Positions 1 through 32,314 of a stretch of DNA of 32,314 nt are shown piece after piece. Below the pieces are notes generated by a model, which was not told the origin of the DNA, searched no databases, and was given only the letters and a program-made list of their open reading frames with translations. The DNA is from an uncultured Chitinophagaceae bacterium. GTDB lineage: Bacteria > Bacteroidota > Bacteroidia > Chitinophagales > Chitinophagaceae. Position numbers and translations under genes: made by a program. Location: positions 1-32,314 of the forward strand of contig CAIKTE010000331.1 in NCBI GenBank assembly GCA_903830285.1. The letters are read 5' to 3'. Position 1 is the first letter of the stretch; every line of letters starts with the position of its first letter.

Positions 1-1
1 C

Positions 2-301
2 GAGCAGGTATTGATCAACCTAATTGTAAATGCAATTGATGCTGTAAAAGAAAATGAAAATCCAAGGATTATCTTATCTGCATCAAAGAGCAATTACAAA
101 ACAGTGATCAAAATAAGTGATAATGGTATGGGTATGAGTGAAGATGTGTTGGATAAGATCTTTGTTCCTTTCTTCAGCACCAAGAAAAACGGTAGCGGTA
201 TCGGTTTAAGTTTATGCAAACAGATCATGATGCTGCACAAAGGCAATATTCAAGTTCAATCGGTAAGAAATGAAGGAACAGCTTTTTACCTGCAGTTTTA
301 A
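2..301 (+). CDS. Sensor histidine kinase, C-terminal ATPase part (truncated by window start)
   Basis: This is the last 99 residues of a HisKA/HATPase_c sensor kinase, whose role would be ATP-dependent autophosphorylation of a His residue in the part that lies outside the window. The visible motifs come in the usual order: an N box (NLIVNAIDA), a G1 box (DNGMG), an F box (FVPFFSTK) and a G2 box (GSGIGLS). The frame is open through base 2, so the TTG at 11 is not a true start. The protein ends shortly after the last beta strand, with no fused receiver domain. The sensor domain, the phosphorylated His and any partner regulator are not visible, so the signal is unknown. Confidence 0.9.
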   Translation, partial: EQVLINLIVNAIDAVKENENPRIILSASKSNYKTVIKISDNGMGMSEDVLDKIFVPFFSTKKNGSGIGLSLCKQIMMLHKGNIQVQSVRNEGTAFYLQF

Positions 302-423
302 ATCACATGGCTTACCGGAATAAGCTGTTTCTATTGCAGATTCAAATACATTTTAGGACCTGCTCACTTTTAAATGTTCTAAGCAAGCAAAAAAAGATCA
401 TAGTAACTTAAGATAAAGCATGT

Positions 424-867
424 ATGAGAAAAGAGCCTGATAAATCAAAAGAACTCAATACATCCATTCACCTGATCAATGATAAACTACATTTCAAGGG
501 GATTGTCGAGGATCATATTCCCCTTTCAATAGATTATACAGCACCACTTGGAGATGATTTAGGGTACACTTCTCTCGAATTGTTGCTTTTCAGTTTGTCT
601 TCATGCCTGGGAAGTGCGTTGCTTATTTTTTTACGCAAAATGAAAAAAACTATTACAGGCCTTGAAATTCATTCTAAAGGGATCAGAAAGGAAGAGCATC
701 CAACCGGATTCAAAACCATTCTATTGGAAATTAACTTAAACTCAACCGACACAACAATAGATGACTTAAATAAAGTACTGAAACTTTCAGAAGATACTTA
801 TTGCCCGGTCTGGTCGATGTTAAAGGGAAATGTTGAAATCAATACCAAGTGTACTATTATTTCATAA
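424..867 (+). CDS. OsmC/Ohr family protein
   Basis: This 147-residue protein fits the OsmC fold. Members usually reduce organic hydroperoxides or fatty-acid peroxides with two Cys residues in the cytoplasm. A first conserved Cys lies in the helix segment LSSCLGSA, near residue 62, and the second lies in DTYCPVWSML, near residue 128. This is the typical spacing, and a basic stretch follows the first helix. The length is normal for the family. It starts with ATG and has no clear ribosome binding site, as is usual in Bacteroidota. It stands alone between the kinase and a convergent DUF6688 gene. Whether it acts on peroxides or is one of the uncharacterised OsmC-like branches cannot be told. Confidence 0.82.
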   Translation: MRKEPDKSKELNTSIHLINDKLHFKGIVEDHIPLSIDYTAPLGDDLGYTSLELLLFSLSSCLGSALLIFLRKMKKTITGLEIHSKGIRKEEHPTGFKTILLEINLNSTDTTIDDLNKVLKLSEDTYCPVWSMLKGNVEINTKCTIIS

Positions 868-969
868 AAAATCGAACTAGGTCTAGCTCCTTATACTAAT
901 AGGTTAGCAAAAACACGATCAACCAGTATCACAAATGACATTCATATCACAACCAGTATGGTCAGCAAA

Positions 970-2082
970 TTAATAATGGTGGCTGCTGTGTAATAATTTA
1001 TCGGCAGCATATTGTCTGTTTATTTTAGTTTCTGGTCTTACACAAAATAAATACAGGCAAATCAAGAAGAACCACTCTAATGGTTTCATTAAAACATAAG
1101 TCATGTTTGACAGATGCACTGTATTGATCTTCTGAGAAAGGTTATAACCGTATTTGTCATAATTCTTGCGAATTATTTGCTGAAGTTTGGGCGAAAAGTC
1201 CTGAATCATTTCTTCAAAAGCGTTTGCAATAAGCAATTGTCTGTTTACAATAATTCGCCTTCCGTTTCTCTGACCCATTCGCAATGGTTTCACGATTTTC
1301 GGGTTTCCGGTAGCTGCTACAGTGCATAAATAATGTCCCCGGTGATCAAGTATGGGAGGATGATCCTGTTGAGATAAATGCCAGGTTGTTGTGTCGGTAA
1401 ATACTTTGACAATTGAATCTATGTCTTGTCCAAACAATATTAAAATAAGCGTTACAATAAAAAATAAAGGGAATAATAAAAGTATTATCCAAAAAGGATT
1501 TCTGCTGTTTTTTGCTAAAAATTTATGTAAAGTGTTTAAGTATTTGTTAGAATAGGTCCTGTCAAATGTTTCGGTGATCTCCTCCGTGATTGATTGATAA
1601 ATGAGCCAGAGGCCTATTAAAATGCCAAGCAGAGGTGCAAATAAAAATTTGATTTGTTCTTCGCTACTATCATACTTATTCAAACTTTCTGTATCGTGAA
1701 CTGATATTTGATTCAATATCTCCAGGTTTAACAACACGCCAATCAGTATAAAAATCAATGCTATTGTTAAGGTCAATGGGGGAAGATTATTTTTATGTAC
1801 CCATACCAAAAGCATAGATAAATGGAATGCACAAAAATAGAAAATCAAAGTTAGAAAATGTTTGCTTGAAAATGGACTATAACACGCGTCTACAGGATCG
1901 ATTGCTTGGTCATATTGAGATCCATGTGTACTCATCCCAACGGCAAATAATATCAATGAGAAAATATAAATTGTTCCGATGATCAATTCGAATGCGTTTG
2001 CAGATTTATTGATACATATTATCCCTTTCACTACAAAGAATATAAAAAGGGCAAATATTATTACTAGAAAGATTATGAACAC
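970..2082 (-). CDS. DUF6688 family multi-pass membrane protein
   Basis: This 370-residue protein has about six hydrophobic segments: at the N terminus, near 35-50, 80-95, 103-120 and 197-218, and at the C terminus. A soluble stretch between the last two carries the conserved-looking core DHRGHYLCTVAATGNPKIVK, followed by NRQLLIANAFEEM and MKPLEWFF. From memory this core matches DUF6688, a family of unknown function; I could not run a search. The start is a GTG at 2082: an in-frame TAG lies directly upstream, so no longer start is possible. The gene converges on the OsmC gene. No function is proposed. Confidence 0.75.
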   Translation of the reverse strand: MFIIFLVIIFALFIFFVVKGIICINKSANAFELIIGTIYIFSLILFAVGMSTHGSQYDQAIDPVDACYSPFSSKHFLTLIFYFCAFHLSMLLVWVHKNNLPPLTLTIALIFILIGVLLNLEILNQISVHDTESLNKYDSSEEQIKFLFAPLLGILIGLWLIYQSITEEITETFDRTYSNKYLNTLHKFLAKNSRNPFWIILLLFPLFFIVTLILILFGQDIDSIVKVFTDTTTWHLSQQDHPPILDHRGHYLCTVAATGNPKIVKPLRMGQRNGRRIIVNRQLLIANAFEEMIQDFSPKLQQIIRKNYDKYGYNLSQKINTVHLSNMTYVLMKPLEWFFLICLYLFCVRPETKINRQYAADKLLHSSHHY

Positions 2083-2140
2083 CTATGTTATAAGTTTAAA
2101 ATAGTCATGCAATTCTCCCGATCGTTTGTACAACAGCAAA

Positions 2141-2290
2141 TTACAAGTATTTTTGAATGCATTGAATGAGAAACAAATTCAGCGGATCCTGATGATAAAG
2201 TTTAGCAGGGCTGTATTGTGCAAATCCAAACTGAACTAAGACATTACATAATGTGATGGCGATCAAGTGTTTTTTTGCTAGTTTTCTCAT
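2141..2290 (-). CDS. Possible 49-residue secreted peptide or remnant of a secreted protein
   Basis: A short frame starts with ATG at 2290. Its N terminus looks like a signal peptide: MRKLAKK, then a hydrophobic run IAITLCNVLV, then the cleavage-like FGFAQ typical of Bacteroidota exported proteins. Only about 24 residues follow before the stop, with no recognisable motif. It may be a real small peptide, the decayed 5' end of a lost gene, or chance. It is the only gene-like content in the 398-base gap between the DUF6688 gene and 2481. Confidence 0.25.
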   Translation of the reverse strand: MRKLAKKHLIAITLCNVLVQFGFAQYSPAKLYHQDPLNLFLIQCIQKYL

Positions 2291-2480
2291 GAAGCATATT
2301 TAGGCAGTTTGAATATAGAATGATTTGAGAACTTTGAAAAATAACCTTCATTCTATGCATTTTTTCTTTGAACAAGTGAATGCAGTCTTTAAAAGGGAAT
2401 TCGCAAACAATAGTTCATTGCATGAAACAGTTGCAATTTAATCTCTTATTGGATTAGTACCTTTATGGAAATAATAGGAA

Positions 2481-2684
2481 ATGCCATATAAGAAAATCAG
2501 ATTACTTAGTCCAAGACGATTAGGGATCATTTGTATTCTTCTATCTATTTCTAGTTCAATTTCTATGTTTTTGGTTATGGATAAATTCTGGAAATTTCTA
2601 GAAATGTCTTTTATATGGGGATTGATTTATTATTTTATCTACGTGAATTACAAGAAACATTTTGATAAATATGTCAAAAAATAA
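2481..2684 (+). CDS. Small hypothetical membrane protein
   Basis: This is a 67-residue frame with a basic N terminus (MPYKKIRLLSPRR), two hydrophobic segments (about residues 14-33 and 41-55) and a lysine-rich tail (YKKHFDKYVKK). This is a plausible two-helix inner-membrane protein, but I recognise no family. It begins 20 bases after a weak -7-like element (TACCTTTA, 2458-2465). It ends 22 bases before the preferred start of the downstream GH13 gene and could be co-transcribed with it. A chance frame remains possible. Confidence 0.4.
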   Translation: MPYKKIRLLSPRRLGIICILLSISSSISMFLVMDKFWKFLEMSFIWGLIYYFIYVNYKKHFDKYVKK

Positions 2685-2706
2685 TTTACAAAGTTTGCTA
2701 AAACAT

Positions 2707-4554
2707 ATGATGATGAATAGAATGATAGTTTGCGGTTTATTTTTTGCATGTACAGTTCTAATGGTGCCATCTGCAAAAGCGATACAAATAACTCGAGTAG
2801 AACCCGAAAATTGGTGGGTTGATATGCACAATAAAACATTACAGATACTGGTATACGGGCCTAATATTGGCAATGCCAAAGTGACCATAAATTATCCAGG
2901 TATCACTATAAAAGAAGTTGCTAAAGTTGAAAGTCGGAACTATGTTTTTGTATATGTAAATATTGCACAGAATACAAAACCGGGTTTGATACCGATTCAC
3001 TTTACGGATGCTAAGGATGAATTTACTTATAAGTATCCGATTAAAGCACGTACCGATAAAAGCGGTGCAATGGGCTTTAATGCATCAGATGTTTTATACC
3101 TGATCACGCCCGATCGTTTTGCAAATGGAAATCCGGATAATGATGACCTGGATGCTGTTAAAGCTAACCGCCAAAACGTAAACGCGCGCCATGGCGGAGA
3201 CCTGGAAGGAATATTAAAACACCTGGATTATTTAAAAGACCTTGGCATCAGTACTGTATGGTTGAACCCAACACAGGAAAATAAAATGCCTGGAGGTTCA
3301 TATCATGGATATGCTATAACCGATTTTTATAAAATGGATCCTCGTTTTGGCAGCAATGAAGAATTTAAAACGCTTACCAAAACCGCGCATGAAAAAGGTT
3401 TGAAAATAGTGATGGATATGGTGCTAAACCATTGCGGCAGTTCGCATTGGTGGATGAAAGATCCACCATCAAAAGATTGGATAAATAACAATGGTGTTTA
3501 TATGCCAACCAATCATGCTACAGTATCAGTAATGGATGTGCATGCCTCGCCAACCGAAAGAAATACATTTTTAAATGGATGGTTTTCGCGCCAAATGCCG
3601 GATATGAACCAACGCAACCCTCACCTGGCTACCTATCTAATTCAAAACAGCATTTGGTGGATAGAATATGCCCGTATTGATGGCATCAGACAAGATACTT
3701 ATTCCTATATGGATTTTGATTTCCTGGCAGCTTGGAATAAGAAGGTCTATGACGAATATCCCGACTTTAATATTACGGGTGAAACCTGGTATAATAAAAC
3801 TACTTCATCGGCCTGGTGGCAAAAAAATTCGATCCTCAGCAAAAAAGACCCCGGCCTAAAAACGCCAATGGATTTTTCACTAACATTTGTGATGCAAAAT
3901 GATGCTTTTAGCGGCACAACCGACAATGGCTACTTAGCCAATCTCTTTGAAGATCTAGCGCAAGATTTTATTTACCCTGACCCCAATAATCTCCTGATTT
4001 TTTTAGATAATCATGATATGAGCCGCATTGTGAGGAAAGATGACAGCGATCTGCTGCGCTACAAACAGGGACTCGCGTTTTTATTAACAACACGTGGCAT
4101 ACCTGAAATATATTACGGTACCGAAGTTTTAATGTCAGGCACTAAACAAGAAGGCGACGGAAGAATAAGAAAGGATTTTCCCGGTGGTTGGCCTGACGAT
4201 AAAATAGATCAGTTCTCAAAAAATGGTCGTACTATTATGCAGAATGAAGCTTGGGATTATATGCAAAAGTTATTGCAGTGGCGCAAAACAAGTGTTGCTG
4301 TTTCACAGGGGAAACTCATGCATTATGCACCTAAAAATGGAATTTATGTGTATGCACGTATGAAAGACGATCATATAGTTATGGTTATTTTAAATAGTGC
4401 TATAACAGATCAAGCCGTAAAGATGGACCGATTTAGTGATATAATTGGCAAGAACACAACAGGCAAGGATGTCATCACCTCAAAATCATTTGAACTTAAA
4501 GATGCTATAACCATACCCGCTAAGGGCGAATACATATTAGATCTAAGCAAGTAA
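2707..4554 (+). CDS. Secreted GH13 alpha-glucan hydrolase (cyclomaltodextrinase/neopullulanase type)
   Basis: This enzyme probably cleaves alpha-1,4 (and perhaps 1,6) bonds of starch, pullulan or cyclodextrins in the periplasm or at the surface. From the chosen start it has 615 residues. It begins with a signal peptide ending in PSAKA, then an N-terminal beta domain of the cyclomaltodextrinase type (about 27-110), the GH13 barrel, and a C-terminal beta domain. The four GH13 regions are visible: DMVLNH (D237), GIRQD with the nucleophile D330, GETW with the acid/base E359, and DNHD with D437. The frame extends upstream to 2662, but that would put about 15 residues before the signal peptide and overlap the small gene. 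The ATG at 2707 is therefore preferred; the ATGs at 2710 and 2713 are equally possible. It is not next to the SusC-SusD pair, which lies about 6 kb away on the other strand. Confidence 0.9.
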   Translation: MMMNRMIVCGLFFACTVLMVPSAKAIQITRVEPENWWVDMHNKTLQILVYGPNIGNAKVTINYPGITIKEVAKVESRNYVFVYVNIAQNTKPGLIPIHFTDAKDEFTYKYPIKARTDKSGAMGFNASDVLYLITPDRFANGNPDNDDLDAVKANRQNVNARHGGDLEGILKHLDYLKDLGISTVWLNPTQENKMPGGSYHGYAITDFYKMDPRFGSNEEFKTLTKTAHEKGLKIVMDMVLNHCGSSHWWMKDPPSKDWINNNGVYMPTNHATVSVMDVHASPTERNTFLNGWFSRQMPDMNQRNPHLATYLIQNSIWWIEYARIDGIRQDTYSYMDFDFLAAWNKKVYDEYPDFNITGETWYNKTTSSAWWQKNSILSKKDPGLKTPMDFSLTFVMQNDAFSGTTDNGYLANLFEDLAQDFIYPDPNNLLIFLDNHDMSRIVRKDDSDLLRYKQGLAFLLTTRGIPEIYYGTEVLMSGTKQEGDGRIRKDFPGGWPDDKIDQFSKNGRTIMQNEAWDYMQKLLQWRKTSVAVSQGKLMHYAPKNGIYVYARMKDDHIVMVILNSAITDQAVKMDRFSDIIGKNTTGKDVITSKSFELKDAITIPAKGEYILDLSK

Positions 4555-4604
4555 ATAAAATGCATCTGCAGTAACTGATTTTTGCCCCTGTTGGTATTTT
4601 CATC

Positions 4605-4635
4605 AAAAGGATTTGCTAGTACAGTATCCTTTTTA
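4605..4635. terminator. Candidate bidirectional terminator between convergent genes
   Basis: An inverted repeat AAAAGGAT / ATCCTTTT with a 13-base loop lies between the GH13 gene and the convergent TlpA-like gene. A-rich and T-rich flanks would give a U tract on either strand. The stem is short (8 bp) and low in GC. Confidence 0.45.
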
Positions 4636-4748
4636 TTAATGAAAATATTTAAACAGTTTGTTGGTGAAATCACCCGGAACAACAGAATAGTATTTGTCAG
4701 TTCTTATTAAAACTATATTCTGCCATCGGGTAAGGGAATCATGAATGA

Positions 4749-5534
4749 TCAATAGCCGATCTCTTTTTTCAAGGCGATTTCCAGCTCTTTTTCTTTATTA
4801 ACTTCTTTCTTGATGATACCTTCTTTATTGATGATAAAATGGGCAGGATACTGACCGGCCTTTAGCTCTTTTTCTGTGAATGTTTGCTGATTTGGCACTA
4901 CTGCATAATTAAATACGGTATGTTTTAAAAATTCTTTTAATGAATCACTGGAATCCCAGGCCAGACTTACAAAAAGAATATCTTTTCTATCCTTATATTT
5001 TTTTAGCATCTCATTCAAAGCCGGAATTTCTTGATTACACACCAAACAAGCAATATACCAGCATTTTAAAACTACATACTTCCCTTTTGTGTTTTCATTA
5101 GTATATACAGTACCATTCAAATCCTTAAAATTGAACAAGGGTATAGCTGTGCCTTCTTTTTTAAAGTGTTCGTATTGTTTTTCGCATTCCTGCTTAATTA
5201 CCCGTTTAATATCGTTAGAGGCATCCTGAGTTAATTTATACAATTGAAAAGATTCTATCGTATCAGTAGTCATTAAGCGAATAGGGATATACTCTCCTGT
5301 TGTCAATTCTTTTAAAAAAGCATCCTTTGTCATTTTATGCTTTGCAGTGTCGAGTGCAATAAATTCATTGGAAAGATGAATATGTCTATTATAATAATTC
5401 CACCAGGGCACAAAGTCTTTTGATAAAAGTTTTGGGTCTGTGTCGTAAACTATTGTTTTGGGCTCTTCATTACAGGACAATACAATCATCAAGAATGATA
5501 AGAGAGATAAAAATTTAATAAAGGACTTTGTCAT
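4749..5534 (-). CDS. TlpA-like thioredoxin-fold lipoprotein
   Basis: This is a 261-residue envelope disulfide or peroxide redox protein. The N terminus is a lipoprotein signal with the lipobox VLSC (lipidated Cys21). A Bacteroidota-specific helical spacer runs to about residue 125. A redoxin/TlpA domain follows (about 130-255), with the active-site motif CLVC (C163, C166), preceded by the strand YVVLKCWY, and a cis-Pro in QYPAHF (P230). An extra Cys at 158 lies just before the active site. Such proteins usually reduce disulfides in the periplasm with electrons from an inner-membrane donor; the partner is not visible here. It is a single gene, divergent from the beta-propeller gene. Confidence 0.85.
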   Translation of the reverse strand: MTKSFIKFLSLLSFLMIVLSCNEEPKTIVYDTDPKLLSKDFVPWWNYYNRHIHLSNEFIALDTAKHKMTKDAFLKELTTGEYIPIRLMTTDTIESFQLYKLTQDASNDIKRVIKQECEKQYEHFKKEGTAIPLFNFKDLNGTVYTNENTKGKYVVLKCWYIACLVCNQEIPALNEMLKKYKDRKDILFVSLAWDSSDSLKEFLKHTVFNYAVVPNQQTFTEKELKAGQYPAHFIINKEGIIKKEVNKEKELEIALKKEIGY

Positions 5535-5711
5535 TTATATATTTTAGATTAAATATAAGATGAATGACCCATGTTCTTTGATGAATGCTGTCTTAAATTA
5601 TTTTTCTTTGATCATTTGTGAAGACTTATAAACCAACGAATTTTGAATCATCAGAATTTATATCAATCAACTTAAAGAAATAATTTCTACTTTCAGGGAA
5701 ATCTGTTTACG

Positions 5712-6761
5712 ATGAGCAAAATGAAATATGATTTCCGGTCCTTAATAGTAATAAATTTTGTATTGGCCATCGCCATTTTTATAATGATAGATGGCAATGC
5801 TCAATCCACAGCAAAAAGAATATTACTTGCTATTTCTAAAACCAATCATACACTTGCAATCGTTGACCCTATTACCTTAAAAATCATTGCTAAGATACCG
5901 GTAGGTGAAGATCCTCATGAACTGGTGGCATCTACTGATGGGAAAACAGCATATGTATGTATTTATGGAGGCGGTAGTTTACACGAAATAAATATCATTG
6001 ACCTTGTAGCACAAAAACCAGTAAAAAATATTGATACAAGACCCATGTTTGGTCCGCATGATATAACATTTGTGAATGCCAAAGTCTGGTTTACAGCCGA
6101 AGGCTCCAAAGCAATAGCGCGTTATGATCCTGCAACTGATAAATTAGACTGGAGCATGGGAACAGGTCAGGACAGAACACATATGATCTATGTATCTCCT
6201 GATAACAAAAGGATCTATACCAGCAATGTCTCTTCAGGTACCGTTAGCATATTGGTAGATACAATTATGCAACCAGGTATAATGGCCCCTCCTAATGCCA
6301 GGCCCAGGGAAGAATGGATACAAACTATCATACCCACTGCAAGAGGTTCGGAAGGATTTGATGTATCGCCCGATGGAAATGAACTATGGACCGCATCCAG
6401 TGAGGACGGCAGCATTTCTATCATTGATGTAAAAGCTAAAAAACTAGCCACTAAGATCAATGCGAATGTATTAGGTGCGAATCGTCTAAAGTTCACGCCC
6501 AATGGCAATCAGGTATTTATTTCAAGTTTACAAAATGGTGATCTTACCATTTACGATGCTTTATCACATAAAGAGATCAAAAAGATAAAAACAGGTCACG
6601 GAGCAGCAGGTATCTTAATGGACCCAATTGGCTTACGTGCATTTGTTGCCTGTTCTGCAGATAATTATATTGCTATTATTGATCTCAAGACTTTAGAGAT
6701 CATCGGTCATATAGATGTTGGGGGAATGCCTGATGGTCTTACCTGGTCAATTCAACCTTAA
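5712..6761 (+). CDS. YVTN/YncE-type beta-propeller protein
   Basis: This 349-residue exported protein has an N-terminal hydrophobic segment (about 11-27, ending GNAQS) and then repeated four-stranded blades of about 42 residues. Repeat signatures include NHTLAIVDPITLKIIAKIPV, DGSISIIDVKAKKLATKI, NGDLTIYDALSHKEIKKI and DNYIAIIDLKTLEIIGHI. Together these would form a roughly seven-bladed propeller in the periplasm. Members of this group bind ligands or act as scaffolds, and a specific function cannot be assigned. An ATG at 5721 is an alternative start. There is no neighbouring gene on the same strand. Confidence 0.8.
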   Translation: MSKMKYDFRSLIVINFVLAIAIFIMIDGNAQSTAKRILLAISKTNHTLAIVDPITLKIIAKIPVGEDPHELVASTDGKTAYVCIYGGGSLHEINIIDLVAQKPVKNIDTRPMFGPHDITFVNAKVWFTAEGSKAIARYDPATDKLDWSMGTGQDRTHMIYVSPDNKRIYTSNVSSGTVSILVDTIMQPGIMAPPNARPREEWIQTIIPTARGSEGFDVSPDGNELWTASSEDGSISIIDVKAKKLATKINANVLGANRLKFTPNGNQVFISSLQNGDLTIYDALSHKEIKKIKTGHGAAGILMDPIGLRAFVACSADNYIAIIDLKTLEIIGHIDVGGMPDGLTWSIQP

Positions 6762-6774
6762 TTCATAGAGGTTC

Positions 6775-6794
6775 GCAGACACAAATTTGTCTGC
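6775..6794. terminator. Candidate terminator hairpin
   Basis: GCAGACA and TGTCTGC form a 7-bp stem with a 6-base loop just after the beta-propeller gene and before the convergent DUF4440 gene. No strong T tract follows, so the call is weak. Confidence 0.35.
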
Positions 6795-6906
6795 TTAAAT
6801 AATATGCCATTTTAGGAAGTCGCAACGAACGCTGGCCTACTGATAACTTTTATGTTAGCAATGCCAGATCCAATAGTATGTGATCGGTGTTTTCTAAGAG
6901 TGAGTT

Positions 6907-7416
6907 TTAATTATTGTTCATGTTGTCGTGTCCGTAACTTATGATCCTTTTTAGCTTCCAAACTCCATTGGTCTTTTGCCAAACGTGTATAAATTTATAG
7001 TCACCACTGATATGTTCAGCCTCCCCTTTGTTCCTATGATAGATCCGATGGACGCCGATCTCAACTGCCCCAAACTCTGCAAGTTTATACACTTCTAATG
7101 TTCCTTTGATCAGTTCTCTTCTAATATGAGAATTCCTGTCACACATTTCTTTGATGGATCGCATTTCTTCATCTAAAAAGTGCAAGCCACCTTGATCGTG
7201 ATAAAATTCAAGATCATCTGCAAGAAATTTTCTGTAACCGATACTATCGCAGTTATTAAAAGCATAAAACATTGCACTGTCTACCTGATAGATCTCTTTG
7301 TAAACTTCCGTTTGGCCCGTGACTGTTGGCAAGGAATTTTTTATAGAGTTCTGTCCAATAGCTGTTGCAAACACCAAGATTGTCAATATTGAAATAGTTA
7401 ATATTCTTTTATTCAT
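6907..7416 (-). CDS. Exported DUF4440 / NTF2-like protein
   Basis: This 169-residue protein has a signal peptide (MNKRILTISILTILVFATAI, cleavage near GQN) and a single SnoaL/NTF2-like cone domain. Typical features are the first helix (YQVDSAMFYAFNNCD), the segment FLADDLEFYHDQGG and the late strands GDYKFIHVWQKTNGVWKLKR and ISYGHD. These proteins often bind small ligands, and many have no known activity. The length is normal for the exported subgroup. It is on the same strand as the TPR gene upstream but 345 bases away, so it is probably transcribed on its own. Confidence 0.8.
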   Translation of the reverse strand: MNKRILTISILTILVFATAIGQNSIKNSLPTVTGQTEVYKEIYQVDSAMFYAFNNCDSIGYRKFLADDLEFYHDQGGLHFLDEEMRSIKEMCDRNSHIRRELIKGTLEVYKLAEFGAVEIGVHRIYHRNKGEAEHISGDYKFIHVWQKTNGVWKLKRIISYGHDNMNNN

Positions 7417-7761
7417 TTAATTTTTTGATTTTAATAAAAGTCAAGTCTGCTATAATGATAAACAACATTTACTAAAGTGCACAATAAAAGATCACCAAGT
7501 TGCCTCCCTCCCACTAAAATAACCGGCTTTCTGCAATTAATCTAAAATAACAGATCCTGCTGAGCAATGCAATTACAGATCCCGATAATACTTAAGTCTA
7601 ATAATACTTTCAATACCAAATATCAGTGAGCATAAGTAGTTATTGAGAATAAAGAGAGAGAGTCACAAATAAAAGATCGTTTTTGAGATCTTCCTTTAGG
7701 CTCTCAGTAAATGAATAAAAGGATTATTATGATTTAACAGGTGATTTTGTTCATGAGAACC
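7417..7761. other. Intergenic region
   Basis: This 345-base AT-rich gap has no credible frame. Its only structure is a weak hairpin at 7673-7692 (AAGATC / GATCTT, 8-base loop). Read on the minus strand it is followed by TTATTT and could terminate the TPR gene that ends at 7762. Confidence 0.4.
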
Positions 7762-8811
7762 TTATTCTTTACAGTTTTCACTGTATAATTTTTCTCCTTC
7801 TTTTTGTCCTAATTGCCTTAAAGTTTTCCAATCCAGACACGCAGCATTTTGGTTAGCTAATTTGTAATTTGCTGTTGCCCTATTATAATAAGCGTCTACA
7901 TAAAGGCTGTCAATTTTTAAACAATCCGAAAATTTAATAATTGCCTTTTCATAATTCCCTTTTAAAAGTAATTGAGTGCCGCTGTTAAAATATTCAGTCG
8001 ATAACTTAATATCACTCATACTTAATGCACACTTATCAAAACAGGGAGGTTTATTTGTATTGATATGAAAACTGATCCCGCTAAAATTTTTGTCAGTATT
8101 AAAACGGATATTGAAATAAGTTTTGCAATAATAAGGTTTGTTCCAAATTGGAAGCGTCCATTTACCTGAAGTATTCAAAAACAATGTGGTAAATTTATCA
8201 ATGTACTTATCGGAAACCCCCTTCGATTCAATTATTACGAATTCTGTAATGTTTCCACTAGATGAAACAACAAAACTTCCGATGAGATAAGTCCGATCGA
8301 AAATATTACTGATATTGGCGAGTAAATACTTATCAAAATTCCCTTCGAATTGTGCTGATACATATCTGTTCGACAGGATCAAAGAATCATTTATACTATT
8401 GATAAGACCATTCGATGAGAGAAAATTAAAATATTTATCGTTTGAGATAAAATAGAATCTGTTCACCTTATCGTCATTCAATTCCATTCCCGGCAATTCA
8501 AGCAAGATCAATGAAGAGTCGGTAAATGTTTCAATTGCAAAATTTTGGTATTTACCAATAGACAGTTTATTTTTTTCGATCCTGTATGCATATTTTTGTT
8601 TGCTCCCCATCATATCTGATATCAATACAGTGTCGTTTTGCAGAAAATGATATTCCAGTTTTGAACTATCAGAATTCAGCCTGTCGATGATCTTACTTCC
8701 ATCTTTACGTTCAGCTTTTATTTTTATCCATGTGGCAGAAGTCAAGCTTTGCCCTTGCAATATAAAGCTGATGAAAAAAGAGATCAAAAAAAATAGATAC
8801 CTCATTATCAT
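7762..8811 (-). CDS. Exported protein with C-terminal TPR repeats
   Basis: The protein has about 349 residues from the ATG at 8811. The open frame reaches a TTG at 8832, but the ATGs at 8811 and 8805 directly precede the signal peptide (RYLFFLISFFISFILQGQS). The middle part is beta-rich and unrecognised. A segment containing GSFVVSSSGNITEFVIIESK and later KWTLPIW resembles the C-terminal domain of TonB-like proteins. The last ~75 residues are TPR-like (YFNSGTQLLLKGNYEKAIIK, then AYYNRATANYKLANQNAACL) and end in a short Cys-containing tail (ENCKE). It is probably periplasmic and involved in protein contacts. No enzyme motif was seen. Confidence 0.65.
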   Translation of the reverse strand: MIMRYLFFLISFFISFILQGQSLTSATWIKIKAERKDGSKIIDRLNSDSSKLEYHFLQNDTVLISDMMGSKQKYAYRIEKNKLSIGKYQNFAIETFTDSSLILLELPGMELNDDKVNRFYFISNDKYFNFLSSNGLINSINDSLILSNRYVSAQFEGNFDKYLLANISNIFDRTYLIGSFVVSSSGNITEFVIIESKGVSDKYIDKFTTLFLNTSGKWTLPIWNKPYYCKTYFNIRFNTDKNFSGISFHINTNKPPCFDKCALSMSDIKLSTEYFNSGTQLLLKGNYEKAIIKFSDCLKIDSLYVDAYYNRATANYKLANQNAACLDWKTLRQLGQKEGEKLYSENCKE

Positions 8812-9133
8812 GAATTTAATGTGAGATAACAATTAAAATATCGTTAGCTAACTCAAAATTGCATTGAATATACATGATACAAAATTTCTAAACAAAGGGA
8901 AAAACCCCAAAGAATAGATCATTGATCAATGCTGTAACACTAATTGTTTTTGGATTGATTTACTAGTTGTAATAATTTTCCTTTTCGGAAGATCCAACCT
9001 TTTATAAACAGAATAATAACCCTAAGAATAGTATAAGTATAAATTCTCACAGAATGGATCATCGTATGAGATAGAAAAAAATATTATCGTATACAATACA
9101 GTTTATGCTATTTTGACTTACAGGAAGCCAACG
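8812..9133. other. Intergenic region
   Basis: This is an AT-rich gap of 322 bases between the TPR gene and the end of murQ, both on the minus strand. I see no frame, strong hairpin or promoter match, apart from a short palindromic ATTGATCAAT near 8920. Confidence 0.4.
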
Positions 9134-9958
9134 CTACTTATTGCTATTTACTGCTTCTACTGCTCTTTTTACACTGCGATGTTTTAATAAAAGTTCTTTC
9201 GCTTTTTCGTAATCGCGTAAATTAAGTTTATCCATTACCATCTTAACACCACGGTCAACCAACTTGATATTGGAGAGTTGCATGTTGACCATTTTATTAT
9301 CTTCAACTCTTCCCAATTGGATCATCACGGCTGTTGAGATCATGTTCAACACCAATTTTTGTGCAGTGCCGCTTTTCATTCTGGTGCTACCAGTAACAAA
9401 CTCCGGCCCTACCACCACTTCTACCGGATAATCTGCAGCAGCACTAACAGGAGAGTTTGGATTGCAAGAAATACTGCCTGTTACAATATTATGTTTGCTG
9501 CATTCTTCTAATGCACTAATAACATAAGGCGTGGTGCCGCTTGCAGCCAAACCAAGCACAACATCTTTGTCATTGACATCATATTTTTTCAGGTCATTCC
9601 ATCCCTGTTCATTACTATCCTCCGCAAATTCTACTGCATGCGTTATTGCTTTATCGCCACCCGCAATTATTCCGATGACCAAACCATAGGGAACACCATA
9701 AGTAGGCGGACATTCACTTGCATCAACAATTCCAAGCCTTCCACTGGTGCCTGCACCAATATAAAATAATCTTCCGCCGGCTAACATTTTATCTCCGATA
9801 ACAGAGGCTAATTTTTCTATTTGAGGAAGTGATCTTTCAACAGCCAGAGGAACTGTTTTATCCTCTTGATTGATATTACTTAGAATTTCTTCCACCGACA
9901 TTTTTTCTAAATGAGTATAGTGGGAAGGTTGTTCTGTAATTTTTATAAACTTTTTCAT
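9134..9958 (-). CDS. murQ: N-acetylmuramic acid 6-phosphate etherase
   Basis: MurQ cleaves the lactyl ether of N-acetylmuramate 6-phosphate, giving N-acetylglucosamine 6-phosphate and D-lactate in cytoplasmic cell-wall recycling. The 274 residues hold one SIS domain with the family signature GAGTSGRLGIVDASECPPTY (from about residue 68). It contains E82, matching the catalytic Glu83 of the E. coli enzyme; E113 in AVEFAED matches the second catalytic Glu. The segment GPEFVTGSTRMKSGTAQKLV is also typical. It is slightly shorter than the E. coli protein, mainly at the C terminus. It lies downstream of the SusC-SusD operon but behind a strong terminator, so it probably has its own promoter. No murein kinase or MurP transporter gene is adjacent. 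Confidence 0.95.
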   Translation of the reverse strand: MKKFIKITEQPSHYTHLEKMSVEEILSNINQEDKTVPLAVERSLPQIEKLASVIGDKMLAGGRLFYIGAGTSGRLGIVDASECPPTYGVPYGLVIGIIAGGDKAITHAVEFAEDSNEQGWNDLKKYDVNDKDVVLGLAASGTTPYVISALEECSKHNIVTGSISCNPNSPVSAAADYPVEVVVGPEFVTGSTRMKSGTAQKLVLNMISTAVMIQLGRVEDNKMVNMQLSNIKLVDRGVKMVMDKLNLRDYEKAKELLLKHRSVKRAVEAVNSNK

Positions 9959-10142
9959 ACTATATTTTAGATTGACACTTAACTTAACTTATCCATCCAC
10001 TGGATTTTAAAACCCTTGCCGAGTTCTAACTTGTAAGTATCACAGAACTTAATTTTTTGCTTTAAGATCAATGCAGCAAATACATGTTGAGAGCTGCATT
10101 ATTTTGAATTAAAATTGAAAAAACTTTTTGAGGATGGATATT

Positions 10143-10182
10143 TATAAAAAATACGGGTAAATTTTTACCCGTATTTTTTATA
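10143..10182. terminator. Strong bidirectional terminator hairpin
   Basis: A perfect 18-bp inverted repeat (arms 10143-10160 and 10165-10182, core TACGGGTAA / TTACCCGTA, 4-base loop) carries A6 and T6 tracts inside its outer stem. It lies about 95 bases after the susD stop and 185 bases before murQ, and should end the SusC-SusD transcript. Confidence 0.8.
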
Positions 10183-10277
10183 TGCTGATAAAATAAATGC
10201 TGTATTCTTTCCATCCCTATTGATAAGGATGAAAGTCTAATTCGCTTGACTTTATCCGTAAATAAATTACCATATTC

Positions 10278-12266
10278 CTATTTTAGATAAGTAATATATT
10301 CAGCATCAGTTGCACAATCCCACCATACTGGCATTCCCCAAATATTAGGATCAGCAGCATGTGGATTTAAAGCAAGTGTATTTATTGAGTTGTAATTTAT
10401 TTCGTAAGTAGGTGGTAGTGCATATCGGCGAATCCAATATTTGACGTCTGTTGGGGAACCACCTGTCAACTGAGCCGTGCCTGTAAATAATGGGCCTCTC
10501 TGATAACCGGGGTAAACAACACCAAAACTACCTATATTACCTGCACTGAAATTAAATCGGCGCATATCGTTCCAATTCTCAAGGCTGATACCCATTGCAA
10601 TATATTTTTGAAGCATGATGTCTGACATTGTCAAAGCACCTTGGGATACTGCACTACTCACCAGATAATTATTGATGGCTGTTTGATCCATCGGAGCCAT
10701 ATCAGGATTGGTAGCAGTATACCCGCCAGCTTTCCATTGTGTTAGCTTAGCCTGCATCATATCCATATGTGCCTGTATACCCGCTTTGTATGCAGTATAT
10801 GCATTACCCATATCCCCTTTCCTCAAATAAACTTCCGCCTTAATAAAGCACATTTCGTGGTAAGTCAGAATTTCCTGGTCAGAAATAGGACGGATCTGGT
10901 ATGAACCTGTAGAAGCAACCACACCGGCAGTAAATGCGGTAACGTTGGGATAATAGCTAACATCTGTTTGCCCCTGGGCAGGTATACCCGATGTAGCGAT
11001 AGCGCTGCTGCGTGTAGTTACATAAACAGTATCACCGGCATATAGGTAATTGGTACTATTGATATATAAAGACCCAACCGGATAAGTTACTGTTACAACA
11101 GTTCCACTAACTGAATAAGTCTTGCCTGAAGCTGTCACTGCAGCAATAAAATTTGCAAGGGCAGTTGGATCAGCAATGGTATATTTTAAATTTGTAGTAG
11201 CAGTGGCGTAAGCTATATTTTGAATAGAAAGTGGACCACCTTGTACCAATCTTGTTGACGGACCATAACAATCAACACCTATTGAACGATTCCAGGTATA
11301 AGACTGCACCGTACCGTTGGAATTAAGTTTTATATTAGACATGGCAGCAGGCACGATCTTCGTCATTCTGGGATCTATTACTCCTGAACCACGCATATTT
11401 GTCAAAAGGTTATAATGGTATTGAGAAATTCGGATGGTACTACCATAACCCGCATAGTCAAAGTTTCCGTTTGTAACAACAGGATCTCCAATTAAATAAT
11501 CCGTCACTGTGCTGTTATTATAACCTGGCCCTGCTACATTGTCGGCAATGGTTTGAGGACCTTTGGACAAACAGTATATAATAGAATCTGCATTAAACAG
11601 ATCTGCTTTTTTAGACAGTTTAAGCATATAGCGGGCTTTTAATCCCCAGCACATTTTTATCCACTTGTTTACATCTCCGCCATTCCACAGATCTCCTGTA
11701 GCAAGTGAGGGCACTCCGGTAGCTTGTGTTTTACTGAACAGGCTGATCGCTTCATTCAATTTGTACATACATCCGTTATAAATGGTTTTACCGCTATCAG
11801 GCTTAGGGCTTGGATTCCCGGTTCCTGCCTGTGTGTAAGGCATTTCTCCATACAAGTCAAGCATTTCCATATAACCCAATGCATGGAAAACATCGGCAGC
11901 AGCCATATAATGATAGGCGCCCTGTTTCTGTGCGGAATTATACAGATCAACCAGATTGGAAGATACTTCCACAAACCAGGTTTGATAAGAAGTTGTTGAA
12001 TTACCATTAGTACATGCCCATGTGGTACTGAACGTATTAGGATTAGCAGAGTTAGTATAATAAACTCCCGCTATACATGCAGTACGATAATTGGTAACTC
12101 CTGCCGTGTATTGATAAAAGTGTTGGATCCAGGGCAGGCGATTTTGGATCAATACGCTTGTATTGTTTGGATTATCAGGGTCCGTATTAACATCCAAAAA
12201 CTTTTTACAGGAAGCCGAACCCACTAAGAGTATGCAACCCAAGATGATATATTTAAAATTTTTCAT
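10278..12266 (-). CDS. SusD/RagB-family outer-membrane lipoprotein (SusD-like type 2), enlarged
   Basis: This is the surface nutrient-binding lipoprotein that caps the SusC channel encoded just upstream. The signal peptide ends in a lipobox GSASC (Cys20), followed by KKFLDVNTDPDNPN, which is typical of the SusD_2 branch. TPR-like helices follow (for example YHYMAAADVFHALGYMEMLD and the conserved DLYGEMPYTQA), then the family's late motifs YHEMCFIKAEVYLRKGD and ISLENWNDMRRF, and an Ala-Leu-Pro-Pro near the end. At 662 residues it is well above the usual ~480-530. The excess appears to sit at about 345-455, a beta- and Thr/Ser-rich segment lying between DPRM (298-301) and the late helices. The substrate is unknown. 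Confidence 0.9.
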   Translation of the reverse strand: MKNFKYIILGCILLVGSASCKKFLDVNTDPDNPNNTSVLIQNRLPWIQHFYQYTAGVTNYRTACIAGVYYTNSANPNTFSTTWACTNGNSTTSYQTWFVEVSSNLVDLYNSAQKQGAYHYMAAADVFHALGYMEMLDLYGEMPYTQAGTGNPSPKPDSGKTIYNGCMYKLNEAISLFSKTQATGVPSLATGDLWNGGDVNKWIKMCWGLKARYMLKLSKKADLFNADSIIYCLSKGPQTIADNVAGPGYNNSTVTDYLIGDPVVTNGNFDYAGYGSTIRISQYHYNLLTNMRGSGVIDPRMTKIVPAAMSNIKLNSNGTVQSYTWNRSIGVDCYGPSTRLVQGGPLSIQNIAYATATTNLKYTIADPTALANFIAAVTASGKTYSVSGTVVTVTYPVGSLYINSTNYLYAGDTVYVTTRSSAIATSGIPAQGQTDVSYYPNVTAFTAGVVASTGSYQIRPISDQEILTYHEMCFIKAEVYLRKGDMGNAYTAYKAGIQAHMDMMQAKLTQWKAGGYTATNPDMAPMDQTAINNYLVSSAVSQGALTMSDIMLQKYIAMGISLENWNDMRRFNFSAGNIGSFGVVYPGYQRGPLFTGTAQLTGGSPTDVKYWIRRYALPPTYEINYNSINTLALNPHAADPNIWGMPVWWDCATDAEYITYLK

Positions 12267-12286
12267 AATTTATTATTTTTCATTAA

Positions 12287-15200
12287 TTAAAGTGTAATGT
12301 TTACCCCGAATGTGAAAGTTGCCACTGCGGGTACTCCCAAATAATCAATACCTGTTGATCCCGAACCTCCTGTTCCCCCTGCTGCGCTTACTTCAGGATC
12401 CATTCCTTTGTAATTTGTAAAGGTTAACAAGTTCGTGCCAACAACTGTTGCTGAAATAGCTTTAATGATCTTTTGATTCTTTAATAAACTCGTAAAGTCA
12501 TAATTTAATGATAAAGAACGGAGTTTCACCCAATTTACTGAAGTAATAAAACTATAAGAATTGGCTGCATAGTTTTGCCAATACTGTTGAATCATATATG
12601 AGCCCGCATACGTTGTTGAGCCAATGGTATAATTCTGACCGGCAGTATAAGTTTGAGAAAAATCGGCGCCTGTAACACTGTTTACCCCTGTTACTGTTAC
12701 AGATTGTCGATCATTCAGCGCGGTTTGTTTACTTAAACCGTTTGCAACCATTGCATACTCTGTACCGTTATATACATCTCCTCCTTTACGAATATCGAGA
12801 AGGAATGATAAGCTCAATTTTTTGTATCTGAAAGTATTACTGAACCCGCCTATGAAATCAGGTTCACGATTACCTACAACCGGGTTGGTGGTATTCAATT
12901 TATAAAATCCTGTTGTGGGATCTACCTGATTGCGCCCGTTGGGTATTTCAACTCCTTTTGCGTCAACTTCATGTAAATAAGGCTGACCGGTCATTCCTAA
13001 GAAATAACCACCGTTTGGAATAGATGCCGCTTTTATTGTTCCAAATTGAGCATCTGTGGGGTAAAAATAAGCTACACCAGGAATGAAAGCTCCCAATCTG
13101 CCTTTATTATAGGAGAAATTCAACATTGCATCCCATGTAAAATCCTTTTGTACTATTGGCTTACCGGTAACTGATATTTCCATCCCCGAGTTAATTACAG
13201 AACCTGAATTGAGGGTACTGAAAATAAACCCGCCGGATTGAGCTAAACGCGGTTGTCCGATTTGATTTTGTGTTTCACTGTGATAGTAAGTATAATCCAA
13301 GCCAATACGACCATTCAAAAATCTAAACTCACCTCCTACTTCCCATGAATCCTGAATTTCAGGTATCAAAAAAGGATTACCAGCAGAGTATTGATTACCA
13401 ATTCCTGTATAAGAACCGATGCTGATCGGAGGATTTACATAAGTATTGGTAGCATAGGCATTGGCGTCTTTACCAACTCTCGCCCAACTGGCCCTAAGCT
13501 TTCCGAAAGAAAGAATCGAATTTCTGGGAAGCAATTCCGAAAAAACAAAAGAACCGCTTACAGAAGGATAAAAATAAGAGTTGTTTTCTATGGGCAATGT
13601 AGAAGACCAGTCATTACGTCCTGTTACAGTAAGATAGGCTATATTTTTATAGGATACGCCGGCCTCACCATAACCTCCAACCAATCTCTTATTTGTTGTG
13701 CCGTCAGTAAAAAATTTATTGGTTGTTGCCATATTATTAAAGCTGATGGTACCGGCTGTAATAAAGTTATATCCCCAATGATTTTGACTGGCTATTTGTG
13801 TATTTTCAGAAGTAGTTCCCAGCATCAGGTGTGTATCAAAATCACCAAATTTTTTATGGAAATTGCTCATGAAGGTTGTTGTAATATAAGTATAGTTGAG
13901 CATGTCTTTGCTCAAACGTCCGTTTTGATACAATGGAGCAACGGCAGAACCCGGGGCGATATAAGTATAGTCATTAGTGCTGTACTGGTCATAACCCACA
14001 CGTCCTGTAATATCCCACCAGTCTGCAATTTTATAATTTCCGTTAATACCGCCTGTAAAACGATTGGTTTGAGATGTTAAATTATCTTTATTGATGATCC
14101 AGTAAGGGTTATCAATATCGCTTTCCAAAGGAAGACTTCCGGCAAAGATCCGGTGTTGCGTACCATCCTGGTTTATATAATTTTTTATATTGAATGCCTG
14201 AGGAAAAGTATACAATGACTGCATACTACCAACTCCGCTTCCGTATAATCCGGCAGTAGTTAAAGTTCTGGTAGTATTGGCAATGGAATAGGCCACATTT
14301 GCATTCAGTGTTAAACGCCCGTACTTTTGTTCGCCGTTAAAACGAACGGTTGTTTTATCATAGTTTGTGTTGGGAACAATACCTGTTTGATTAAAGTTAG
14401 ACCCTGATAAAAAGAAAGAGCCATTCTTTGAACCACCCGATACGTTTACGTTATTATCATAAACAATACCATTTTGAAAGAAACTACCGATATTATTATA
14501 TAGCGTATCTGCTGCTGTAAATTTTGGTCCCCAAGAGTTATACGAAGTGCTGTTTAAAACGCCGTTGCTGGAAAGTGAACCATTTCCATATTGTGTTTGT
14601 ACTTCTGGCAACTTATTAGCCCAGGAAGTACTTATTTTGCTGGTAAAATTCACCTTTACAACACCTTCCGCTCCTTTCTTAGTTGTAATAATGACAACAC
14701 CATCAGCAGCACGTGATCCATACAATGCAGCTGCTGCAGCTCCTTTCAGAACCGACAAGTTTTCTACATCTTCCGGATTGATATCCATGATACGATTACT
14801 GTATGTGGTGTTACTGCGTGATAAACCATCTGTACCCGTATTACCGGTAACAGTAGTTGAATTATCATATATAATACCATCGATCACAAATAAAGGTTGA
14901 TTTTGTCTGCTATCCGATGTAGAATTACCACCACGAATGGTGATAGATGCTCCGGCACCTGCTGAACCGCTAAACTGTGTAACGTTTACACCGGGAACCT
15001 TACCTGCCAAAGAATTAACGACATTGGTATTTTTATTTTTCATCAATTCCTGAGCACTTAATTCAGAAACGGAATATCCCAATGCCTTTCTTTCCTTTTT
15101 AATGCCCATTGCAGTTACCACCACATCCCCAAGTTGGGTTGATATGGTTTTAAGTGTGATATCCAATGAACCTGACTTATCTATTAAAACTTGCTGAGGT

Positions 15201-15445
15201 TCATACCCTACATAAGTGATAGCCAATTTTTGTCCTTGGGCAGCTTTAATGGTAAATAAGCCCTTTTCATTAGTTTGTGTAATGATGCTGGTACCCACAA
15301 CTTTAACTGTAACACCTGCTAATGGTGTTATCTTGTCAATGTCTTTAACCGTACCTGTAACGGTTTGGCTTTGCCCGCGAGCCGGCAAAGAAAATATGAA
15401 AAGTAGTAAACTGACCACTTTCATAATCGAAACAATTTTTCTCAT
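12287..15445 (-). CDS. SusC/RagA-family TonB-linked outer-membrane channel
   Basis: This 1052-residue TonB-dependent transporter imports the ligand bound by the SusD partner. In order it has a signal peptide (to about 24, ending ARGQ), a carboxypeptidase-regulatory-like domain (about 28-100), the linker LGDVVVTAMGIKKERKALGY, a plug domain (about 125-255) and a 22-strand barrel. The plug contains SLAGKVPGVNV, ITIRGGNS, PLFVIDG, VLKGAAAAALYGS and DGVVIITTKKG. The protein ends FTFGVNITL. The SusD gene follows after 20 bases, so the two form one operon. No ECF sigma/anti-sigma pair, hybrid sensor or glycosidase is attached, so regulation and substrate cannot be inferred. The leader of about 150 bases upstream is AT-rich, with no clear TAnnTTTG element. 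Confidence 0.93.
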   Translation of the reverse strand: MRKIVSIMKVVSLLLFIFSLPARGQSQTVTGTVKDIDKITPLAGVTVKVVGTSIITQTNEKGLFTIKAAQGQKLAITYVGYEPQQVLIDKSGSLDITLKTISTQLGDVVVTAMGIKKERKALGYSVSELSAQELMKNKNTNVVNSLAGKVPGVNVTQFSGSAGAGASITIRGGNSTSDSRQNQPLFVIDGIIYDNSTTVTGNTGTDGLSRSNTTYSNRIMDINPEDVENLSVLKGAAAAALYGSRAADGVVIITTKKGAEGVVKVNFTSKISTSWANKLPEVQTQYGNGSLSSNGVLNSTSYNSWGPKFTAADTLYNNIGSFFQNGIVYDNNVNVSGGSKNGSFFLSGSNFNQTGIVPNTNYDKTTVRFNGEQKYGRLTLNANVAYSIANTTRTLTTAGLYGSGVGSMQSLYTFPQAFNIKNYINQDGTQHRIFAGSLPLESDIDNPYWIINKDNLTSQTNRFTGGINGNYKIADWWDITGRVGYDQYSTNDYTYIAPGSAVAPLYQNGRLSKDMLNYTYITTTFMSNFHKKFGDFDTHLMLGTTSENTQIASQNHWGYNFITAGTISFNNMATTNKFFTDGTTNKRLVGGYGEAGVSYKNIAYLTVTGRNDWSSTLPIENNSYFYPSVSGSFVFSELLPRNSILSFGKLRASWARVGKDANAYATNTYVNPPISIGSYTGIGNQYSAGNPFLIPEIQDSWEVGGEFRFLNGRIGLDYTYYHSETQNQIGQPRLAQSGGFIFSTLNSGSVINSGMEISVTGKPIVQKDFTWDAMLNFSYNKGRLGAFIPGVAYFYPTDAQFGTIKAASIPNGGYFLGMTGQPYLHEVDAKGVEIPNGRNQVDPTTGFYKLNTTNPVVGNREPDFIGGFSNTFRYKKLSLSFLLDIRKGGDVYNGTEYAMVANGLSKQTALNDRQSVTVTGVNSVTGADFSQTYTAGQNYTIGSTTYAGSYMIQQYWQNYAANSYSFITSVNWVKLRSLSLNYDFTSLLKNQKIIKAISATVVGTNLLTFTNYKGMDPEVSAAGGTGGSGSTGIDYLGVPAVATFTFGVNITL

Positions 15446-15670
15446 AACAGATTTTGTTTTGGGTAATTAATCAATGAGTTTAAACAATACATAATATCCG
15501 CAAAAAACAGCAAAATGAATCTTAATACAATTAAATGCCGAAGATTAATGCATTGTTAATTTAATATCACATATTACGCAATTATTTCAGTACTTATTGC
15601 ATTTATTATAAAAATAAATATAGATGCAAAAAAACGCAGCGAATTAAAAAAAATATTGTCTTACTTGAAT

Positions 15671-15932
15671 TCGATCCAAACCCAGCTTTTCCAATAATTG
15701 CTGTTTTCAGAATAAGCTTTTCGCCTTCGATGCTGTTCCTTTCTAACGAAAAGTAAATAAAGCAACCTTGCCCCGGTTGGGTGTTTTCACAAACCGGTTT
15801 AATATATACAAGCTTTACAAAAATCAATATAGATATTATGATAAAAATTATAACAGAAACTTTGTTGATGAAAAACACCAACAAAGGCGCAAGACGAACC
15901 AAACCCAGCCTTTCCAATAAATGCTGTTTCAG
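15671..15932 (+). repeat. Pair of ~40-bp direct repeats (15671-15710 and 15893-15932)
   Basis: Both copies share CCAAACCCAGC, then TTTCCAATAA and TGCTGTTT, with a few differences. They are 222 bases apart and bracket the first ~150-bp repeat upstream of the metallophosphoesterase stop. The open frames that cover this stretch are repeat-derived and not convincing genes. The rest of the gap from 15446 holds the SusC leader and no other gene. Confidence 0.65.
15732..15887 (+). repeat. Long interspersed repeat copy 1, with GGTG-TTTT-CACC hairpin
   Basis: This is about 150 bases matching 16826-16993. It starts with TCCTTTCTAA, contains the hairpin CCGGTTGGGTG-TTTT-CACAAACCGG (15773-15797), then CTTTACAAAAATCAATATAG and ACAGAAACT. 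It ends with a second palindrome of the same family (15861-15887, GTTGATG / CACCAAC). Confidence 0.75.
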
Positions 15933-15994
15933 GGTATGTTATTTGTTCCTGTAATATCGCGAGAATGCTTTCTTTCTTCAATTGGCCTTTAACA

Positions 15995-16762
15995 CTAAAT
16001 AGCTTTCTTATAAAGCTCATCTACCATATCCGACTGCCAGTATTCCTTTGTTTCGACATCCATAATGGTTAACCTTCCGGCATGACCTGATCCCGTATCC
16101 ATATTAAAAATATTGACAGCCTGCATCGGCTGATCTGTTTGCCAATTGGTAGTAGGTGTATGTCCGATATATATATCATTGAAATGGTCGTGCATGTAAA
16201 AAAGTTCCGGCGCTGATTCATTGAGAGCAGCGTTCTGGTATTGCAGTGCATCCTTCCAGAACCCACGATCCCATAAATAATTTTGCGCCGGTTGCCCATG
16301 AAAAGCAATCCACCTGTTAAAGCCGGCATGCACGAAACAATTATTCAACTCATCGATATGATATAACTTTTGTGCTTTAAAGAAGTTTTGGTGATGAAGA
16401 GGGATGTCATCAGGATTCAGAGATGTCTTAAGCACAGCATTGTCTGTTGTACATATCTTTATTTCCCGGTCTAACCGTTTTGCATAAGAATGGATCGTGC
16501 CTTTTCCCCCATGAGCCCATTCTCTCGGATGCTTTCCATTTTCAATGAAATCCAGCAGCCATTCATCATGATTCCCTCTTATTGAAATAAACCGATCGAT
16601 AGTAAGAAGTTCTTCTACACATTCATATACCTCATCAAGACCATCCGGTATATCCCCGATCTGTATCAGTGTATCTGAAGAAGGATCAAAATTGCAGCGT
16701 TCCAGGCATTGCATCAATCCCTTATACGCACCATGTATATCACCCATGACCAATGTTCGCAT
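15995..16762 (-). CDS. Calcineurin-like metallophosphoesterase (PPP-type)
   Basis: The protein has about 255 residues from the ATG at 16762. It resembles serine/threonine-type or symmetric diadenosine-tetraphosphate phosphatases, which use a two-metal centre to cleave phosphoesters. The metal-binding motifs are GDIHG (7-11), GDIPDG (36-41, in place of the common GDxVDRG) and GNHDEW (63-68). A His follows in CFVHAG, and IYIGHTPT and NMDTGSGHAGRLTI complete the family pattern. The frame continues upstream to a TTG at 16795. However, a perfect -7 box lies at 16780-16787, so the ATG at 16762 (or 16768) is the likely start. The gene is flanked on both sides by ~150-bp direct repeats. The substrate is unknown. 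Confidence 0.88.
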   Translation of the reverse strand: MRTLVMGDIHGAYKGLMQCLERCNFDPSSDTLIQIGDIPDGLDEVYECVEELLTIDRFISIRGNHDEWLLDFIENGKHPREWAHGGKGTIHSYAKRLDREIKICTTDNAVLKTSLNPDDIPLHHQNFFKAQKLYHIDELNNCFVHAGFNRWIAFHGQPAQNYLWDRGFWKDALQYQNAALNESAPELFYMHDHFNDIYIGHTPTTNWQTDQPMQAVNIFNMDTGSGHAGRLTIMDVETKEYWQSDMVDELYKKAI

Positions 16763-16779
16763 CAGCATAATATTTGATG

Positions 16780-16812
16780 CAAAAATACTAAGCAACTTAT
16801 AAACGATATCAA
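16780..16812 (-). promoter_or_regulatory. Candidate promoter of the metallophosphoesterase gene
   Basis: Read on the minus strand, TATTTTTG (16780-16787) matches the Bacteroidota -7 consensus TAnnTTTG exactly. A TTG lies 22 bases upstream (16810-16812), slightly wider than the usual spacing. Transcription would begin just before the ATGs at 16768 and 16762. Confidence 0.4.
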
Positions 16813-16825
16813 TCGAATTTGTTGC

Positions 16826-16993
16826 TTTTCCTTTCTAAATAAAATTCAATAAAATAACCCTGCCCCGGTTGGGTGCCTGCCTGCCGGCAAAGGCAGGTTT
16901 TCACCAACCGGTTTATCATACAAAAGCTTTACAAAAATCAATATAGAAATTTGGATAAATAGTAGTACAGAAACTATGATGCTAAAAACACCA
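16826..16993 (+). repeat. Long interspersed repeat copy 2, with nested palindrome
   Basis: This is the same repeat as 15732-15887 in the same orientation. The hairpin CCGGTTGGGTG ... TTTTCACCAACCGG carries an extra 22 bases in its loop, CCTGCC...GGCAGG, which are themselves palindromic (about 16875-16897). The shared right part (CTTTACAAAAATCAATATAG, ACAGAAACT, AAAAACACC) follows. Confidence 0.75.
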
Positions 16994-17014
16994 ATTGTGT
17001 CACAAATACGGGTG

Positions 17015-17467
17015 TCAGGCGTTTTTTATTCGGTCAGGATTTCCTTTCCCAACAGTTATTAATGGAAGCAAACTATTTTGCAAATAATATGTCCAACCTT
17101 TCGAACAGGCATCGAAACATTCAAATTCTGGTACCAGACCCAAATGAGTAATAACTAATTTAGTTTTTTCATCTTGCTTTGAAATTTCAAAGATCATTTT
17201 GGTACCGTTCCATTCATTTTGATCTTTCACAAAAGTCAATTTGCTATCTAATGTTAACCAAACTACTTTTTCATTAGGAACAATTTCAATTAGTTTGTGT
17301 TTTGAATAATGAAAATCTCCATGTCGATAACTAAATTCATCATGTAGTTTTTCAGAACTTCCTTCCAAAGTTTCCGACCACCAGCCACGAACATTATTAA
17401 TAGCATTAAAAACTTCGCTTGCTGTTTGATCTACCAAAAAACTAATGTTGAAATTATTATTTTGCAT
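17015..17467 (-). CDS. AHSA1/SRPBCC-family protein
   Basis: This 150-residue cytoplasmic protein has the START/Bet v1-like helix-grip fold of the AHSA1 branch. It opens with the strand ISFLVDQTASEVFNAINNVR, followed by the common WWSE motif, then central strands (KLIEIVPNEKVVWLTLD, GTKMIFEIS, TKLVITHLGLVPEFEC) and a final helix starting GWTYYLQNSLLPLI. Members bind hydrophobic ligands or act in stress responses, and the ligand is unknown. The length is normal for the family. It is a single gene on the minus strand, with no operon partner. Confidence 0.85.
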   Translation of the reverse strand: MQNNNFNISFLVDQTASEVFNAINNVRGWWSETLEGSSEKLHDEFSYRHGDFHYSKHKLIEIVPNEKVVWLTLDSKLTFVKDQNEWNGTKMIFEISKQDEKTKLVITHLGLVPEFECFDACSKGWTYYLQNSLLPLITVGKGNPDRIKNA

Positions 17468-17982
17468 TTTCTTGATGGTTTTCTGCTTATTTATGAAGCT
17501 CAGACTTTCTCTTTATAATGAGTGCTAACGATTAAATAAACATATTAGGAAATCATTTTGTTGCTTAATGCAATTTATAAAAAATCTTGATTTTATCTTC
17601 CAGGCAACTCGATAAAATGTTCCATTCATAAAACACGCAACGATACATTTAAGGAATCAAGGGATTTTATGAAAGAGTAATTCTCAAACAAATGCCGGTA
17701 TTATGATACAAAAATAATTCCCTTGTTTAAAAACTCTTTTATTAGAGGAATAGTAGTTCTCTAAACTCTACTGACAAGTACAATTCTTAATGGTGAAACA
17801 TTAAAAATAAATATTTTATAACTGACAATTATCATTTACTGCATAGCTATTGTGAGTCTAAATTTACGGATCGATTATATCCTGATAATATTATCATTTA
17901 CGGATATATAAAATACCGTTATTAATTCTTTAATCATTTTACAAATTGTCATCAGCTCAAAACTGATGAGTTACCCTTTGTT
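17468..17982. other. Intergenic region upstream of the duplicated secreted protein
   Basis: This is 515 bases of very AT-rich sequence without a credible frame. It holds a weak inverted repeat TTAGAG / CTCTAA near 17742-17764, two copies of TTTACGGAT about 35 bases apart near 17863-17906, and a hairpin TCATCAG / CTGATGA (17949-17955 and 17963-17969). The last is 14 bases before the ATG at 17983 and could be a regulatory site. Confidence 0.4.
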
Positions 17983-18729
17983 ATGAAATCAAATTATTTA
18001 TTGCTGTTAATTGCCATTTTTTCTCTTCCCTCTATGTTTGCATTTGCACAACCACATGAAAGAAACTTTAATGAATCATTTTTATTAAAAGAAAAGTTTA
18101 CGCATGAAAGAGTCTGGGATGCCCAGCGCTCACCTGCTTATCCGCAAGCAGGGAGAGATTGGACACTCTCGGGCTTTAAAAGGGCTTTTGATGTAAGTAA
18201 CAATGCTGTTTTGGACTGGGGTAGATACAATGACCGTTATCTTCAGTTTACAATTGAAGAAGATCACAGCTTCCGTCAGGGAACTTTTATGGATGATGTA
18301 AGTAATTCGCGGGCAAAATATGCTGTTGCACTTACTTTATATGAACGTGATGGAAGATTTGTAAAAGTTGTATCCAGATGGGGCGACCTTATAGGTTTTG
18401 GTTCTACCGGTTTTATGTATGTACAGCAGGGCTCATTCGGAACTTTCTTCTCCTATGATATGATGCGGGAAGGTGGGTCTATTACTTATCGTCCGGATCT
18501 TGCTCAAATAAAAAGTCTCTCAGAAATTATGGATGACCGCAGGCAAAGACCTCATGATAATTATGATAGGGCAATCTCGCAACCACATGAAAGGAGTTTC
18601 AATGAATCTTTTTTATTAAAAGAAAAGTTTACACGTGAAAGAGTATGGGATGCTCAGCGTTCACCTGCATATCCGCAAGCAGGGAGAGATTGGATGCTTT
18701 CAGGATTTAAAAAAACGTTCCTTTTTTGA
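17983..18729 (+). CDS. Secreted protein of unknown family with truncated internal duplication
   Basis: This 248-residue protein has a signal peptide ending in FAFAQ. Residues 23-199 form one unit rich in aromatic and charged residues (ESFLLKEKF, RVWDAQRSPAYPQAGRDW, WGRYNDRYLQFTI, VSRWGDLIGFGSTGF). At residue 200 the unit begins again: 200-246 match 23-69 at 42 of 47 positions, exactly 177 codons later. The second copy stops after GFKKTF with LF and a TGA, so about 130 residues are missing. The DNA copies (from 18049 and from 18580) also differ at silent positions, so the duplication is not recent. I recognise no domain family. The bulk-aromatic pattern suggests a beta-rich extracellular module, but that is inference. 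Confidence 0.75.
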   Translation: MKSNYLLLLIAIFSLPSMFAFAQPHERNFNESFLLKEKFTHERVWDAQRSPAYPQAGRDWTLSGFKRAFDVSNNAVLDWGRYNDRYLQFTIEEDHSFRQGTFMDDVSNSRAKYAVALTLYERDGRFVKVVSRWGDLIGFGSTGFMYVQQGSFGTFFSYDMMREGGSITYRPDLAQIKSLSEIMDDRRQRPHDNYDRAISQPHERSFNESFLLKEKFTRERVWDAQRSPAYPQAGRDWMLSGFKKTFLF

Positions 18730-18787
18730 GACTTTTTTTGGAACAACCTGTTTTTTGATAAAATTACCTCTCCAAATACCCCGCATT

Positions 18788-18853
18788 TTTCCCAAATAAA
18801 CGTTTCATTAATCAAAGTCCCATAAACGCAATATCGAACGTTTATTTGGGAAA
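18788..18853. repeat. 17-bp inverted repeat after the duplicated gene
   Basis: The arms TTTCCCAAATAAACGTT (18788-18804) and its complement (18837-18853) are separated by 32 bases. It lies between the truncated gene and the convergent TPR gene. It may be a terminator for both, or the ends of a small decayed element. Confidence 0.65.
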
Positions 18854-18924
18854 TTATTTAGCTATTCACTACTCTCCTATTTGCTCCGGTACTTGAACCT
18901 GATTGAAAAGCTTGTCTACAAAAA

Positions 18925-20181
18925 TTACTGTGCAGCATTGCGCCTGATAAACAAATTATTCGAGCAGGCAAATAAACCATGCTGCGAATTATTGTCGAGG
19001 TTCTTGAACTTTCCTTTTAAGATACTTTGTCCCGTACTCGCGGGATTATTACCCCTGCCCAATGGCCAGTAACCCTTGGTATCTTTTATTTCAATCTTGG
19101 CAAGGGATGCGATATGCAATCCAAAATCGGTGCAGTTATTACTGTTGAGATTATATCTTCTGCTGCCTGTTTCTTCTATAAAATCAAGGATCTCGATGAA
19201 CTGTTTTTGAGATACGAATTTCCCTACCACTTCATCCCAGTCGTGCAAAGCATCATCCTTAAAAACAGAATTGGTGGAAGGCATGATGGGTGTGGCGGAA
19301 AGCAGATTATCTTTCTCGGGATAAAAGCCGAATGTTTTGGATACGATACTGCTATCTATATTGAACTTGGTGAGCGTAATGAATGTATGCCCCACTGTAC
19401 TCAGCTTATCAAAGATATTATCCTTTCCTGCTGTGGGTTGTTTGATATGTATCAATACGCCAAATGCAGTAGCAGGCTTATTATCATAAAAAGCATCTGT
19501 AACAGCATCATATTCTGTGTAGGGTGAATCTTCTGCCAAAGGATTATTCTTCAATGCAGCAGTATCCGTATGCAGGATCAAACTGTCAATATTCCCATCC
19601 GAAAAAATGGCCGCCGTTGAAGAATCTTCGATGCTGTTAATATTGTACAGGTCTGCCATATGCGCATCAATGGTAGTATCTACTGAAAATATTCGTTTAC
19701 GTTTTCGTTTGAAAAATGTTTGTTGATATACATAGCCCGTTTTATAAAAACACTGCAATGCCAGGGGATATTGTTTGAGATGTGTAAACACAATGGCCAG
19801 ATCGTAATAGAGATGCGACAGGTTTTTATCGTCGCTCAATGTATCTTTTAGTCTTAGCGCCTGTTCTAAATTCTCCAATGCCTTTTTATTATTACCATGA
19901 GCAATATAAGCATCACCCAGACTCAGAAAAGCAATAGCTGCTGCAGTAAAGTCGTGTACTTCTTCGGAATGCTTCAATAATTTTCCGGCTGCATGAACAG
20001 AAAGGATCTTTTTGCGTTCAGAAACATATCCTGCTTCTGAGATCTTCAGCGGATCAACAGCAATGGAATCGGGAATTACAATATTGACGGGACGAACAGT
20101 TGAATCTGTTTGAGCAAATAGATCACTCGATATGCCGAAAGACAAAATAATACTGAAGATCAGGTAATGCTGTTTTCTCAT
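18925..20181 (-). CDS. Exported TPR protein with possible permuted papain-fold (NlpC/P60-like) domain
   Basis: The protein has about 418 residues from the ATG at 20181; the codon upstream is an in-frame TTG. A signal peptide (to about DLFAQ) is followed by two or three TPR-like helical pairs (about 60-155: AAIAFLSLGDAYIAHGNNKK and then ALENLEQALRL; HLYYDLAIVFTHLKQYPLAL). A linker rich in Asp/Ser (about 165-230) follows. The last third contains VGHTFITL (H265), KTFGFYPE and NNCTDFGLHIA (C350). This His-before-Cys order is what permuted papain-fold hydrolases and LRAT/YiiX-like proteins show. I infer a cysteine hydrolase or a related inactive fold; this is not certain. It would act in the periplasm or at the surface. 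Confidence 0.65.
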   Translation of the reverse strand: MRKQHYLIFSIILSFGISSDLFAQTDSTVRPVNIVIPDSIAVDPLKISEAGYVSERKKILSVHAAGKLLKHSEEVHDFTAAAIAFLSLGDAYIAHGNNKKALENLEQALRLKDTLSDDKNLSHLYYDLAIVFTHLKQYPLALQCFYKTGYVYQQTFFKRKRKRIFSVDTTIDAHMADLYNINSIEDSSTAAIFSDGNIDSLILHTDTAALKNNPLAEDSPYTEYDAVTDAFYDNKPATAFGVLIHIKQPTAGKDNIFDKLSTVGHTFITLTKFNIDSSIVSKTFGFYPEKDNLLSATPIMPSTNSVFKDDALHDWDEVVGKFVSQKQFIEILDFIEETGSRRYNLNSNNCTDFGLHIASLAKIEIKDTKGYWPLGRGNNPASTGQSILKGKFKNLDNNSQHGLFACSNNLFIRRNAAQ

Positions 20182-20212
20182 CAATTCCTTTTGTATAAAT
20201 TATTTACTATAT

Positions 20213-20220
20213 CAAATTTA
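20213..20220 (-). promoter_or_regulatory. Possible -7 promoter element of the TPR/papain-like gene
   Basis: On the minus strand TAAATTTG matches TAnnTTTG exactly, 31 bases before the ATG at 20181. No TTG is found at the expected -33 distance, so support is limited. Confidence 0.3.
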
Positions 20221-20266
20221 TAGACTTTTTAATGTTAATGAAAACATATCCCTCATAACAATGGGG

Positions 20267-20460
20267 TTTTATGCCGTTATTGGTGAAATCAACAACATAG
20301 ACGAATTAAGTTAAAGAATAAGATGTCACCCTGAGGCACTCGAAGGGTGAAGTTAAATAACAAAGATCTCGTTCATCATGCTTCGAGAGCCTCAGCATGA
20401 CATAAGCTTCAACATTAAAATATATAAACTTTTTGCCGTTGATAGTGTTTTCACCAACAG
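20267..20460. repeat. Composite palindromic cassette 1 (B-A-A-B)
   Basis: Four modules lie in a row. The first is a GTTGGTGAAAAC-type half-palindrome (20267-20296, TTTTATGCCGTTATTGGTGA). Next is hairpin A1 (20326-20350, stem TCACCCT/AGGGTGA, loop GAGGCACTCGA), then hairpin A2 (20376-20400, stem TCATGCT/AGCATGA, loop TCGAGAGCCTC). The last is another TGCCGTT...TTTTCACCAAC module (20431-20460). The cassette fills the gap between the TPR gene and the end of uspA. The 65-residue frame through it is not a gene. Confidence 0.8.
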
Positions 20461-20471
20461 GGGCGAGAATA

Positions 20472-20909
20472 TCAATGCCTTTTTTTATTGATGGGTACAA
20501 CAATAATAGGCACCACCGAATGCCGTATTATATATTCTGCCGTACTTCCTGTTACCAAATGCATCATCCCTGTTCTCCCATGAGTTCCCATCACCAGGAA
20601 AGTTGTATGCTTTTGTATGCTGAGTTCAATGATATCTTCTTTGGGATCACCGATAAATGATATGATCTCTGTAGGAACATCGGTATGCCTGTCTTCCACT
20701 TCCTTTAATGACTTTAGGGCAAGATCTTTTCGGGCTTCCCATTGATTCTCAAAAACCTGACCCGTATCTAAAGGAACATAATCAATGAATTTATTAATGA
20801 TCGTTACCAGGGTAACCGATGCATTGATCTTTTTTGCCAGAGCATATCCCACTTTTTCCACTTCGGGAGAAAACTCACTGAAATCAAGTGCCATTAAAAT
20901 ATGATTCAT
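20472..20909 (-). CDS. UspA-family universal stress protein
   Basis: This is a 145-residue single-domain Usp protein of the ATP-binding type. It opens with the strand HILMALDFSE. The nucleotide-binding signature G-2x-G-9x-G-S/T is intact (G108, G111, G121, S122, within GTHGRTGMMHLVTGS), and the last strand is VVPIIVVPI. Such proteins bind ATP and dimerise under stress, and the exact role varies. It starts 21 bases after the stop of the DHA2 exporter, so the two are probably co-transcribed. A stress protein behind a TetR-controlled pump suggests one stress response. Confidence 0.92.
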   Translation of the reverse strand: MNHILMALDFSEFSPEVEKVGYALAKKINASVTLVTIINKFIDYVPLDTGQVFENQWEARKDLALKSLKEVEDRHTDVPTEIISFIGDPKEDIIELSIQKHTTFLVMGTHGRTGMMHLVTGSTAEYIIRHSVVPIIVVPINKKRH

Positions 20910-20930
20910 ACAATATATTGTAGCATGAAA

Positions 20931-22499
20931 TTATTCTATATTCCAATCCATCTCTGCTTCATCCAAAACAGCAGGCTTCTTCTTATTCCTGAATAACACC
21001 AACAAAGGTATTAGCAATAAAAAGAATAAACCCAGATAAGTGAACAGGTCTTTATAGGTTAAGAAAGTGGCCTGACCGAATATAGTTCTAGAGATCAAAC
21101 CATACGCATTTGCAGTGGCTGTTTGTATATCGAATCCTTTACCAACAAAAGCATTGGTCAGCATCTTCACCCTATCCTGTGTGGCTGGATCTGTTGCAGT
21201 AATATTTTCTGATAAATAAGAATAGTGTTTTGTAGTATCGATACTGATATAAGTAGTGATCAATGCAATGCCGATGCTTCCCCCCAACTGTCTTACCATA
21301 TTACTTAAAGCAGTACCCTGCGGTATTTCAGTACCTTCTAAATTAGATAGGGAAATGGTGGTGAGCGGAATAAAGATCAATCCCATGGCAAAACCGCGAA
21401 TGATCAATGGCCAGAAAAAATCATGCTCCCCGATCTGCGTATTCAACATACCCATACTGTAACTAAACACAAAAAATAAGAATAGTCCCAGGCCTGCGTA
21501 CACGGCAGGGTGCATCAGTTTTCTTTTCAGTAAAATACCTACAACAGGCATCATCACGGCGGTTGCCAAACTTCCGGGCAGCATCAGCCACCCCGTTTGC
21601 AATGCCGTAAAACCTAATAAGCCCTGACAAAATATGGGTATCACCAATGTTGTACCGTATAAACCGAATCCCAGCACAAAATTGAATAAAGTTCCTGTTG
21701 CAAAGCTGCGGTTATTGAATAAACGTAAATTGACCATCGGGTCTTTTTTCGTCAATTCACGATACACAAAAAACAATCCTGTTACTAAAGCCACTACAGC
21801 TAACACAGTGATATATCTTGTTTCGAACCAATCCTCACTTTGTCCTTTTTCTAATACGATCTGTAAGGAACCTATGGCTGCGATCAGTAATCCCAATGCC
21901 AGCCAGTCCATTTTGACTGACTTCGCTTTCATCATAGGCTCTTTGACATACATCAAGGTTAAGATGGTGGCCAATATGCCGAATGGAATATTGATAAAGA
22001 AGATCCATTGCCAGGACATATTATCCGTAATAAATCCACCCAGTGTCGGACCAATGGCAGGACCAACAATTACTCCCACCCCATAAATGGCATTGGCCAA
22101 TCCTAATTCTTCTTTGGGAAATGTTTCAATTAAGATAGCCTGTGCAGTTGATAATAAACCTCCTCCTCCAATGCCCTGCAAGACCCTGAATGCTACCAAT
22201 TCCCATACATTGGACGACAACCCGCAAAGCACAGAAGCGATCGTGAAGAAGATGATACTGGCAGCGAAATAATATTTACGTCCAAACCTGGCACTCATCC
22301 ATCCCGAAAGCGTGATCATGATCACATTCGATACAGCATATCCCGTGATCACCCATCCGATCTCTTCGAATGTGGCGCCCAGATTACCCATCATTTGCGT
22401 GAGCGATACATTCACAATGCTGGTATCGATCAGTTGCAGCAATGCAGCTGAAACAACCGTAAAGATCACAATGATTTTGTCTGCTGAAAATTTCGCCAT
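20931..22499 (-). CDS. DHA2-family drug:proton antiporter (EmrB/QacA type)
   Basis: This 522-residue MFS exporter has 14 predicted membrane helices, as in EmrB and QacA. It should expel hydrophobic toxic compounds by proton exchange across the inner membrane. The visible motifs are LQLIDTSIVNVSLTQMMGNL in helix 1 (the conserved acidic D of motif D1), GWMSARFGRKYYF (motif A), RVLQGIGGGGL (motif B) and GVIVGPAIGPTLGGFI (antiporter motif C). It lies between tetR (42 bases upstream) and uspA. No EmrA-like adaptor or TolC-like gene is adjacent, so any tripartite partner is encoded elsewhere or absent. Confidence 0.93.
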   Translation of the reverse strand: MAKFSADKIIVIFTVVSAALLQLIDTSIVNVSLTQMMGNLGATFEEIGWVITGYAVSNVIMITLSGWMSARFGRKYYFAASIIFFTIASVLCGLSSNVWELVAFRVLQGIGGGGLLSTAQAILIETFPKEELGLANAIYGVGVIVGPAIGPTLGGFITDNMSWQWIFFINIPFGILATILTLMYVKEPMMKAKSVKMDWLALGLLIAAIGSLQIVLEKGQSEDWFETRYITVLAVVALVTGLFFVYRELTKKDPMVNLRLFNNRSFATGTLFNFVLGFGLYGTTLVIPIFCQGLLGFTALQTGWLMLPGSLATAVMMPVVGILLKRKLMHPAVYAGLGLFLFFVFSYSMGMLNTQIGEHDFFWPLIIRGFAMGLIFIPLTTISLSNLEGTEIPQGTALSNMVRQLGGSIGIALITTYISIDTTKHYSYLSENITATDPATQDRVKMLTNAFVGKGFDIQTATANAYGLISRTIFGQATFLTYKDLFTYLGLFFLLLIPLLVLFRNKKKPAVLDEAEMDWNIE

Positions 22500-22519
22500 T
22501 CGCCTAATTTTTTAAATAA

Positions 22520-22539
22520 ATCGATCATGCAGGATCGAT
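22520..22539. promoter_or_regulatory. Inverted repeat between tetR and the exporter gene
   Basis: The arms ATCGATC and GATCGAT are separated by 6 bases and lie 20 bases before the exporter ATG. This could be a second binding site or a small hairpin that shapes expression in the operon. The match is short. Confidence 0.3.
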
Positions 22540-22541
22540 CC

Positions 22542-23114
22542 TTATGCTTTTAATCCATCCCAGCATAGGTTAAACATTTGTTCTATCAATTCCTTCGTTA
22601 TTTTCTTGCCACTGTATTTGCTATGCTTTACAAATTCATTGATACCGCCCACCATAAAAGTGAGCAGAATAAAACTGTCTGCATCTTTAATGATCTTTTC
22701 CGCCTTGCCTCTTTCTACTAATTTATACAAAGGATGCATCATTTCCTTGGTGATATGCTTTGTTGTTTCTGTAATAAAAGGGGAATGATAACATTGATCC
22801 ATGAATACCGCTTTTTCGAAATGTTCTGTTCTGAATTTCATCAGGTTTAACCAGATCACTTTAAACCCCGTTTTAAAAGGCAGGCTTGCATCATAATCCT
22901 TAAAGTAGATCTCAGCAGAAGCTTTTCTGCATTCCGTGAATAAGGCATTGATCAACTCGTCCTTGCTCTTAAAATAAATGTATAAAGTTCCGGTGGCTAT
23001 TTTAGCAGCACTGGCTATTTCTCCCATAGTGATACCCGCCACCCCTTTATCTTTTACTAACTGTAAAGTGGCTTTAAAAATGTGCTCTGTCTTCTTTTCG
23101 TCTTTAGGTTTCAC
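22542..23114 (-). CDS. TetR/AcrR-family transcriptional regulator
   Basis: This is a one-domain DNA-binding repressor with a C-terminal ligand domain. The helix-turn-helix region reads ITMGEIASAAKIATGTLYIY followed by FKSKDELINALF, the classical TetR pattern. The open frame extends to a GTG at 23144. I prefer the GTG at 23114 (about 190 residues) because it leaves the usual short tail before helix 1, and because a perfect 26-bp palindrome spans 23124-23149, covering the first codons of the longer version. An in-frame TAA directly before 23144 excludes longer forms. The gene precedes the DHA2 pump and uspA on the same strand, so it likely controls them and itself. The inducer is unknown. Confidence 0.9.
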   Translation of the reverse strand: MKPKDEKKTEHIFKATLQLVKDKGVAGITMGEIASAAKIATGTLYIYFKSKDELINALFTECRKASAEIYFKDYDASLPFKTGFKVIWLNLMKFRTEHFEKAVFMDQCYHSPFITETTKHITKEMMHPLYKLVERGKAEKIIKDADSFILLTFMVGGINEFVKHSKYSGKKITKELIEQMFNLCWDGLKA

Positions 23115-23123
23115 TTTCGCAAA

Positions 23124-23149
23124 CTTAAGTGAATAATTATTCACTTAAG
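23124..23149. promoter_or_regulatory. 26-bp perfect palindrome, likely TetR operator
   Basis: The half-site CTTAAGTGAATAA is followed directly by its exact complement with no spacer. It lies 9 bases before the preferred tetR start and would block transcription or initiation when bound. Size and position fit an autoregulatory TetR-family operator. Confidence 0.65.
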
Positions 23150-23247
23150 AATGATTTTTCATTGCTGTCAAATAAATGACGATTGCATGGCGTGGGCTAT
23201 ATTGTTGGGACAGTTGTTTTCTCAGGATCTTGCCAAAGACCCGATCA

Positions 23248-24270
23248 TTAATACTGGAAGAATATTTCGGTAGCGCCGTATCCGAAACGGGCATCATATT
23301 GATTGATGAAGGTCTTCACTTCTTTTCTTGTCTTTAAGATATCATGGATCTCATCACGCAATTTACCGCTACCCACACCATGAATGATGATCAGCGAAAC
23401 CTGATGATGTGCCACAGCCAGATGATACCATTTTTCAAATTCATCCAGCTGCATGGACAGGATCTCGAAATTGCTCATGTGCTTCCAGTTGTCCGACAAC
23501 TTTTCCATATGCAGGTCAACCACCGTTCTCGCAGGTTCTAAATTCTGGCGGATCTTATTGGCTTCATATACTTTATATCCTTTAGCAGCTAATCCCGTTA
23601 ATTCAAATTTATCGTCATCCATTTTATCCGGATATACATCGAAGAGTTTATAAGGAATGGTGGGTTCATTCTTTTGTTTCATTTCCTCTATCCGCTGAAA
23701 TACCTGTTTGGGCTTTAGTTTCAGAGATGTTTCAAAATGCGGTGCTTTCTTTTTTTCGGGATTCAGTAAACTGAAATCGAAATGAAAAGAAGGACTGTCA
23801 TTCACCGTTGCAAAAGAAATATCATGCAAATAAAAATCATGAAATGCAAGTATCTCTGTATTCAATTCAAAATCACTTTCATTCGTGAATTTCTGCGCAT
23901 AATGAAAGGCATAATTCTTATCGGTACGATTGATCAAATGAATTTTCAAAAGATCCACCACTTCATCATTGAATTCGTCCAACGAAAATTTAGGGATGAA
24001 TGATAACCAAACACCATCGGACACTTTGGTCTCGCTGGGTCTTGGTTTTTCTTTGGGAATATTATCTACAAAAACTTTTTCCTTTTTCTTTTCTACCACT
24101 TTCTTTTCGGAGAAGCGTTTAAAATAAGGGAAATCGATCTGATCCATATAGGCGGGAAATTTTACACCACGCACTTCTATCATCACCATCTTGTCATTCA
24201 TGATCTCCACTACCCTGCCCTCTTCATTACTGTGCAGCACTAATATTTCGTCACCAATTTGATATTTCAT
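23248..24270 (-). CDS. DUF2027 / Smr-domain protein
   Basis: This is a 340-residue cytoplasmic protein. The N-terminal ~60 residues form a small KOW-like beta domain (GDEILVLHSNEEGRVVEIMN), followed by a charged linker (KKVVEKKKEKVF) and a central beta-rich DUF2027 region (about 90-245). The last ~90 residues are an Smr domain: TVVDLHMEKL, then IIIHGVGSGKLRDEIHDIL, then ARFGYGATEIFF. Smr domains bind or nick nucleic acids; in other bacteria and in eukaryotes some act in ribosome rescue or mRNA cleavage, and MutS2 carries one. The HGxGxGxLR motif is intact. Its ATG overlaps the stop of the upstream permease gene by four bases, so the two are translated from one message. Confidence 0.9.
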   Translation of the reverse strand: MKYQIGDEILVLHSNEEGRVVEIMNDKMVMIEVRGVKFPAYMDQIDFPYFKRFSEKKVVEKKKEKVFVDNIPKEKPRPSETKVSDGVWLSFIPKFSLDEFNDEVVDLLKIHLINRTDKNYAFHYAQKFTNESDFELNTEILAFHDFYLHDISFATVNDSPSFHFDFSLLNPEKKKAPHFETSLKLKPKQVFQRIEEMKQKNEPTIPYKLFDVYPDKMDDDKFELTGLAAKGYKVYEANKIRQNLEPARTVVDLHMEKLSDNWKHMSNFEILSMQLDEFEKWYHLAVAHHQVSLIIIHGVGSGKLRDEIHDILKTRKEVKTFINQYDARFGYGATEIFFQY

Positions 24271-25958
24271 TCTCCTAGATCCTTTTTTAATTTACTGTTC
24301 TTTTTTCCATAAATAAAATAGATGATCAATCCCACACTCATCCACACAAAGAACCATAACCAGCTGATGGCAGGGATCTCGATCATCAGATACAAACAAC
24401 ACAATGCACCCAGATTGGGTATCAAAGAATAATTTCTGATAAAACTAAGTGTGGATACTACCACAGTGATCACCAGAAATAAAAGAAACAGGAACTCCTG
24501 ATAACCTTGTGTTGAATAATTGGAAAATGCATCCTGCAGTCTTTGATGAAACAACCAGATAAATGCAATTGCGATCAGGGGCAGAATATATTTTCCGTTG
24601 ATATATGGTAATTTAAATCTTCCCTGTGTGGTGTTTTCCAATCGCGGCAAGAGCAATACACCAAAGCAAACCAATACAAATGCAAACAGTGTTCCGATAC
24701 TGGTAAGATCCGTCATTAAACTGCTGGGCATAAATAAGGAAGGAATTCCCACGAGGATCCCTGTGATCACGGTAGCAAATGCAGGTGTATGAAATTTGGG
24801 ATGGATCTTTGCAAATCGTTTAGGCAATAATCCGTCACGGCTCATGCTCATCCATATTCTGGGCTGCCCTAACTGAAACACCAGCATCACACTGGTGGTT
24901 GCTACCACGGCACTGATGGAAATGATATAGCCGATCCATTGCAGATTCAATTTATCAAATACATAAGCCAGCGGATCGGTCACTTTCAATTCTGAATATT
25001 TAACCATCCCTGTCAATACCAAAGCGATCAAAATATACAATACAGTACAGATGATCAAAGAATAGATCATGCCTCTCGGCAGATCGCGTTGGGGATTCTT
25101 ACATTCTTCCGCTGTTGTGCTGATCGCATCAAAGCCAATATAGGCATAGAATACCGCCGATACCCCGGCCAGCACACCACCAAACCCATTGGGCATGAAT
25201 GGATGCCAGTTACCCGTGTTTACATAAAAGAATCCAATGGCGATCACTAAAATGATCACCACTATTTTAAAGATCACCATGAAATTGGTGGTCTTCTTAC
25301 TTTCTTTAATTCCGATATATGCTAATATGGTGATGAGTACCACAATTACAAATGCAGGAAGATTAATGAAAACATGTTTGCCTAAAAAAACAGGCGCACT
25401 GTTCCATGCAGCAATGGCATATTGCATCACTTCACTTAATGGCTGATGTGCATTGCTTGCAGCGATCGCTTCATCAAAATTCTTAGAAGCTGTGATAGGA
25501 TCAGATAGCAACCAGGCAGGCAAATGAATGCCTAATCCCTGTAATAGATTATCAAAGTATCCGCTCCAGCTGATAGCCACCACAATATTTCCGATCGCAT
25601 ATTCCAGTATCAATGCCCAACCGATGATCCATGCTACGATCTCTCCAAAACTAACATACGCATAAGTATAAGCACTGCCTGCAATAGGCACACGACTGGC
25701 AAACTCAGCATAACATAAGGCACTGAATCCGCAGGTAACAGCCGTAATGATAAAAAGGAATGCGATACCCGGTCCGCCGTTAAAAGCTGCCGTACCTATC
25801 GTTGAAAAGATCCCTGCACCAATAATCGCAGCAATACCCATGAAAGTAAGATCACGCACACCCAATACTTTATGTAGCTGATGCGTGTGACCGTCCGTTA
25901 ATCCTGCTTCTGTATCGGCTACTATTTTTTCAATAGACTTCTTTCTGAAAAGCGACAT
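24267..25958 (-). CDS. APC-family amino-acid permease
   Basis: This 563-residue inner-membrane transporter belongs to the amino acid-polyamine-organocation superfamily, closest in pattern to cationic amino-acid transporters such as YfnA. It has at least 12 membrane helices. The first carries the family's unwound substrate-binding motif (IIGAGIFSTIGTA), and SRVPIAGSAYTYAYVSFGE is also typical. A loop of about 60 residues between the third and fourth helices (LLSDPITASKNFDEAIAASN and on) and two extra C-terminal helices make it longer than the common 460-490 residues. The substrate cannot be read from sequence. It overlaps the Smr gene by 4 bp. Confidence 0.9.
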   Translation of the reverse strand: MSLFRKKSIEKIVADTEAGLTDGHTHQLHKVLGVRDLTFMGIAAIIGAGIFSTIGTAAFNGGPGIAFLFIITAVTCGFSALCYAEFASRVPIAGSAYTYAYVSFGEIVAWIIGWALILEYAIGNIVVAISWSGYFDNLLQGLGIHLPAWLLSDPITASKNFDEAIAASNAHQPLSEVMQYAIAAWNSAPVFLGKHVFINLPAFVIVVLITILAYIGIKESKKTTNFMVIFKIVVIILVIAIGFFYVNTGNWHPFMPNGFGGVLAGVSAVFYAYIGFDAISTTAEECKNPQRDLPRGMIYSLIICTVLYILIALVLTGMVKYSELKVTDPLAYVFDKLNLQWIGYIISISAVVATTSVMLVFQLGQPRIWMSMSRDGLLPKRFAKIHPKFHTPAFATVITGILVGIPSLFMPSSLMTDLTSIGTLFAFVLVCFGVLLLPRLENTTQGRFKLPYINGKYILPLIAIAFIWLFHQRLQDAFSNYSTQGYQEFLFLLFLVITVVVSTLSFIRNYSLIPNLGALCCLYLMIEIPAISWLWFFVWMSVGLIIYFIYGKKNSKLKKDLGE

Positions 25959-26090
25959 GCGAATGATTTTGATAAATGGGAAGATAGTAACTAATGTATT
26001 TAGAATATTATTTTATTACACGAATTTTGGCTAATACACATAATTTAAGCAATCCCATTTATCCATTGTTGTAATTTAATCTTTGCTAAT

Positions 26091-26158
26091 GTTCCTTTCT
26101 AAAGAAAAGTCAATGAATTACCGACGCCACGGTTGGGTGTTTTCACCAACCGGTTTCG
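26091..26158 (+). repeat. Interspersed repeat copy 3 (short form)
   Basis: This copy begins GTTCCTTTCTAAAGAAAAGT and contains the hairpin CGGTTGGGTG-TTTT-CACCAACCGG (26129-26153). It matches only the left part of the ~150-bp repeats near 15.7 and 16.9 kb. Confidence 0.7.
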
Positions 26159-26240
26159 GTGAGTTACATACTTTATAAAAAGCTATCATTTGGTAACTTT
26201 AATGCATGCAATTAACACAGTACTATCCACAGTTTTTTAC

Positions 26241-26303
26241 TGCCACGAATGCACGAACTAACAGGAATGATTGTACATTATATTTATTCGTGCATTCGTG
26301 GCA
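26241..26303. repeat. 17-bp inverted repeat, GCCACGAATGCACGAA type
   Basis: Perfect 17-base arms (26241-26257 and 26287-26303) are separated by 29 bases. Two related TTCGTGTAAT direct repeats (26552-26561 and 26571-26580) lie farther along in the same 627-base gap, next to the polyprenyl synthase stop. Confidence 0.7.
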
Positions 26304-26415
26304 TTTCTATTTTCTTCGCCTCTGCTGGTCGCTGACCAACAGGTGTTCGGAAGAAATTTAGACCATCACTTTAACTAATATTTTATGCAGCTGATCGTAG
26401 GAAGATAAATTGAAT

Positions 26416-26472
26416 CCGGTTGGTGAAAACACCCAACCGGGGCTATGCTTTTATTTAGCTTTCTTCAAAAGA
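26416..26472 (-). repeat. Interspersed repeat copy 4, inverted relative to copy 3
   Basis: It reads CCGGTTGGTG-AAAA-CACCCAACCGG (26416-26440), then GGCTATGCTTTTATTTAGCT, on the plus strand. This is the reverse complement of the left half of copies 1-3. With copy 3 it brackets the inverted repeat at 26241-26303. Confidence 0.7.
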
Positions 26473-26585
26473 AGACCACGAACAATAAATCTAATAGGGG
26501 TATATTTTCTGAATTAGTTTATTTGACGAATTCTTAAAGTTTGTTTCCTAATTCGTGTAATTCGATAGCATTCGTGTAATAAAAA

Positions 26586-27551
26586 TTAATAGTCTCTTTG
26601 TATTAAAAATGCTGCTAATTCGATCAGTGATTTTTTTCTAATAGATAATACAGCAATATCTTCCAGATGCTGCATGGCTGTTTGCAGATATTTTTCTTTT
26701 AACTGATTAGCCCATTCATCCACATTGCAGGCCCTGTAAATGGCCAGCACTTTTTCTACTTTATCTGCAGGGTTTGTACTGATCAATTCCTGTAATGCTT
26801 CTTTTTGATTTGCAGATGCGCTTGCTAAAGTATGCAGCATCAAAAAGGTCTTTTTATTCTGTCGGATATCTCCGCCCATATCCTTTCCGAATTTTTCGGG
26901 ATTGCCGAAAGCATCTAAATAATCATCCTGTATCTGAAATGCGATACCCAGATTTTTTCCAAACTCATAGATATGCCGGCAATTATGTTCGCTGGCACCT
27001 CCCAGGATCGCTCCCATTTCCAAACTTGCTGCCAGTAAAACAGAGGTCTTCAAACTGATCATGGCAATATAATCATCCATCAAAACATGATCCTGTTTTT
27101 CAAAGTCCATATCCAGTTGCTGACCTTCACAAACTTCTCTGGCGGTTTTATTGAACAATGCTAAAATGCGCGGCAGATAATTGATATTGATCTTGTTGAT
27201 ATAATCGTAAGAACGTATCAGCATTACGTCTCCGCTAAGTAAGGCAGTATTATCTCCGTATTTTTTATGCACGGTTTCCATGCCGCGGCGCAGACTGGCC
27301 GCATCCATGATATCATCATGTATCAAAGTGAAATTATGAAACAGTTCTATCGCTATGGCTGCCTGAAATGTATCGGGATTGATATCTGCAAACAATTCAT
27401 TTCCCATTAAACAGATCACCGGTCTGATCCTCTTTCCTCCCAGTGATAAAAAATAATCACAGGGTTCATATAGTGTAGCCGGATGCTTCGGAAAATGCTC
27501 TATCGCAAACCGTTCTGCAAATATTTTTACAAGTTCGTTAAATGAATGCAT
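26586..27551 (-). CDS. Polyprenyl (isoprenyl) diphosphate synthase
   Basis: This 321-residue trans-prenyl transferase joins isopentenyl diphosphate units to an allylic primer for quinone, carotenoid or lipid-carrier synthesis. Both Asp-rich Mg-binding motifs are intact: LIHDDIMD (D79-D83), followed by the RRG substrate site, and IQDDYLD (D209-D213). GGKRIRP near residue 38 is the IPP-binding segment. F74 lies five residues before the first Asp motif, a position that usually limits chain length, so a C15-C20 product is possible but not certain. A perfect -7-like TAGGTTTG lies only 5 bases before the ATG. It is divergent from the next gene. Confidence 0.93.
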   Translation of the reverse strand: MHSFNELVKIFAERFAIEHFPKHPATLYEPCDYFLSLGGKRIRPVICLMGNELFADINPDTFQAAIAIELFHNFTLIHDDIMDAASLRRGMETVHKKYGDNTALLSGDVMLIRSYDYINKININYLPRILALFNKTAREVCEGQQLDMDFEKQDHVLMDDYIAMISLKTSVLLAASLEMGAILGGASEHNCRHIYEFGKNLGIAFQIQDDYLDAFGNPEKFGKDMGGDIRQNKKTFLMLHTLASASANQKEALQELISTNPADKVEKVLAIYRACNVDEWANQLKEKYLQTAMQHLEDIAVLSIRKKSLIELAAFLIQRDY

Positions 27552-27671
27552 AGCGCAAACCTACTCAGAAAACTAAAAGAAAGTTTAAAATAATTTTTCT
27601 AACTGTTTTTTATGAATTCAGTGGGAATCTTTTGGCATGATTTTGTCTAATGTTGTTTCAAATTAATCCTT

Positions 27672-28154
27672 ATGAATAAGATCCTATTAATTCTAGCATT
27701 CATTTCCATCAATTCCATCAGCTTCAGTCAGCAAATTAATACAGGCAGTGATTATACAACAGCCATTGGTGTAAAAGTATTCCCCGGGGCATTGGATATA
27801 AAACATTTCATCAAACCCAATGCTGCGGTAGAAGGGCTCGCCTATTTTTGGCAATATGGTTTTAGAGCAACGGGATTATATGAGATCACCGGAAATATCA
27901 ATACGGTAGAAGGACTAAAATGGTATCTCGGTCCGGGTGCGCATATTGGTTTTTATAATACAAAGTATGCCACTGATTATCCAACTCGTCAAAATGGTGT
28001 TGACTTTGGCATTGATGGTGTGATCGGATTGGATTATAAGATCAAAGGAGCACCCATTGATATAAGTTTTGATTGGCAACCCTCTTTTAATCTAATAGGC
28101 ACCAATAATTTTGAAGGCGGCTGGGGCGGTTTAGGGATCAGGTATACTTTATAA
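27672..28154 (+). CDS. Small exported beta-barrel-like hypothetical protein
   Basis: This 160-residue protein has a signal peptide (ILLILAFISINSISFSQQ). The remainder is made of alternating short beta strands rich in Gly and aromatic residues (AAVEGLAYFWQYGFRATGLY, LKWYLGPGAHIGFYNT, FGIDGVIGLDYKIKG, ISFDWQPSFNLIG) and ends GGLGIRYTL. This is the pattern of small Bacteroidota outer-membrane barrels with eight strands. I cannot assign a named family. It stands alone, with a palindromic cassette directly downstream. Confidence 0.7.
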   Translation: MNKILLILAFISINSISFSQQINTGSDYTTAIGVKVFPGALDIKHFIKPNAAVEGLAYFWQYGFRATGLYEITGNINTVEGLKWYLGPGAHIGFYNTKYATDYPTRQNGVDFGIDGVIGLDYKIKGAPIDISFDWQPSFNLIGTNNFEGGWGGLGIRYTL

Positions 28155-28172
28155 TATGATTTTCGCCCTCCT

Positions 28173-28380
28173 TGCTGTTTTCACCAACAACGGCATAACT
28201 TTTAAAACGAGATGTCACCCTGTCCAAAGGACTCCGTTGGAGAGGCTCTCGAAGGGTGAATTCAATTAATTGATACATTTCGTTCATCATGCTTCGAGAG
28301 CCTCAGCATGACAAAACATTTTGTAATTATACAATGAATGCCACTCCTCATGCAGCTTTCATCAACAACGACATAAAAAG
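28173..28380. repeat. Composite palindromic cassette 2 (B-A-A-B)
   Basis: The module order is the same as at 20267-20460. It starts with TGCTG-TTTT-CACCAACAACGG (28173-28199). Hairpin A1 follows (28215-28259, stem TCACCCT/AGGGTGA) with 20 extra bases in the loop that contain GTCC/GGAC and TCCAA/TTGGA palindromes. Then come hairpin A2 (28287-28311, identical to A2 of cassette 1) and TTTCATCAACAACGACATAA (28357-28376). No gene lies here. Confidence 0.8.
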
Positions 28381-28387
28381 GTTTGGG

Positions 28388-28666
28388 TTAAAATGAAAGC
28401 TTACTTATTTCAGTAAAAACTTCCCTTGTTGTTTCTTTATCATAAACACCCGCGAAAATGTACAAATCATTTATAGAACCATTTAATATTAAGGCTTCCT
28501 CATTGCTGATGCTGTTTAAACGCATACTATTTACTATAGCGCCAACATCTCCATGCTTTGAGCAAACCAAAAGTTTAACAGTATGACTATTACTAAACCC
28601 AATGGGGGTCTTATTAATTAAATGCTGACTTTCTGCCAACTTCTGTATAGCATCTTTTAAATTCAT
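28388..28666 (-). CDS. Hypothetical protein of about 92 residues
   Basis: The frame is open to a GTG at 28726, with further ATGs at 28720 and 28702. The first ~15 codons lie inside a palindromic repeat (28697-28725), so I prefer the ATG at 28666, which gives MNLKDAIQKLAESQHLINKT. The rest looks like a small alpha/beta domain (HTVKLLVCSKHGDVGAIVNS, EALILNGSINDLYIFAGVYD, then a final helix). I recognise no family and see no export signal or catalytic motif. If the longer start is real, the repeat has been recruited as coding sequence. Confidence 0.5.
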   Translation of the reverse strand: MNLKDAIQKLAESQHLINKTPIGFSNSHTVKLLVCSKHGDVGAIVNSMRLNSISNEEALILNGSINDLYIFAGVYDKETTREVFTEISKLSF

Positions 28667-28696
28667 AGCACAAGCTAATACTAACCAAACATGTTT

Positions 28697-28725
28697 CGCC
28701 ATTGTTGATGAAAATGCCATCGGCA
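28697..28725 (+). repeat. Single GTTGATGAAAA-type repeat copy
   Basis: GCCATTGTTGATGAAAATGC is a variant of the TGCCGTTGTTGGTGAAAACA module seen in both composite cassettes. It overlaps the 5' extension of the hypothetical gene ending at 28388. Another copy (TTGGTTTTTTCACCAACAAGG) lies at 29010-29030. Confidence 0.55.
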
Positions 28726-28763
28726 CTACATTTTAGCAACAAACTTTTTTTGAAGAACTTTTC

Positions 28764-28997
28764 TTAAGCCTCGTAGAGGCGACACTCATTTTTATTTATA
28801 ATTAATGTCGCACCTCCCGGGGCTTAAGGAACGTTACTTAAATCATATTTCTACCAAAATATCGCCTCTCTGAGGCTTTAAAAATTAGCTATTGTATGAA
28901 TCTGGCTTTATTCTTATGCATTTAACTCCTGAGGAGCGGCATTTTGGTAGACAAATATTAACAATGCAAGATCCAAAACCCCGGAGGGGTGATATTA
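28764..28997. repeat. Cluster of five GAGGCGACATTTTGGTAGA-type elements
   Basis: Five short elements each have a palindromic head (CCTCGTAGAGG, CCCCGGGAGG, GCCTCAGAGAGGC, CTCCTGAGGAG, CCCCGGAGGGG) and a tail like GCGACATTTTGGTAGA. Copies start near 28764 (+), 28805 (-), 28850 (-), 28924 (+) and 28975 (+). They fill most of the 477-base gap between 28727 and 29203; the rest is a terminator and no gene. Confidence 0.7.
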
Positions 28998-29152
28998 TTT
29001 TCGTCCATATTGGTTTTTTCACCAACAAGGATTAAAGCAAATAATAGAACACAGATGAAACTGATATTCGCTGATAATGCCGCAAAGCGGCATCAAATCC
29101 GTTCTCATCAGCAAATTCCGTGTCATCCTCGTTCTATTTATTTTTCCAACAA

Positions 29153-29186
29153 AAAAAACCTCTGAATATTTATTCAGAGGTTTTTT
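29153..29186 (-). terminator. Strong intrinsic terminator
   Basis: The arms AAAAAACCTCTGAATA and the exact complement (29171-29186) give a GC-containing stem with an A tract on one side and a T6 tract on the other. It lies 18 bases after the stop of the small exported protein gene at 29204. Confidence 0.8.
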
Positions 29187-29203
29187 ATATCGATCTGTAA
29201 CTG

Positions 29204-29605
29204 TTAATGGAATAATTGAGAAAGCGCATTGGTAGGATCGGTCGTTTTCATTCCTATCAATTTCGTCATCTGATCTTTTAATAAGATGCCACTTAATTTG
29301 CTTTTTAAACCACCGAATAAACTGCTTTGTTTTTGCTGATATTGTGTGGGGTCTGATGCCTGCAAAGGCATAATATTCGCTTTTTGTCCCAGATAAGAAG
29401 ATACAGCATCCGATACCTGTGGTTGTTGAGCAGAAGTTAAACTCAAAGCAGGAGTCAATTTACCCATAATGCCTGCAGTTAATTTGTTTACGTCAAAACC
29501 TGCAGCACTTGCTGTTTTGGCAAGATCACCCATGCTGCCTAATTGTGCATTTGCGGAACCGGTTAGAGCAAATGCAATAGTTAATACGATCAATATCTTT
29601 TTCAT
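29204..29605 (-). CDS. Small exported helical hypothetical protein
   Basis: This 133-residue protein has a clear signal peptide (KKILIVLTIAFALTGSANAQ). The rest is predicted helical and low in Cys and aromatic residues: LAKTASAAGFDVNKLTAGIM, LSLTSAQQPQVSDAVSSYLG, QKQSSLFGGLKSKLSGIL. It resembles small periplasmic Bacteroidota proteins of unknown role (DUF2780-like in general character, not a confident match). It is a single gene with its own terminator, downstream of ftsY on the same strand but 55 bases away. Confidence 0.65.
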   Translation of the reverse strand: MKKILIVLTIAFALTGSANAQLGSMGDLAKTASAAGFDVNKLTAGIMGKLTPALSLTSAQQPQVSDAVSSYLGQKANIMPLQASDPTQYQQKQSSLFGGLKSKLSGILLKDQMTKLIGMKTTDPTNALSQLFH

Positions 29606-29660
29606 GTTAAATTGTTTTTACAATTATAACAATTATTCTGATTTGAAGAAATGAAAATCA

Positions 29661-30617
29661 CTATAATTTAAAGAGACTGTCCACAAATTCATGCTTATCA
29701 AATATCAGCAGATCATCGATCTTTTCGCCGATACCGATGAATTTAACGGGGATCTTGAATTGATTGGCAATAGCCAGCACCACGCCCCCTTTTGCAGTAC
29801 CATCCAGTTTGGTAATGATAATAGAATTTACATCTGTTGCTACCGTAAAATGTTTAGCCTGTTCCAATGCATTTTGTCCGGTACTGCCATCCAATACCAG
29901 CATTACTTCATGAGGTGCATCGGGTATGATCTTAGCGATCACGCGTTTGATCTTTGTCAGTTCTTCCATCAAATGCAGTTTGTTATGCAAACGGCCTGCT
30001 GTATCAATGATCACAATTTCGCTACCCCTTGCAATGGCAGCTTGTACCGTATCAAATGCCACGGCACTGGGATCGCTGCCCATCTTTTGTTTTACGATCG
30101 GCACACCTACTCTTTCGCTCCAGATGGTCAACTGATCAACCGCTGCGGCACGAAATGTATCTGCGGCACCGAGTATCACACTATGTCCTGCTTTTTTATA
30201 ATTATAAGCCAGTTTACCGATGGTTGTTGTTTTGCCCACACCGTTCACGCCAACGATCAGTATGATATAGGGCTTTTTACCGGCGGGGATCTCGAAATTT
30301 TTGTAGGACTGGTCATCGGCATCCACCAACACCGCTTCGATCTCCTGTTGCAGTAAACTGTTGAGCTCACTGGTATTGATATATTTATCCTGTTTAACCC
30401 TTTTCTCTATTCTGTCAATGATCTGAATGGTGGTCTCGATACCCACATCTGCACTCACCAAAGCATCTTCCAGATTATCCAGTACTTCCTCGTCAACAGT
30501 GGTCTTACCCGCAATGGCTTTACTGAGTTTAGCAATAAAACCTTCTTTGGTCTTTTGTAAACCATCTTCCAGACTCTGCTTTTCTTTTTTTCCGAATAGT
30601 TTATCGAAGAAACCCAT
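29661..30617 (-). CDS. ftsY: Signal recognition particle receptor FtsY
   Basis: FtsY is the GTPase that receives SRP-ribosome complexes at the inner membrane so that membrane proteins are inserted during translation. The 318 residues make up the NG core with a short N-terminal tail in place of the long acidic A domain of E. coli FtsY. The motifs are intact: G1 GVNGVGKT (123-130), DTFRAAAVDQL (153-163), DTAGR (205-209), TKLDGTAKGG (269-278) and the closing GIGEKIDDL. In Bacteroidota ftsY commonly follows rpmB-rpmG-DUF4295, as here. A terminator and a palindromic pair separate them in this genome, so ftsY probably has its own promoter. Confidence 0.97.
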   Translation of the reverse strand: MGFFDKLFGKKEKQSLEDGLQKTKEGFIAKLSKAIAGKTTVDEEVLDNLEDALVSADVGIETTIQIIDRIEKRVKQDKYINTSELNSLLQQEIEAVLVDADDQSYKNFEIPAGKKPYIILIVGVNGVGKTTTIGKLAYNYKKAGHSVILGAADTFRAAAVDQLTIWSERVGVPIVKQKMGSDPSAVAFDTVQAAIARGSEIVIIDTAGRLHNKLHLMEELTKIKRVIAKIIPDAPHEVMLVLDGSTGQNALEQAKHFTVATDVNSIIITKLDGTAKGGVVLAIANQFKIPVKFIGIGEKIDDLLIFDKHEFVDSLFKL

Positions 30618-30728
30618 ATCCGTTTGATTTATGAGGTTTGAGGTATTAAGTATTTAAAAATGCTCCTATTACTGAAATAGTCAAAGCGTTTTATAAAAGG
30701 ACAATGTTCGTTAAGTTAAGGACCGCGA

Positions 30729-30805
30729 TGTCATGTTGAGGCTCTCGAAACATGATTTTATAGCGTTCATTCCATTGAGCACTCTTCGAGAGCCTCAGAG
30801 TGACA
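30729..30805. repeat. Palindromic hairpin pair (A-A), third copy
   Basis: There are two hairpins with the same conserved loop as in the cassettes: 30731-30755 (stem TCATGTT/AACATGA, loop GAGGCTCTCGA) and 30780-30802 (stem CACTCT/AGAGTG, loop TCGAGAGCCTC). The outer B modules are absent. This pair, the terminator at 30895 and AT-rich filler make up the 333-base gap upstream of ftsY. Confidence 0.8.
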
Positions 30806-30894
30806 AACCATAACTTAATTATAGAACCTAAACATATTTATTTCCAAGTAATAAAGAAAAGCTTTAATGCTTGCTATAAAATTATACAAATAAC

Positions 30895-30929
30895 AAAAAA
30901 GCTGTCTCAACACAAGGTCAAAACAGCTT
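30895..30929 (-). terminator. Intrinsic terminator of the L28-L33-DUF4295 operon
   Basis: On the minus strand the stem AAGCTGT / ACAGCTT, extended by G-U pairs (TTTGA / TTGAG), is followed by T6. It lies 22 bases after the DUF4295 stop. Confidence 0.75.
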
Positions 30930-30950
30930 CTTATCATTTCATCGGCAAAA

Positions 30951-31121
30951 TTACTTTGCTAAGAATTCTTTTACTTTATCCTTGTGCACGATCGCTTCTT
31001 TAAAGGTATATGCACCGGTTTTAGGGCTGCGAACAGCCTTGATTACTTTTGTCCAGTTTTTTGCTTCAGCGGCGGCCTTTTGGTCTTTGGTCTTGATCGC
31101 TGTTTTTGCTGCTTTTGCCAT
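30951..31121 (-). CDS. DUF4295 small basic protein of the ribosomal cluster
   Basis: This is a 56-residue Lys/Ala-rich protein starting MAKAAKTAIKTKDQKAAAEA, followed by KNWTKVIKAVRSPKTGAYTF and KEAIVHKDKVKEFLAK. It matches DUF4295, found in Bacteroidota directly after rpmG. Its start lies 2 bases after the L33 stop, so it must be co-transcribed with the ribosomal proteins. Its size, charge and place point to a ribosome-bound protein. I recall a Bacteroidota-specific ribosomal protein named bL38 from Flavobacterium ribosome structures that may be this family, but I cannot confirm it. Confidence 0.85.
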   Translation of the reverse strand: MAKAAKTAIKTKDQKAAAEAKNWTKVIKAVRSPKTGAYTFKEAIVHKDKVKEFLAK

Positions 31122-31123
31122 GA

Positions 31124-31306
31124 CTATTTAATTTCTTTATGAACAGTTACTTTTTTCAAAATAGGGTTAAACTTCTTTAACTCCAGTCTTTCAGGAGTGT
31201 TTTTCTTGTTCTTTACAGTAATATAACGGCTTGTACCTGGTTTGCCACTTGTTTTGTGCTCGGTACATTCCATGATCACCTGAACTCTGTTGCCTTTCTT
31301 TGCCAT
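31124..31306 (-). CDS. rpmG: 50S ribosomal protein L33
   Basis: This 60-residue large-subunit protein binds near the E site. It shows the L33 pattern [18 protein letters not shown] followed by [20 protein letters not shown]. It is the Zn-free form: only one Cys (C14) remains of the two CxxC pairs that define the zinc-binding form. It follows rpmB after 5 bases and precedes DUF4295 by 2 bases. Confidence 0.96.
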
Positions 31307-31311
31307 TGTAA

Positions 31312-31548
31312 TTAGATTTTAGAACCTTCGGCTCTTAATTTTTTGATTACTGAATTCAAACCATTTTTATTGATGGTACGGATAGCTTCAGTAGAAACTT
31401 TCAATGTTACCCAACGATCTTCTTCTGCGAAGAAAAAACGCTTGGTCTGTAAATTAGGTAAGAAGCGACGTTTGGTCTTAATGTTTGAGTGAGAAACACT
31501 ATTACCAGCGATCGGCTTTTTTCCTGTAACCTGACATACTCTTGCCAT
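31312..31548 (-). CDS. rpmB: 50S ribosomal protein L28
   Basis: This 78-residue large-subunit protein has the family start [20 protein letters not shown], followed by [16 protein letters not shown] and [14 protein letters not shown]. It lacks the paired Cys of the zinc-binding type (only C5), which matches the L33 next to it. It is the first gene of the L28-L33-DUF4295 operon, with an exact Bacteroidota promoter starting 23 bases upstream. Confidence 0.97.
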
Positions 31549-31570
31549 AACTCTGATTTTTTCGGGACGG

Positions 31571-31600
31571 CAAAGGTAGGGAACCTGTACTAAATAGCAA
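31571..31600 (-). promoter_or_regulatory. Promoter of the rpmB operon
   Basis: On the minus strand a TTG (31598-31600), 19 bases and TACCTTTG (31571-31578) match both parts and the usual spacing of the Bacteroidota housekeeping promoter (TTG, TAnnTTTG). This leaves a leader of roughly 15-20 bases before the L28 ATG. Confidence 0.7.
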
Positions 31601-31743
31601 TAGAAAAAAACTGTTTTTTAGATAATTTCTTCACATTACAAGGATAAATTCCATTTGGTTGATAAGAAAGGGCTGTTTATCCACAAATTTCCTTTCTTAA
31701 GCCATAGAAGATGAACGCCACTTCATCCCTACTTTGCGGTGGT

Positions 31744-31810
31744 CTTCTTCGTAGCCTCTTCGTATCTTCTTCGTACTAAGTCCGTCAATTGACGGACTTA
31801 GTACGAAGAA
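31744..31810. repeat. 11-bp tandem repeat leading into a perfect 44-bp palindrome
   Basis: CTTCTTCGTA-like units begin at 31744, 31755 and 31766, exactly 11 bases apart. The third unit is part of a perfect palindrome (31767-31810, centre CCGTCAATTGACGG, no spacer, no mismatch). It lies about 205 bases before rocD in the 467-base gap between rpmB and rocD. Apart from the rpmB promoter I see nothing else certain in this gap. Confidence 0.85.
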
Positions 31811-32015
31811 AGTGGCAATCTGCTATTTGTAAAACTGCAAGAAAATACCCTAAAAGCAAGAAATAATTTTTATCTTGCTCTCGAATTGAAACAAATATGA
31901 AATTTCTTCATCAAAATCTTGATTTTCTCGATCATCCCGCAAAGGGATTATCATTTTTGCTGCAATAGCATCGTCATTTCGGTATTTCAATTCATTTTTC
32001 TAATTATTATATTTT

Positions 32016-32314
32016 ATGTTAACTCATACCCAGTCTGAGAAAGCTGCCTATTTTATGCAGTTGGAAGACCAATTCGGCGCGCACAATTATCATCCCATTC
32101 CTATTGTGCTGGAAAGAGGCGAAGGCGTTTTTCTCTATGATGTAGATGGCAAACGTTATTATGATTTCTTAAGTGGCTATTCGGCCGTTAATCAGGGTCA
32201 TTGTCACCCCAGGATCATCCAAACATTAGTATCCCAGGCACAAAAACTGACCTTAACATCCCGGGCTTTTTATAATAATTTACTGGGTGAGTACGAACAG
32301 TTCATCACTTCCTA
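32016..32314 (+). CDS. rocD: Ornithine aminotransferase, N-terminal part (cut by window end)
   Basis: This is a PLP-dependent class III aminotransferase that moves the delta-amino group of ornithine to 2-oxoglutarate, giving glutamate semialdehyde. It links arginine and proline metabolism in the cytoplasm. Only the first 99 codons are present. They show the family pattern: [20 protein letters not shown], then [20 protein letters not shown], then QGHCHPRI and LTSRAFYNN. The PLP lysine lies outside the window. The ATG at 32016 is the first in frame after an AT-rich leader. The FGAHNYHP and SRAFYN segments distinguish it from acetylornithine transaminase. Confidence 0.93.

Follow-up and report, generated by a model that had tools for sequence, protein, structure and literature searches.

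Two composite palindromic cassettes in a Chitinophagaceae genome: probable nesting of two unrelated repeat families, one linked to RAYT-type ends

REP sequences affect mRNA ends, and in E. coli they form BIMEs, inverted palindromes with two arm types, a regular spacing and a bulge in the stem. Two REP super-families carry a tag, GTAG or CGTC, at one palindrome end, and untagged REP-like families have been recorded as well (PMC3733652). REPINs are REP doublets, proposed by Bertels and Rainey to spread with a REP-associated tyrosine transposase, RAYT (PMC3116915). A Bacteroidetes-centred group of HUH transposases (subclass 2.6, or RAYT group 5) has the motifs NH[LIV]H and YIH[QN]NP and is flanked by hairpins with copies elsewhere in the genome; the passages dealing with this branch call those hairpins only atypical (PMC6006769). 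Finally, mobile elements insert into REP sequences and produce nested structures (Tobes and Pareja, PMC1525189).

The window analysed here is the whole of a 32,314-nt stretch from an uncultured Chitinophagaceae bacterium (GCA_903830285.1, contig CAIKTE010000331.1; a draft assembly of 384 contigs). A sequence-only reading had proposed that the gaps at 20267-20460 and 28173-28380 carry the same four modules in the order B-A1-A2-B, as parts of a mobile non-coding element moved as a unit or rebuilt by a REP-type transposase. Covariance models of the B palindrome (R1) and of the A pair (R2) were run genome-wide; two of the three cassette Bs found by R1 (20433 and 28163) belonged to the 16 sequences used to build that model. 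The module order was confirmed, all four modules being present in each gap:

20273-20301, + strand: cassette 1, left B palindrome, decayed, GCC at its start (R1 19.0 bits, E 0.046, match 20271-20301); left border of the best-fitting insert relative to the same-genus genome G004
20322-20403, + strand: cassette 1, entire A pair, a REP/BIME-like heterodimer (R2 98.4 bits)
20326-20350, + strand: cassette 1, A1 hairpin, TCACCCT-GAG..CTC-GA-AGGGTGA
20376-20400, + strand: cassette 1, A2 hairpin, TCATGCT-TC-GAG..CTC-AGCATGA
20435-20464, + strand: cassette 1, right B palindrome, GCCGTTGATAGTG-TTTT-CACCAACAGGGGC (R1 34.5 bits, match 20433-20466); right border of the best-fitting insert relative to G004
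28165-28194, + strand: cassette 2, left B palindrome, GCC..TTTT..GGC (R1 34.2 bits, match 28163-28196)
28215-28259, + strand: cassette 2, A1 hairpin carrying a recurrent 20-nt loop extension
28287-28311, + strand: cassette 2, A2 hairpin
28340-28372, + strand: cassette 2, right B palindrome, much decayed and repeating the left B in direct orientation (identified by shuffle test; no R1 match)

Both A1 and A2 are strong hairpins, and the A pair of cassette 2 scores 72.3 bits with R2. The right B of this cassette (28340-28372) was missed in the R1 genome scan; its alignment with the left B gives a score of 43, reached by none of 5000 mononucleotide shuffles and none of 1728 window tiles. Other parts of the initial description had to be revised. 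The B modules, reported as half-palindromes, are decayed full palindromes, and the opposite orientation assigned to them in the two cassettes consequently means little; R1 favours the + strand for all three detected copies (19.0 vs 14.7, 34.5 vs 17.8 and 34.2 vs 12.0). Nor is the 20-base loop insertion a peculiarity of one copy, as had been thought: among the loci examined, A hairpins at 10 places, cassette 2 among them, contain near-copies, which may be in either arm. Strings resembling this extension occur outside A too. The window gave no Rfam match at gathering scores.

B is a palindrome of its own, GCC..GTTGGTG-TTTT-CACCAAC.., with 48 genome sites at E values up to 1, a range in which some may be chance matches (45 sites score at least 17 bits); ten of the 48 lie within the window. 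Like the REPs and REPINs associated with RAYTs, B is a short palindrome present in many extragenic copies, position having been assessed in the window, and it forms inverted doublets: convergent pairs spanning 90-132 nt were found in C207, C106, C220, C218 and C376, and at 15768-15890 in the window. B also occurs singly or in tandem arrays. Covariation of the B stem, assessed also on 47 distinct rows, exceeds all 500 shuffles both in cells and in score; counted by pairs with double changes, it does not stand out from the shuffles (322/500). Of 56 rows, 43 have GCC at the outer end. Tags of the GTAG type (1/56 rows) or CGTC type (2/56) are essentially lacking, which does not exclude a link to a RAYT since untagged REP-like families are on record. 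In one B subfamily, about 35 nt outside the left B are common to five copies, indicating that there the element extends past the hairpin and B is subterminal. The resemblance to REPINs (PMC3116915) thus lies in the extragenic, inverted doublets of short palindromes; B differs in its low copy number (48 sites), variable spacer and the presence of other repeats inside some pairs. Four further B loci of the window are as follows:

4582-4682, no strand assigned: probable B pair, left member strong (39.7 bits), right member very weak (10.2 bits, E 0.79)
15768-15890, no strand assigned: uninterrupted convergent B pair of 123 nt, flanked by a 35-nt direct duplication (15672-15706 and 15895-15929, 91% alike)
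16860-16916, + strand: B hairpin whose loop carries a palindromic insertion; a 53-nt copy, 98% identical, lies elsewhere in the same-genus genome G002
29001-29034, + strand: single B palindrome ahead of repeat element C (29049-29142), within the stretch of about 990 nt discussed below

For the loci at 15768 and 16860, no match spanning the site with both flanks was found in the four other genomes of the genus.

A1 and A2 constitute a fixed inverted pair of two unlike hairpins, present at no fewer than 81 places in the genome by R2 (83 when the weakest two, with E values of 0.13 and 0.26, are counted); 150 candidates were scored per model search, and for A all 150 came back as matches, which makes the count a minimum. 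Such pairs resemble BIMEs and REP pairs (cf. PMC2817692) in being inverted imperfect palindromes in many copies, with two arm types, regular spacing and a stem bulge, each stem having two unpaired bases. They combine their arms in 36 ways among 114 rows (both strands counted), never with equal stem cores, and TGTCA stands at the outer end in 101 of these rows. Cells changed on both sides of the stem number 221, against a shuffle mean of 72, in a model-fitted alignment where most pairs are represented by both strands. Unlike such REP pairs, A carries neither a GTAG nor a CGTC tag (0/114 rows) and has no RAYT in 68 loci. The candidacy of A as a RAYT-linked REP found no support: R2 detected no A pair (best E 0.47) in these 68 transposase loci, which hold part of 93 PF01797 matches, although diverged A-like hairpins of other genomes could escape a model built from the window's own genome. 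A text search of the literature returned no paper with the four A-type core strings.

The cassette sites were compared with those of related genomes. Alignment of cassette 1 with the empty site in G004 places the best-fitting insert between the outer ends of the two Bs, with a small margin over another placement (196.9 vs 194.7). At the same site in G002, B-like hairpins stand on the same borders (the right one an R1 match of 22.2 bits, the left one judged by eye) and a different insert, an unrelated palindromic element, lies between them. In terms of the empty and filled states that the sequence-only reading suggested comparing, the cassette 1 site is empty in G004 and filled differently in G002. 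For the composite in C346 (see below) the two flanks match different contigs in relatives and no empty site is readable. Cassette 2 sits in a stretch of about 990 nt that is missing from three genomes of the genus (L104/G004, L105/G003 and L106/G001); L104 is the same assembly as G004 (37/37 tiles identical), and L105 and L106 agree with G003 and G001 in match lengths and identities, so that these are not additional relatives.

At the cassette 2 site the relatives have an ordinary T-tailed terminator immediately after the stop codon, and the stretch with the cassette separates the gene from this terminator. This arrangement bears on whether B and A might be regulatory hairpins of gene ends, terminators or mRNA stabilisers maintained by selection, rather than ends of mobile elements. 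A neighbouring frame has its stop codon 7 nt from the right B in cassette 1, the corresponding distance for the left B in cassette 2 being 10 nt, and the action of REPs on mRNA ends agrees with such a role. Nonetheless, the terminator already present in the relatives, from which the cassette stretch parts the gene, and the bracketing of a transposase frame by B elsewhere make a regulatory origin very unlikely.

The two families are mostly found apart. An R1-detected B lies within 200 bp of 4 of the 81 A pairs and of none of the remaining 77, a proximity not above the rough chance expectation of about 2 to 4. The order B-A-A-B occurs three times, in the two cassettes and at C346:15693-15867; A between two Bs is thus commoner than the 0.13-0.24 expected by a rough post hoc estimate. 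Both expectations assume, as a guess, that 12-23% of the genome is intergenic, and use 13 B pairs as counted by hand. Subtraction of the A pair from the B-to-B span leaves about 110, 104 and 93 nt in the three composites, within the range of plain B pairs. By R1 orientation, the Bs of cassettes 1 and 2 are decayed and not convergent and those of C346 are divergent; the three composite shells are accordingly not clean examples of the convergent pair.

These data make it highly improbable that B-A-A-B is a single composite non-coding element moving as a unit. The similar spacing of the three composites, the B-to-B boundaries of the best-fitting insert at cassette 1 and the excess of A between two Bs over the rough estimate would all suit such an element. 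Yet the arrangement accounts for only 3 of the 81 A pairs, the orientation of the Bs in cassettes 1 and 2 differs from that in C346, and the B-like hairpins of G002 enclose another insert at the cassette 1 site. Moreover, neither cassette has an A pair whose nearest copy is that of the other cassette; among 42 A pairs compared, they rank 14 and 13 for each other. The sequence-only reading had named, as the outcome that would count against it, independent occurrence of A and B with no excess of the B-A-A-B order. With 81 A pairs and 48 B sites mostly apart, cassette A pairs that are not closest relatives and a different insert in G002, this is largely what was found, proximity being at chance level; the exception is the excess of A between two Bs.

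A probable cognate transposase of B was found in G002. At locus L207 of this genome, an uninterrupted RAYT frame is bracketed on both sides by B hairpins (R1 44.3 and 43.0 bits), as expected of a REP and its cognate RAYT gene. The L207 protein scores 79.7 bits against NCBIfam NF047646, REP_Tyr_transpos, just under the cut-off of 80, and carries the motifs NHLH and YIHQNP, which liken it to the subclass 2.6 RAYT/TnpA-REP proteins (PMC6006769). It falls in a clade with L273, L274, L244, L283 and L285 (support 100/99), the other members of which come from the same family or order as the window's bacterium; one of the six passes the NF047646 cut-off (L244, 92 bits), the others scoring 61-80 bits. 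The tree comprises 42 of 67 transposase matches; of the rest, 9 lacked a frame containing the motif sought and 16 had DHxH in place of NHxH. L237, which contains stops, was left out of the 67. Hairpins of related shape flank both sides in all six clade members (L207 by R1, five by a hairpin scan), compared with 0 of 11 loci scanned outside the clade, where a single one (L238) has them on one side only. When only R1 matches are used to label the tree, B shows no significant clustering (78/500 shuffles as low). The suggestion of a mobile element served by a REP-type transposase hence finds support for B, with its bracketed RAYT frame in G002 and hairpins of related shape across the clade, and none for A (0/68 loci).

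In the window's own genome no B-bracketed RAYT was found, the sole PF01797 match at E up to 0.01 being C235; this search is borderline for the clade, L207 itself having E 0.004. C235, a Y1 transposase with one TAG in its frame, has other hairpins, neither A nor B, and was ruled out as the mover of either family. At the position in this genome that corresponds by orthology to the G002 RAYT, between flanks of 89% and 83% identity, there is a solitary B, and the window holds a shrunken remnant of such a RAYT element:

26094-26445, no strand assigned: RAYT element relic, left B at 26124-26158, right B at 26411-26445

Over 26094-26248 it matches the equivalent end of the G002 RAYT locus at 95% identity, first codons included, and its right B is identical to the right end of that locus over 32 nt; other sequence replaces most of the RAYT frame. 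Presence of B copies with no B-bracketed RAYT found sets this genome apart from the RAYT/TnpA-REP systems with flanking REPs of PMC6006769. Own genome and sister, the latter possessing a transposase, form a natural pair in which to ask whether such REPs need a RAYT to persist or spread. A further difference from the same account is that the hairpin sequence is given here for one clade and reads, in this genus, GCC..TTGGTG-4 nt-CACCAA.., tying a Chitinophagaceae hairpin family to a likely RAYT. A literature search combining Chitinophaga with REP, MITE or palindromic repeats returned no paper on Chitinophaga REPs among the matches listed.

In another scheme, B pairs would be RAYT-ended shells with other repeats as cargo, A, C or the RAYT gene being exchangeable fillings, in which case a transposase of domesticated type would move cargo-bearing REPINs or refill them. 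Replacement of most of the RAYT frame at 26094-26445, a RAYT frame as the filling at L207, and identical borders with different contents at the cassette 1 site of G002 and the present genome are compatible with this scheme. We consider it unlikely, however, as a foreign filling was never found repeated between different flanks, 77 of the 81 A pairs have no detected B nearby, and plain nested insertion between Bs accounts for the same data.

The explanation that we hold to be probable is that each cassette combines two unrelated repeat families by nesting, B representing RAYT-type ends and their RAYT-less derivatives, between which A became nested by separate events. B would be the hairpin at or near the ends of a small RAYT element, and the RAYT-less B pairs of about 90-130 nt would be REPIN- or MITE-like derivatives, presumably moved by a RAYT of the L207 type. 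By analogy with the RAYT and IS200 enzymes that have been studied, the enzyme would be expected to recognise the hairpin in its folded, single-stranded form and to cut beside it. A would be a second, BIME-like heterodimer family with no known transposase here, and at each cassette B may have arrived first and A second. A striking composite pattern would then be due to ordinary nesting, comparable to that of REP insertion targets (PMC1525189), with the difference that short non-coding repeats are involved here and insertion sequences there.

The window contains one more A pair:

30727-30806, + strand: third A pair (R2 82.9 bits)

R1 finds no B within 1000 bp of it. The pair is absent from the corresponding site in G004; in G002, an apparent remnant of its start, recognised by eye, lies beside other sequence.

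The gaps at 20267-20460 and 28173-28380 both contain the module order B-A1-A2-B attributed to them by the sequence-only reading, where B is a palindrome and A an inverted pair of two different hairpins (A1 and A2). They lie in an ordinary gene neighbourhood (TPR protein, universal stress protein, MFS transporter, TetR regulator, polyprenyl synthetase, SRP54-type GTPase) of a draft genome of 3.99 Mb in 384 contigs, the window being contig C331. The nearest relatives of the polyprenyl synthetase come from uncultured Chitinophagaceae (91 and 88% identity); a third match, at 87%, is from a Bacteroidota bacterium. If the right-hand B of cassette 2 is counted despite its decay, three A pairs of the genome are bracketed by B:

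20267-20460, cassette 1
28173-28380, cassette 2
C346:15693-15867, third composite, on another contig

A DNA search of its own genome with cassette 1 produced 57 matches, the cassette itself included. The others were confined to query positions 54-179, which hold the A pair and a short adjoining stretch, and none reached B. A covariance model built from 24 sequences of the A pair (R2) found at least 150 matches on both strands, merging into at least 83 places, or at least 81 minus the two weakest. Both sides of the stems changed in 19 cells of the 24 rows, versus 2.7 in shuffles, and in 221 cells of 114 rows (both strands), versus 72. A is a BIME-like family. Identical stem cores in both arms of one pair occurred in none of the 36 combinations seen among the 114 rows; ACCCT with ATGCT was the most frequent pairing. 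Genome-wide, every combination seen joins unlike stem types, which could mean that equal arms are avoided or that the pair is inherited as one unit. Among the loci examined, 10 A pairs have near-copies, in either arm, of the 20-nt extension present in the loop of cassette 2; strings resembling it are also found outside A.

The covariance model of B (R1), built from 16 sequences, 8 from the window, gave 50 matches up to E 1 in the same genome, merged into 48 places, 10 of them inside the 32-kb window. The genome has 12 occurrences of the exact 12-mer originally noticed, 5 of them in the window, and 4 of its reversed control. B is often arranged in tandem arrays (as on C169, C121 and C220) or as convergent pairs with a span of 90-132 nt, and does not carry the GTAG and CGTC tags of two large REP super-families. 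In five copies (15725, 16817, 26081, C218 and one in the same-genus genome G002) about 35 nt are conserved beyond the left B; in this subfamily, therefore, B is subterminal and the element outreaches the hairpin. Direct duplications of host DNA, about 35-65 nt long, flank B pairs at 15672-15706 / 15895-15929, in L035 (C207, by eye) and on C411 of G002. A B hairpin with a palindromic loop insert (CCTGCCTGCCGGCAAAGGCAG) at 16862-16914 is 98% identical to G002 C274:7643-7695; since the flanks differ between the two species, the hairpin seems to have moved together with its insert.

Among the A pairs listed, 4 of 81 have B within 200 bp by R1, and two of the four are flanked by B left and right. 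If the intergenic share is guessed at 12-23%, 2 to 4 such neighbours are expected by chance, so that proximity as such shows no excess. The bracketed order fared better: an A pair between two Bs was seen three times against an expected 0.13-0.24, a rough and post hoc figure. The proposal that the cassette had moved as a unit was not supported. In similarity rankings of 42 A pairs, the A pair of cassette 2 came 14th among 41 when compared with cassette 1, and that of cassette 1 came 13th among 39 when compared with cassette 2, suggesting that the two are not copies of one block; the same site in G002 is differently filled.

Empty and filled states were indeed recovered among relatives. In G004 the cassette 1 site, between the TPR and stress-protein genes, is empty. 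By the best-scoring breakpoints the insert measures 192 nt, beginning at the GCC of the left B and ending on the final C of the right one (score 196.9, close to the 194.7 of the second placement), and comparison with this empty site revealed no target duplication. In G002 those borders of the site are occupied by B-like hairpins (the right one at 22.2 bits with R1, the left one, CTGCTGTTGAAAACAGCC, recognized by eye), between which sits a repeat, element C, with GCCGCAAAGCGGC mid-element; flank and repeat are in part tandemly duplicated. In the window, element C (29049-29142) adjoins B, and G002 has four matches to it.

The cassette 2 site is empty in L104, L105 and L106, records of G004, G003 and G001 respectively (identical tiles or corresponding matches), where a T-tailed terminator directly follows the stop codon. 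Relative to L104 the window has about 990 nt extra at this site, with cassette 2, a 112-aa frame, element C in one copy and a further B. The frame (28388-28726), within this stretch parting gene 27672-28154 from the terminator, had no match in a Pfam search. Near the terminator, G002 carries an A pair whose arms are of a different type (C67:1-76, at the contig end). The three records also lack the B pair of 26124-26445. The flanks of the third composite correspond to different contigs in the relatives.

In G002 an uninterrupted frame (L207) lies between two B hairpins scoring 44.3 and 43.0 bits with R1. Counted between stops, the frame has 172 codons, the second being Met; it includes the motifs NHLH and YIHQNP, and scores 79.7 bits with the REP-associated tyrosine transposase (RAYT) model NF047646 (cut-off 80). 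The window holds a relic of it: 26094-26248 is 95% identical to the G002 locus, with left B, leader and first codons, followed by other sequence and a right B identical to that of G002 over 32 nt. Similarity continues outward past the left and right B for about 30 and about 24 nt, respectively. Within the relic (26241-26303) is an inverted element with arms CACGAATGCACGAA / TTCGTGCATTCGTG; its junction with the transposase reading frame is a short stretch of identity, TGCCACGA. The orthologous site in the window's genome (L099, C373) lacks a transposase; there, a single B and 27 nt lead into the other flank. No B-bracketed RAYT was found in that genome, the PF01797 search being borderline for the L207 clade. 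One RAYT there, L043 (C235:38618-38872), has one in-frame TAG and adjoining hairpins GCCAGACTTTGTCTGGC; a very similar frame in G001 (L247) is free of the stop.

PF01797 gave 93 matches in 30 of 39 genomes, the window's own among the 39. Scanning 68 transposase loci with R2 returned nothing below E 0.47 and identified no mover for A. R1 matched L207, L273, L244 and L285 below E 0.01, and L238 on one side. On the RAYT tree, L207, L273, L274, L244, L283 and L285 form a clade (support 100/99). Hairpins flank every one of the six left and right, detected by R1 at L207 and by a hairpin scan at the remaining five; the cores vary about TTGGTG-loop-CACCAA (TTGGCG, TTGGTC, TTCGTG, GTCGGTG). The scan covered 17 loci; none of the 11 outside the clade had TTGGTG-type hairpins on both sides, L238 having one upstream and several others different hairpins. 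R1 labels alone do not cluster significantly on the tree (78/500), since they include L238 and miss L274 and L283. L244 is the one clade member that clears the NF047646 cut-off.

From the bracketed frame and the clade's hairpins, B is most likely the REP of the L207 clade, and B pairs are most likely RAYT-less derivatives of a RAYT element, although the cassette Bs are decayed and not convergent pairs. In its description of subclass 2.6, PMC6006769 reports Bacteroidetes RAYTs with atypical hairpins on their flanks, copies of which are also present at other places in the genome; on that description this kind of RAYT with hairpin was already known. Nesting is the best reading of the composites, whereby A pairs would have come to lie between Bs. 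Minus A, the B-to-B spans of the three composites are about 110, 104 and 93 nt, like uninterrupted B pairs. From these spans, the B-to-B boundaries at cassette 1 and the different filling in G002, we infer that B probably preceded A at each cassette.

Two further repeats were noted in the window: a perfect 22-nt inverted repeat without spacer (31767-31810), and a repeat of about 150 nt containing AACGTTTATTTGGGAAA (18709-18859), which each of the genus's five genomes matches at 74-90% identity.
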